DNA from: Candidatus Absconditabacteria bacterium | GTDB lineage: Bacteria > Patescibacteriota > Gracilibacteria > Absconditabacterales > Absconditicoccaceae | Direction of reading: 5' to 3' | Assembly (NCBI GenBank): GCA_028685875.1 | Contig: JAQUDD010000001.1 | Location: 34,209 to 98,208 of the forward strand | DNA length: 64,000 bases | In this document: in pieces, positions 1 to 64,000 of the stretch | How positions within the stretch are numbered: position 1 is the stretch's first letter | How the letters are laid out: every line of letters starts with the position of its first letter | Notes under the pieces: generated by a model | Told to the model about the DNA's origin: nothing | The model's input: only the letters and a program-made list of their open reading frames with translations | Databases searched by the model: none | Position numbers and translations under genes: made by a program

Positions 1-33
1 GTAAGGAAGCTGAACGAAGAATTAGTTTATAAC

Positions 34-621
34 CGTCATTCTGAGCGAATGCAAAGAATCCAGTGAATCTAACATCTGGATCCTTCACTGCGTTCAGGAT
101 GACAACAGTCGGTCATTCTGAGTGAATGCGAAGAATCCAGTGAATCTAACATCTGGATCCTTCACTGCGTTCAGGATGACAACAGTCGGTCATTCTGAGT
201 GAATCTTCGTCATTCTGAGCGAATGCGAAGAATCCAGTGAATCTAACATCTGGATCCTTCACTGCGTTCAGGATGACAACAGTCGATCATTCTGAGTGAA
301 TCTTCGTCATTCTGAGCGAATGCGAAGAATCCAGTGAATCTAACGTCTGGATCCTTCACTGCGTTCAGGATGACATATGCGTCATTACTGAGTGAATCTT
401 TGTCATTCTGAGCGAATGCGAAGAATCTAGTGAATCTAACATCTAGATCCTTCACTGCGTTCAGGATGACAACAGTCGGTCATTCTGAGTGAATCTTCGT
501 CATTCTGAGCGAATGCGAAGAATCCAGTGAATCTAACGTCTGGATCCTTCACTGCGTTCAGGATGATAACAGTCGGTCATTCTGAGCGAATCTTCGTCAT
601 TCTGAGTGTAACGAAGCTGAA
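34..621. repeat. Array of REP-like palindromes (family 1)
   Basis: About six head-to-tail copies of an imperfect palindrome lie here. The left arm reads GTCATTCTGAGCGAATGCGA then AGAATCCA, the loop is about 15 nt, and the right arm runs TGGATCCTTC to CAGGATGAC and is the reverse complement of the left with a few mismatches. Copies differ by single bases. There is no protein-like reading here. The same unit recurs through the window, so this is a dispersed family clustered next to the GIY-YIG gene. Confidence 0.93.
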
Positions 622-636
622 CGAAGTATCCATTAA

Positions 637-927
637 CTACAAACTTTCAAACAAATCTTCTCGACAAGAATTTTCTTGCTCTATAAGGTCTATTTTCTTT
701 TTTCTGACTCGTCCTTTGAGTTTCTTCTCATACTCTATTGCTTCTTGTATCGTAGGAAGTTCCTGAAACCATACCAACTTATCAATACCATATCTTGCAG
801 TAAATCATGGTATGAGCTTTGATCTATGCTCATACATTCTTTTTTCTAAATTAGCAGTAACTCCAATATAAAGGGTTCCATTTCTTTTGTTAGTGAGAAT
901 ATAAACAAATCCTCTCTTTTCGCTCAT
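637..927 (-). CDS. GIY-YIG nuclease family protein
   Basis: This small (96 aa) single-domain endonuclease belongs to the YhbQ/UPF0213-like group. The GIY-YIG core is visible as FVYILTNKRNGTLYIGVT at residues 7-24, followed by EKRMYEHR and a Glu in EYEKKLK that fits the metal-binding position. One in-frame TGA occurs in the motif IPGFTARY, where relatives carry glycine, so the gene is intact only under code 25. It ends in TAG. No Shine-Dalgarno sequence precedes ATG 927. REP-like arrays lie on both sides, which suggests a link between this nuclease and the repeats, but that is inference. The family assignment is firm; the substrate is unknown. Confidence 0.9.
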
Positions 928-959
928 TCATAGATAGTATCTGTTAAAAATGATCTTTT

Positions 960-1283
960 ATTTGGATCCTTCGCAGGCTCAGGATGACAACAGTCTGTCA
1001 TTCTGAGTGGAGCACAGCGTAACGAAGAATCCACTAAACAACTTACTATTATCTGGATCCTTCGCAGGCTCAGGATGACAACAGTCTGTCATTCTGAGTG
1101 GAGCACAGCGTAACGAAGAATCCACTAAACAACTTACTATTATCTGGATCCTTCGCAGGCTCAGGATGACATATGCGTCATTACTGAGTGAATCTTTGTC
1201 ATTCTGAGTAAAACGAAGAATCCACTGAACAATCTGCTTTTATCTGGATCCTTCCCCATTCGCTTTGCTCAGGGTCAGGATGA
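960..1283. repeat. REP-like palindromes (family 1), second array
   Basis: Three to four copies of a variant unit lie here: TGGATCCTTCGCAGGCTCAG plus GATGAC paired with GTCATTCTGAGTGGAGCACA and GCGTAACGAAGAATCCA. Two copies are nearly identical, suggesting recent tandem duplication. The array fills the space between the GIY-YIG gene and the 3' end of pepF. Confidence 0.92.
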
Positions 1284-3104
1284 CTATTGTATTTTCCCTA
1301 AATCTTTTGCCAATCTAATCGTATCCTCCAAATAAACATTCATCTCCTCGAGTCAGAGTTTTCGAAAGTTTTTATCTGCAATATCTATTCCCATCTTGAG
1401 GAAGATTTCTCTTGGTGAGAGGTTTTGCCCATCACTAAGGAAGGTTTTTATGTCATTAATGGAGAGTTTCCCCTGGTAAAGAAGAGATTCCATCGCTTTG
1501 GAAAGCAGAATTCCACTTGCATAGAAGGGAACATAAAAGAAATACCTGAAATGATTTCGGTAAATCCATCGATTATGATTTTCTTCTGAAAAGGTCATTG
1601 CTTCTCCGGTGTAGGCTTGCATCCATTTGGCGAAAAGGGATCAGATTTCTGTAGCATTGAGATAGCCTTTTTGACGGAATTGATGGTGGAGTTCCTGCTC
1701 AAATTTAAATCCTGCTATCTGTCTATGAGCAGTTCTGACCATATCATCCATTTTTGCAACTCTGAAGGTTAATTCCTCTTCTCCTGTGAACTGTTTTGAA
1801 AGTTTTCTGTTAAGGATTGCTTCAAAAAACGTACTCGCAACTTCTGCTGTGGAGATTACTGCTCCATAATTGATTGCATTCTGCTTTCTCTGAAGATGAG
1901 CATTGATCCCGTGTCCCATCTCATGAATAAGCGTACGCAAATCATCAAGTTTATTGGTAAAATTAAGCATAATATAAATGGGAAGATTTTTTGAGTTATC
2001 CGTACAAAATGCTCCTCATTTTTTTCCTTTACGAGGGTAGACATCAATGCGTCCTTCTTTGAGGAACTCCTCAAAGATAGATAAAAATTCGGGATCCAAT
2101 TCTTTAAGCGTTTCTTTCACTGTTTGTACTGCTTCTTCTCGAGTATATTTTTTCTCTAGATCACCGTATTCAAGATTCTTTTCTTCGTAAGTAAGCTGAT
2201 TCTTTCCAAAGAGCTTTGCCTTGAGTGTGTAGAAGCCTTTTGAAAATTCAAAGCTGTCTACCACAGCAACAGACATTGCTTCGACTACTTCTTTGTCTAT
2301 ATCATTAGCAAGATAGCTCGCCTCTTCGGGATAAGAGAAATTACGGAGTTCGTCAACACTCTTTTTGTATTCCAAGATACTATTGATTTCGTTTTCCGCT
2401 TCGGGTCTGAGGGACCTGAGGAGAAGGTTTGCTTGCTGAGCAGCCTGAGTTCTGAGTTCCTCGTTTGCATCTGAGGTAAGTGTTAACAGTTCTTCAAAAG
2501 ACTTTTTCTCTGTTTTTCCTTCGTGAGTGATTTCTCCTTCTAGCGCAGAAGTCATTTTTTGTGTCATCATTGCCCGGTTTTCATAAGAGGTTTTTGACAT
2601 AATATTAATAATCTTTTCTTCTGCATCGCTCAAGACATGTTTTGCCTCTCTGAAGAGTTTTTCGAGAAAATGTTTGTAGTCTATGAGCAGAGGACTAGAG
2701 AGAAACGCTGTCTGCTGTTCTGGTGCGATTTTCGTCAAACTAAGTTCGAAAAAGAGCTTTTTATTTTGCATTTTGGTGGCAAAGTCATCTGCTTGGTTTG
2801 CCGCAGAGAGGATTGCTTCATCATCACTATGTATACACTTTTGAAGGTAGTAATAGTAACTCTCCGCACCTATTACTCCAAAATCTGAGCCTCATTCTCC
2901 TAGCCCTCCTTGAAGCTGCTGGTAGTCATCAAGAGCCTCTTTGAGCGTAGTCGCATCGTGAAGATAATTAGCATTATGTTCTCGTTTTTGGCAGAAGGCG
3001 TCTATTATTTTTTCTGTTTCTTTTCTTTGTTCTAGCCGAAATTCTGGAGAAACATTTGGGGAAATAGCATCGAAGGATCGTTCAGTTTGTAGTATGTTGG
3101 TCAT
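1284..3104 (-). CDS. pepF: Oligoendopeptidase F (M3 family zinc metallopeptidase)
   Basis: Cytoplasmic zinc peptidase that cleaves oligopeptides. The 606-aa length matches PepF (about 600). The zinc motif HEMGH is at residues 394-398, in the context LIHEMGHGINAHL, followed downstream by the TAEVASTFFE segment that supplies the third zinc ligand. Several in-frame TGA codons, for example after QLQGGLGE and GYLNATEI, must be read as glycine; all pieces share one frame. Stop is TAG. ATG 3104 was chosen because the conserved N-terminus starts there. No Shine-Dalgarno is seen. No operon partner is evident. Confidence 0.92.
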
Positions 3105-3149
3105 TGAGCATAGGTAAAATAAATCTGGGTAAAGAATAGTGTTTTTATG

Positions 3150-3178
3150 CAAAAAATCCAGCGGGAATGCTGGATTTT
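3150..3178 (-). terminator. Rho-independent terminator after the HdeD-like gene
   Basis: On the minus strand a 10-bp stem AAAATCCAGC/GCTGGATTTT with a 6-nt loop runs into a T-tract. It lies between the HdeD-like gene and pepF, both read on the minus strand. Confidence 0.7.
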
Positions 3179-3190
3179 CGGGTATTAGCT

Positions 3191-3390
3191 TGTCATTCTG
3201 AGTGTAACGAAGAATCCAGTCTGTATAAACGCTATGAACAGCTGGATCCTTCGCAAGCTCAGGATGACAACAGTCTGTCATTCTGAACGAAGTGAAGAAT
3301 CCATCAACAAATTATCATCACAAGAAACAAAACGGTAAAGATAAAAGGAATTTTCTCTAACCTGGATCCTTCGCAAGCTCAGGATGACAA
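3191..3390. repeat. REP-like palindromes (family 1)
   Basis: Two to three copies of family-1 arms (GTCATTCTGAGTGTAACGAA and TGGATCCTTCGCAAGCTCAG) fill most of the gap between the HdeD-like stop codon and its terminator. Confidence 0.88.
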
Positions 3391-3391
3391 A

Positions 3392-3988
3392 TTACTCCTC
3401 CAAGAGCTCCTCTTCAATTGATTTTTCTATTTTGCTTACGGTTTTAGTAAGTCTCTTTATATCTCCTGCGAGGAAAAGGAAAGAGATTCCTTGCATAATA
3501 ACGGCAGCAGCAATAAATGCTGTCAATATTACCTTTCCTACTGCTACATTAAAAATCAAAACAAATCCTGCAAGGATAAGCAAGGTTCCCAAAATAAGTC
3601 CTACTCGTCGTAGCTTTCCTTCCAGCTTTTTTTCATAAAAAGCATTTGAGAAAACCACCGCTCCTCTTACAATTGCCCAAATTGCTAGGAAGAAAACCCC
3701 GATAAATTGGAATACTTCTGCAGAAACCCAAGGAGAAAAAAGAATTAATACTCAGAATAAAAGATCCAATATTCCACCTGCAAGCAATAATCCCCGATAT
3801 TCGCTTCTTGGCTTAGTTAATGAAGCAATAATTTCTGAAATTCCTGAGATGAGGATTCCGACTCCTAGAAAGATTGCTATCCATACCCAAGATGCTGTTG
3901 GCCAGACTAAAAAGATGATCCCGAAGAGAATCAGTACTACTCCAGATATTGCAAGGAGCAGCTGATGGTTTTTGAGTAATTTTTTCAT
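3392..3988 (-). CDS. HdeD-like (DUF308) membrane protein
   Basis: This 198-aa integral membrane protein has about six hydrophobic helices. The first half begins MKKLLKNHQLLLAISGVVLI with the FGIIFLVWPT segment typical of DUF308/HdeD proteins, and the second half repeats the pattern (GVVLILFG and GTLLILAGF). It ends in a charged tail, KSIEEELLEE. An in-frame TGA near position 3752 (ILDLLF-G-VLILF) joins the halves. HdeD of E. coli is linked to acid resistance; no such role can be inferred here. Stop is TAA. Confidence 0.8.
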
Positions 3989-4009
3989 TGTAATGAGCAG
4001 AAAAAAATA

Positions 4010-4042
4010 AAAAAAGGCTACACAGTAGTAGTGTACCCTTAT
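4010..4042 (-). terminator. Rho-independent terminator after nrdG
   Basis: On the minus strand an AAGGGTACAC/GTGTAGCCTT hairpin is followed by a long T-rich run, about 25 nt beyond the nrdG stop codon. Confidence 0.75.
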
Positions 4043-4066
4043 CTTTAACTAATACAAGAATAATTT

Positions 4067-4696
4067 TTAAGAATTTTGCTTTAGATAGAGATTAACAATG
4101 TGTTCTGAGTGCTTTTGGACGGCAGCAACATCTTCTGGCGTCAATAAGGGCATATCTGTATATTTCATCATTTCTTTTTCATCAAATGCCCAAGTAATTT
4201 CTCCCCTTGCTCTAGTGGTAGGGATATCGATTACCCTCTGATTAGAGGACCCCCTGAACCTAAGCATTAAACTTAATAATTTTTCTTCAAATCTTCCATC
4301 TACCAATACATCAATATTCTCCATAATTTTGGTTGTATAAGGGAGACGTGGTTCCATATATTTGCTGATGAATTCATAGACAAAACCTGAATAACATCGA
4401 ATGGTTTTGTCTGGTGCTGCTATACGTACCTGCCTAATCAGATTTCGGATTTGTTCTTGGTTTGCGGGAGCAAGTGGCTCTCCTCACAATAAGGTAAGCC
4501 CTGTTACTTCTTCTCTCTGAAGAGAGGCGATGATACTGTCTATCGTTTCCTGTGTAAATTCTTGTCCAAAATTAAAATCCCATGCTTCAGCATTGAAGCA
4601 TCCTGGACAGGCGTGTTGGCATCCGCTTGCAAAGAGAGAAACCCTGATTCCTGGTCCATTTGCTACATCATTTCGTTTGATGTTGGCATATTTCAT
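4067..4696 (-). CDS. nrdG: Anaerobic ribonucleotide reductase activating protein (radical SAM)
   Basis: Activase that uses a 4Fe-4S cluster and SAM to install the glycyl radical on NrdD. The 209-aa protein has the cluster motif CxxxCxxC at Cys26, Cys30 and Cys33 (SGCQHACPGC), preceded by NGPGIRVSLF as in NrdG. The early TGA after VTGLTLL restores the glycine of the GGEP SAM-binding segment (LTLL-G-GEPLAP). It is somewhat longer than E. coli NrdG (154 aa), with an extended C-terminal part. It lies downstream of nrdD on the same strand, with about 225 nt and a REP element between them. Stop is TAA. Confidence 0.92.
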
Positions 4697-4737
4697 GGGG
4701 GAGTAAAAGAGGAAGAGATAAAGAGGATAATAGTTTC

Positions 4738-4889
4738 GTCATTCAGACGACTGAAAGTGCAGACGAACGAAGAGAGGCGGAACTGAAAGGAGGAAGAATC
4801 CAGGTAAAAAAGGATTCTTTTTATCTAGATTGCTTCGCAAGCTCGCAATGACAGCATATGTATGGATTCTTCACTCCGTTCAGAATGAC
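4738..4889. repeat. Composite REP-like element between nrdD and nrdG
   Basis: The first ~85 nt (GTCATTCAGACGACTGAAAG to AGAATCCAGG and an AAAAAAGGATTC tail) recur in inverted orientation at about 19145-19231. A family-1 copy (TTGCTTCGCAAGCTCGCAATGAC and GGATTCTTCACTCCGTTCAG) follows. Confidence 0.85.
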
Positions 4890-4922
4890 GATTTCTCTTT
4901 TTTTGAATGACTACTATTATGA

Positions 4923-7067
4923 TTACAGATGAAGAACTCTTTTTGAGATTTCTTGGGTTTTCCCTACATTTCGGTATTTTTCTCCGAGATAACCACACGT
5001 TCTACGAACGACATTCATTTTTCCTTGGTGTTTATTTCCACATTGTGGACACTCCCATCCACCCTCTGCATTTACAAACATTTCTCCTGAATATTCACAC
5101 TCATGACAGTAGTCACATTTAGTATTAAACTCTGCGTATTGGATGTTTTCATAAATGAATTTAACTAATGATTCAATCGCTTCAAGGTTATTTTGCATAT
5201 TTGGCATCTCAATATAAGAGATACATCCCCCAGAAGAAATCGTTTGAAATTGAGACTCAAACTTGAGTTTTGAGAAGGCATCAATTGGCTCTCTCACATC
5301 TACGTGGTAGGAATTAGTATAATATCCTTTGTCGGTGATATCCTCAATTTCTCCGAAGCGTCTTTTATCAATTCTTGCGAATCTGTAACATAAGGATTCA
5401 GCAGGAGTTCCATAAAGAGCAAACCCAATATTCGTCTCTTTTTTCCATTGGTCGCATCTGTCTCTGAGCGTTTTTATGACTTTGAGAGCAAATGCTTCTC
5501 CTTTTGCATCAGTGTGAGAAACCCCTGTAATCAATTTACTTGCTTCATATATTCCAATATATCCCATAGAAATGGAAGAATATCCTCCATAGAGGTATTT
5601 ATCAATTGTTTCTCCTTTTTTGAGTCTTGTAAGTCCTCCGTACTGCCAGTGAATAGGGCTTACATCAGATTTTACGCCTTTGAGTTTATTATGTCTAATC
5701 ATCAATGCTTCATACACCAGTCCCATCCTCTCTTCTAAGAGTGTAAAGAAAGCAGACTCTGGATCTTCTGACTGAGAAGCAATAATAGCAATCTGAGGAA
5801 GGTTGAGACTTACTACTCCTTGATTGAATCTTCCTTCATATTTGTAGTTTCCGTTTTCATCTTTTCGTTCGGAAAGAAATGAACGACATCCCATGGGACT
5901 AAAGACATTTCCTTCATGATTCTCTCTCATTTTCTTGGCTGAGATATAATCAGGATACATTCTCTTGGCAGAACATTCCACTGCTAACTTGGTCACATAA
6001 TCATATTTTCCTCCAGAGAGATTGTTGTATTCTTCGAGTACATACACCAACTTTGGGAAAGCTGGAGTAATCCAGATTCCTTCTTCGTTCTTAATTCCTT
6101 GGATTCTCTGTCTTAGTACTTCTTCAATAATTCTGGATGAATAGTCCACATAGGGATCGTTTTCATCAATATGTAAGAAGAGCGTCACAAAGGGAGATTG
6201 GCCATTGGTAGTCATCAAGGTATTGAGTTGATATTGAATGGTTTGGATTCCGGATTTTAGTTCTTCTGCTACTCTTTGTTCTACGAGTTCCTCAATGAGT
6301 TCTGGACTAATTTTATCTCCAAATTTCTCCATTATTTTTTTTCTCTGTTTATCTTCGGTTTTTTTAAGGTATTTTCCTAAGTACTTGATATTGGCAGATT
6401 GTCCCCCATATTGTCCAGAGGAAACCGCAGCAATAATTTGAGTCAATACCGTACATGCAACCTGAAAGCTTCTCGGACTTTCTACGAGTTTTTCATTCAT
6501 CACAAGTCCATTGTCTAGCATATCCTGGATATTGACTAGGCAACAATTGAACATATCTTGGATAAAATAATCCATATCATGAATATGAATAGCTCCGTCT
6601 TTGTGTGCTTGACTCAGATGTTCTGGGATAAATAGCCTTTCTGCCAGATCTTTACTCACTTCTCCAGCAATAAGATCCCTCTGTGTAGAGACAAGCGCCG
6701 CACTTTTATTGGCATTTTCTTCTCCCACATCTTTATTTCTGTTCTTCACAAGCTGCAAGATAGACTCATCTGTCGTATTTGCTTTTCTGATTAAAGCTCT
6801 TTGATAACGGTAGATGATATATTTCTTTGCGAGTTCCCCTTTCCCTGATTTGATTAATGCAGATTCTACAAAATCCTGAATTTCTTCGATAGTAAGGAGT
6901 TCTTTATTCGTTTCTTCAAGATCAGTGATAATTTGTTGAATGAGTTCTGGGGAAGCTTGCTCTTGCAGGGGAAGTTCTTTGTTTGCTTTTCAGATTGCTA
7001 CTGCAATCTTACTTGCATCATAAGGAACCACCTCTCCGCTTCTTTTTTTAATGTTATGAATTACCAT
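4923..7067 (-). CDS. nrdD: Class III anaerobic ribonucleoside-triphosphate reductase
   Basis: Reduces ribonucleotides to deoxyribonucleotides under anoxic conditions. The 714-aa protein has an N-terminal ATP-cone (residues ~1-95, starting IKKRSGEVVPYDASKIAVAI). The catalytic barrel follows, then a C-terminal zinc site (CDYCHEC and CPQCG) and the glycyl-radical motif RRTCGYLGE with the radical Gly at about residue 692. One in-frame TGA in the ATP-cone (AVAI-G-KAN) is read as Gly; the remaining 611 residues contain none. ATG 7067 was chosen because it includes the whole ATP-cone. Two NrdR-box-like palindromes lie 59-107 nt upstream. True stop TAA. Confidence 0.95.
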
Positions 7068-7125
7068 TTTACTAACATATAAAATTAAATAAAGGCATAT
7101 GGGAAAGGTATTATTTTATTTTTAG

Positions 7126-7174
7126 ACACAAGATATTGTGTCTTGTTTTTCATTCTGACTACTATATATAGTAG
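7126..7174. promoter_or_regulatory. Tandem NrdR-box-like operators upstream of nrdD
   Basis: Box 1 (7126-7141) reads ACACAAGATATTGTGT, one mismatch from the published NrdR consensus acaCwAtATaTwGtgt. Box 2 (7159-7174) reads CTACTATATATAGTAG, a perfect palindrome matching the consensus core. Their centres are 33 bp apart, close to the roughly three-helical-turn spacing known for NrdR. They sit 59 nt upstream of the nrdD start. No nrdR gene is in this window. Confidence 0.75.
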
Positions 7175-7492
7175 CGTAGCATAAAAGCAATGGAAAAATA
7201 CTTCAAAGTTTTTCCTCTATGATAGCTATTAGTTAGCAGATTTTTGCAGTTTTTAACAACAAAAGGAAAGATTAGCCCGCATTACACCTTAATTACTTGT
7301 AAAACCTCAGTAAGTAATTGGTGTTTCTTCGTTTTTTCTTTTTATCTTTTTATTCACAAAGAAAACCTTTATTCAAAACACAAGGACATAAAACTCTGTC
7401 ACAAAAGCACTACTCCATTCGTTTCATTTGTGGTTGATTTCCTGAATATCTTTGTATAGTATAATTTTTATTGTTTATCTCTTTTTATTAGT
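7175..7492. other. Intergenic region between nrdD and the adaptor gene
   Basis: This is a divergent promoter region. I see no convincing gene. A -10-like TATAAT at 7460-7465 lies 28 nt before the ATG at 7493, without a well-placed -35. Otherwise it is AT-rich with no clear structure. Confidence 0.4.
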
Positions 7493-9805
7493 ATGAAATT
7501 TCCAAAACTGACAAAGAACATTTGGATTGTTTGAGGGGCTGCGCTTCTTCTGGTTCTGATTTTAGGATTTTTCTTGGTGAAGAAACTTTGAGGAAGTGAT
7601 AATGATAGTGTTGACTATCTCTCAAATGATATGCCAGTAATGAAAGGTGATGTGGTCAATTCTCTCATGATGAATGGAAGAGCAAAATTTTCTAATATGC
7701 AAAAGCTGACCTTTCAACAATCGGGGAAAATTACGGGAGTATACAAGAAAGTCGGAGATAGTGTAAAAGCTGGAGAAGTAATCGCTAGGATGGATAGCTA
7801 TGAAATAGATAATGAGCTGGAGCAGGCGATGATTGATCTTGAAAATGAAGAAAGGGCTTTAGATAAGGCTCAAGATACTTCTAGGAAACAATTAGAAATC
7901 TTACAAGCACAAAAGACCTATGAAGAAAAACTCTACCAACAACAGACTGCTGATCAGGCCTTAAAGCTGACCTTACAGACTATTGAGAATGAGGCAATAA
8001 ATAAAAAAAATAACTATGAACAAGCAGCAAAAGACTATGAGAAAAAGCAAAAGGACTATGCTACTCAGAAGGCTACCTATGAAGAAATCTTGGCACTCAA
8101 CAAAGGTGATGAGATTTTGAATGCTGATGAAGTACTAAAAGAAATGGTAGATGATAGTAAATATCTTGCTGATGATATTCTTAAAGAATTGGATGCTCTA
8201 GATAAGGTAATGATTTATACCACCAAATATTGGTGAACAGAGTTTGATTATCACCGCTATAGTACCAAGGATCAAAATCTGAAAGATACTGTAGAAATGT
8301 ATTTTTGGAGAGTGTTTTCGGTAGCAACGGAAGTGTATAAACGGGCAAATACTTTGGATATTTCCGAGCTATCTCAAGTTCAACTTAAATCATTATTGAT
8401 TCAAAGATATGAAACGATTAGGCAATTAGCGGATGATAAGACATTGCTAAGTGAAGCTACAGACAAACTCTTTACTACCACTGATTCAGAGGATTCACCT
8501 TCTGTTAGCGTTACTATTGCTAATGGAAGAGCTCTCAAAGATACTGCGAATAAAGCAATTGATGAAATTTTAGGATTAACAACTCCAGAAACTATTGGGC
8601 AAAAAAGGAAGGATGAATTAGAAAAGCTTGCTCTTGAACTCAATCAAGATAAACAAGCCTTAGACAAACTCAAGATTGAATACGATCAAGCAGATGTTGA
8701 AAAACAAAAAAAGATTACTGATGCAAGGATGGAATACGAAATGAGGGGGTTGGAGGCTCAAATTGCCAAAACTGCTTGGGAAGATTTAAAGAGTGGAGAT
8801 AATGAAGAAATAAAGCTGATTCAAAATACGATCAAACAAAAGAAAAAAAATATTGAAACTATCATGAAGAAATATGAAGAATATGTTTTGAAGGCTAATT
8901 TCGATTGAGTCATTACCAAGATGAATTTGCAAGTGGGAGATAACGTATGAACAAATTCTTCTAGTTCAAGTGATACCGAAAAATACGTCTATATCGAGAA
9001 TCCCGATACGATGGAAATTCAGCTTGATGTTGACCAAGCTGATATTATTAAACTTCGTGTAGGGATGGAAGTACAGATTTCTTTGGATGCTTTACCGATG
9101 TCCCCCTATACGGGAACTCTTACAGAGATTGACACCACTGCAGGAGATGACGAGTATGGATATTATGGATGAGGGGGAACGACCTATAAAGCAAAAGTGA
9201 TCTTCACAAAAAAACCTGAAGATACGATCCTCGGTGCGATGACTGCCATGGTAACTATTGTATTGGAAGAAGCTTATGATGTTTTGGTGGTACCAAATAT
9301 TGCTATTTCTACTACCGCTCAGGGGGCTGTAGTTATGAGGGTAGAGGATGGAAAATATAAAAAAGCTTTTGTTCAACTCGGGATTTCTGATATGGCAAAT
9401 ACCGAGGTTCTTAGCGGACTTGAAGAGGGTGATATTATTATGGGAGTCTACTTAGATAAGGAAGGGATGGCTGCTGCGGGAATTGGTGATTATGAGCCGA
9501 ATTATGACAACATGGAACTTGGAGGATTTGATGAATATGGAGGATACGAAGAAGACAAGTATGGAGAAAATGGATATTCAGAGGGTAAGTATAGCGAAGA
9601 GGAATTTAATGGAGGAGTATCCAACACCGAGTGAGGAGGAGAAAATGATGTTAATAATAAGGAAGAGGGGGATAATACTCCTCCTGTAACGATACAACCA
9701 AGAAATATTGAAGAAGAGGAGGTAATACTGGAAGCGACAGAAGAAGAAATATTGACTGATCAAGAAGCTATAAGTAAAACAACTCAAGCTCCACGTAGAA
9801 GATAG
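7493..9805 (+). CDS. HlyD/MacA-type membrane fusion (adaptor) protein
   Basis: Likely envelope adaptor of an ABC exporter. The 770-aa protein starts with one TM segment (residues ~9-29, IWIVGGAALLLVLILGFFLV), then a biotinyl-lipoyl-like half motif (GKITGVYKKVGDSVKAGEVI). A very long coiled-coil region follows (residues ~100-470), then the second half motif and barrel (VITKMNLQVGDNVG, QLDVDQADIIKLRVGMEV). The tail is acidic, rich in Gly and Glu. It is longer than usual MacA (~370 aa), mostly through the coiled coil and tail. At least seven TGA codons are read as Gly, including two in the TM region. The MacB-like permease follows after 19 nt. Confidence 0.85.
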
Positions 9806-9824
9806 TTTATTTTAGATTAGATTG

Positions 9825-11072
9825 ATGAATATTTTTCAATACTTCAAAGAAGCTCGGATAACCATCAAAGGAAATGCTTTGAGGAGTTTTTTGAGTATTT
9901 TGGGTATTGTGATTGGAATTTTTGCTGTCATCGTGATGCTTGCGATTGGAAAAGGAGCTGAGAAGCAGTTAATGGATCAACTGGGAGAATTAGCAAAAAA
10001 TCAGATTCAGATTTATCAGGGATGGAATGATGGAGCCAAACCCACGAGATTTAATTTGGATCTGGTAAACTATCTTGAACAGGTTTTCCCTGAACTAGAA
10101 GGAAAAGTATCATATCAGAGTTATGGAAGCTCTGAACTGAAATCGACTACTTCTTCAAGTTCAAGTCAGGGAGGAAGATATACTTCTATGGAAAATAATT
10201 GGATGCAATATTATGGAGTACCTATTTCTTGGTTTGAAAATAATGACAGAGAGCTTTCTCATGGGAGTTTTTTTATTGAGCAGCAATATGATCGTTCTGA
10301 TGCTGTTGTTATTATTAATCAGGATCTCTATGAGAGACTTTTTGAAGGGAAAAATCCGATTGGGGAAAAAATTGAACTTAATAAAAAACTGTTTGCTGTG
10401 GTAGGGGTAGTCAAGAATTTACCAAGAGAATCTGGATACGAATGGAAGAACTATGAAGCATGGATTCCTTATCCGACAATGGCTGCAAAATTTCCTCAGA
10501 ATGCAGAACTTTCGAGTTTAACCATCTACCTCCCTGCCATGGAAGATAATAAACATCGACAAGATAGGATTAGTTATGTGATGCTGAAATATTATAACAT
10601 TTACTCCCTTGAAGAGGCATCGTTTGAGGTAGACAGTTTTTCGAAGTATATTGATGAGATGAAGGAACAGCAGAAAATGATGAATTACCTCTTGCTTGCT
10701 ATTGGAAGTATTTCCTTATTGGTAGGAGGAATTGGGGTAATGAATATTATGCTCGTATCTGTGACAGAAAGGACTAAAGAAATCTGAATTAGAAAAGCGG
10801 TAGGAGCACTGAAGAGGGATATTATTTTACAATTTCTCATTGAGGCAATTGTAATTACCTTGATTGGAGGGATTCTGGCTATTATTTTGAGTTATTGAGC
10901 TGAGTTTTTAATTAATAGATATGGAGAGGCTATGAATCTACATGCCTTAATTACTCCGGATACCGTTGGACTTGCTCTGATTATTACTTCTTTGACGGGA
11001 ATTCTTTTTGGAATTCTTCCTGCAAGAAGAGCTGCGAGAATGCAAGTTATTGATGCATTGAGGTATGAGTAG
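9825..11072 (+). CDS. MacB-like ABC transporter permease (FtsX family)
   Basis: This 415-aa inner-membrane permease has an N-terminal TM (ALRSFLSILGIVIGIFAVIV), a MacB periplasmic core domain (residues ~55-270) and three C-terminal TM helices. It carries the family motif [28 protein letters not shown], where the Gly in EIGIRKA is a TGA, and ends LPARRAARMQVIDALRYE. It lacks the N-terminal ATPase domain of true MacB, so it resembles YknZ-type permeases that use a separate ATPase. No such ATPase gene is in the window. A TTG lies just before ATG 9825; ATG was preferred. It is co-transcribed with the adaptor. Confidence 0.9.
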
Positions 11073-11109
11073 AGAGATAGGTAAATAGTTAGATAGTTTT
11101 GGTGCGTAA

Positions 11110-11136
11110 AGAGGGAAGAAAATCTTCTCTTTTTTC
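11110..11136 (+). terminator. Rho-independent terminator after the permease gene
   Basis: AGAGGGAAGA and TCTTCTCT arms with a short AA loop are followed by a T-run, 38 nt after the permease stop codon. Confidence 0.7.
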
Positions 11137-11187
11137 TTTTTGGGAAAATGATATATATAATGTTAGTTTATATTTTCTTGTTGATGT

Positions 11188-12288
11188 ATGATAGATATTC
11201 AATCAGATGTTTCCCTACTTCCCTATAATACTTTTCAGGTTGACGTGCAGGCGAAGTATTTTGTAGACATTCACCAGGAAGAGGACCTGGAAGAGCTTTT
11301 TGAGACGGGAATCTTTGCAAAGGAAAAGCATCTGATCCTGTGATGAGGAGCAAATGTGTTGTTTACGCAAGATATCAATGGATTAGTGATTAAAGTGAGT
11401 TTGAAGGGGATCGAATGTTTGTCGTGATTGGATGTATCGTCATTAAAATCCCCCCTTCCCCCCTTTCAAAAAGGGGGTAGTAAGGTGTTGGTGCAGGCGA
11501 TGGCGGGAGAAGATTGGTCAGGATTTGTGGAATACTGTAATCGTAAATGACGGGCAGGGATAGAAAATCTGATTGCTATTCCTGGACAGGTGGGAACTGC
11601 GCCGGTATCGAATATTGGTGCCTATGGCATGGAGATTGGGGAGAGGGTTGTTTGGGTGGAGGGATATGATTTGGAGAAAAAAGAGTGGAAAAAGTTTGAT
11701 CATGAAGAGTGTGGGTTTGCTTATCGTGATAGTATTTTTAAGTCTGAACTGAGGGGAAAGTTTTTGATTACGAGGGTAGTGTTTGCGCTTGAGCAACTGA
11801 GTGAGGAATATCTATTCAAGCTTGACTATCCTGATGTGCAAAGAGTGTTGGAGGAGAGAAGTATCAATATTCTGGATTGCCGCGCTTCGCTCGCAATGAC
11901 GCCAAACTCTTTAGAACAAGTGTCGGAGATTATTTCAGAGATTAGGGCAAGTAAGTTGCCAGATCCGAATAAGATTGGGACGGCAGGGAGTTTTTTTGCG
12001 AATCCCATTATCAAAAAATCTGATTTTGATCTTTTGATTCAGAAGTTTCCTGAACTTATCTCTTATCCTCATGGAGACGAAGTGAAATTGTCTGCTGGGC
12101 AATTAATTGATCTGGCAGGACTTAAAGGCTACTCAAATGGAAAGGCGGGTACGAGTTCAAAGCATGCGTTAATTGTGATTAACGAATGAGGAAGCGCGGA
12201 AGATGTATTGGAAGTAGTGGAACATATCCAAATAGTGGTGAAAGAGAAATTTGGAGTTGCATTGAAACCAGAGGTAGTGTATATTTAG
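11188..12288 (+). CDS. murB: UDP-N-acetylenolpyruvoylglucosamine reductase
   Basis: FAD enzyme making UDP-MurNAc for murein. The FAD-binding motif LGGGANVLF has its first Gly encoded by TGA. The characteristic GQVGTAPVSNIGAYGMEIGE, the late catalytic segment GTAGSFFANPII and the MurB C-terminus (SAGQLIDLAGLKGYSNG, HALIVIN) are all present. At 366 aa it is longer than most MurB (300-345). Two palindromic repeats sit in frame and add residues: a family-2 element at 11450-11477 (KSPLPPFQKGG) and a family-1 half at 11873-11902 (LDCRASLAMT). Both lie in loops between conserved motifs. Stop is TAG. Confidence 0.93.
11450..11477. repeat. Family-2 palindrome inside murB
   Basis: A CCCCCCTT...AAGGGGG inverted repeat lies within the murB reading frame and encodes a Pro/Gly-rich insert. 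It belongs to the C-rich palindrome family found inside several other genes here. Confidence 0.85.
11873..11902. repeat. Family-1 repeat fragment inside murB
   Basis: TGGATTGCCGCGCTTCGCTC followed by GCAATGACG matches intergenic family-1 copies, for example at 37521-37550, but here it is translated as part of murB. Confidence 0.85.
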
Positions 12289-12341
12289 ATGAACAGGGAA
12301 ATAGTGAGATAGATAAACAGTTTTGTTAGATACCTAGTGTT

Positions 12342-12447
12342 TGTCATCCTGAGTGCAACGAAGGATCCAGAGGTGTTTTTTCTGCCTCGCTTTGTAAGGT
12401 TACAGTAACAGAGCGTTGATGGATTCTTCAGCTTCACTTCAGGATGA
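12342..12447. repeat. REP-like palindrome (family 1)
   Basis: GTCATCCTGAGTGCAACGAA/GGATCC and GGATTCTTCAGC/CAGGATGAC arms flank a ~35-nt centre, downstream of murB. Confidence 0.85.
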
Positions 12448-12475
12448 CGATGTATTTTCTTGAACTATGGTGTTT

Positions 12476-12712
12476 TCAATGATAGAGAGCTCTTGAATTT
12501 GCTCGGATTTCTCTTATACTTTTTGTGCTGAGTAGTGCGTGAATAAACCACATATCTACATTCTCACCGAACTCCAGGGGGCCGGCATTGGCAGTCCTAG
12601 ATTGCCTCGAGCTACCCACTTTATGACTAGGGGGAAGGATAGGTTTGTTTACGGCTATTCGGTTTTTTTGAAGAGATAAGATTAGAGAAGATTTAGAAGG
12701 TACCTGTGCTAC
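12476..12712 (+). ncRNA. Candidate structured RNA or leader upstream of the RNHCP gene
   Basis: This stretch has no convincing coding capacity in code 25. It contains a GC-rich core (about 12565-12620) that contrasts with the AT-rich flanks. A small hairpin GGCAG/TTGCC with a 7-nt loop (12589-12605) is visible, and a possible outer pairing joins TTTCTCTTA to TAAGATTAGAGAA. It does not match tRNA, tmRNA, RNase P, SRP or 6S landmarks that I know. It ends at the RNHCP start codon, so it could be that gene's leader. The strand is a guess. Confidence 0.35.
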
Positions 12713-13027
12713 ATGAAGAAAATTAATGAATGTTTTATCTGTGTGGAATGTGGGAAGGAGATTTCCCTTGCAGCGAAGACCTGTAGGAATCACTGCCCTT
12801 TTTGTTTTACTTCTCTTCATGTGGATGGAGAGGTTCCTGGAGATAGGGCGAGTGCTTGCAAAGGGATGATGTACCCTATTGCTTATGAACTAAAGAATTC
12901 TGACTACAAAATTCTCTTCAGATGTGCACCATGCGGGAAAGAGCATTGGAATAAAAGAGCTGAAGATGATGAAATTGTGAGTTTACCGATACTTATTGGG
13001 AAATATAAAGAAAGATTTATGAAATAA
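12713..13027 (+). CDS. RNHCP domain protein
   Basis: A 104-aa cysteine-rich protein of the RNHCP family (function unknown). The name motif is present as CRNHCPFCF at residues ~23-31, followed by HVDGEVPGDRAS. CxxC pairs (FICVECG, CRNHCPFC, FRCAPCGKEHWNKR) suggest a zinc ribbon. It contains no TGA and ends in TAA. It stands alone, preceded by the GC-rich putative leader. Confidence 0.85.
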   Translation: MKKINECFICVECGKEISLAAKTCRNHCPFCFTSLHVDGEVPGDRASACKGMMYPIAYELKNSDYKILFRCAPCGKEHWNKRAEDDEIVSLPILIGKYKERFMK

Positions 13028-13164
13028 TTATTGGATTAACCCCTGCATGCTATCTTCACTCCTTTTGCTATCCCCAATAACTATCGTCATAGGGTAGTAT
13101 AGTATAGGATTCTGTGAGCAATTTTTTTTGAGTTACTGTTTGTTTTATCTCATTGTGGGATAAA

Positions 13165-16100
13165 CTACTTGAGAGCATCCATTCTCTGAAACATCGTGAA
13201 AATATTTCCTCTTAGTTCTTTAGTCTTTGGATCTATATCTATCTGAATAATTCCTGCATTTTTTACAGCAGAGAGGTGTTCTTGATACCAATTAATTTCT
13301 TCTCCTGCATATATATTTCCTCGGAGCAGTCTGGAAAGAATAGTAGCTACTTCTGCTCTCGTTACTACTCCATTTGGTGAGAAGTATTCTTTGGTTACTA
13401 CTCCGTTTGACCAATATCCCATGAGTCCTAACTCACAGGACTGTACTACATATCCTGCAAGTTCTGCATTGGTAGTATTGAGGTCTTTGTACTCAGCACA
13501 AGCTGTCTTTGAACTATCGGGAATCTTCTCCAAATATTTAGTAGCATAGACAGAGATGACTTTTGCAAATTCGGCTCTGGTAATCGCATCATCAAACCTT
13601 GCTGCTTCAAGGCTTGACATCGTAGTGAGTCCCTTTTCATAGGCTCGAGTATACACCCCCTGTCACTCCGTGACATCCCCCTTTGAAAGGGGAAGTACTT
13701 CTTCTGGTGAGCTATCTTCTTCATCAGAACCTCCTTTCTCTCCCTTCGTAAGGGAGATACTGTCACAGTTTGCTTCTGTACAAGGATTCTTTTTTATTAA
13801 GATTGTTCCTCCTCCTCAACTCTGTCCCGTCTTTGATGGAGTTTCTTCATTTTCGTTTCCGTTAGTTGGTCCCTCTTCTCTTGCGGGGATCGTTAAGGTG
13901 AGAGGGTCTGATCGCCACTTTCCTTCTCCGCTATCTGCAACAAGAGTAATTTGATCAGGAACATCTTTTTTGGGTACTTCAAGAGCAAACTTTCCCTCTC
14001 CATCAGCTTGAGTCGTGTAGGTAGTCTCATCTGGTAAAGTTCCCTTTACTTGAGCTCAACTTTCTGTTTCTCCCTGAACAATGGCCATAACAGGATCTTG
14101 AGGCTTATTTACCACTTGTCCCGTAAGAGGAGTTGTACTATCCCATCCTCTTACCACGATGTTAGCATTTGATGCTACGCCAATTCCCGTAGCTCCTGCG
14201 GCTCTATATCCTTTTACTACTCAAGGATTCCATAAAAATGCCCAATCTCAGATACTCTTCACAGAATCTGGAATTACTATTGAAGTCAGTTTGTTATAAT
14301 AAAATGTTCAACCTCCAATACTCATTATTCAAGTTCCTAGGGTTACCGAGGTTAGTTGGTTGGAAGAAAATGCATAGGTCCCAATACTGGTTACCGAATT
14401 CGGGAGCGTTACTGAAATCAGTTGGTTGCTACCAAACGCTTTATGTCAAATGCTCGTTACTCAAGTCCCTAGCGTTATCGATGTCAGTTGATTGTTATAA
14501 AATGCATTATTTCCGATGTTCGTTACTCAGCTTCCTAGCGTTATCGATGTCAGTCTGTTGCCCTGAAATGCACCATCTCCAATACTGGTTACGGAATTTG
14601 GGATCGTTATCGATATCAGTCTATTACTAGCAAATGCGTACCTTCCAATGCTGGTCACTGAATCTGGTATTGTCAGTGAGGTCAGTTCGTTAGCTAAAAA
14701 TACATACTGTCCAATGTTCGTTACTCCTATTCCCAGAATTAGTGAAGTCAGTTCGTTACCAGCAAATGCATCGTTTCAGATACTGGTTACGGAATTTGGG
14801 ATCGTTATTGAGGTCAGTTGGTTGCTTTCAAATGCATACTGTCCGATGCTCGTTACGGAATCTGGAATCGTTACTGCAGTTAATTGTTTGGATGCAAATG
14901 CATAACTCCCTATGCTCGTTACCGGATTCTCTCCTATAGACTCAGGAATCACTACTTCCGCAATACATTCTGGATATACTCCTGCTTTATAGTCCGTAAT
15001 AGTAATCTTCCCAGCAGAGAGATTTGTCACAAAACAGGCTGTAGGTATTCCCTGATTAGCGGAGTCTAATGCTGGAATCGTCAATACAAGAGTGTCGGAT
15101 CATCGCTTCCCTGCGATACCACTATCGGCAACAAGAGTAATTTTGTCGGTAAGTTCTGTCTTTGCTAATTCAAAACTAAAGCTTCCTTCCGCATCTACAG
15201 GTATAGCATAGCTCGTCCCTTCTATTAAAGTTCCTGTTAATTGAGCTCCGATGTTTGTTTGTCCTTGAATAAGTACTTTCATAGGATCTCCCTCTTTGTC
15301 TACTACTGCTCCAGAAAGGGGGGTTGTTGATGTCCAGTCTCTTATAAGGATATTAGCATTTGCTGCTACGGTAATTCCTGTGGTCCCTGTAGCTCTATAT
15401 CCCTTTACTACTTGAGGATTATTTGAAAATGCCTGTTCTCAGATGCTGGTCACTGAATCTGGTATTGTCAGTGAGGTCAGTTGGTTGGCTCTAAATGTAT
15501 AATTTCAGATACTCATGACTCAACTTCCTAGTGTTACCGACGTCAGTTTGTTGGCTTGAAACGCATAACTTCAGATGCTTGTTACAGAACCTGGAATCGT
15601 TACTGAGGTCAGTTGGTTGTAATTAAACGCCCGATCTCCAATAGTCGTTACTCCCGTTCCTAGCGTTAATGAAGTTAGTTTGTTACCTTCAAATGCCGAA
15701 TTTCCGATGCTCGTTACCGAATCTGGAATTGTTACTGAAGTCAATTGGTTTCCAACGAATGCCTGATTTCCAATCCTCGTTACTCAAATCCCTAGCGTTA
15801 CTGAGGTCAATTTGTTGCCTCGAAACACACCATTTCAGATGCTTCAACTCGGGATGGTCACAGAAGTCAGTTGGTTGAACTCAAACGCCTGATCTCCAAT
15901 AGTCGTTACTCCCGTTCCTAGCGTTAGGGAAGTTAGTTGATTGTTTGAAAATGCCTGCTCTCAGATGCTTCAATTTGGGATAGTCACTGAGGTTAGCTCG
16001 TTGTAAGAAAATGCTTGACGTCCGATGCTGGTCACCCCAGTTCCTAGCGTTAATGAAGTCAGTTCGTTGCCTTGAAATGCCCGTTCTCAGATGCTTCAAC

Positions 16101-17277
16101 TCAGGATGGTCACTGAGGTCAATTGGTTGCCTTGAAATGCATAGTCTTGGATGTTTCCGTTCGGAATGGTTATTGAGGTCAGTTGGTCGTTGTAAGAAAA
16201 TGCTTGATATCCGATGCTTGTGACCCCAGTTCCTAGCGTTACTGATGTTAGTTGGTTGCTTGAAAATGCCTGTTCTCCGATGCTTGTGACCCCAGTTCCT
16301 AGCGTTACTGAGGTCAATTCGTTGCCAAGAAATGCAAAATTTCCGATGCTGGTTACCGAATTCGGGATCGTTACCGATGTCAGTTGATTGGTTGCAAAGG
16401 CAGAATTTCCAATACTAGTTACGGGTTTCCCTCCTATGACTCAAGGAATTACCACATCTGTTGTACAGCCCTCATTTCCTATGAGATAATCCGTGATAGT
16501 GATATTTGCTACATATTCCGTCGTTGTAAAACAAGTCGCTGGAGTAGCAGTGACATCGAAAGTTTCTATCATTTCTTCTTCAATTGGAAGGGTTTCTTCC
16601 TCTGCTGGAGGGGTTGTCTCCTCTTCTGTTGGAGGAAGGGTTTCCTCTTCTGTTGGAGGTGTTACTTCCTCTTCTGTTGGAGGGGTTATTTCTTCTTCTG
16701 TTGGAGGTGTTGTTTCCTCTTCTGTTGGAAGGGTGTCTTGAGGGTTCTCATTAGTTTCTTCTTCCGAACCCCCCTCTGTCCCCCCTTCATAAGGGAAGTT
16801 TTCAGTAGGTAGTGCTTCTTCTTTGCTTACTTCTGTTGACTCACTTAGCTCTCCATATTTTGTTATCTCTTCTGTCCAATTCCCTCCGTTTAGATTGTTA
16901 GCGTTCCCTTTCTGAAAATGGGTTACTTCCTCCTGAAGATAAAGCGATACTATTCCCTCTGGATTTGGAAGTTTTACTCTATAGGTTCCCTCTTCAGCAT
17001 AGGTGTGACATATCGGGGTGATTTCTCCCTCATGGAGTTCTACTATCTTGATCGTTTCATTTCCTCGATTTACCGTTACTCTTTTAGTGTCGGGCTCTCC
17101 TTGGAGCGCAAAGCACTTCTTTTGGTTTGCTGTGACTGTTCGCTCTCGTCCTAGAGACACCTCCTCTGGTGCCTTTATTTCTCAAGATTGTGTTTCTTGC
17201 GCTAAAACGAAGACGCTTGTTGATAGGGTACTTACGAACAATACCGCCAGACTCAAGTATACAATACTTTTCTTCAT
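13165..17277 (-). CDS. Giant surface protein A: BspA-type LRR, Ig-like and SLH domains
   Basis: A 1370-aa exported, probably wall-anchored adhesin. It has a signal peptide ([18 protein letters not shown], cleavage near Ala27), an N-terminal beta domain, and a Pro/Thr/Glu linker of PPTEEE repeats (residues ~180-240). Two blocks of ~23-residue leucine-rich repeats follow ([18 protein letters not shown] type, residues ~280-615 and 745-1020), each followed by an Ig-like domain with VKGYR and [11 protein letters not shown] motifs. SLH domains ([30 protein letters not shown]) end the protein. Many Gly are TGA. Family-2 palindromes interrupt it in frame at three places. Paralogues B and C share the layout and upstream region. 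Stop is TAG. Confidence 0.9.
13655..13756. repeat. Two family-2 palindromes inside surface protein A (before SLH)
   Basis: CCCCCTGTCACTCCGTGACA plus CCCCCTTTGAAAGGGG at 13655-13692, and CTCCTTTCTCTCCCTTCGTA then AGGGAG at 13731-13756, lie in the linker between the last Ig-like domain and the SLH domains. They are translated in frame. Confidence 0.82.
16570..16740. repeat. 24-nt tandem repeats encoding the PPTEEE linker (protein A)
   Basis: Near-perfect repeats of TCTTCTGTTGGAGGTGTT and similar units run in register with the frame. Such tracts are prone to copy-number change. Confidence 0.8.
16766..16797. repeat. Family-2 palindrome inside surface protein A (N-terminal)
   Basis: GAACCCCCCTCTGTCCCCCC followed by TTCATAAGGGAAG is translated as part of the acidic linker. 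An identical copy is present in protein B and absent from C. Confidence 0.82.
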
Positions 17278-17635
17278 CGGAACATAGTAATAGAATAAAC
17301 CTTCTCCTTGTATGGAGAACCTTAAATATACCGATGAAGTATCCTTCTTTTTTTCAATTGCAAGTCTATTTACTTTTTGCTTTTTCCCCTCTTTTGGACA
17401 TTCTTAGACAAGAAGATGGAGTGTTTTTTTTTCATTGTTTTTTACTATTGTTGTTGTACTATCTCTTGTCCATATTCTAAAATGTTTGATTGGTAGCCTT
17501 TTTTGAGATTGTCTATTGTCTAGGTGCTTTTTCTCTTCTAGATAGGAAAAAAACATCCTTGTAGGACAGTTCTTGACACAAAAGGGCGTTTTTTATAGCA
17601 AAAAAATCTACTAGACTTATTATTATTTTGAGATA
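17278..17635 (-). promoter_or_regulatory. Conserved upstream region of surface protein A
   Basis: This 358-nt region is homologous to those before protein B (34986-35345) and protein C (44753-45119). Two shared hairpins are visible: TTCTCC/GGAGAA 25-42 nt before the ATG (17302-17319), and a terminator-like hairpin near the enolase end (17545-17586). GTCTAG/CTAGAT inverted arms lie between. The region serves as promoter and long 5' leader, or as enolase terminator plus promoter. Confidence 0.75.
17545..17586 (-). terminator. Terminator-like hairpin in the conserved upstream region (A copy)
   Basis: Minus-strand arms CCCTTTTGTG and CCTACAAGGA (7 of 10 pairs) are followed by ATGTTTTTTT. The hairpin lies about 50 nt past the enolase stop. 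The B and C copies pair better (9 and 10 of 10). Confidence 0.65.
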
Positions 17636-19265
<1,630 letters not shown>

Positions 19266-20453
19266 TTATCGTGCTCTTCCTCAGACTTTTCAAAGATTTT
19301 CTAAGCGTCTATAATGATATATCCCCTTGAACCACCCACACATTCCTGCGAAACTATACATAGGAACGTAGATAATTGCATAGGGAACTACGTAGATAAT
19401 TTTTCGAATATCTTTTCGGTTTGCTATTTGAGGAAGGACATAGGGCAGAGCAATAATAGAAAAAGAACATTTATTAATGAAAAAGTCTAACCATCGTTGA
19501 AGATTGAAAACTACCCAGAAAGCTCTCCAAATTTCTGACTGGGAAAAAATAATCAGCAAGAGATCGAAATGGGTTACCGCATTGACCAGTAATGCGAGAA
19601 TCAATAAATTGAACGATACCATCATTAACACATGAAGAGGATTTCTGATCCAGATAAGGGGATACTTAAATGAACAGTGAGCTCCCCCAGAATTTCGTCT
19701 TAATTTTTGTTTGAACCATTCTTTTGCCTTTTCAGGAACAATGGTCTCTACTCTGTAAAAGCTCTGTTCAACTTTATATTTTGCTTTCGTAAGTTTAAAT
19801 GCTAGATCGACATCTTCTGTCATTACTCGTGTAGCAAATTTTCCTACCTCCTCAAACGGTTTTTTCTTTATCATTAAGCAACCTCCTCGAAGCACAATTG
19901 CTCAGAAGATGTTATAAGATCCTTGAACCAAGTCTAGCATTGCATACTCCATATTCTGCATAAGGGGGAGGAATCCTTGATTGTGAGGAACGTAAGGGCA
20001 AGAAACTGCCGCTACTTTTTCATTTGCCTGCATTCTCGCCATCATATCCTCGATATGTCTGGTTTCTATCAAGGTATCTGCATCGAGAATGAGGATATTC
20101 TCGTGTTTAGCCAACTCTGTCACGGTATTGAGCGTGGCAGCTTTCCCAAGGTTTACTTCATTGTCTAGTAATTCAAAAGGAAATTCTTGTTGAAGCAACT
20201 GCAGTTGGTGAAAAGAATCATCAGTACTCTTATCATTTACTACCACGACCTGCATCAGTTCTTTGGGATAAGATCTGAAGAGTGACTCTATGGTAGGCTT
20301 GATACTCTCTCCATCGTTATAGCAGGGGATAAATACGGAAATTGGATCTCTCTTTTTCAGCGTTCTCTTTTTTCTATAATCGATTACAAAAAAAATCAGC
20401 ACCAGAATGAAGCTGATCATATAAATATAAAATGCATAGGTAATGATTCGCAT
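19266..20453 (-). CDS. Glycosyltransferase family 2, membrane-bound
   Basis: Likely transfers sugars from nucleotide-sugar donors for a surface polysaccharide. The 395-aa protein has an N-terminal TM (residues ~5-23), a GT-A domain (ISVFIPCYNDGESI, VVVNDKSTDD, EVNLGKAATLN, ILDADT at the DxD position), the TEDVD acid-base motif and a QKLRR segment at the QxxRW position. At least three C-terminal TM helices follow. In-frame TGA (SYNIF-G-AIVLRGG and two near the C-terminus) are read as Gly. True stop TAA at 19266, inside the terminator hairpin. Poly-GlcNAc or hyaluronan synthase-like enzymes have this layout; the product is not deducible. Confidence 0.88.
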
Positions 20454-20472
20454 CCTAGAGCAATAAGTAAAA

Positions 20473-21243
20473 TTATGTTTCTGAGAAATAGCTTAGTCCT
20501 TCCTGATATCCTTCTTTGTATACTTTAGCAATTCTTTCTTTATTATTGTCCGTGGTTGCTAATCCTGTATCTTTATAAAAAAGATGCTCAACTAGTCCTT
20601 TATTCTCTTCTACACTTTTAGAGAAAACAAGATTGAAACTCACAAAAGCTGTGGAAATCATACTACTAATCTTTTGGTCCTGATTAAATTTTGACATCGT
20701 TATCCCGATGACTTCCTTATCAGGATACTGTTGCTTTGCAAGTGCTACTGGGAAATTATTTAGTACTCCCCCATCTACTAACGTGTAGTCCTTATACTTC
20801 ACGGGTGTAAATACTACTGGCAAGGAGATACTCCCCATCAAGATGGGAACAAGATCTCCCTCATGAAAGAGATGATACTCTCCCTTCACTAAATCCGTTG
20901 CTCAAATGTATACTGGCAAGTTGAGATCACTCATCTGTTTTGGTAAATCTTCCTCAAACATTTTTCGTACTGGTTTATCATTGATAAATCCTTCAATAGG
21001 GGGAAGTTTGAGATTAGAAAGATTAAATGCATTATTTTGCATAAATCTCTCAAAAATTTCATCTGTCTTTCGTCCTGCTCCTCGATAGGCCGCTAACATA
21101 GCTCCCGCACTTACACCAAAAATTGCCTCAATATTTCCTTTTAGTCAGCTTTCTTCTAATGCCTTTAAAATTCCTAATGCATAAAATCCTTTGGAACCTC
21201 CTCCAGACAATACTAAAATATATTTTTTTTCTCTATCAATCAT
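20473..21243 (-). CDS. Patatin-like phospholipase
   Basis: Probable lipid acyl hydrolase, 256 aa. The oxyanion segment SGGGSKGFYALGIL (residues ~13-26), the nucleophile elbow GVSAG and the catalytic Asp motif LVDGGVLNNFPV form the Ser-Asp dyad of patatins (RssA-like bacterial type). The TGA in the N-terminal part (SGLKGNIEAIF region) and in VYI-G-ATDLV are read as Gly. Same strand as, and 18 nt downstream of, the MscL-like gene, so possibly one membrane-stress operon. Stop is TAA. Confidence 0.92.
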
Positions 21244-21261
21244 GATACTCTTGGAAGTAAA

Positions 21262-21627
21262 TTACTTTTTTAAACTAATATCCATATATTTTACCAAGAG
21301 GAAAATGAAAAATGCTGTAATCATAAAGTCGATAAATCTGGCTAAGACTTTTCCGTAGAGAATTCCTTTGTAGGAGAGGTCTTCAAGTTTTTCTATATTG
21401 AGTTTCTTGAACAGTGGCTTGAAGATGAGTGGTGTAACGAAATCTTCTACGATGGATTTGGTAAAATCTGCCACCTTAGTTGCAATAAGGAGTCATACCG
21501 CAACTCCGAAGATATTGTAAGTTTCAATGAAGAGGAGAAATTCTGACCGAAGATTAGTGTTGGTTGCTATCTCTTCTACCGCTCCGGTAAGTGCTCCACT
21601 AAGTGCTACAGGATCCATTCTGATCAT
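21262..21627 (-). CDS. mscL: Large-conductance mechanosensitive channel-like protein
   Basis: A 121-aa membrane protein with the MscL layout: TM1 around NIFGVAVGLLIATKVADFTKSIVEDFVTPL, a loop, then TM2 around RFIDFMITAFFIFLLVKYM. The Gly in AVGLLIAT is encoded by TGA and matches the conserved glycine of TM1. Such channels release solutes on hypo-osmotic shock. ATG 21627 or 21618 could be the start. Assignment rests on TM1 pattern and length. Confidence 0.75.
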
Positions 21628-21805
21628 GGAAAAATAAAAGTGTCTTGGATTGTATAAAAAATGGAGAGTAAAACAAGAGAGAGATAAAAAAGTTGGAACC
21701 TCCTCCGACTCCTCCTAAAAGGAGGAGAGAAATAAGAAAAATAAATAGGGACGTAGGGACGACGGCTTGCCTCGTCCTTAAAGGGTTGAAAGATCTGTCT
21801 TGTGT

Positions 21806-21958
21806 CATTGCGAGCCGAAGGAACTGAGGCGTGGCAATCCACTAAGCATCATGTCTGGATTACTTCGCAAGCTCGCAATGACAGAATACTAATAGACTCT
21901 TCGCATTCGCTCAGAATGACGAAATGATTTCTGGATCGCTTCGTCCCTCGCGATGACA
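21806..21958. repeat. REP-like palindromes (family 1)
   Basis: Three degenerate copies (GTGGCAATCCACTA, TGGATTACTTCGCAAGCTCG/CAATGACA and GACTCTTCGCATTCGCTCAG/AATGAC) lie between rimO and the MscL-like gene. The rest of the 21628-21962 gap shows no gene. Confidence 0.8.
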
Positions 21959-21962
21959 AACG

Positions 21963-23789
21963 CTACACTACATACTCGATCTTGCTCGCGAGCATGAGAT
22001 CTTCGTCTCAGCAAGCAATAATCTGCTCTAAGCTGATTTCATCCAGTTCGTCGATCTCTGGACAATGAAGGCAGGGACGCACTTCGAAGAGGTAGTTCCC
22101 CTTTTTGTTTGGATGGATGGCGTGGATATAGCCTTCAGTTTTTTGTCCTTTTCTGGAGTGCTGTTTGGCGAGGAGGAGCTGATTGACCTTTCTACGAAGT
22201 GGAAGGAATCTCTCATGAATGAGATGATCGGGAATTTTATTGGGAAGGTGAGAAGAAGGCGCGAGAGGCTCGTCGTGATATTCAAACAGTGCGATATTGT
22301 CAAAATAGTCCTTATCAAGAAAATTATGCAGAAGCTTGACATCCTGCTCCGTCTCGCCGGGAAATCCGATGATGAAATTGGTGCGGATAAAATGCTGAAG
22401 GAAATTCGCTTTGATAAAATCGAGAAACTCGTAAATCGCCTGCTCATCATAAAATCTCCCCATCGATTTGAGCAACGGCGAGGAAATATGCTGGAGCGGG
22501 ATATCGAAGTACGGGATAAATTTTTTGAAGGTAGTCAGCTTTTTGAGATGATTGAGGGTCAAAATATCGGGATAGAGATAGAGCACTCTATAGCGAAAGT
22601 CGCCAGGAATTTGCTCGATCGCCTCGAGAAGTTCCAAGAGCTGTGGCTTTCCGTAGAGGTCCATTCCGTATCTGGTGCTGTCTTGCGCGATGAGGATGAT
22701 TTCTTCCACTCCTTGGGAGAGGAGGTTTTGCACTTCTTGGAGGATGGCTAGAATAGGGAGGGATTGTTGTTTTCCTCTGATCTTTGGGATGATGCAGAAA
22801 GAGCAGCTGTTGTTGCATCCTTCGGCGATTTTGAGATATTCGTATTTTTGGTCTGCGTTAGTGAGTGCTCTTGGATTATCTAATCGCTCGAAATCTGCAA
22901 AAAATTCGCTTTGATATCAGGAGAGAAGCTGAGCAATATTCACGTTTTTGAGATCATTTCGAGAGAGATTGGAGATTTTAGGATGGGAGAGGATGTTTTG
23001 TCGTTTTTGCTGTTCCTCAAGGACTGCTTGTGAAACCAAGGCTTCTTCTTGCAACCCTCCTTTTGAAGGAGGGGGAGGGGAGGTTCGAATATCAGAAATC
23101 GTATTACACACTGCTTCAAAGTTTGTAAGGACTTCCTCGTTAGTAAATCTGATGACCTTAAAGCCTAATGCTTCTAGCGTTTTTGTTCTTCGTATATCAT
23201 GCTTGATTGCCTTATCTTCGTAATGGCTATCCCCATCTATTTCAATAATCAGCTGAAGTTTATCACAAAAAAAATCTACTATATATTGATCAATCGGCTT
23301 TTGTCTCTGGAATTTATATTCACACTCGGAAAGAAAATGATATCGCAGATTCTTCTCTGCTTGTGTCATATTGTTTCTGAGTTCTCTTGCTAGAGGCTTC
23401 AAGTTGGGATTATAATCGATATAGTGTTTACGAACCCCCTCGGTCCCCCTTCATAAGGGGGATGTATCTGGTTGTTTCTTCCCCATTAACAGAGGAGATT
23501 GAAAATATTGCAAGGCACAACCAATAATGCAGACATATTTCCCCTTTTTGAGGAGTTTGTCTATCGTCGAAAACATCTCTTCACGACCAGAAGAAATAAA
23601 TCCGCAAGTGTTGAGAAAGACCAGCTCGACTTCTGGCTCGTAAGGATCTGTAGAATAGATGATATTACCACGAGAAGTTGATGTTGGTTCTTCACCCGGG
23701 TGTCCTGTAAGTAATCTCCCGAGGAGAAGCTGACTATCTACAAGGTTTTTGGTGCATCAGAGATTGATGAGAGAGATGATCGTTTGCAT
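21963..23789 (-). CDS. rimO: Ribosomal protein S12 methylthiotransferase with an inserted DUF559 nuclease domain
   Basis: Radical SAM enzyme that methylthiolates Asp of S12. The N-terminal domain has NLGCTKNLVDSQLLLG (Gly = TGA) and FLNTCGFISSGREE. The radical SAM motif is EGCNNSCSFCIIPKIRG, then YLYPD, IPLQHISS and GFPGET, and a TRAM-like end. Length is 608 aa against about 440 usual. The excess is residues ~109-247: a complete DUF559 (Vsr-like) domain from PLARELRNNMTQAEK through YIVDFFCDKLQLIIEIDGDSH to FKVIRFTNEEVL, bracketed by family-2 palindromes. The frame stays open throughout. Insertion falls in the linker after GCALQYF, before YEYLKIAEGC. Stop is TAG. Confidence 0.93.
23045..23465 (-). 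mobile_element. In-frame DUF559 cassette flanked by palindromes within rimO
   Basis: The segment consists of a family-2 palindrome (23431-23463), a DUF559 endonuclease domain (~23415-23090) and a second family-2 palindrome (23051-23086), all in the rimO frame. Standalone DUF559 proteins are about 120 aa, so the domain is whole. The putative catalytic residues of the PD-(D/E)XK-like fold (YIVDFF, LIIEIDGD) are kept. Calling it mobile is inference from position, completeness and flanking repeats. Confidence 0.6.
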
Positions 23790-23888
23790 ATATCAAGAAA
23801 GGAATTTCTGGTATAAATTTTTTTGTAGTATAGATAATTCCTCTTGAGATGCAAAAGGGAAGTCAAATAACCACTAACCAGAAAAGCT

Positions 23889-24524
23889 TTATATATTATT
23901 TTCTTGTTTGTACTTTTGAAGTTCGATAAAAAATTGCTCTTGATTAGAAAAAAATAAGTCTGAAAATAATGTATCTACGTAAGATTCTACACCGCCATAC
24001 CCAACTTTATTTCGTCGATCATATCCCATATATCAAAACTCTGGAGCATTACAAATCAAATCAACTATTCTTTCTTTTTCCCAATGATTTATAGAATATT
24101 TGATAATATTCTCATGAATACAAAGGTGAACAATTTCATGGAATAGTGTTTTATGGTAGGGTTTAGTATTACTTATATTCAGCATAATATAATTAGGAAA
24201 GTTATATGATCCTCCTGTTCAATAGTAGATAAGACTTACCGTAAAAGAATTTGCAGAAACCCCGAGATGTTGTTCTATGCTAGAGTGAAGCAACTCTTTT
24301 TTTGGGAAAAATGTATTCTGCAATTCTTGCTGTACAGAAATATATTTTTGTAATGTGAATTCTTTAGCAATTTGCTCTTTAATCTCTTCTTCTGAAGAAT
24401 TTTTTGATATCCCTCTTGGGAGTTTGTAGGGATATTTATGTTCATCTAGCCGATCTATTGTTTTCAAGGTTCATGTCACCCTCCAAAATTCCGCTAATTT
24501 TCCATACTGTATTTTAATATCCAT
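23889..24524 (-). CDS. HExxH metallopeptidase-like protein, uncharacterised
   Basis: A 211-aa protein I do not recognise beyond the motif FHEIVHLCIHE (residues ~126-136), a zinc-peptidase HExxH signature followed about 15 residues later by NHWEKERIVDLIC, where Glu could be the third ligand. There is no clear signal peptide or TM. TGA is read as Gly in VTGTLKT, IYYGTGGSYN and PEFGYMGYD. It starts 24 nt downstream of the exported nuclease gene on the same strand, so probably one operon. Stop is TAA. Confidence 0.7.
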
Positions 24525-24548
24525 TTTAAGACATGATTATTAATAAAA

Positions 24549-27500
24549 TTATTTCTCCATCAACTCATTCCTCCATTTTTCTCTCTCCTGCTTATAATAG
24601 TTAAGTAAGGAAGCAGGCAATGCTTCGACTACTTTGGAAGTCAAATAACTTTCCGCATTTTGTTTATATTGCAAAGGATAGGAGGAAGCGACATTCGTCA
24701 AAGGAACTTCTTTCCCTTTTCGTATCATGGAATACTCCCCCGCTTTAATGTCCTTTTTCCCTTGGGAATAGAAGTCAAAATAGTCTCTTACTTCTGAATT
24801 ATAATACAAAAGTGAATAGTCTTTTTTGAGGTAATTTTGCAGTTGAGCGATATAATTATTTTGGAAGGAAAGAAGCTTTTGGTTGGTAAGCGTGGTAGAA
24901 TTCGGGATCTTTTTACAGCCAAAGAGGACTTTGTTGTAAGAAATACACAGTTGATCGTCTTTTTTAACGAGGGTAATCTTTTTCACTACAGCTAGTTCTT
25001 CGTCTGGAATGTCTTTAACCTGCTGATTATCAGAAGTAAATCTCACTCCATCAGCTGCTTTTCCATAGCAGAAACTGTCTATGGGGTCACTTCCTTTCAT
25101 TAGTGTCACACAGGAAGCAGTATTGGGAAAAGAGAAACTTCCCTTGATCGTGATTTCTTGGTTGGGAAGGAGAATACCATTCAGTTTTTTCTTGGTTTTG
25201 TTATTGATCAAAAGATAAAAATCTGGCGAAAGATTTAATGTCTCGTCATTGCGAGACCCGCTAAAGCGGGTCGTGGCAATCCACTCAACATCTTGTCTTT
25301 CTCATTCATTTTCTGGATTGCTTCACTCCGTTCGCAATGACAAATTTGGTGTCCAGAAAAGGGTGATTTCCTCTTTATCCTTGTCGGCTCAAGAAGGATT
25401 AGGAAGGAGAGAGGTAATTTTTATGTTGGGAAGGGAAGAATCTGATAGGTTTTTTACTGTTCCAGAATGCACAATTTCTTCTCGCTCTGCTCACGGATTA
25501 TAACAAGAGGTGTCGAAGATATAGTCTTGGTATTTCAGAGAAATACAGGTAGCTTTACTATTGGGTAGTGCAAAGTCTCCTTTTAGTTGAAGAGGAGAAG
25601 TAAGCGGTAGCAAGCCGAAAGAAGACAGATTTTTGTTTTTTGTAGTTCCTGTTGCATATTCCTCTCGTGGGAAGATCGTGAGCTTAAAATTGTCTGAGAA
25701 ATCAATTTCAGATAGCCCTGGAAGTGCAGAAGCATCAATGGAAAGAAAAAGACTTTCGTTGTCCTTATCAGAACCTTCCGGATCATAATCAATGCTGGTA
25801 ATGGTAATATCAAGAAGTGCATAGTCTACTCCTCGTGCTTCTGGCACCTCATCAATGCTTACTCCACAGGTAGCAGAAGACCAAAGTCATTTCGCAGAAG
25901 ATTTAGCAGAGGACTCAGCAGATTGAAAATCAGACTGTTTTTGGTAGGCAGATTTGTAAGTATATTCTTTTGCATATCCATCAAGAAGCATCTTCTCATT
26001 TACTAGAACCTCATCTAGGTAGACATAAGCAAGTAGTCTTCCATAGCTATCCACCTGTTGCTGTGTTGCATCGTATTCTAGGCGGACATACTGATTTTTG
26101 ATGAGCTCTGTGAGATATTTTTTAGATTCTTGACCAAAACATTCAGTAGTACGATATCTCGTAGTAGTTGATTCTGGGGCATCTACTCAGAGCAGTCTAA
26201 CGGATTGAAGCGTTCCATCCTCTTTACGGAAACGGAAGGTATCTCCATCAAGGACAGAAAAGACTTTTACTGTTCAGGATTGCACTTCTACTTTTGGGGT
26301 GTTAGGATTATAGAGATAGGTGGAAAAAATAGTGTCATTGTAGAAGAGAGAAACAAGCACCTCACTACCCTCTTTGGTGGAATTAGGGAAGCCGAAGGTG
26401 CCTTGGAAGGTTTTCGTTTCTCCTGCTAAGAGAGTTCAGCTCAACTTTTTATTGGTAGTGTTGATTTTGAGTTTGAGTTGAGAAAGATCGAGATCATGGG
26501 AAGAAAGATTTTGAATCGTGATCGTTTCATTTCCTGCATCTGCACCTGGAGGATCATAGAGAATGTCGGTAATTTTGAGTTGATAGAGCAAAGGATTGAA
26601 GGTTAGTTGTGGGGTTTCTTCTTTTTCAGAAGAGGTTTTCTCTGGAGATCGACAATAGCTATCAATAATAATTGCCCCCGAATAGAGATCTACACATCCT
26701 CCTGTATCTACAAATCAGAAGGTTTTAGTAAAGGTATCAATAGAATTTGCTGAAAGTTCTCCCTCAATGTACTTTTTGGTGGAAGAAGTCGAAGTTTTGA
26801 GATATCGCACTCTTTTAGAGAAATCAATACCGTAGGGAAGGAAAGATTGAAGCGTAATTGATTCTGGAGAGAGATATTCTAATCAGACGATTTTCACTAA
26901 CTGCCCTCCTTCGTAAGGAGGGAGAGGAGAGGTTCAATCAGTAGTGTTTTCTGAACCCCCTCAGTCCCCCTGTCCGACTTCGTCGAGACCTTCGTCATAA
27001 GGAGGATCATCATCTTTCATCTCAATTTTTTCAACAGTTCACGAGTTATTTGAAGGTGCTGATCAGCACAACTCCTCTTTGGTTGTACAGGAATAAGATC
27101 CTCATCCACCTCAACCAACATATTTCACTGTCTCAACTACTTTTATGTTATAGGTTGATGTGGGTGAAAAATAACGAAGTACTTCTTGTCCAAAGCCTGG
27201 CGAAAAGTCGTCAACAAAGTCTATATTATCTCAACAATTCCTCTGAAGTCAATGAAAGTATGAGGATTTTTCAAAACTTCCTGACACTACATGTACCATG
27301 TCTAAAAGTTGGCTACTTTGTCCATATATTCCATATATTTCCAGCTCTCCACTGGGGTTATGTAAGTCGAAGTCTGGATGATAGACAAGGGTTAGCAGTC
27401 AGGCTTCAGACAATTCTCCGACTTCTTTCGTCAGGATCAGCCTTGTGTTTTTTTCTAAAAGTGATGCATCATAAGACTCCGTCTCCTGTGTCAAATCTAT

Positions 27501-28895
27501 AGTAATAGACTGAGCAAGCAATGATCCAGAAATCTGGAGGAACTCAAACTCCTCTTCGATGTCTTCATGGATGAAAAACTCAAGATAAGGATCATATCTT
27601 TCTCCTCCTCGGAAGACTTCGGTGAGGGTAATTGTATCTGAGAGAGCGTCCTCACAAAGCTCTGGCAAATCGGAGTCTTCAGGTGTGGTATATTTAGGAA
27701 TACCATAGTCTACATATCCATCATCGTCCGTCTCAACAATTAATCCTGGATTTACTTTGTATCCTCTTGGATTATTTGTTGCGTGTTCCCAAGCATTCGT
27801 GATGATAGTTTTATTAGGAAGAAGAAGTTTCTGGAAAGAGGTTTTACTATCATCTCGCTGTTTTACCCGACTCTCTTGTGCTGAAAAGCTGTCAATTAAT
27901 GCATCGTTTCCTCGGAGTTCAACAAGGAGTGCCTTATCGTCAGGAATGGAAAAGAGAGGAAAATGAGCATCAGTGTTTTTGACAATTCAGAGGTTTTCAG
28001 GAATCTTTAAAGGATTGAGAGCATTTGCTAGAATGAGGTATCCCTTTGCAGGAATGAATACTTCTTCGTAAAAAAAGGAAGAAATCTCTTCATAGATTCC
28101 GCCGGAAAGGGAAAAGGAACCTTGAAAATCTTGATCCCCACTATTGAAAATTTCAATTCGCTCTTCTTGCAGGTGTTCCTCATGATCTTCTTCACTACAT
28201 CATCGGTCTTCAATATCTTCTTCTGAGCAGGTGAAGACATAATCATCATAGTAGACTTCTGAGATAAGTAAGTGTTCAGGACTAGAAGAGAAGGGAGGAG
28301 GCGTTGGTGTTTGTTTATCTTGGCATTGCTGGTTAAGGTTTGTGATATTTTGTAAAGTTGTATTCCCAATACCACTCACCTTCGTGAGATCGGAAAGTGT
28401 AGTGAAAGAATCTGTTTGGAGAAAATTGAGGATATTATTTGCTGTAGAAGATCAAACTCCACAAAGTTTTTGCAATTGAGAGGAGCTTGATGTATTGAGG
28501 TCTATCGTTTCACAGGCATCTTCAAAAGAAAGCTGATCATCAATCTCACATTTTTTTGTTTTGGAAACAAATACCATAAGAGGAAGAAGTTCACTATTTG
28601 TCGTCAATACTTCTGAGAAGAGGAATATTCATTCAGAAAGATTTTCGTCTATATTTTTATTTTCTTCATCAAGGAGAACTGCGTTTTCTCCTCGTTCTGA
28701 ATCTTCTGGAAGAAGTGAAGAAGCTTCTTCTAGAAGTGGAGGAGTGATTTCCAAATCTCCACTTTCTTGGCTTATTTCAAGGGGAGGTGGGGATTGAAGA
28801 GAGAGTTCTTCTGCGAGTACGAGGAAGAGATTCCCTGACAGTGCATAAAATCCCCATCACAGAAGCGTGATGAGGCTGAGTGTCTTTTTCATCAT
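24549..28895 (-). CDS. Exported multidomain protein: HhH, lamin-tail repeats and thermonuclease
   Basis: 1448 aa. N-terminal signal peptide (MMKKTLSLITLLGGFYALSG); a ComEA-like helix-hairpin-helix pair (LNTSSSSQLQKLCGVGSSTA, LTKVSGIGNTTL, residues ~120-190); a lamin-tail domain (LLISEVYYDDY, PAKGYLILANA); and further lamin-tail-like units. A staphylococcal-nuclease domain lies at residues ~873-1012 (KVFSVLDGDTFRFR, VRLLGVDAPES, VDSYGRLLAYVY, LLDGYAKEY), with the expected Arg and Glu residues present. More lamin-tail units follow (YDPEGSDKDNESL, LLPNPSGADKDKEEI). About 30 TGA are Gly. A family-1 repeat and two family-2 palindromes are translated within it. Probably degrades or binds extracellular nucleic acid. 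Stop is TAA. Confidence 0.88.
25242..25343. repeat. Family-1 REP-like palindrome inside the nuclease gene
   Basis: A full palindrome (GTCATTGCGAGACCCGCTAA to CTTCACTCCGTTCGCAATGAC) lies in frame. It splits a lamin-tail unit: DKDKEEITLFW before it, LNLSPDFYLLINN after it. About 35 extra residues result. Confidence 0.85.
26902..27005. repeat. Two family-2 palindromes inside the nuclease gene
   Basis: CTGCCCTCCTTCGTAAGGAG/GGAG at 26902-26933 and CTGAACCCCCTCAGTCCCCC to CGTCATAAGGAGG at 26952-27005 are translated as Gly/Pro/acidic inserts with several TGA. Confidence 0.82.
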
Positions 28896-28937
28896 CTGGT
28901 GAAAGATACGATGTAAAGAAGGGGTCTATGTAAGATT

Positions 28938-29056
28938 TGTTATCCTGAGTGCAACGAAGGATCCGGTATTGAAGAGAAATCCTTTTATCTGGATTGCTTC
29001 GCAAGCTCGCAATGACATAGCATTTATGGATTCTTCGCATTCGCTCAGAATGACGA
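28938..29056. repeat. REP-like palindromes (family 1)
   Basis: TATCCTGAGTGCAACGAAGG/ATCC, TGGATTGCTTCGCAAGCTCG/CAATGACA and GGATTCTTCGCATTCGCTCA/GAATGAC lie between murG and the nuclease gene. The interval has no other feature. Confidence 0.85.
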
Positions 29057-29080
29057 AGTGTTTCTGATTAATAATAAATG

Positions 29081-30187
29081 CTATTTCAGGATTTCTTTTC
29101 GGATCAGCATTTTTGCTTTTTGAATTTCGGAAAAGATGTCAGCAGTGACTTTTGGCTTTTTGTAATTGATATGATCAAGTAAAGTTTTTTTCATATCGCT
29201 GAGAAAGGTCTCAGATTTTTGGTCGAGTAAGATATCCTCAAAATGCTCTACATATCGCTTTCCATTATCCTTTTGGTCGTGTGTCCGAGGGATCGGGACG
29301 ATGATACTTTTAATATTGAAGAGCTTTTGCTCCGCAAGCGAGGTCGTCCCTCCACGCGCTAGACAAAGGTCAGAAATCTGATAGATCGCTCCCATTTCTT
29401 TTTGGGAGAGAAAGTCGAAGACTTGGACTTGGTGTTTGAGAAAGAGGGGCTTGAGGTTTTCGTTGAGTTTTCCTAGGGTGATGAAGATGTTGTAGTTTTT
29501 TGCGATCTCTGGGGATTTTTCTAGCACTTGAGCGAAGGTTTCGTAAAGAATTTTTGATCCTTGAGATCCTCCCATGACAAAAAGTGAGGATTTTTCTTCA
29601 TTAATTGAGTCCAGTATTTTTTGAAAATCTGGTGAAAAACCTGCCTTTGTAGAAGGCATGATATCATCTGAGAGAATTTGTCCGACTGTGATCGCTCCCG
29701 GGAGAACATTGTCAAATCCCGTAAAGGTTGTGGTGGCGAATTTGGAAGCAATTGTATTTACCAGTCCTGGATGAACATCGGACTCATGGACCAGAATTTT
29801 TTTTCTAAGGAGTTTCCCTGCCAGCACGACGGGTAAAGCGACATATCCGCCTTTACAGAAAATACTATCAACGTGATACTTCCAGAGAAAAAACAAGGAT
29901 TGAAAAAAACCGCAACAAAAAAGAAAAGCGTCTCCGATATTTTGGAGGTAGGCTTTTCGATGTTTCTGTCTGCGGAATTTTCCTGAAAGGATGGATTGAA
30001 ACGTGATTTTTGATCAGAATTCTTTGGCTGTTTGCTCTTCGAGAGAATGAGAAGATCCAAATCGATAGATCTTTTCTGTTTGGTCTAGGTAGTCCTCGTA
30101 TTTGAAAAGTGTTTCGAGCAAACTACGGATAGGAAAAACATGTCAGCCTGTTCCTCCTCCGGTCATCACTATTGTTTTTTTGCTCAT
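29081..30187 (-). CDS. murG: UDP-GlcNAc transferase, lipid II synthesis
   Basis: Adds GlcNAc to lipid I at the inner face of the membrane. 368 aa. The N-terminal loop MTGGGTGGHVFP has its fourth Gly (before His) encoded by TGA, one of the clearest proofs of the code. The central CKGGYVALPVVLAGKLL, HESDVHPGLVN and the donor-site motifs MGGSQGSKILYE and LCLARGGTTSLAE are typical. Stop is TAG. Confidence 0.95.
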
Positions 30188-30256
30188 CAGACATAGACAT
30201 CTAAAGTCGTGTCTATATTGAAGATGTTTTTATTGATTGCAAGAGGAATTGAAGGT

Positions 30257-30290
30257 AAAAAAAATCTGACCGTATCGTCAGATTCTTCTG
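30257..30290 (-). terminator. Terminator of surface protein B
   Basis: Minus-strand GAATCTGAC/GTCAGATT hairpin followed by T8, 28 nt after the stop codon. Confidence 0.75.
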
Positions 30291-30317
30291 TAATATTTTA
30301 TACTATTCCTTACTCTC

Positions 30318-33300
30318 TTATCTATTTTCTACTCTCTTAAGCATAATGTAGATATTTCCTCTCAGTTCTGGGGTGCTTGGTGCAATATCTGTTTGGATAA
30401 TCTGCTCACTCTTTAACGCTGAAAGGTGTCCTTGATACCGATTTTCTTCATTACTTCCAAGGTATGTGTTTCCTCGAAGCAGTCTAGAAAGGATCGTTCC
30501 TACTTCTGCTCTCGTGATTGTATTATTTGGTGAAAAGTATTCTTTTGGTGTTATTCCGTTTGACCAATATCCCATGAGTCCTAGCTGACAGGATTGGATC
30601 ACATATCCTGCAAGTTCTGCATTAGTAGTAGTGAGGTCTTTGAATTCAGCACAAGTTGTCTTTGAGCTATCGGGGATCTTCTCCATGTATGTGCTAGCGT
30701 AGACAGAGATGACTTTTGCAACTTCTGCTCTCGTGATTGCATCACCAAACCTTGCAGCTTCAAAGCTTGGCGTGGTGGTGAGTCCCTTTTCAAAGGCTCG
30801 ATCGTAAACCCCCTGTCACTCCGTGACATCCCCCTTCTCAGGGGGAAATACTTCTTCTAGTGAGCTATGTTCTTCATCCGAACCCCTTTCGTAAGGGGGA
30901 TGTTTGTCACAGTTTTCTTCTGTACAAGGATTCTTCTTTACTAGGATTGCTCCTCATCCACTCCATTTCTTTGATTCACTTCCTGTTTCGGATTCACTTG
31001 CTGATTCCAATGCGGGAATCGTTAAAGTGAGGGGATCGGATCGCCATTTTCCTTCCCCACTATCTGCAACAAGAGTAATCCCTTGAGGAGTTTCTTTTTT
31101 TTCTAATTCAAGAATAAATTTTCCTGCTTCGTCTACAGGAATACTATAGATGGTCCCATCTACTAAGGTTCCCGTCAATTGAGCTCAGCTTTCTGTTTCT
31201 CCTTGAACAATAGCTATGACAGGATCCTGAGGTTTATTTACCACTTGTCCTGTGAGAGGAGTGGTTACTGTCCAGTTCCTCACTACGATGTCAGCATGAG
31301 TATGTACTGTAATTCCTACCTCTCCATTTTCTCTATATCCTTTTACTCTTTGGGGATTGAGGGAAAATGCATAACTTCCGATGCTCGTTACCGAATTCGG
31401 GAGCGTTACTGAGGTCAATTGATTCCTAGAAAATACCGAACTTCCGATGCTCGTTACTCAGTTTCCTAGCGTCACCGAAGTCAGTTGGTTGTTGGCGAAT
31501 GCATCGTTTCCGATGCTTCAATTCGGGATCGTTACTGAAGTTAATTTGTTATCATAAAATGCATAATTTCCGATATTGGTTACTCAGGTTCCTAGGGTTA
31601 CTGAGGTCAGCTGATTACTAGAAAACGCATGATTTCAAATGCTAGTTACTCAGGTTCCTAATGTTACCGAGGTCAGTTGATTGCCTTGAAATGCATACTC
31701 TCCGATACTGGTTACCGAATTCGGGATCGTCATCGATATTAATTGGTTGCCTCCATGAAAGACCATAAGACCTTGAAACGCACGATTTCCAATACTGGTT
31801 ACTCAAGTTCCTAATGTTACCGAGGTCAGTTGATTGCTAGAAAACGCACCCTCTCAGATGTTTCAATTTAGGATCGTTACGGAACTCAGTTGGTTATTAT
31901 GAAATGCATAACTCCCAATGCTCGTTACCGAATTCGGGATCGTTACTGAGGTCAATTGATTGTTTCTAAATGCAGAATTTCCGATACTGGTTATAGGATT
32001 TCCTGCTATAAATTCAGGAATTACCACTTCCGAAGCACACTCTGGATATATTCCTGCTTTATAGTCCGTAATCGTAATCTTTCCACTAGATTCTGTAGTG
32101 GCAAAACAAGCTGCTGGGATATTCTGATTAGAGGGATCCAATGCTGAAATACTCAATACAAGAGGGTCGGATCGTCGCTTCCCTACGATACCGCTATCTG
32201 CCACAAGAGCAATTTTGTCAGTGAGTTCTGTCTTTGCTATTTCCAAACTGAAATTTCCCTCTGCATTCACAGGAATAGTATAGGTAGTCCCGTCTATTAC
32301 CTTTCCTGTCAGCTGAGCTCAGATTTCTGTTTGTCCTTGGATAATTACTTTCGTAGGATCTCCTTCTTTGTCTACTACTTCTCCAGAAAGGGAAGTCATT
32401 AACGTCCGGTCTCTTACCAGGATATTAGCATTTGCTGGGATAGTATCCATCCCTCCCGTTCCTGCAGCTCTATACCCCTTCACTACTTGAGGATTATTTG
32501 CAAATGCAGAATTTTCGATACTGGTTACCGAATTCGGGAGCGTTACTGAGGACAATTGATTGTTTCTAAATGCAGAATTTCCGATGCTCGTTACTCCCGT
32601 TCCTAGCGTTACCGAGGTCAGTTGATTGCCTCGAAATGCAGCACTTCCGATGCTCGTTACTGAATCTGGAATCGTCACTGAAGTTAGTTGGTTGCCATCA
32701 AATACTGAGTCTCCGATGCTGGTTACTCAGGTTCCTAGCGTTACCGAGGTCAGTTGATTGCCTTGAAATGCAGCACTTCCGATACTCGTTACCGAATTCG
32801 GTATGGTCACAGAGGTCAGTTGATTGCCTTGAAATGCAGCACTTCCGATGCTCGTTACTCAATCCGCGATCGTCACCGAGGTTATCAGATTTCCTAGAAA
32901 TGCAATCTCTCATACGCTCGTTACTCAAGCTCCTAATGTTACCGAAGTTAATTGATTGTTATAAAACGCCTGCAATCAGATGCTTCAACTCGGGATCGTC
33001 ACCGAGGTTAATCAATTGTTACTAAATGCCTGCATTCCGATGCTGGTTACTCCCGTTCCTAGCGTTACCAACGTCAGTTGGTTGTCTGTAAATGCAGAAC
33101 TCCCGATACTAGTTACTGAATCCGGGATTGTTACCGAGGTCAGTTGATTTCCTGCAAACGCTCTCTGTCCAATGTTCGTTACAGAATTTGGGATGGTCAC
33201 AGAGGTCAGTTGGCTGTTATCAAACGCAGAATTTCCGATGCTGATTACTCCAGTTCCTAGCCTTACTGAGCTTAGTTGATTACTAGTAAATGCACTATTT

Positions 33301-34985
33301 TCGATACTGGTTACCGAATTCGGGAGTGTTACCGAAGTCAGTTGCCTACCCGCAAATGCATACTGTCCAATGCTGGTTACAGGATTTCCTCCTATAACTT
33401 CAGAAATCACGATTTCTGTACTATTACACTCTGGGTACATTCCTGTTCTATAGTTAGTGATAGTAATCTCCCCATTAGATTCTGTGGTGTCAAAACAAGC
33501 TGCTGGCATCTCCTGATTGTTTGGATCTTTTGCAAGGGTTGGAATAGTCAATATAAGGGGATTTGATCGCCATTTCCCTTCACTCTCTGCAATGAGGGTA
33601 ATCTTTTCTGTAACATCTTTTTTTTCGAATTCAATGCTGAAACCTCCTTCTGGATCTATTAGGATGCTCTGTGCCGTTCCATCTACCAAGGTTCCTGTCA
33701 ATTGAGCTGCAGGATCCGTTTGTCCTTGAATAAGCACTTTTGTAGAATCCTCTTCTTGATCTACTATTTCCCCGAAAAGAGAGGTTGTTAATAGATAGTC
33801 TCTTATTAGAATATTAGCATTTGTTGCTACGCTAATCCCTCCCGTTCCTGCAGCTCTGTATCCCTTCACTACTTGAATATTATCTATAAATGCGTACGCT
33901 TCGATGCTGGTCACGGAATCCGGGATCGTCAACGACCTCAATTGATTGTTAGCAAATGCATAATTTCCGATGCTGGTTACTCAGGTTCCTAGCATTACTG
34001 AGGTCAGTTGGTTGTAATAAAACGCATAGTCTCCAATGCTCGTTACCGAATTCGGGAGCGTTACTGAGGTCAGTTGGTTGTAATAAAACGCATAATTTCC
34101 TATGCTCGTTACGGGTTTTCCTCCTATATTTTCGGGAATAATTAGTTCTCTCGTACACTGTTCTCACCGCTCTATTGCATAATCCGTGATCGTGATATTT
34201 CCCTCTGATTCCGTCGTCGAAAAACAGCCCTCTGGAGTGGCAGTGAGGTCTAAAGGTTCTATCACTGCTTCTTCCAATAACCCTGCTTCCTCCTCTATCG
34301 GAAGTGTTTCTTCTTCCGTTGGAAGTGTTTCTTCCTCTGTTGGAGCTGTTTCTTCCTCTGTTGGAGGTGTTTTTTCCTCTTCTGCTGGAGGAGTTGTTTC
34401 TTCCTCTGTTGGAGGTGTTGTTTCCTCTTCTGTTGGAAGGGTGTCTTGAGGATTCTCATTAGTTTCTTCTTCCGAACCCCCCTCTGTCCCCCCTTCATAA
34501 GGGAAGTTTTCAGTAGGTAGTGCTTCTTCTTTGCTTACTTCTGTTGACTCACTTAGCTCTCCATAGTTCGTTATTTCTTCTCTCCGATTTCCTTCTTGAA
34601 GGGATTTAGCGTTCCCTTTCTGAAAGTGAGTTATTCACTCTGGGAGATACAAGGTTTCGATTCCCTCGGGATTTGGAAGGCTTACTTTATAGTTCCCTCA
34701 TTCGGTATAAGTAGTACATATCTGTGTGAGTCTTCCCTTATTGAGTTCTACTATCTTGATCATCTCGTCTCATCGATTTACCGTTACTCTTTTAGTGTCG
34801 GGCTCTCCTTTGACCGCAAAGCACTTCTTTTGGTTTGCTGTGACTGTTCGCTCTCGTCCTAGAGACACCTCCTCTGGTGCCTTTATTTCTCAAGCTTGCG
34901 TTTCTTTCGCTAAAACAAAGATGCTTGTTGATAGGGTACTTACAAACAATACTGCCAAACTCAGGTACATAATACTTTTCTTCAT
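30318..34985 (-). CDS. Giant surface protein B: BspA-type LRR, Ig-like and SLH domains
   Basis: 1555-aa paralogue of protein A. It has a signal peptide ([18 protein letters not shown]), an N-terminal domain with [20 protein letters not shown], a PPTEEE-type linker (residues ~178-235), three LRR blocks separated by three Ig-like domains ([30 protein letters not shown]), and C-terminal SLH domains (residues ~1435-1555, [20 protein letters not shown]). TGA-Gly codons occur at intervals in the repeats. In-frame family-2 palindromes lie before the SLH and in the acidic linker. Unlike C, the frame is open from start to stop. Stop is TAA. Confidence 0.9.
30808..30900. repeat. Two family-2 palindromes inside surface protein B (before SLH)
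   Basis: AACCCCCTGTCACTCCGTGA...CCCCCTTCTCAGGGGG and GAACCCCTTTCGTAAGGGGG are in frame, at the same domain boundary as in protein A. Confidence 0.82.
34474..34504. repeat. Family-2 palindrome inside surface protein B (N-terminal)
   Basis: Same sequence and place as 16766-16797 in protein A, so inserted before the duplication or spread by gene conversion. Confidence 0.8.
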
Positions 34986-35345
34986 TGGAATATACTAGAT
35001 AAATATAAAGTAGAATAGCTCTTCTCTTTATGTAGAGAATCCTAAATATCCATGAAGTACCTTTCTATTTTTCAATTTCAAGTCTATTTACTTTTTGCTT
35101 TTTCCCCTCTTTTTGACATATCTAGACAGGAAGATGGAGTGTTTTTTTTCTCATTATTCTTTACTATTGTCGTTATACTATCTCTTGTCCATATTCTAAA
35201 GTATCTACTTATCACCCATTCTTCTTTGATTATCTTGTGTCTAGGTGTTTTTTCTCTTCTAGACAGGAAAAAGACACCCTTGTATGACAGTTCTTGACAC
35301 AAAAGGGCGTTTTTTATAGCAAAAAAATCTACTAGACTTATTCTC
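34986..35345 (-). promoter_or_regulatory. Conserved upstream region of surface protein B
   Basis: Homologous to the regions before A and C; the ~120 nt next to the start codon is identical to that of C. The start-proximal hairpin is TTCTCT/AGAGAA (35022-35039), a compensatory C-G to T-A change relative to A. The far end has the terminator-like hairpin (35265-35307). Confidence 0.75.
35265..35307 (-). terminator. Terminator-like hairpin in the conserved upstream region (B copy)
   Basis: Minus-strand arms CCCTTTTGTG and CATACAAGGG pair at 9 of 10 positions (one G-U), followed by TGTCTTTTTCC. It is about 75 nt past the stop codon of the SLH-type gene. Confidence 0.65.
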
Positions 35346-35382
35346 CTTAAATCTATTATTATATAGCTAGTATTGAAAATAA

Positions 35383-36501
35383 TTACCAGAATCGAAATCC
35401 AGATTTTTCTTTTACTGAAATGGGTAAAATTTCTTCAGCAAGTATTACATATTCTTTATCGGTCGCTCTTCCTAAGATGATTACCAGATCAGCGAGATTT
35501 TGTTGTACTCCCACCACAGAAACATTGATAAGATCGTTATCTTTTGCAATTTGTAGATGTGTAGTGTAATATAGTGGTGCACTTGGGGTTTCATAAGCAG
35601 CATTTCGTAATAATCTAGAAAATGCAGTAACTAATTGCTCACTAGGAATAATGTCCTCTGGCATAAAGTTTTCCAATGCAGTATAGTTTGGATGTACTCC
35701 CATAATATTCATCTGGCAAGCAAGTTGAGCAATTCTAATTTCTTCTGGTGTGGCACCCTGCATATCTGCAAAGTTACATTCCTTTTTGGTATCTACGGTT
35801 CTTTCCTGAGAGAGGGCGATTTGTACAAAGAGCGTCGCTGCATCCATTCTTGTAAGAGGTTCATGGAGTTTTTCTCTCTCCTCTTCATGTAGGAGTCCTT
35901 TTTCTACCAAGAGAGAGAAGGAGGTATTGAGTTCCTCGGTTGTATAGCTGAGTAATTCAGCTTCTTCTTGGGCTATTGAAGAAGGTTTACTTGTGCTTGG
36001 AGAGGCTTGAGAAGTGGTAGTTTGCTTACTGGGATCGTTGTAGATCCATTCAATATCAGTATCAATCGGCTGAGTCGCCCTGAGTGATGGACATTGTGGT
36101 ATCAATCCTACCTGAGTACTCGCAAGCAGGTTTTTTTCTGTGTCTTTGAGGCTGAAAGTTAGGACACATTCTTGTATAGAATCTCTGTAAATGCTAACAG
36201 GAATTATTTGTGTAGCTGTCGTGAAATCAAGGGAAACAGAAGTGTCTATGGTGTCTTGGTATCAGAGAGTAAGCTCCTCTCCACAATCATCTACAGAAAT
36301 ATTCGCCTGAGTTTCCCCTGTAGTACTGGCGCTTACTTGCACTTTAAAATCAATAATTGGCGTTGGTTCTTGCGTAAACGGCAAGCCTAATACTTCAATC
36401 TGATATATGGGTGCGGAAAGTGTGTTTACTTCTTCTGCAAAAACGACAGATCCTCAAAAAAGTGTCGCTACTAATGACAACAAAGCTAAGAGATATTTCA
36501 T
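35383..36501 (-). CDS. Exported protein with SLH-like C-terminal region
   Basis: A 372-aa protein with a signal peptide (MKYLLALLSLVATLFGGSVV, first Gly of GG = TGA). A beta-rich N-terminal domain (residues ~25-160) precedes a Ser/Thr-rich linker and a C-terminal part resembling degenerate SLH repeats (LTRMDAATLFVQIAL, SEQLVTAFSRLLRNA). It lies directly upstream of protein B on the same strand. A wall-binding role is likely by analogy only. Stop is TAA. Confidence 0.7.
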
Positions 36502-36610
36502 GGTATTAGTGTTAATAAAGATAAATCGCGCTAGACAGTCCGTCTAACAATTTCTCCTCTCCTCTTGTTTTTGTATTGACATATATTTATTCTTTTGTCT
36601 TGTAAAGTCA

Positions 36611-36645
36611 AGAAAAAAAGCTGAAGGTTTTTTTCAGCTTTTCTA
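36611..36645 (-). terminator. Rho-independent terminator of the HigA-like gene
   Basis: AAAAGCTGAA/TTCAGCTTTT stem with T-run on the minus strand, about 20 nt after the stop codon. Confidence 0.78.
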
Positions 36646-36663
36646 GTGGAATAAGGGATGTTT

Positions 36664-37251
36664 TTAGAAATCTCTAAAAATTTTCTTTTTTTCTGTTATG
36701 AGTTGCTCTTGTTCTGAATCTTTTTCTTCTTGGTTTCTAGAATCTTCTTCACTACGGTCTTCTTGTATCTCTGAAGATTCAATTACCGGAGGTATTACTA
36801 CTATTTCTTTTGAAGGGGAAAAATCTTCTACCTTTTCTTTCTCTAGTTCTCTGTTGTTTCCCACTTCTTTTGGCTCCGTTTCTGGTGAAAGAGTTTCTTT
36901 TTCCTTCTCAGAATCTTCCGTATTGGTGGTGGGTGCCAGAGTTTCTTTTCTATCTCCCTTGTCTTCACTATTTTGTACCCTATTCTCCAATGTTTCTTGT
37001 GAAGAAAGTTCTAGCGCCTCTTTTCCCAAGAAATTATGATAATCATAGCTTGTTTGGAGATCCACCCAATACTTAAGTGGAGTGTCAACTACCTGATGAA
37101 GAAGATAATCCCAGGGTATCGTAATATTTCTCTTTCCTTTGATGAGCTCATTTACTTCGCTTACTTTTTTTCACAACAAAACCGCAAACTTTTTTTGCGT
37201 TCGTCCTTTTTCGGTAATTATGCTTTTTAATTCAATTCCTGGATGTTGCAT
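36664..37251 (-). CDS. HigA/VapI-type HTH protein with long acidic tail
   Basis: 195 aa. Residues 1-85 are an XRE/HigA antidote-type DNA-binding domain: MQHPGIELKSIITEKGRTQK, FAVLLGKKVSEVNELIKGKR and the HigA-typical PLKYWVDLQTSYDYHNFLGK. TGA is Gly in VLLGKK and FLGKE. The remaining ~110 residues are Glu/Lys/Ser-rich and probably disordered, unlike HigA (about 100 aa total). No HigB/RelE-type toxin is adjacent. The upstream region carries an array of palindromes, consistent with autoregulation. Stop is TAA. Confidence 0.85.
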
Positions 37252-37271
37252 CGTGAAGAAAGAAACAAATA

Positions 37272-37465
37272 TTCACTACTCTTGTGAAATAATTCACTAG
37301 TATGGTGAATAATGAAAGTATATTTCTCAATGTATAAAAAAGCAAATAAATATTCACTAATTTACTGAAACAGTGAATTTCCATCATTTTCTTCACAAAA
37401 CCATTCCAAATTGTTAAAAAAATTCACTACTTCTATGAAATAGTGAATTTTACTAGTATAGTGAA
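37272..37465. promoter_or_regulatory. Operator-like array TTCAC-N7-GTGAA upstream of the HigA-like gene
   Basis: Five to seven matches to a 17-bp palindrome: 37272-37288, 37293-37309 (21 bp apart, two helical turns), 37353-37369 overlapping 37361-37377, 37423-37439 overlapping 37431-37447, and 37449-37465. The best reads TTCAC-TAGTATG-GTGAA. All precede the start codon at 37251. Confidence 0.7.
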
Positions 37466-37520
37466 TAAAGAGAAAAAAAGTTGCAGAAAGAAAAAGTAGA
37501 AAAGTTTTTTCTTTAATATC

Positions 37521-37589
37521 TAGATTGCCGCGCTTCGCTCGCAATGACGTAATGTTGTTTGTCATCCTGAGTGAAACGAAGGATCCAAA
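37521..37589. repeat. REP-like palindrome (family 1)
   Basis: TAGATTGCCGCGCTTCGCTC/GCAATGACG and GTCATCCTGAGTGAAACGAA/GGATCCA arms lie in the gap between the operator array and the RluA-type gene. Confidence 0.85.
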
Positions 37590-37625
37590 TTGCATATAGC
37601 AGAAAACAATAAAAACAGTTAAAGA

Positions 37626-37665
37626 GAAAAAACCTACCCGAGTGAAGGTAAAAGACCCCGGGGTC
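37626..37665 (-). terminator. Terminator region of the RluA-type gene
   Basis: On the minus strand a perfect 12-nt palindrome GACCCCGGGGTC (37654-37665) is followed by an ACCTTCAC...GTAGGT hairpin and T6. Confidence 0.55.
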
Positions 37666-37679
37666 GTAGATTTAAAAAA

Positions 37680-38423
37680 CTAACTAGTCTCTAACCCAAC
37701 TGAATAGAGTTGAAGCATAGGATATTCCTTATGATCAGATTTAGAATAGAGTGTATCGCCACAAATAGGGTATCCGATCGCTGCAAGGTGTACCCTAATC
37801 TGATGACGAATTCCCTTTTGAATTTCTACCAATACAATACTGGTTCTCTTCGATGTATTATAGTCATATTCAAGGAGTTTTGTAGTCAGTTGATGTTCTC
37901 TTCACTTAGCTTTATTTCTATCTGAATCTGTTCTTATTACTACCATACGATCAGGGGTAAATTTGTGATGCATGATAGGGTAAGAAATATCATATACCCC
38001 CTTTTGTACTGCGCCCCATCAGAACTGCGGGAAAGGGGAAGAGGGGGGATTTTCTGCAGTATCGAACCCCCCGCCTTCGGCTCCCCCCTTCATAAGGGGG
38101 GTCACGTCTCCATACACCTCTGCAAGATAATATTTATGTACAAAGAGATTGCCTTGTAATTCTTTGAATTGCTTTTTTACTTGAGGATTCTTTGCAAAAT
38201 AGAGGAGTCCTGAGGTGTCGTTATCTAACCTATTGAGCAAACCATACTCTTCTGCCGGAGAGAAGAATGAAGAAAGAGAAAGGAATATTTCTTGGATTTG
38301 GGGATTTCTTTGCTCCTGAACCAAAAGATCAAGGAAAGAAAACTCTTTACCAAATGAAGAGGGAATTCCTGCTGGCTTCCGAAAATAATAACAGTATTGA
38401 TCCTGATAATAAGTGAAATGCAT
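37680..38423 (-). CDS. RluA-family pseudouridine synthase
   Basis: 247 aa. Modifies uridines in rRNA or tRNA. The catalytic Asp motif is LLNRLDNDTSGLLYFAK (usual HRLDxxTSG), then KYYLAEVYG, and the C-terminal motifs KGIRHQIRVHLAAIGYPICGDTLY. It contains an in-frame family-2 insert, roughly TPLMKGGAEGGGFDTAENPP and about 15 more residues, between the KYYLAEVYG strand and VQKGVYDI. TGA is Gly at PQFGWGAVQ. It is shorter than RluD and has no S4 domain. Target unknown. Stop is TAG. Confidence 0.88.
38030..38103. repeat. Family-2 palindromes inside the RluA-type gene
   Basis: GAACCCCCCGCCTTCGGCTC followed by CCCCCTTCATAAGGGGGG, plus a G-rich partner at 38030-38047, are translated in frame. Confidence 0.84.
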
Positions 38424-38540
38424 GTGAGAAGTATACAGAAATTTCTATACAAAAAAAGGGGAATGGTGGTAGATAGTAGTATTTCAAAATTATTGATTTA
38501 TTGCATTAAAATATTCAAAGGACACTTTCAAGATACTCTT

Positions 38541-38572
38541 ACTTGGATTGCTTCGCAGGCTCGCAATGACAA
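38541..38572. repeat. REP-like half element (family 1)
   Basis: TGGATTGCTTCGCAGGCTCG followed by CAATGACA, one arm only, between the RluA-type gene and the secF terminator. Confidence 0.75.
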
Positions 38573-38600
38573 ACTATAGACATCGCTCTCTCCAAGTACT

Positions 38601-38634
38601 AAAAAAAGCCTGAATAGCATCAGACTTTTTATCT
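38601..38634 (-). terminator. Rho-independent terminator of secF
   Basis: AAAAAGTCTGATG/TATTCAGGCTTTTTTT hairpin on the minus strand, about 25 nt past the stop codon. Confidence 0.75.
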
Positions 38635-38656
38635 TTTATAATGGAGATAAGATATT

Positions 38657-39616
38657 TTAAGAAATTTTTTCCTTTTCTTTGTTGTATTTTCCCATCAAAA
38701 GATATGCGAGGGAACCTCCAAGGAAGATAGAGGAGAAGGTAGTTACAATTACTCCGATCGCTACGGTAAATGCAAAGTTTTGCAATACTCCTGTTCCAAA
38801 AATCAACATTGCAATTAAGACAAGAAGCGTTGATAATGAAGTTCCAATAGATCTTCTCATGGTTTGTCGAAGACTTTCTTCAATAACTTTACCGTACACA
38901 ATGGTTTTTTCTTTGGTAAGTTTCATCATATTTTCTCTGATCCTGTCGAAGATAATAATCACATCGTTAATTCCATAAGCGATAACTGTCAGAATCGCGA
39001 TAATGAATACCGTATCTACCTGGATAGTGGGATTAAACATCATCCATGCTCCATATGCTCCTACGGTGACGAGAACATTGAGAATAATCACGGTAACTAC
39101 TACGGTTGCGAGGATACTTGGTGAGATGAATTTTCTGATTTCTTTGAAAGCGATCAGCATATACACCACCATCAATAAGATTCCTATAATCAAAGCCTGA
39201 AATGCACTTGTTTTCATGTAGGATCCCACACTTGGTCCAATAATTGCCTGCCCAATAATATCACTTGTAGAAGATACTACCGCATTTGAAAGGAGGAATG
39301 ATTGAATTTCACTAGAAAGCTGAGCTACCTGATCGTCAGATTCTAAACTTGTGTTTACCTTGATCTGTGTCTCCTCTCACTGAGTATTGATAGAGGTTTG
39401 AAAATTTGTATATCCTTGATTTGTTAGGAAATTTTCAAGGTTCGTTTGAATGGTTTCTTCATTCTGAGTAGTAACGAAAGAAATATTTACTCCTCCCGTG
39501 AATTCTTCTGAGTATTTGGCATTGAAGAGAAAAAGAAAGAGAGAAATTGCTCCCAAAAAGAGAGAAATCATAATCCAAAGATAGGATTTTTTGAGAATAT
39601 TAAATCTTTTTTTCAT
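38657..39616 (-). CDS. secF: Protein translocase subunit SecF
   Basis: 319-aa membrane component that assists Sec export using the proton gradient. It has one TM near the N-terminus (LWIMISLFLGAISLFLFLF), the periplasmic segment YSEEFTGGVNISF (SecF/D signature), then five TM helices with YGINDVIIIFDRIREN, the conserved SecF motif, and RSIGTSLSTLLVLIAML. TGA is Gly in INTQGEETQ and nearby. ATG 39616 was preferred over an upstream ATG because of the usual N-terminus. No secD is in the window. Stop is TAA. Confidence 0.93.
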
Positions 39617-39707
39617 CACGAGAGCGACAGAAAAACTAAAAACAATAGCATTTATCGGAGGTAAATATAGTGATTGGTGCCCTCTTTTCAATAGAGAGAT
39701 AGCAGAA

Positions 39708-39742
39708 GAAAAATCTGACTATATTCGTAGCCAGACCTTCTC
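39708..39742 (-). terminator. Terminator of surface protein C
   Basis: GTCTGGCTA/TAGTCAGAT-type hairpin followed by TTTTTCTTC on the minus strand, just past the stop at 39760. Confidence 0.6.
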
Positions 39743-39759
39743 TTATCTGTCATATATGA

Positions 39760-42700
39760 TTAGTTGTTTGAAAGTCTAGTAAGCATGATAAACACATTTC
39801 CTCTAAGTTCTGGGGTACTTGGTGCGATATCTGTTTGAATAATCTGTTCACTCTTTAAGGCGGAAAGATGTCCTTGATACCAATTTTCTTCATTACTTCC
39901 AAGGTATTTGGTTCCTCGAAGGAGCCTGGAAAGAATAGTGGCTACTTCTGCCCTCGTTACTACTCCATTGGGTGAAAAGTATTCTTTTGTTACTACTCCG
40001 TTTGACCAATATCCCATGAGTCCTAACTCACATGCTTGTACTACATATCCTGCAAGTTCTGCATTAGTAGTATTGAGATCTTTGTACTCTCCACATTGTG
40101 TTTTAGTTGTGTCTGGGGTTTTGTTGTGGAACTTTGTTGCATAGAGTGTAATAATTTTTGCTAGCTCTGCTCTCGTAATGGTATGATCCATCCTTGCTTC
40201 TTCGAGGCTTGGCATCGTAGTGAGGCCCTTTTCATAGGCTCGAATATAGAGTTCTTGCATTTCTCTCTCTGAAGGAGAGCTGGTGGTATCATCTTCCATT
40301 ACCGTAGTTTCTGGATCTTTCGCTTCCGCTCAAGATGGCGGAATCTCAGCACAGGTTCCCTCTCAGCAAGCATCCTGTTTTATAGCTGTTCCTCCTCCAC
40401 CTCAGCTCGTTCACGTATTTGACGGGATTTCTTCATTTCAGTCTCCGTTACTTGCTTCCTCTCCTAGTGCAGGGATGGTTAAGGTAAGGGGATCTGATCG
40501 CCACTTCTCTGGAGTTCCACTATCAGCTATCAACATAATGGGTTCTGGAGTCGCTTTTTTGGGAACTTCAATACTAAACTTTCCCTCAGTATCCGCAGAG
40601 ATAGTATACTTCGTATCATCTGATAGGGTTCCCATTACTAAGGCTAAAGCATCTGTTTCTCATTCAACAACCGCTAATTCTGACTGCTGTATTTTACTGG
40701 ATACCTTTCCTGTAAGAGGAGTTATAGAAGTAAGGGGTAAGTCTCTGATTTCTATATTTGCTGATTGAGATATGGTAATTCCTTCCGTTCCTGCGGCTCT
40801 GTATCCCTTTACTACTCATATATTGGCAGCGAATGCTAAGTCATCTATTCTGACAACTGAATCAGGGATTATTACAGAGACTAATTGATTTTTTTCAAAT
40901 GCAGATTTTTCAATCTCTTCAATTCAACTTTCTAACGTTACAGAAGTTAGAAGATTTGATTTGAAAGCTCCTCGCCCAATAGAAGTTAGGGATTTGGGTA
41001 TTGTTACTCAAGTAAGTTGATTGTTAGCAAAAACCGTTCTTCCGAGGGCTCATATTCAGGTTCCTAACACTAATGAAGTTAATTTATTATTTCTAAAAGC
41101 ATCCATTCCTAAATATCATAGTGAATTTGGCAGTTTTAAGGATATTATTTGATTATTTTTAAACGCTGCCATTCCAATATTTTCAACTCAGCTTCCTATC
41201 GCTACTGAGTTCAATTTATTGTTTGTAAATGCCCGATCATTAATAGTTTTTACTGAATCAGGGATTATTACTCAAGTTAATTGATTATATCAAATATCCT
41301 GAATTTCGATTACTGAATCAGGAATTGTTACAGCAACCAACCCTTTCCTGCTCAATCCCTGAATATTCGTAACCTGCTTTCCTTTTATTGTAGAGGGAAT
41401 GTTTACGATTGTGGGGCACTCTGGATATATTCTTATTCTATAATTCGTTATAGCTCCTTCATCATATATACTTGTACCCATTACAAAACACTCTTCTGGA
41501 ATAGATAAATCACCACTAGCATTTTCCAACACCGGAATTCATAATGTTATAATATCTGACTGCCATTTTCCTTCTTCGCCAACATCTGCAACAAGCCTGA
41601 TTTTTTCTGTTACTTGTCTCTTTGCTAGTTCAAAACTAAAACTTCCTGTTTCATCCGTAGGAATACTATACACTGTGCCATCTAAAAGAATCCCTGTTAA
41701 TTGTGCTCAACTTTCTGTCGTCCCTTGAATGATTACTTTTGTGGGATCTTCTGGGTTTTCTATAATTTCTCCAGAAAGTTGTGTCTTTAGTATCCAATCT
41801 CTCACTAAAATATTTGCATTTTCTCCTATGGTAAGTCATGTAATCCCTAGTGGCCTATAAGCTTTTATAGTTCCTATATTATTGTCAAATGCATAATCTC
41901 CGATTATTGTCACTGAATCAGGAAGTTTGAGTGATATTAATTGATTGAAGGAAAATGCTCCGTATCAAATACTTTTAACTCAACTTCCTAGTGTTACTGA
42001 CGTCAGTTGATTTGGAGAAAATGCTCGCTGTCCAATCGTATTCACTGAACCCGGAATTGTCACCGAGGTTAGCCAGTTGTCTCTAAATGCAGAATCTCCA
42101 ATCTCTTGTAGTGCATTAGGGAGGATTAGTGAGACCAACTGATTATGTGCAAAGGCGGCATATCCAATACTTTTAAGTCAACTTCCTCGTGTTACTGACG
42201 TCAGCTGATTAGTGACAAATGCAAGGTGTCCAATAGTCTCTACTGAATTTGGAATTTCTACTGAAGTAAGCTGATTATCAGCAAATGCATTATCTCCGAT
42301 AGTTTGTAGTGAATCTGAAATAGTTACTGAGGTTAACTGATTATATGCAAAAGAATCTCCTCCAATAGTAATTACTGAGTTGGGGATTTCCACTGATGTC
42401 AATAGATTATTAGAGAATGCAGCAGTTCCAATAGTCTGTACTGAATCAGGAATTATCACTGAAGTAAGCTGATTATTAGAAAAAACGGAATCACTAATAC
42501 TTGTTACTGAGTTGGGAATGGTCACCGAAGTTAGACCGTTATTTGTAAATGCATTCTCTCCAATAGTGGTTACTGGAAATCCTTCTATATTAGAGGGAAT
42601 AACAACATTCGTTGCTGTACACTCTGAATACACCCCTATCATATAATCTGTAATCATAACCTCTCCACCGGAAAGTACCGTAACAAAACATGCTTTCGGA

Positions 42701-44752
42701 ATAGATTGATCGTTGGGATCCCTTTCTAGAGAGAGAATAAATCATGTTATAGTATTCGACCACCGTTTTCCTTCATTTTGAGCAAGTAGCGTTATAATAT
42801 CTGAAACATCTTTTTTGTTTATTTCAAAACTAAAGTCTCCATTTTCGTCTACAAATATGGAGTTAGTAATCCCATCTAAGAGGGCTCCTGTTAGTTGTGC
42901 TCAGCTTTCTGTCTTTCCTTGAACGATCGCTTTTGTTGAATCTTCTGGATTTTCTATAACTTCTCCTGTGAGCGATGTTATTTCTGTCCAATTTCTGAGG
43001 AGAATATTAGCGTTGCTTGCTACGAAAATTCCTTCCGTTCCTGCTGCCCTATACCCCTTAACTATTCATGGATTATTAGCAAATGCAGAATTTTCAATAG
43101 TAATTACTGAATCGGGGATATTTACTGATGTCAGCTGATTTATGCTAAAAGCGTTTTGCTTGATAGTGTTTACTGAATTTGGAATTTCTACTGAGATTAA
43201 TTTATTATTACTAAAAGTATAGGGCTCAATCGTTATTATTCAGCTTCCTATTATCACGGACGTAAGTTGGTTCTGAAAAAATACAGACCATCCCATGCTA
43301 GTTACTGAATTTGGAATTTCTACTGAAGTCAGCTGATTGTTAGAAAATGCCTGTTGTTTAATGGTTTTTATTGAATTGGGGATGATTACTGAAGTCAGCT
43401 GATTGTTAGAAAATGACATTTCACCAAGCGTATCTAGTGAAGTAGGAAGTGTTACTGATGTCAGTTTGTTAGTAGAAAATGCCCTATCTCAGATACTTGT
43501 TACAGAATTTGGAATAGTCACCGAAGTCAACTGATTATTAGAAAACACAGAACTTCAAATGGTAGTTATTCAAGTTCCTAGTATCAGTGAAGTCAACTGA
43601 TTAGAGGCAAATGCAGACTGTCCCATAGTGGTTACTGAATTTGGAATCGTCACCGAAGTCAACTGATTAGACGCGAATGCTCGCTGTCCAATACTTATCA
43701 CTGAATTTGGAATTTCTACTGAGGTTAATTGATTATATTGAAATGCCTGATTTCAAATGCTCGTTACGGAATTTGGGATTGTCACTGAGGTCAGTTTATT
43801 GCTATAAAATGCATAACTTCCGATGCTGGTTACCGAATTCGGGATTACTACTCAGGTCAACTGATTAACAGCAAATGCAGAGCTCCCGATCGTTGTTACT
43901 GAATCAGGAATGATTAGTGATGTTAGCAGGTTATTATAAAATGCACTACCCCCAATACTTATTACTGAATTTGGAATTTCTACTGAAGTTAATTGATTAT
44001 CATAAAGCGCAGAAACTCAAATACTCGTTACTGGTTTTTCTCCTATGGTTGAAGGGATTACTACAACCGTTGTACAACCCTCATTTCCTACGAGATAATC
44101 TGTGATAGTGATATTTCCCCCTGATTCCGTCGTGGTAAAACAGCTCTCTGGAGTAGGTATTCCCATGGTCTGCATCATTTCTTCCTCTTCGGTTGGAGGT
44201 GTTTCTTCCTCTTCTGCTGGAGGTGTTTCTTCCTCTTCTGCTGGAGGTGTTTCTTCCTCTTCGGTTGAGAGTGGTTCCTCCTCTGTTGGAACTGTTTCTT
44301 CCTCGACTATTTTTGTTGATTCACTTAGCTCTCCATAGTTCGTTATTTCTTCTGTCCAATTCCCTCCATTTAGATTGTTAGCGTTCCCTTTCTGAAAGTG
44401 AGTTACTTCCTCTTGAAGATAAAGCGATACTATTCCCTCGGGGTTTAGAAGTTTTATTTTATAGGTTCCCTCTTCGGCATAGGTGTGACATATCGGGGTG
44501 ATTTCTCCCTCATGGAGTTCAACTATTTTTATTGTCTCATCGGTTTACGGTTACTCTTTTAGTGTCGGGCTCTCCTTTGACCGCAAAGCATTTCTTTTGA
44601 TTTGCTGTGGCTATTCGCTCTCGTACTAGAGACACCTCCTCTGGTGCCTTTATTTCTCAAGCTTGCGTTTCTTTCGCTAAAACAAAGATGCTTGTTGATA
44701 GGGTACTTACAAACAATACTGCCAAACTCAGGTACATAATACTTTTCTTCAT
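39760..44752 (-). pseudogene. Giant surface protein C (LRR/Ig-like/SLH), frameshifted near the N-terminus
   Basis: Same layout as A and B: signal peptide, [20 protein letters not shown] domain, TPPAEEEE linker, three LRR blocks with Ig-like domains, and C-terminal SLH ([20 protein letters not shown]). The start (44752) and the main body are in different frames. Near 44535-44541 five bases are missing relative to B, and the start frame ends at a TAA at 44459-44461 after 97 aa. Downstream the other frame gives [13 protein letters not shown], homologous to A, and stays open to TAA 39760. Full expression needs a restored frame; it may be a pseudogene, a phase-OFF state or an assembly error. Confidence 0.85.
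44176..44270. repeat. 24-nt tandem repeats encoding the TPPAEEEE linker (protein C)
   Basis: Three to four nearly perfect 24-nt units (GGAGGTGTTTCTTCCTCTTC plus TGCT), in frame, are a likely variable-number tract. Comparable tracts occur at 16570-16740 and about 34300-34440. Confidence 0.82.
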
Positions 44753-45119
44753 TGGAATATACTAGATAAATATAAAGTAGAATAGCTCTTCTCTTTATGT
44801 AGAGAATCCTAAATATCCATGAAGTACCTTTCTATTTTTCAATTTCAAGTCTATTTACTTTTTGCTTTTTAAACTATTTTTAGACACAAATGGACAGTAA
44901 AATTGGACTAAGGCTTTGTCTATTCCTTACTATTATTGTTTTTTTTAATACTGTCAATATTCTAAAAATATTTACTTATGACCTACCATCCTTTGATCAT
45001 TTATTGTCTACTTGCCTTTTCTTCTCTAGACACAAAAAAATACCCTTTTATGACAGGTTTTGACATAAAAGGGCGTTTTTTATAGCAAAATGTAGCAAAA
45101 AAACCTACTAGACTTATTT
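44753..45119 (-). promoter_or_regulatory. Conserved upstream region of surface protein C
   Basis: Third copy of the leader. The start-proximal 120 nt is identical to B, including hairpin TTCTCT/AGAGAA (44789-44806). The distal half has diverged but keeps the terminator-like hairpin (45033-45073) and the AAAGGGCGTTTTTTATAGCA block. Confidence 0.75.
45033..45073 (-). terminator. Terminator-like hairpin in the conserved upstream region (C copy)
   Basis: Minus-strand CCCTTTTATG/CATAAAAGGG is a perfect 10-bp stem with an 11-nt loop, then TATTTTTTTG, about 50 nt past the RNase III stop codon. Confidence 0.72.
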
Positions 45120-45851
45120 TTAAATTATGGTTTTTTCATAATAATTTTTTGCTGCGTCCTCTTGGGCTTTCTTTTTATTTGCACCAAATCCTTCCGATTT
45201 TACCTCTCCCGCTACAAGTAATTCTGATTTGTAGAGAAAAGTGTTGTCTTTTCCCTCACGCTCCATTTCGCTTTCTTGGTACTCTGGCGTGATCTTGTGT
45301 TCTTTTTGGGTATATTCTTGTACGAGTGTTTTATAGGATTTTATCGGCTGTTTTTTGATTTGTTTGATTTTTGGATAGAGGTGGTTTTCTACGAATTTAC
45401 TTACTTCTTCTTCTCAAAAATCTAGATACAAATACCCCAATAAAGCTTCGAAAGCATCTCAAAGGATGGTATCTTTTTTTCTTCCTTGAGCATGTTCTTC
45501 TCCTTTGCTGATAAAGATTCTTTGATCTAATCCTATCTCTCTCGCAACTTCTGCTAAGGTCTCTTCTCTAACCAGAGCAATTTTGTAGAGCGTCATTTCT
45601 GATTCTGGCATTTCTGGATAATTTTGGAAAAGAAGCTTACATACCGTAGCTCCCAATATTCCATCTCCTAAAAATTCAAGTCTCTCATTGTGGGAAGTGA
45701 TGACCTTAAAATCAGCTGCATAAGATTTATGAATAAACGCTGTCAAAAAAAGATCAGAATTCTGAATATTTTTGGATGCAATTCCTAAAGTATCCATGTA
45801 GGAATAGAGTTCCTCTTTTTTTTCTTCTACTGCAGGGGGAATAAGGTACAT
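45120..45851 (-). CDS. rnc: Ribonuclease III
   Basis: Cleaves double-stranded RNA, including rRNA precursors. 243 aa. The catalytic signature HNERLEFLGDGIL and the second acidic motif ILGDAFEALLGYLYLD (first Gly = TGA) are present, then a dsRBD starting at SYKTLVQEYTQ and ending KKKAQEDAAKNYYEK. It lies 14 nt downstream of the LCP gene and is probably co-transcribed. Stop is TAA. Confidence 0.95.
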
Positions 45852-45865
45852 GTAGTAGCAATAAA

Positions 45866-47374
45866 CTAAAGCGTATAAGAGAATTTTTTTTCTACTAACC
45901 CCGAAAAGGTTGCTGTTCCATCTAAATAATCTTCTCCGAGATAGAGAGAAATATTTGCTCCCTCTACATACTGGATAACATTTCCTGAAAAATCAATATC
46001 GGTTACCAGATTTCCTGTTCCTATTCTAATGTCTGTGACAGGAAGAAAGGACTCAAGCGCTTTGATCGTTGCAGGATATTCTTTACCGTCTTGGATGAGA
46101 ATATAGGTTCCCGTTGAAGTAATTTCTGCATTTTTTGTACTCTCAATCCAGAATCCGTATCTTTTGAGTTTGCTGGCAAGTTGCCCTGCAAAAGCCACAC
46201 CAGAGAGTTTTTTGGTGCGGACATAGGTCTTATCAATAGCATTTATTACCTCAATGCTTGGATTTTCCTGGAGCCAAGCCTGATTACTGAGAATAAAATC
46301 TATAAATCCCTGCATCTGATCATAGTTCTTGATGTTATTTGCTGTTGCACCCATAGGAAGCATTATTGAAGCGCCTCCAAATAAGTCTCTACTTGGATTA
46401 TAGAGGAAGCAGGCAGCTTTCGTTGCTTTGAAATTTCCTAGTGAACATTCTATCGTAAAACCAAAGGAGGTAAATTTACCTAATTGAGGTAGATATTGTA
46501 CTGTCCAGAGCATTTCCTGGAAAGAAATATTGGTATTTACATAGCTTACATAGTGGTTATAGAGCTCTTGCGCATTGGAGATTGAGAGTCCTGAATCGAG
46601 TAATTTATCCTTTACTGCCTCTATGATAAGTTGCTGTCTCAAGGAACGAGAAAAGTCTGAAGTGGTATATCTAGATCTTGCGTATTTGAGTGCTGTAGTT
46701 CCATCAAGATGCTGAGGTCCCGCTTCGATATGAAAGGTTTGATAATCAATCATATTGTCTGCTGGATAATACGGATCATAGATAGATTCTGGCACATCAA
46801 TATCAATTCCTCCTAGTGTATCAATTACCTCTTTGAATGCTGAAAAATCTATTGTTGCATAATAAGGGATTTGCATTCCTAGCATTTCTTCCATCTGTAG
46901 TGTAAATCAGGAAGCTGCTTCGTGGATATCTTTGGTTTTCCCATACATCTGACTAAAGACAGAATTTATCCTTCCTTGGGCTTGGGTAAGAGAGTTTTGT
47001 ACCCACAAATCTCTAGGGATAGAAAACATAATTACTTCTCCAATATCTGGATTTCGCGAAGCGACCATCATACTATCTGTGAGGAACCCCCCCCTATGAT
47101 CAGCTCCCCCATACCCAAGAAAGAGAATATTGATATTTCCATACTCATCCCTCTGCATTTCCGTTCAGACGGTTTTGCTGACAAAACCTATCGTGGATTC
47201 ACTGATGGAACTCACGATATTTTTGAATTGACTGACTAGAGCAAAAGAAAAAGCAAAAATAAGAATAATACCCATGATTAGGACTAGTATCTTGATCAGA
47301 TTTTTTGGAGATTTTTCCGTCTTTTTAACTTTTCCTACCGTATTCACAGAAAAATCCTTATTCTTGTTGTTCAT
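45866..47374 (-). CDS. LytR-CpsA-Psr (LCP) family protein
   Basis: 502 aa. LCP enzymes attach glycopolymers from lipid carriers to peptidoglycan. It has an N-terminal TM (ILVLIMGIILIFAFSFALV), the LCP domain with NILFLGYGGADHRG, DSMMVAS, FSIPRDLWV, GGIDIDVP and the Arg-rich YARSRYTTSDFSRSLRQQ, and a C-terminal LytR_C-like region (TKKLSGVAFAGQLASKLKRY). TGA codons lie at KTVGTEM and AASGFTL. Here it may anchor wall polymers that SLH domains bind; this is inference. Stop is TAG. Confidence 0.92.
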
Positions 47375-47395
47375 TATTATAGTCTCGTGGATAAA

Positions 47396-48592
47396 TTATG
47401 TACCTAGGAGTTCTGAGAGATGGAGAATATCTCACTCAATGTGGATATTTTCTATATTTTTTGGTGTAAAGGTTTTTATCCCTTTCATTTCCCCTGCTAT
47501 TTGCTCTCCCTTTTCTAGTTGTAGTGGCGCAATAGTAAATGTTGCCGAATACTCCAGTACCGTTGTTTCTCCTTCTAGTTTGCTGGTCAATGTTGCTGAA
47601 ATATTGAGTACTTGGGTTTTCTCTTCTTTCTTGACGATCTCAAAGGCTAGCTGATTGTCTTCTTTGAGATAGAGTGTGATAGTGAAATACTCTTTTTGAT
47701 CACTGATCTCTCCCTCTGAACTAAGTATAGTATCATACGCTGCTAGCTTGAGCATATCCTTGGATGCCGATATCTCTAGGGAAAAATCTTGCTCTGTTGT
47801 CTGGTATATGATATTCTTTATTGCTAATATTGGGGATTTTTTGTTTTCCAGGATCACTGTTGCTTTAGAAAGATTGATTGCTCCCTCCTCAGTAGGCAGA
47901 AGTCCAAGGTCTTGAAGTGAAGATAGCCCAAGGGAAAGTGCTTTTGTGTACTTAGTATTCTCTGCGACACTTGCCTCAAATGAGGAATTTTTTTGTTCCT
48001 TGTCTTCCGAAAATGAAAAACTATCTAAACTAACCAGTGTCTGAACGGAAGAAAGAAGTAGAGAAGTATCCATAGTATCTACTATCTGCAATCAGAATTT
48101 TTGAGGATTATCCAAAGCCAATCGCCTATGAGAAAGATCTTTTGCGAATAAATTTATAAAAGCAGCCTCACTATTTCCCTCTCCCATAAACAAAGAAAAG
48201 TCCTTAATGTAGAATAACAAATCCCCGTCGTTGTAAAACACCCTAGCATCTCCCGAAGAAAGTATCGGAGTTTCTGTTTTGTTGGTATTATGTATATTGA
48301 TACTAAAGAGCATGTCTGAAAGCTCATTGTCTAGGGCATCTTTTTGAGATGTAGAAGTATAAGCAATCTCTCCCTGCAGAGAAGATTTTTCCCTTGAATT
48401 TATCACAAATTGATGGGTTGTTTCGCCTTCAGATTCTGCTTTGATCAGTTTTTCTGTTACTACAGAAAATGTTGTCTGCATCTCTGCTGTGTATTGTTGT
48501 TGCAGTTCTCCTAAAGAGGATGTTTTTGTAGAACATGCAATCAAGAAAATACTGAAAACACCTAGAAAAACGATAAGAGATTTCTTCATCAC
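47396..48592 (-). CDS. Lipoprotein, unknown function
   Basis: 398 aa. A lipoprotein signal peptide ends in the lipobox FLIACSTKTS. The mature part looks beta-rich, with no family I recognise. TGA is Gly at PQKFGLQIV and near the C-terminus (HIEGDILH); the true stop is TAA at 47396. It is the first gene of an apparent operon with the LCP gene 21 nt downstream. Confidence 0.75.
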
Positions 48593-48749
48593 AATAAGGA
48601 AAGATAAACTTTTGGTAAGGGTAAATAAATAGTCTCTAAAATCAATTTGAAAATAGTCGGAAAAAAACTTGTACTTTTTTTGACAAGAAGGGGATTTTAG
48701 TATATACTTGAGTATAGGTTTTTCTACTTTTATTTACTGTGTTGTTCTC
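48593..48749 (+). promoter_or_regulatory. Promoter upstream of the PilT-like gene
   Basis: A textbook sigma-70-type promoter, TTGACA (48680-48685), 17-bp spacer, TATACT (48703-48708), lies 42 nt before the start codon. The interval is divergent with the lipoprotein gene. Confidence 0.75.
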
Positions 48750-49823
48750 ATGCAAGGAATTTGACTGGACATTGAGTCTGTTTTAAAGGTTATTGCTAGC
48801 AATCAAAACATCTCTGATGTGCACCTTTCAGCAGGTGAATTTGTAGCATATAGACTCAATGGAGAGATTGTCAGAAAGGAGGAGTTTGGGAGGGTTTGAG
48901 ATGAAAATATGGAAATTATTCTCAGACAGCTTTTTAAAAACAATCCTCAGAGATTTGACAAATTTTTGGTTGATAAAGAGGCTGACTTTGCCTATGTATC
49001 GAAAGACAATGTCGCTTATAGAGTGAACGCTTTCTTGAGCACTGGTAGAATTGGGGTTGTGATGAGAAAAATTGATAGCACTCCTAGAGTATTAGAAGAG
49101 ATTATGTTTCAAAACGTCTCTGAAACTATCAAGAAAAATGTTTTACAAGCACATAAAGGGCTTTTTCTGGTAACAGGTCCTACAGGTTCGGGTAAGTCTA
49201 CCTCTATCGTAGCTATGTTAGAAGAAATTAATAAAGAAAAAACCTATAACATTATCACCGTTGAAGATCCTATTGAATATGTATTTCAAGCTCAAAAGTC
49301 TCTTGTTTCTCAGAGAGAGATTTGACATGACACGCGGTCTTTTGACAATGCCATTAAATCTGCTCTAAGAGAAGATCCTAATGTGATCTTTGTAGGAGAG
49401 ATTAGAAATATGGAAACGGCTGAAGCGGTATTAAATCTAGCAGAAACTGGACATTTGGTCTTTTCAACGTTGCATACCAATTCTGCAACCTACACCCTTA
49501 ATAGATTCATTTCTTTTTTTCCTGCTGATATGCAGGTTGGAATTATTGAGAGAGTTGCAGATTGCTTACTCTGAGTTATGTCACAAAATCTTGTAAAAAG
49601 AAAAGATGGACAGGGAAGAATTGCTATGTTTGAACTTCTTCTCAACACTAATGCTGTAAAAAATAATCTTAAAAAAAGAGAAATTGAACAAATTCAGAAT
49701 ATTATTGAAACCTCAAGTCAAAATGGCATGATTACGATGAAACAATATGCCAAAAAACTTCTTGATAGACAAATCATCGATCCTAAAGAACTTGAAGGTA
49801 TTGTTAGTGTATCTAATGTTTAA
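48750..49823 (+). CDS. pilT: PilT-like type IV pilus retraction ATPase
   Basis: 357-aa hexameric secretion ATPase. The N-terminal PAS-like domain has [20 protein letters not shown]. Walker A is [17 protein letters not shown], with the Asp box and Walker B in [23 protein letters not shown], the His box in [15 protein letters not shown], and a [14 protein letters not shown] end. TGA is Gly at QGILDI, RVGDEN, EIGHDT and LLGVMSQ. Powers pilus disassembly, hence twitching or DNA uptake. No other core pilus gene is adjacent. It leads a cluster of small genes and two T4SS-type pilins. Stop is TAA. Confidence 0.93.
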
Positions 49824-49840
49824 TTTATTATGCTCTACCC

Positions 49841-50017
49841 ATGAGAGAATTATACAGTGGAAATGTACAACCAAAAAGACTTTCCCGTAGAGAAATTGAA
49901 GAAATGAAAAAAAATATGGGAAAAATTAAGGCTATCCAAGAAAAAGCAAAAAAATTCCAAAAACTTGAAGAAGAACGTCTTGAACAAGATTTGGAAAAAC
50001 TCTTTGGAAAAAACTAG
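49841..50017 (+). CDS. Small coiled-coil protein
   Basis: 58 aa, starting MRELYSGNVQPKRLSRREIE and continuing as a charged amphipathic helix (KKNMGKIKAIQEKAKKFQKL). No known family. It follows pilT by 17 nt and precedes another coiled-coil gene by 32 nt; the position argues that it is real. Stop is TAG. Confidence 0.65.
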   Translation: MRELYSGNVQPKRLSRREIEEMKKNMGKIKAIQEKAKKFQKLEEERLEQDLEKLFGKN

Positions 50018-50049
50018 CCAGAATTATTTACTTATTTAGCGTTATATTA

Positions 50050-50457
50050 ATGAATCCTACAGTTATTACTCAGTATTTACCAGAACACTTGCATGAACTT
50101 GCTACAAGCTTTTCCCTTCCTGAAGAGATGCTCAAAAATCATGTGGATTTAGTAGTTTTAATCTTGGAAAGCAAATCCATTGCTGAAAAAACTGAGAAAC
50201 AAAGCTGGTTTGATCTCTACCCAATGATGAATGCAGAACAATTAAACAAACTTAGAGAAATTCTTACGAGGGAAAAACAAAAACTTGCTGAAATTGAAGA
50301 AAAATACCAACAAAAACAGGAAGAAATCAAAAAAAAATATGAAAAAGCCTTTTCTTCTCCAGTATATCAACAACATCAAGCAACTATTAGAGCTGCTGAA
50401 ACAGCAAAAAGAGTTGAAGAACAAGAAGAAGCAGACGCTTTACTTAATCAGATCTAG
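50050..50457 (+). CDS. Coiled-coil protein, unknown function
   Basis: 135 aa. The N-terminal helical domain (TQYLPEHLHELATSFSLPEE) resembles an adaptor fold. The rest is a long Lys/Glu coiled coil (EILTREKQKLAEIEEKYQQK). No TGA. It lies between pilT and the pilin-like genes, with 5 nt to the next start, so likely in the same operon. No function can be named. Stop is TAG. Confidence 0.75.
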   Translation: MNPTVITQYLPEHLHELATSFSLPEEMLKNHVDLVVLILESKSIAEKTEKQSWFDLYPMMNAEQLNKLREILTREKQKLAEIEEKYQQKQEEIKKKYEKAFSSPVYQQHQATIRAAETAKRVEEQEEADALLNQI

Positions 50458-50462
50458 TTTCT

Positions 50463-50996
50463 ATGAAGAAAATATTTTTATATATTTGAGGAATATGTAC
50501 TCTTTGAGCTTTCGCTCTTGGTTTTTTTCCTTTTCAAGGTGTTTCTGCTGTTAATGATTATTGTAATCAGGGTGATCTTATGCAACAGGCTTTCTGTAGA
50601 GCAAATCAAAAAGAAGTAATTGTAGATATGGGAAATACTAAATATGCTGTAGGAAATGAAGTGATTAAAGGGACTACAGAAATTAGTATAGATGGTAAGC
50701 TCAATGTTGAAGTAAACCAGAAAGGAAGCTTATTTATAAGAATTACCAGATTCTTGCTTATGATGACTGTTGTATTGTCAATAACTATGATTATTGTTAA
50801 TGGAATTCAATATATTCTGAAGACAGGTACCGGTGAAGATCCCAAAGATGTTGTGAAAAATATTGTTTTTATAGGAGTGGGGATTATCTTGGCTCTTTCT
50901 AGTGTCTTAATTATTAATCTCCTTCGTTCGGTTGGAGAGACTACCTTGAAGGAAATAGATAGTTACCAAACCTCAACAGGTGATCAAAGTTTATAA
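50463..50996 (+). CDS. T4SS-type (VirB2-like) pilin candidate
   Basis: 177-aa membrane protein with a signal peptide (MKKIFLYIGGICTLGAFALG, two Gly as TGA). A short periplasmic region with two Cys follows, then two TM helices (FLLMMTVVLSITMIIVNGIQ and IVFIGVGIILALSSVLIIN) separated by YILKTGTGEDPKDVVKN. That two-helix layout with a short charged loop matches the VirB2/T4SS_pilin families common in Patescibacteria. No other VirB genes are visible. Stop is TAA. Confidence 0.65.
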
Positions 50997-51021
50997 GCTT
51001 TTAACTCGTTTATTTTTTCTA

Positions 51022-51384
51022 ATGTTTCGTTCAAAATATTTGTTGAGTGTATGTTTGGGTATCCCTCTTCTCTTTACCTCCCTTTGAGCTGTTAATGTAC
51101 AGCTTCCTAAGGGAAATTTTGAAGATGTACATACAAAAACTCAAGCTGACTCTGGAAGACAAAAGGTACTTGCTACCGTTGCCTTTGTAAATAATTATCT
51201 TTGGTTTTTTATTGGTTTTTTATGTTTTTTGTTTGCTACTTGGTCAGGAATACAATTGATTATAAGTAGGGGAAATAAAGATGAATTTAATAAAGCTACT
51301 AAAATGCTTATTGGTGCTATTGTAGGAATCTTTATTGCTTTCATTTCTTATGGGTTGGTGAGAGTTGTTGTGAATTTGTTATAG
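51022..51384 (+). CDS. Second T4SS-type pilin-like membrane protein
   Basis: 120 aa with the same layout: signal peptide (MFRSKYLLSVCLGIPLLFTS, then a TGA-encoded Gly), a short soluble region, TM1 (LWFFIGFLCFLFATWSGIQL), a charged loop RGNKDEFNKATKM and TM2 (GAIVGIFIAFISYGLVRVVV). Immediately downstream of the first pilin. Not similar in residues, so an independent pilin or accessory subunit. Stop is TAG. Confidence 0.6.
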
Positions 51385-51433
51385 AACGTGATTAATAATA
51401 TTAACGTAATTAGTAATATTTAAGAAAATAAAA

Positions 51434-51472
51434 TAAAAAATATGAACGAAATATTGTTCATATTTTTCTTTT
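51434..51472. terminator. Bidirectional terminator between convergent genes
   Basis: AAAAATATGAAC/GTTCATATTTTT, a 12-bp stem with an 8-nt loop and T-runs on both strands. It separates the pilin cluster (+) from the 844-aa gene (-). Confidence 0.85.
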
Positions 51473-54007
51473 TTAAGCCAAGTTGTACTTGTCTGCATCT
51501 ATCCTTAGTTGTGCATATTTTTCTGTTTGTGGATGTTTTTTGTTATATTTACTATCTGTATATACCTGTAGTATTTCATCTGGATCATTTTTATTGGTGA
51601 GTTTATTTATGATTTCTTTTTCACACCGACTTGGACCAGCATTTCGCATTCTGGAAAGCATAATCAAAGCTGTATTATTACTAATTCATAAACCCCTAAG
51701 AGAAACAATATATCCTCTAAAATCATCAATTGCATTTTTTTTCATTATTTTTTGAAGAGTTTCCTTCTCCATTAATTTCTTAAACTGTTCCGCTTGGATA
51801 TCATTCCAAGCAACATTACCTGCATTATCTAAGTTCTGAAAAAGAGGGTCTGTCATAATGCTATTAAAATACCCCTCATCTACTTGTTGTAATTTTTTAA
51901 GCATATCTACGGCTCTTGTTTTGTGTCGTTGTAATAGACCTATGGATACCCCATCAACGTCATTTTTATTTACACTTCCATAATTTCCTCAAGATTCTAA
52001 CATTATTGTTATATCCAGTGCATATTTAGCCAAATTTTCGTCTGCTGTTAAATTTTCATCTTCTATATTTTCTCAAGAAGGAGTAAATTGTTCATTTGTT
52101 TGTTTATAAGTATCATCTAAAAAACTTTCTGGGAAGAAAACGTCAGCCGCAATTCCATCTATTACATTATCTTTATTGATATAGAGTGAAGAAATGATAG
52201 TGAACGCTACTGTTCCTTTTGGATCATCTAAAAAGGTAAGTTTAGGAATAAACTTATCACTAGAGACTAGACTATCTGTGATATAAGAAACATATGCAGA
52301 TATAAAATCAGATTTATTTGCTAGTATTTCTTGTTTTTTTTCAGCATTTATTACTTTTCTCTTATTTCCCTTGTCGTCTTTTTCTTCTATAATATATTCT
52401 TTTCCTTTGAAAGCATCCGTATTTATTTTTTCAATAACCAGTGGATTAATATTTTCAATATCCATTTTCTCTTCCATTGCCATAGCAATTTTTGTTCCAT
52501 CTATATCAAAGTGAGATTTTTGTGCCTCTGGGAGTTTTTTTACCTTATCATCAGTTGCTGATAAGTATTGATTTGGATCGTCTTCTGTGGTATCTTCTTT
52601 GAGATATTTATAAATATCTTTGATCTGTTGTCTTTTGCTGCCTGTTAATTGTCCCTCTATTTTCTTTCTATATCGACTTTTCTTTAATCCATCAAATCCT
52701 CCCGTAAATCACAGAATACTGAAGAAAAAATCTAAAACTCCTTTAATAACTTTCGAATTTTCAATTTCTCAAAAAATATCTACCCCAATCATCCTAAATA
52801 CTGATTCTACTCCATTGGTCATATCCATTAATCCATAAGCTCCCTCTCTTAGTTCTCCTTGTTTATTAAAAAATTCTTCTGCTTTATCTACTACCTTTGT
52901 AAGGAGTTTTACCGTACTTGCATTATCCACTACTTGAATATTTCCTATGTCTTCCTTTATTTTTTCTTCGTCTGCTGATGTTAATCAAAAAGGAACTTCC
53001 TCATCTTTAGGAACTATTCCTACATCTGAAAGTTTAATGGTTGCTATATTCAGATCTTTTGTTTCCCAGATAGTATTTTCTAAAAATTCTTTACACTTGA
53101 GAGGATTTTGCAATATTTCATATCTTGTTGGATTATCTAATAGATATGATTTAGTTTCTAGAAAATCTATAGCATTCAATATTCACGCTCATTTATTATA
53201 CATTCCTGTCGCCTTTTCTGCAAAATTCCCTAATCCGGAAAGAGCCTTTGTAATTGATTCTCGTGACATTTCTGTAATACCTGTTAGTCAACTAATGTTG
53301 TTCGTATTTCCATTGTCTTTAAGAAATTCTAAAAGGTAGATTTCAATAGCAGGAGTAATTACATTATCTATGGTTGGGTTAATTCTTCCTTTTTCTTTAT
53401 TAAATTTTCCATAGAGAAATGTTTTAATACTCACATTAATTCTTTTAAATATTTTATCCACGATTTCTTTGGCTATTTCCGCCTTATCAGATCCCTCGAT
53501 GTTAATATTATTTTTTAAAGCAAAATCTTTAAATTCATTCAGGTTAGTTTCTATAATAGTAATTATTTTATTTTTTGTGGGTGTTCACTCTAATATCTCA
53601 CTTGTTGTTGTTACTTCTTTTACGTTATTTTGTAATACATTTAAACTAAAGTTGTTTCTATTACTAAATTCATCCATTATTCTTATTTTTTCTTCTTCTG
53701 TTAACACTGCTAAAAGTACTCCTTCTTTAAGTATTTCTGTGTATTGTGTCTCTATATCTATTATTTTTTGTTCGATTTCTTCTTTTTCTTCTTTTTCTTC
53801 ATCCATATAATTATCGTATTTTTCTGTTAAATCTTTTAATATTTTTTCTGTTGTTGTTTTGTAATTCTTAAAGGTTTTATCATATTCTTGTTGTATATCT
53901 TCTATTTTTGTTCCCTCTTTTATCTCTTTATGAAAATTTATAAGCATTTGCTTAAAAGTTTGTAATTCCCTTTCTTGTTCTGTTATATTATTAATAACAT
54001 TAATCAT
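51473..54007 (-). CDS. Large protein with C-terminal murein-hydrolase-like domain
   Basis: 844 aa, no signal peptide visible. Residues ~1-150 are coiled coil (EEEKEEKEEIEQKIIDIETQ); the middle is helical, unknown. Near residue 670 the segment ALDITIMLESGGNYGSVNKN and DVDGVSIGLLQRHKTRAVDML resembles lysozyme/transglycosylase-like domains in which Glu of the ESGGNYG motif is catalytic. It could act like a VirB1-type wall-opening enzyme for the neighbouring pilins, but on the opposite strand. TGA-Gly occurs at SEILEG, PFGLTS and elsewhere. Family identification is tentative. Stop is TAA. Confidence 0.7.
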
Positions 54008-54148
54008 TTTTATAAGCTATAATAAAGCTTATCTTATTATAAATTTTTCTTTAGATAATGCAAAAATCAGAGACTAAATTTCTCCAAAATAAAAAATCCC
54101 ATCCATTAATTAAGACGAGAGTTTTTTACTATCTAGATTTAATTCTCA

Positions 54149-54559
54149 CTATACTTCGATAATTTCTACATTTTTTTCAGCCTTTTTCTTTTTCACTTTA
54201 TTGGTAGTTAGTACGTTTGTTGGGAAAAGAAGTAAAGTGAGTACTCACAATACAGAAAATAAATCTCCAATGATAATTCCCCTTGCTCCATCGTTGGCTA
54301 AAATTGTCTGACTAATAATAACTAATGCTATTCCTAGAAAAAATAAAGCTGGTCTAGAAAATTTTATATGTATAGGATATATTCCATAAAATCCCAAGAT
54401 ATAGATACAAAAGATAATTAATATGATATGGATAATAAGATTTAGATGCGTATATTCTGGTGTTGTGATTGCTTGTCCTTGGAAAAGGAGATAACAAAGA
54501 TATAGTAAAAATGCTCAGAAAACAATAAATACTATACTCCTTTTTATGATATCTTTCAT
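54149..54559 (-). CDS. Small integral membrane protein
   Basis: 136 aa with four predicted hydrophobic helices (IVFIVFGAFLLYLCYLLF, LIIHIILIIFCIYILGF, ALFFLGIALVIISQTILA, IIIGDLFSVLGVLTLLLF) and a Lys-rich C-terminus. Two Gly are TGA. No known family. Stop is TAG. Confidence 0.7.
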
Positions 54560-54830
54560 GAGTAAGAAGAAAACTAAAATTCGGTAACTTGTGTATACCT
54601 TTTATCAAAAACTTTTCAATAGCTTGTTTATATAGATAATATATTAAGTAATATATATAATAATAATAATAGTAATGTGGAATTGTTTACGAAATGTGAG
54701 AATAGAAGAATATTATATGCATACCTTTTATTAAAAAAAATATTATGGTAGTAATGATTGTGGAATTGTTAATAAATCAGAAATTATATTTTTATGAGAT
54801 TTACGAGGTTGTTAAAAACTTACTGTTTTG
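54560..54830. other. AT-rich intergenic region
   Basis: About 270 nt, very AT-rich, with no coding frame and no clear palindrome. Probably holds the promoter of the small membrane protein gene. Confidence 0.4.
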
Positions 54831-55976
54831 TTAAAAAAATATTCCTAATACTTTTAGATTATTTTTTCAGACTTTTGAATTTTCTTTGATATTAGAAAAG
54901 ATATTTCCTTCTGTTATTATATCTTTTCAGATATTATATTTAGAGTTTTGGTCAATTTCTTTTGTGAATAAATATTCTTCAAAAGCATAATAGTTTGTGA
55001 GGTTATGAGAAAAACTTGCGGGTCGAGTTTTTGCTAAAAATTTTATTACAGAAAGATTAATATTTTTCATTAGAGGGGAAAGTTGTAAATCTGATCAGAT
55101 TTGTTCTTCTAAATAATACTTGAGGTTCGTAGTAAATTCTTCTGTAAATTGTGAAATTTTATTTGGTGATATTTCGTTGAATTCTCCCAGTATTGAAATA
55201 TTTCCTAAAAATGTTCAAGTATTTCGTCCAATAGTTCCTCTTTCTAGTTCAATTGAGAATTTTTGATTTTCTTTTTGGAGGGAAAGTTGTGTTTGTGGAT
55301 AAATTTCCAAAAGACTATTATTAGGAAATTGGATAATGATATAGTTTTCTCCTGTTTGGAAGCGTGAAATGTAACTGATATTGGTAGAATTTTTTAAAGG
55401 ATATACACTGATACCTTCCGTAAATATTAATTCTTGACTTTTTTTATTGTCTGTATTTTCGATTTTTATATATGCTTCTTGTTTAGAAAGATTTTTGGGA
55501 GAGTATAATGTGAATTGAGTTTCTCTATTATTAATGAATCCTTCAATGTCTGGTTTTTCGGGATAAAGGTACAGAAACCCAGAACAGAGAATAAGAAAGG
55601 AGATTACTCCAGAGACTCCTTGAATGAGGTATTTTATCTTGTGTTTGAGATACTGACTATATCGAAGTACGGGGATCAAAATTCCCAAACTAATAAACCC
55701 TCCAGCTGAGATATTAATTAGAGGTCTGAAAAAAACAAATAAGAAGGAGAAAATACAGAAATACATGATACTATATTTGATATAGGTGAACTTTTCTTCT
55801 TTTTCTCTATTACAGAGATAATAGCCAAGATAACAAAAATTTCGAAGAGTAATTATAAATCGATGGTCGCTAAGAATATTTAAAAAAGGTACTTGAGCAA
55901 TATAAGTAGAAAAAGCCCAAGCACAAACCCATATTAGGAAATATTGTAATATAATTCTTCCGTTTTTAGAATTCAT
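54831..55976 (-). CDS. Membrane protein with FecR-like C-terminal region
   Basis: 381 aa. The N-terminal half has four to five TM helices (IILQYFLIWVCAWAFSTYIA, YSIMYFCIFSFLFVFFRPLI, YLIQGVSGVISFLILCSGFL). The soluble part contains LLEIYPQTQLSLQKENQKFS and IELERGTI, resembling a FecR-type domain (surface beta-helix with polar residues and a closing gain motif). TGA is Gly at RNTGTFLG and others. No sigma factor is nearby. Family weakly supported. Stop is TAA. Confidence 0.65.
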
Positions 55977-56049
55977 GGGATACTATACAAACAAAATGCT
56001 TTTTTAAGTATAGTTACTTTGTTGAAAAATACAAAAAATAGGAAGGGTT

Positions 56050-56295
56050 TTACTGTGTGGTATCTGAGAGAATTTTTGCTTCGGAGAAATTTTTTTGTAA
56101 GAACTGTTCTACCTTTTCCGAATGTTCGGTAGAAAAGGAAATTATTTTTTCAGGTTTTTTTTCTATCTTTCCTTCTTGGAGGGTATAAGATTCTATATAA
56201 TTGAGTCTTTTAATTTCAGAAGTTAGTCATGATTTGAGTAATCCTATAATAAGTTTTTTGAGTTTTCTTCCGTCGTTAGGAAAGGAGATTAACAT
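56050..56295 (-). CDS. CutA1-like protein
   Basis: 81 aa. The pattern ISFPNDGRKLKKLIIGLLKS, then LNYIESYTLQEGKIEKKPEK and IISFSTEHSEKVEQFLQKNF, follows the CutA1 fold (ferredoxin-like, trimeric; linked to divalent cation tolerance, true function unclear). It is shorter than typical CutA1 (about 105 aa), mainly at the C-terminus. One TGA in LLKSGLTS is Gly. The start at 56295 is the only in-frame ATG. Stop is TAA. Confidence 0.65.
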
Positions 56296-56362
56296 TTTTT
56301 TTCGTTTGACATAAAATCTTACTCAGCATAGCTAAATTTGTTATTCTTTCAAGGTGAAGCTT

Positions 56363-57733
56363 TTATTGAAATAAGAGATTATTAGGAAGTGATTGAATTA
56401 TTTCTTCCCATTTATTTTGTGCCTCTTCGATGGTAAGTCCTTTTTCAAGAGTTTGGATATAGTTTGCCCGATTGGTGATTTTTTCTAATTGTGCAAGGCT
56501 ATTTGGTGAAAGATAGTAGTTATTTTCTAGTTCCTTTTTGAGATTCAACGATTGGCTTGCAATACTTTCTAGTGAGGTATTTACTTTAATATCGCTATTA
56601 AATACTTTTGAGAGAGCATTTAGTTTGTTGCTGAGTTCTTGGATACTATTATTTAAACTTACACTTTCTTGGAGGTAATCTTTGAAAATTTTTTCGATAT
56701 TATTCTGTAGAAAGAAATTATTTAAGTTTTGATTTATGGCGTCTGTTTGCTCTTTTGAAGGAACTTTCTTCTCTCAATTTACTCCTAAGTCATTTGCGAT
56801 ACCTGTGTCTATTTCTGATGGATTATTATTGTTATTTATTTGTGGAAGATCTATCACTAAGGCAATTTCTGGTAGGATGTTTTCATTGATTATAATTTCT
56901 TCTTCTGGTGTATTGATTGGTTTAATAATACTTGTGGTTTCTGAAATATTATTCTTTGCTAAGAAAGTATTGAAGGTCTCTGTGTCTTGGATGTAGTTAA
57001 TATCATTCCCTTTAATGCTTACAATTTCTTCTTTATTAATTATTTTTTCAATGGTTTGGTTATTTTTGGAAGTAGTTACTTTGAGTTCATCTCCTTTATT
57101 CTGGATCATTACTTCTCCATCTTCTTTTACCAATTGAAAATCAATAGTCTGATTTTTTTCTTGGAAGAGATTAAGTTCTTCTGTCTGGATTTCAATATTA
57201 CAGAGTGTTTTCTGATTATACATTTCAATGAAATTTCCTTTGAAGAGGTCTATTTTGTAGTTTTCTTCTGTATCTTTGGTTATTGAGAAAATAGCGGGTC
57301 CTACTATTTTTGTCTGGGATTCATTATTTATGTTGAAAATAATTTCAGAACCATTTTTGAGATGTACAATATCTCCATTTTCAATAAAATCGGGACGAAT
57401 ACTTTGCCCTCCTTTTTCTATATACCAATCTCCTTCAAATTCCATAACTTGAGCTACTTCTCCAGCATATACTCCTTCTGGTAATCCATTTTGTGCGTAG
57501 AAAAACATATTATCAATTACATCATGTCTTTCTAGAAAGTATCCCCCAAATACCACTAATATAATAAAGCTAGCCAATAAAGAGTATCCTACTTTTTTTT
57601 GTACAAAAAAGAATCTCTCTGTGGAAAGAGTTTTTTCTTCTTTTCTTTGTTGGATATGAGAAAAGATATCAAGTTTTTGTTGATCCGAAAGGTGATTCTT
57701 TTGTTGCTGCGTAAAATATTCTTGGAGTTTCAT
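56363..57733 (-). CDS. FecR-domain membrane protein
   Basis: 456 aa. The cytoplasmic N-terminus (MKLQEYFTQQQKNHLSDQQK) resembles an anti-sigma leader, then one TM (VGYSLLASFIILVVFGGYFL) and a FecR-like domain (GEVAQVMEFEGDWYIEKGGQ, ENGDIVHLKNGSEIIFNI, AIFSITKDTEENYKIDLFKG). The C-terminal region is helical (IEKIFKDYLQESVSLNNSIQ). A GTG nine codons upstream is an alternative start. TGA is Gly at LGVNGEKK. FecR domains elsewhere transmit signals to sigma factors; none is visible here. Stop is TAA. Confidence 0.7.
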
Positions 57734-57798
57734 ATTTGTATAGATAGACAAATCTTGCACTAGTGATTACGATTCATTTCTCTTTTTGTGACAAAAAA

Positions 57799-57832
57799 AG
57801 AAAAAAATCTGACTGTGGTCAGACTTTTTTAA
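57799..57832 (-). terminator. Rho-independent terminator after yidC
   Basis: AGTCTGAC/GTCAGATT stem with T7 on the minus strand, directly after the yidC stop codon. The structure is near symmetric and could work in both directions. Confidence 0.8.
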
Positions 57833-57833
57833 T

Positions 57834-58643
57834 TTATTCTTTAGGATTGATTATTGTTGGTTTTCCTTTGTGGAGGAATTCATTGATTTTTGCTTTGAGA
57901 ACAGCTCTATATTGTCGGCTATATTGACATACACTAAAGAGAGAAGTTGTTACAAGATAGAGACCAATTGCAGACTGGAAGGTAAATACCATAACTCCCA
58001 TCATTGCGCTCATTCCAATACTCATAGTTCCCATCATCTTTTGCATATCTGGCATGTTTGCTCCTCCTGGAAGTTTACTAGTCTGTTTAGGTTGGATTAA
58101 TTGGGTAAGCTGCATTTGTCCATAATTGAGGATTACTACTAGAACTGTTAGGATTCGATTTTTGTTTGCTAAGAGATCTATCCCTAAAAAATTTGTATTA
58201 ATAACATTCACTTCTCCCACAAACTGGTTCCCAAATCCTCGGAAGAAGCTATAGAGCCAATCCATTGGTACTTCTCCTTGGGCGATATATCTTACTACGG
58301 TATATAATCCGATGAATACAGGAAGTTGAATAAGTAATGTCATGCATCATTTGAGGGGTGCTTTCCCCTCTGTTTTAAACAGCTTCATAGTTTCTTCGGA
58401 AAGTTTTTGGGGATCATTTTCATGTTTCTTTTGGAGTTCCTCTATTTTCGGTTGGAGATTTGACATTCCTTTTTGCATGTTTGCTCCTGCTGCTGTGGAT
58501 TTGAAGAGTAATCCTCTTACAAGAAGCGTTAACAAGATAATGGCGATTCCTAGATTTCCGCCGAAAATTACCAAAAAGATAATTAGTACATTAAAAATAG
58601 GACGATAGAGGATTTGTGTTAACAGCACCATAAAGATATTCAT
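57834..58643 (-). CDS. yidC: Membrane protein insertase YidC/Oxa1
   Basis: 269 aa, the short Gram-positive/Oxa1-like form without the large periplasmic domain. Inserts proteins into the inner membrane. It has the core TM region (IFGGNLGIAIILLTLLVRGL), the cytoplasmic coiled loop (KIEELQKKHENDPQKLSEET), the motif KAPLKGCMTLLIQLPVFIGL (Gly = TGA) and the end GLYLVTTSLFSVCQYSRQY. Encoded 25 nt downstream of frr. Stop is TAA. Confidence 0.95.
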
Positions 58644-58668
58644 TGTTTTATTAAGAGTATGATAAAAA

Positions 58669-59217
58669 TTATACTTTCATTACTTCATCAGATTTGTTTT
58701 TCACTAATTCATCAACTTTTGTATTCATCTTTTTTGTAAGATCTTCGACACTTGCTTCATTTGCTTTATGCTGATCTTCGGAGATTGTTTTAGTGGTAAG
58801 TTGTTGTTTGGTGTCATTCATAGCTTCTTGTCTGATTTTTCTTATGTTTGCCTTGGTTTCTTCTCAGAGAGCTTTTACTTGTTTTACAATTTGTTCTCTT
58901 CTTTCTTGGGTAAGAGCTGGAATTCTTACAAAAAGAAACGATCATTGATTATCTACACCCACTCCAAGATCTGCTTCGTAAATGGCGTTGGCGATATGCT
59001 TTGCGTTTCCTTTATCCCACGGCTCGATTTTGATGGTGGAATTATCAGAAATTGTGATGAGGGCGATTCCGTTCATTTTCATTATTCCATATTCGGTTTC
59101 TACATTGATATTTTCTACAAGTCCAGTTGTGGCTCTTCCTACTTGTAGTCCCTGAAATTCTTTTTCTAGGTAGACGATGGCCTTTTGCATTTGTTGGTCG
59201 TATTTTGCTATGTCCAT
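58669..59217 (-). CDS. frr: Ribosome recycling factor
   Basis: 182 aa, full length. Releases ribosomes after termination with EF-G. It has the N-terminal helix and the signature GRATTGLVENINVETEYGIM, domain II, then FVRIPALTQERREQIVKQVK with Gly (TGA) at DNQGSFLF. Typical C-terminal helix LTKKMNTKVDELVKNKSDE. It precedes yidC in an operon. Stop is TAA. Confidence 0.96.
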
Positions 59218-59470
59218 GGAAATAGATTAGTGGGTAAATAGTGCAATTTTTTTTATCCTTCAATGGAGGAACAGGCATTCAGCCATAATAGATAGGGAAA
59301 AGTCTGATATTTGCAAGGAGTTTTATTTTATGATTGAAGAATATTTATTCTTTCTTATTTCGAAAGACGTTTGTCTGTAAATTTTTTTAACTGAAAAACT
59401 TACAGTTCTTCATATTGATAGAATAGATTTTCTTTCTTAGGGATATTAGAACCACTGGTTGTTACTTTGG
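59218..59470. other. Intergenic region with no recognised feature
   Basis: About 250 nt between the frr start and the mazG stop. Only very short frames; a weak AACTG/CAGTT inverted repeat near 59390-59414 is the sole structure. Confidence 0.4.
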
Positions 59471-59791
59471 TTAAGGATTTTTTTCGAATCTATTGTTATC
59501 TCTTTTGTATCTTTTTTCTTTCATCATTTTTTTTCGTTCTTGTTCTATATCTATATTGTGAGCGTTTGCTAAACATATTACAGAAAAGAGAAGGTCAGAT
59601 ATTTCTTCTTCCAATGGGGTGGTTTTTTCTCCTTCTTTTGGTTTCTTTGTTCCATGCAAGTAATTTAGAGCTCTTGCTATTTCTCAAGTTTCTTCTGTTA
59701 TTTGTGCGAACATTTGGAAGGGTGGTCGGTATTGCGGTTTAAATTGAGAGGTTCGTTCGTTTACCTCTTCTTGCATTTTTGAGACTTCCAT
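59471..59791 (-). CDS. mazG: MazG-family nucleotide pyrophosphohydrolase
   Basis: 106 aa. Hydrolyses NTPs to NMP and PPi, cleaning the nucleotide pool. It has the MazG metal motif EETGEIARALNYL (Gly = TGA) with the partner acidic segment PLEEEISDLLFSVICLANAH, the ExxE...ExxD pattern. The short single-domain form is typical of small genomes. It lies 11 nt downstream of tsaD. Stop is TAA. Confidence 0.88.
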
Positions 59792-59802
59792 GTGAGTATT
59801 TG

Positions 59803-60897
59803 TTATGAATTAAAATAATTTGTTAGTATTCCAACAAGTCCAATCATTGCTCCATTATCAGTAGAATAGACTTTTTTTGTAGGATAGAGAAAGGCTACTT
59901 CTTCGTTATGTTCTTTGATATATTCTTCTTGGTTGTGTGTTTCTATTTCTTGGCTGAGATATTCTACAAGTCTATTATTTGCGCTTACTCCTCCGGCGAG
60001 GGCAATAGTTTTTGTTCCGTGTTCTTTGCTAGCTTTGAGGAGCCTATTTGCGAGGGTTTCTATAGTGGCTTCTTGAAATTCATAGGCGATATCTGCGATG
60101 TCCTGTTGGCTTAGCGTTTTCCCTTCTTTTTTCCTTTTATCCAAAAGGAAAGCAACCTGAGATTTCATCCCAGAGAAGCTGAAAAGGTAGTTTCCTTGCT
60201 GGTCTTTTGGGAGGAGAATTCTTTTGAAGTGGAATTCTGGGTTGGGCTTTCCTTGGAGGGCTTGCTGAGAAATTCGAGGTCCGCCTGGATAGGGACCGCC
60301 AAGCATTTTTGATACTTTATCGAAAGCTTCTCCTGAGGCATCATCGAGGGTGTAACCGATTTTTTGGATGCGGTATTCGCCGATGGTTTGGGTGTTTATA
60401 ACCCCCTCTTCCGCTTCGCTCCCTCTCCCCCTATCAGGGGAGTTTTCCTGCTTTGTAACAAGATAGAGGTCGTTATGACCGCCAGAGGCAGTGAGCATGA
60501 CCATGGGGAGTTGAAGGTCAGATTTTTTTCTTTCTAATAAAATAGAGAAAATATGTCCGTGGATATGGTTGATTTCTTTGACGGGTTTTTGGAACCGTGC
60601 TCCGAGGAGTTGGGCGGTGGATTTTCCGACAACGAGGGAGCCAGGAAGTCCGGGATGTGCGGTGACGGAGATGAAATCGACTTTTTCTATCTCTTCAAAT
60701 CAGATTTCTTGGAGGAGGCGGATGATTTTTTCGCTGTGCAATCTAGAAGCAATTTCGGGTAAGACACCACCAAAAGGCTGATGCTCTTTGATCTGGGAAT
60801 AGGCGATGAGTTTGTCGACTTGAAAAGTTTCTCCATCGTAGGAAATAATTCCTAGAGAGGTGTCGTCACAGCTGGTTTCTATAGCGAGAGTTTTCAT
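59803..60897 (-). CDS. tsaD: tRNA N6-threonylcarbamoyladenosine transferase
   Basis: 364 aa. Catalyses the last step of t6A formation at A37 of ANN-decoding tRNAs. It begins MKTLAIETSCDDTSLGIISY; PGSLVVGKSTAQLLG, the metal-binding HIHGHI, TASGGHNDLYLV, GYTLDDASGEAFDKVSKML, GPYPGGPRI and TIALAGGVSANNRL follow. It is about 25 aa longer than usual because an in-frame family-2 palindrome (60400-60442) adds NSPDRGRGSEAEEGVI between two strands of the kinase-like fold. The start at 60897 matches the family; an upstream ATG (60906) would add MFF. Stop is TAA. Confidence 0.96.
60400..60442. repeat. Family-2 palindrome inside tsaD
   Basis: AACCCCCTCTTCCGCTTCGC followed by TCCCTCTCCCCCTATCAGGG, in frame within a universally conserved gene, between TASGGHNDLYLV and YRIQKIGYTLDD. 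Confidence 0.86.
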
Positions 60898-61003
60898 GAA
60901 GAACATTTCAGAAGATTAAATGATGATTTCAGATGATTGTTTTATTATTATCTGGGATCTTGTATTTGATATTGGTAAGACCTTGGGTGGGGTATAATTA
61001 TTT

Positions 61004-62587
61004 TTAGTTGACTATCTGTTGTTCGTCAGGGTTTCCTATTATTTCTTCAACTGTGAGACCTTTTGCGATTTGTTTGATGGGTTTGAGTGCTGCAAGGAGG
61101 ATGATTCCATTGAAGAGAACAGCAATAACTATAAAGAGGAAGAAGTTAAGCTCTTGTGATTCTAGATAGTTTTTCAGAAATACCCCAATGATCCCTGCAA
61201 GTAAAAGGATTGTGAAGAGGATTCAGCTTTGTTTTTTTTGCATTGTTGGAAGGAGTTTGTGTTTTTTTGCAACAAGGATGGCACCTGCTGTAAAGAGAAG
61301 TTCAATAATGATTTGAGTGATTACTCCTCCGAGAAGATTTCGTTTTGGGATAACGATAATTCCCACAATTACTCCGATGATAAGTCCGATGAGATTAATA
61401 TTGAAGAGGACATTCTGTTTTTCTGTGGCTACGAAGAGGTAATTGAAAACTTGTTTGACGAAACTTAAGACTAAGACGATTCCTAAAAAGGGTAAAATCT
61501 GATTAGATCCTCGTGACGTGAGGGATTCCCGGGTTCCGATGAATTCTTTGCTGGAGACGATCCGGATCACTTCTCTTCCAAAGGTGAAAAAGTTGATCGC
61601 AATGAGCGTTCCTATTCGTGTCACCATCGTGAGGAGATTTCCAATACTTTTCTTTTTCCCCTCCAGAGAATAGTTTGGTAGTTTGTTGAGGAGAGAATTC
61701 CCTAGTGAAGAAGGGATAATGAGGAGCATTTCGATGAGAGAGAGTGCTAATGCTCGAAATCCTACGTATTTAAATCCTGCAGCTGTTGGGAATATCCATC
61801 CTAAAAACATTAGTACAATTAGGGTATGGAAACTGCTAAAGAAATAGGAAAATCCATATCTTCGATTTTTCTGTAGGAGATTTTTAGTGAATTGTTTATC
61901 AATATCCACTTTGAAAGGGAGAAGATCTTGGGTTCTTTTGTAGATTTCTACATTTTGTCAGAGGGCGCTTGCGACGACAGAAAAGACGACCAGACAAAAG
62001 GCGACGATCATTACGCCTGAGATTTCGGTGTTGGAGAAGTCTACTTCTTTGAAAAAAAGATACACCACGGGAAGTAGCACCGCTAATTGAGAAAATCTTG
62101 CGATGATAAGGGACCAGCTTAATCTTTTCATTTTCCAGAAAAGCTGAAGCGGAAGCTGCTGAATTCCGACAAACATATTGCTTGCAGAATAGAACATTGC
62201 GAGTGGTAATCCTCGGATAATGAAGGGGTTCTCTGTATAGGCAGGGATGAGATAAGCGACCACTATTGCGAGGGTGTAGATAATCGTAATCATGAACACT
62301 CTGGTTCCGATGAATTTATGATATTTGGAAATTAATTCTTTGGATTTTTCTCCGAATTGTTGTTTGAGGACGCTGAGCTGTCTCATTGCTATGGTGTATA
62401 CTCAAAAATCCACGAGTGCTGTTCGTCGGGCGAAGTATCTGAAAATTGTTCCATAATCTCCATATCTGAGTGGTCCGAGATAATAGGAAATAATTTTTAC
62501 AATCACAAAACCAAAAAGGGCACTCAGTACCCTTCAGAAGAGCTGTCGAGCAGCATCTTTTATGACTAATTTATGATCTTCGGACAT
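61004..62587 (-). CDS. Wzx/MurJ-type flippase (MOP superfamily)
   Basis: 527 aa with 12 or more TM helices. It starts MSEDHKLVIKDAARQLFGRV, with the N-terminal motif LFGFVIVKIISYYLGPLRYG, common to polysaccharide flippases. It probably moves lipid-linked sugars for a surface polymer, or lipid II. TGA is Gly at QLFGRV, VDFGVYT, SALGQNV and QSGILFT. Whether it is MurJ cannot be decided from sequence alone. Stop is TAA. Confidence 0.85.
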
Positions 62588-62605
62588 TGTACCTGTATTT
62601 TAGAA

Positions 62606-63061
62606 TTAGAACTGAAGTCTTCTAATGAGTTTATCGAATCAGCTTTGTTCATAACTTTCCAGTATAGGGAGATGTTTGTTTAGTTCTTCTATAAATTTTT
62701 CTAGATTCTCTGTACCATCTTTGATGGTAAAGATTTCTATTTTATTGGTGTGTAGTAGTACAATATTTTTAATAACCTGTGCCTTGGTATTGTATTCTAA
62801 TAAGAATCCTTTGAAGTTATTTCGTGTATGTACCGTATCCCCTTTTTTTAGTCCAGATTTTTCGATCTTTAGACTTGTTTCTTCATTGGTTTTGGTCAAT
62901 AAAAAGATGTATCCTCCTACGAAAGCGAAGATAATAACAGCACCAAAAATATTATTCATCATAATAGATCCGAGAATCACTGCTCCAATTACTATTAGAA
63001 AAATGAGGTATCGCCACTGAGATCTTTCAAAGTGTTCTCCGTTGTAGATTTTGAGTTCCAT
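62606..63061 (-). CDS. Membrane protein, unknown function
   Basis: 151 aa with two TM helices (YLIFLIVIGAVILGSIMM and IFGAVIIFAFVGGYIFLL), then a beta-rich PH-like soluble part (ETSLKIEKSGLKKGDTVHTR, KIEIFTIKDGTENLEKFIEE). TGA is Gly at YEQSGFDK. 18 nt upstream of the flippase gene on the same strand, likely an operon. Stop is TAA. Confidence 0.7.
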
Positions 63062-63084
63062 GAGAGATGATACGAGAACTAAAG

Positions 63085-63747
63085 TTAATTGATTGCTTTA
63101 ATAGTTACGTCAAAAATGAGGTCTTTCCCAGCGAGAAAATGGTTTGCATCAAAGGTAATCTCTTGGTCTGTTTTTTGGGTGATGATTGCGGTAAGATAGG
63201 CATTAAGCATGATGGTTGCTCCTTCTTCAAATTCGTTTGCGTTTGGAATTTCGCTAATAGGTACTACGTATACTAATTCTTCCATTCTTTCTCCATATCC
63301 TTCCGCTGCTGGGATATTGATACTTTTGGTTTGTCAGAGTTTCATTCCTACTACTCCTTTATCAAATCCCGCAATCATTTGTCCTTCTCCTACTTTAAAT
63401 TCTAGTCCTTCCGTATAATTTCTTCCTTCTGAGTAGGTTCCACAAGCTCTAGCTACGGATTCTACACTTGTATCAAATACACTTCCGTCAGGGAGTCTTC
63501 CAATATAATCTACGGTGATGAGATCACCACTCTTTACTTCTTCTCCATTTCCTTCAAGGTCGGCGGCATCTAAATAGGCCTGTATAGCTTCTGGACAGCT
63601 CATAGTGTTTTGTGTATCATTAGATAAAAGGGTTTCTTCTGGGAGGGGAGTTGTTGTCTCTTCTTGTGGAAGATCTTTGTTTGTTCCGCAGGCACTAAGT
63701 ATTAGGACGCTGCTTATTATAAGCATTACTCAAAGTTTTTTATACAT
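63085..63747 (-). CDS. Lipoprotein FKBP-type peptidyl-prolyl isomerase
   Basis: 220 aa. Lipobox VLILSACGTN (Cys near residue 21), a Pro/Thr-rich spacer, then an FKBP domain: LITVDYIGRLPDGSVFDTSV, FKVGEGQMIAGFDKGVVGMK with LGQTKSINIPAAEGYGE (first Gly = TGA, as in relatives), then a SlyD-like insert-in-flap and barrel end (FLAGKDLIFDVTIKAIN). Folds exported proteins by Pro isomerisation. Stop is TAA. Confidence 0.9.
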
Positions 63748-63764
63748 TGTGATAAAAGAAAAAG

Positions 63765-64000
63765 TTAAAAATTTATTTTGTCTGAGGATTCTATAATTTG
63801 CACCATGGCCTCCCTTGGGAGCTGTGTTTTTATTTCTTTCCAGTCGTTTCGAGTTCTTCCTAGTTCTATTTCTCTCTCCTCTGTATTTGTTTCTGATTGG
63901 ATTAGTAGCTTTCCCTTCGTCTCAGAGATGTTTGTTATACTTTCTTTTGGCAGGAAGATATTATCGGTATTGAGAGAGAATATTACGGATGCCACACTAT
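63765..64000 (-). CDS. Partial gene, 3' part only
   Basis: About 78 codons of an open frame run off the right-hand edge. The readable end includes VIFSLNTDNIFLPKESITNI, then KLLIQSETNTEEREIELGRT and a C-terminus LPREAMVQIIESSDKINF. It looks like the C-terminus of a soluble beta-rich protein. No family recognised. Stop is TAA, 17 nt upstream of the FKBP start. Confidence 0.55.
   Translation of the reverse strand, partial: SVASVIFSLNTDNIFLPKESITNISETKGKLLIQSETNTEEREIELGRTRNDWKEIKTQLPREAMVQIIESSDKINF

Follow-up and report, generated by a model that had tools for sequence, protein, structure and literature searches.

An insert that codes for an enzyme is commonly assumed to require splicing, as introns and inteins do, if it lies in an essential gene. 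Palindromic repeats have also been described within coding sequences: REPs were reported inside genes, and CGTC REPs without a dedicated transposase (PMC3733652), and, as cited in the same article, the Rickettsia palindromic elements (RPEs) are palindromic units lying in frame in the genes of functional proteins. As to the DUF559 family, a genome paper files one of its genes under the EDxHD homing-endonuclease family (PMC9403480), and an earlier article noted a DUF559 fusion to a SPOUT methyltransferase (PMC1829167). A further member is VsrA of Caulobacter, which acts where cytosine is methylated and to which the SOS response seen when the solitary cytosine methylase is missing is due (PMC12907096). 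The family can thus act on DNA in vivo. Here we compare with these systems a palindrome-bracketed DUF559 unit found in rimO of a Candidatus Absconditabacteria bacterium.

A DUF559 unit in the rimO reading frame

The first-pass annotation of the window (the whole stretch of 64,000 nt that was analysed) had described a complete DUF559 domain inserted in frame within rimO with palindromes on both sides, and this anatomy is borne out by a Pfam match, two hairpins and an open unit of 408 nt, arranged as follows:

21963..23789, minus strand: rimO-family host gene, 608 aa with TGA read as glycine
23055..23462, minus strand: hairpin-to-hairpin unit, 408 nt or 136 codons, in the rimO frame
23444..23462, no strand: palindrome on the upstream (rimO 5') side, TCCCCCTTCATAAGGGGGA
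23431..23443, no strand: inner tag adjoining the upstream hairpin, CCGAGGGGGTTCG in the rimO direction, common to the short units of the genome
23094..23402, minus strand: DUF559 (PF04480) nuclease domain with the conserved D43, E54, D56 and H60
23074..23087, no strand: inner tag adjoining the downstream hairpin, CGAACCTCCCCTCC in the rimO direction
23055..23073, no strand: palindrome on the downstream (rimO 3') side, CCCTCCTTTTGAAGGAGGG

Under code 25 the rimO frame is open for 608 aa, with four TGA codons, and NCBIfam identifies it as a RimO/MiaB-family methylthiotransferase, the only RimO-type gene found in this genome (estimated as 99% complete). Pfam orders the protein as UPF0004 (aa 7-101), DUF559 (130-232) and Radical_SAM (321-490); the insert belongs to DUF559 by a match of E 4e-31 and 107.6 bits, against a curated cut-off of 20.6, which covers positions 3-105 of the 109 in the PF04480 profile. 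The unit, divisible by three between its outer hairpin ends, is free of stops under code 25 and has a single one, a TGA, if read with code 11, and its nuclease gene is placed between GGGGGTTCG and CGAACC. No in-frame ATG, GTG, TTG or CTG occurs in it between the left hairpin and the DUF559 domain; having no start codon of its own there, the rimO copy would hardly be made except within RimO. A model of the whole chimera predicts the nuclease domain with a pLDDT of about 96, and since its overall pTM is 0.44 we claim no arrangement of the domains. Also in the window, a 1448-aa ORF (24549-28895) combines ComEA-type helix-hairpin-helix, lamin-tail and thermonuclease (SNase) domains.

The nearest structure to the model of the DUF559 domain alone (pLDDT 92) is 3hrl, a gonococcal DUF559 protein (Z 13.9); the predicted fold also resembles Vsr (Z about 10) and, at a Z of 7.3 that may mean only a common arrangement, TnsA. 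The homing endonuclease I-Bth0305I (3r3p) is related to the domain in both fold and sequence (VIA Z 11.6, HMM E 5e-5), a match that makes this a catalytic domain of the Vsr/EDxHD fold. An assignment as a defence nuclease was considered and rejected, the PADLOC matches being only weak and remote (mREase_II 5e-7, HEase 1e-3).

Empty rimO sites, for which a comparison of relatives had been proposed in the earlier annotation, were found: at the insertion site the RimO linker has 50-107 residues in 29 relatives (one of them truncated), all lacking the insert, versus 227 here. The linker, which joins the UPF0004 domain to the radical-SAM domain, is a place where insertions are tolerated. G021 has CCCCCTTGATAAAGGGGGGTCTGGGGGGATTT there, and G027, G004 and G003 have a different, partly degenerate palindromic repeat with the form TGTCATTCTGA...AGAATGACA. 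Another RimO site, in the TRAM domain, is occupied by a DUF559 unit in G038 and by a short palindromic insert in G021. As separate observations, another in-frame palindrome type occupies the same loops in leuS of G046 (L193, GTCATTGCGAGCGAAGC...) and in the three RimO linkers just named (L165, L168, L174), and miaB of the present genome (L013, G000:C9) has a short palindromic insert at the linker matching the RimO insertion site.

The strongest parallel to the rimO case is leuS of the same genome, which lies outside the window (L002/L033, G000:C11:16180-19491). It carries four palindromic inserts, all in frame, of which one is a second unit with a complete DUF559 nuclease and three are short hairpin pairs; the leuS pieces found in this genome all belong to one gene, its sole leuS copy, and the leuS site is empty in G047. 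The earlier annotation had spoken of survival inside essential genes. rimO is not essential in E. coli, and the wording had to be corrected for it; the same arrangement is seen, however, in the sole leuS of this genome.

Palindromes and DUF559 loci in this and other genomes

With up to 3 mismatches, the pattern CCCCCTTCATAAGGGGGA occurs 7 times in the window versus 0.02 expected, and a related 17-mer is matched 37 times on the forward and 34 times on the reverse strand of the genome, with some overlap between the two sets, where its reversed control is matched 0 times and once. Besides the rimO unit, the window holds these members of the family:

11459..11477, no strand: single hairpin, in frame in murB (11188-12288, plus)
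13677..13757, no strand: short palindrome pair, in frame in a BspA-type leucine-rich-repeat ORF (13165-17277, minus)
16781-16798, 30830-30900 and 34489-34506: further copies in similar BspA-type ORFs
38084..38101, no strand: short element, in frame in an RluA-family pseudouridine synthase ORF (37680-38423, minus)

Giant BspA-type leucine-rich-repeat proteins are encoded at 13165-17277, 30318-34985 and 39760-44178 of the window, the first two with in-frame palindromes of the family. Nearly all of the 34 genomic sites examined, gathered from pattern searches and fetched stretches, fall within long open frames; open frames run long under code 25, so not each of them is a proven gene. Family scans identified as carriers RlmD, PrmC, Elp3, ArgRS, GatB, an RluA-family protein, MetRS, D-aminoacyl-tRNA deacylase, MiaB, a CCA-adding-type enzyme and MurB. 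Some short units consist of a hairpin, a G-rich tag ending in TTCG, the inverted tag and a second hairpin, the tags abutting as GGGTTCGAACCC (the finder was crude and listed five pairs). The short, nuclease-free units and the long ones with DUF559 have end sequences in common, and on account of these shared ends both look like one family. Transcription terminators were rejected as an explanation for the hairpins, which stand on both sides and within reading frames, with no T-run after those inspected.

PF04480 was found in 54 of 99 relatives, this genome counted, most of which are metagenome assemblies whose strain purity is not assured; 91 DUF559 loci were fetched from them and translated. 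In at least 20 of the 91 the domain lies in frame in a conserved gene: mnmA (4), leuS (3), rimO (2), elp3 (2), lepA (2, in one genome), and once each tgt, fmt, murC, prmC, tsaC, ribE and miaA. NCBIfam backs these host identities, with rimO, murC and prmC under the equivalog cut-offs, as interrupted or divergent genes can score. The miaA case is N-terminal with an uncertain start and the other 19 are internal; 17 of the 19 hosts are translation or tRNA/ribosome-modification genes, a bias with a binomial probability of 6e-9 at an assumed share of 25%, which is not a proper gene-content null. Three internal cases need no TGA recoding (elp3 in G054, tsaC in G097, ribE in G064). A methionine lies at most 45 residues upstream of the domain in 60 of the 66 copies classed as free versus 11 of the 20 in genes. 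L232 (G035:C65) is probably a further in-gene copy, judging from its sequence: its DUF559 lies within what looks like a SufB frame, truncated where the contig stops, and PLxKG-type peptides recur in series to either side of it. The two lepA copies of G047 (L058 and L218) are 87% alike, each with a DUF559 unit at the same place, and possibly represent two strains in one assembly. Outside these genomes, a hairpin-flanked DUF559 is fused in frame upstream of RseP, whose start is uncertain, on an Omnitrophota contig (L132, JAHJUB010000097.1).

Units lying in different genes can be closely related: leuS-G043 and rimO-G038 are 82% identical over 512 nt, lepA-G047 and fmt-G019 78% over 486 nt, and rimO-G000 and murC-G001 68% over 376 nt. 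In the first two pairs the homology runs as far as the repeats. For leuS-G043 and rimO-G038 it stops at TTACCCCACCC... and ...GGGTGAGGTAA, which form an inverted repeat lying outside the hairpins, and beyond them the flanking host sequences are unrelated. In a tree of 86 DUF559 domains the in-gene label changes 8 times versus 18.2 times when shuffled, with none of 500 shuffles as low, in an alignment of 108 columns where near-copies from related genomes inflate the clustering and L232 is labelled free though probably in-gene. Clades made up of in-gene copies alone join different genes, and one clade of 30 rows is wholly free. The dN/dS ratios are 0.05-0.33 between in-gene copies and 0.02-0.14 between free copies, both constrained; on these ratios the in-gene nucleases are under purifying selection.

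Similar hairpins accompany DUF559 well beyond this lineage. Around 74 loci from other phyla (cyanobacteria, Clostridia, Bacteroidota, Chloroflexota and others), 65% of the 250-nt flanks contain a hairpin with pyrimidine/purine arms of at least 8 bp, versus 1.5% of control tiles (odds ratio 120). Among the 20 in-gene copies of the relatives, 14 have at least one flanking hairpin and 9 have them on both sides (control tiles, 0.8%), and at the other 6 no hairpin of this strict kind was found. The motif CCCCYYY-N(2-6)-RRRGGGG is matched three times or more in 42 of the 54 genomes with DUF559 versus 3 of the 45 without (odds ratio 49), and ten times or more in 21 versus 2, counts that include in part the elements' own flanks and statistics that ignore phylogeny. 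This genome has no match to PF01797, the Y1 transposase, and among genomes without Y1 the three-match contrast is kept (odds ratio 50); palindromes driven by RAYTs were rejected on both grounds. In the literature naming DUF559 (titles, abstracts and selected passages, mainly of open-access articles) no link between the family and palindromes was found.

Proposed mode of life and alternative explanations

We consider that the insert is a mobile element with a DUF559 nuclease, bracketed by REP-like palindromes and unspliced, some of whose lineages are specialised for life inside genes, and give this reading a probability of roughly 0.7. The idea put forward in the first-pass annotation, of a mobile unit that survives by staying translatable, is strengthened by the empty rimO and leuS alleles, the related units in different genes, the in-gene clustering and the purifying selection, alongside the anatomy of the unit and its association with palindromes, all of them features of the sequences. 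From the comparison we infer that the element moves; we further infer that its nuclease is what drives the copying, with the palindromes as its substrate, and that the chimera stays unprocessed. The element would consist of a gene for a DUF559 nuclease (Vsr/EDxHD-type PD-(D/E)XK) with an inverted pair of REP-like palindromes around it, each a tag plus a hairpin, and the short pairs of the genome with similar ends would be its non-autonomous relatives. The nuclease would break or nick DNA at palindromes, tags or target loops, the hairpins or tags serving as recognition or annealing sites, and repair would probably fill the break with a copy of the unit, which may or may not include the nuclease. 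In-gene units would be stop-free, a multiple of three in length, set in loops or linkers and able to lose their own start codon; being stop-free and in frame, we propose, they would let the nuclease be translated, with no splicing step, as a domain within the host protein. Insertions would be retained only if they fall in frame in a tolerant loop, and those in indispensable genes may last because the cell cannot lose the insert by deleting the gene around it.

That ordinary repeats of the REP/REPIN or RPE type are moved by host repair or another transposase, with DUF559 carried along, is an unlikely alternative: palindromic repeats unrelated to DUF559 sit in the same rimO and leuS loops, and nuclease-free intragenic REPs and RPEs have been published (PMC3733652). 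Against this reading stand the co-occurrence of DUF559 and palindromes across genomes, also without Y1 transposases, flanking hairpins at 65% versus 1.5% of tiles across phyla, and a nuclease under purifying selection inside genes. This selection would equally suit a domain of benefit to the host, a Vsr-like repair or methylation-surveillance enzyme kept fused to housekeeping proteins, for which the Vsr fold, the cytosine-methylation context of VsrA (PMC12907096) and the DUF559-SPOUT fusion noted earlier (PMC1829167) can be cited; we hold it to be quite improbable, given its sporadic presence (54 of 99 relatives), the many unrelated host genes, the close relatives in different genes and the bracketing palindromes.

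Two further readings seem to us barely credible. An insert in conserved genes with a fold related to that of an intron-encoded homing endonuclease might be removed by RNA or protein splicing as an unrecognised intron or intein, but, as the earlier annotation had held, no intein is visible, neither Pfam nor NCBIfam finding such a domain; Rfam finds no intron, its one match being a chance sRNA hit (E 0.28, far under the gathering score), and the rimO unit is stop-free and in frame, as are the short pairs in the same loops. Palindromes repeated in the genome could also confuse assembly and produce a chimera at 23045-23465, against which stand the exactly kept frame and the same arrangement in at least 14 other assemblies.

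On the preferred reading of an unspliced nuclease element, translation alone seems to be enough for a nuclease gene to persist within genes and to pass from one to another. Where RAYTs are absent, DUF559 is a candidate for the enzyme behind REP-like palindromes. A role that can be tested is also proposed for a widespread family whose function Pfam still gives as unknown. A wider proposal, that small Vsr/EDxHD nucleases with REP-like palindromes form a class of transposable elements in many phyla, driving the short pairs and with some lineages resident in core genes as unspliced domains translated within essential proteins, appears to us evenly poised; a separate class would be justified if the nuclease were shown to move units.

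Comparison with known systems

With the REPtron/REPIN system (RAYT = TnpA_REP) the locus shares an enzyme gene between inverted REP-like tagged hairpins and dispersed short, non-autonomous palindrome pairs with similar ends, and it is because these nuclease-free pairs share its end sequences that the element resembles a REP/REPIN system with another enzyme. It differs in that this enzyme is a PD-(D/E)XK nuclease and not a Y1 HUH protein (PF01797), in that the tags are GGGGGTTCG or GGGTGAGGTAA in the sequences inspected instead of GTAG/CGTC, and in that the enzyme-coding unit itself resides in frame within genes. RPEs resemble it as in-frame palindromic units within genes of functional proteins; their description as short and without an enzyme gene fits the short units of this genome but not the rimO unit, which codes for a complete nuclease domain, one kept by purifying selection, and which has relatives that lack the nuclease.

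The likeness to a homing endonuclease drawn in the earlier annotation stands as regards sequence and fold, which are those of I-Bth0305I, and as regards the occupation of conserved genes with empty alleles. It does not extend to classical allele homing, since no single target gene is shared by the units: close relatives lie in different genes, which argues against one fixed homing target. No model matches an intron or intein carrier here, and no DNA-binding region was found beyond the catalytic domain. Vsr shares the predicted fold (Z about 10) and VsrA of Caulobacter the DUF559 family (PMC12907096); both differ in being described as free-standing and acting with cytosine methylation.

The rimO element stands outside the RAYT class, because it has neither a Y1 enzyme nor a GTAG/CGTC tag, outside the RPEs, because it has a gene, and outside introns and inteins. 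By analogy, it would work like a REPtron/REPIN with another enzyme, like a nuclease-carrying RPE and like a homing endonuclease that has no splicing element to carry it.
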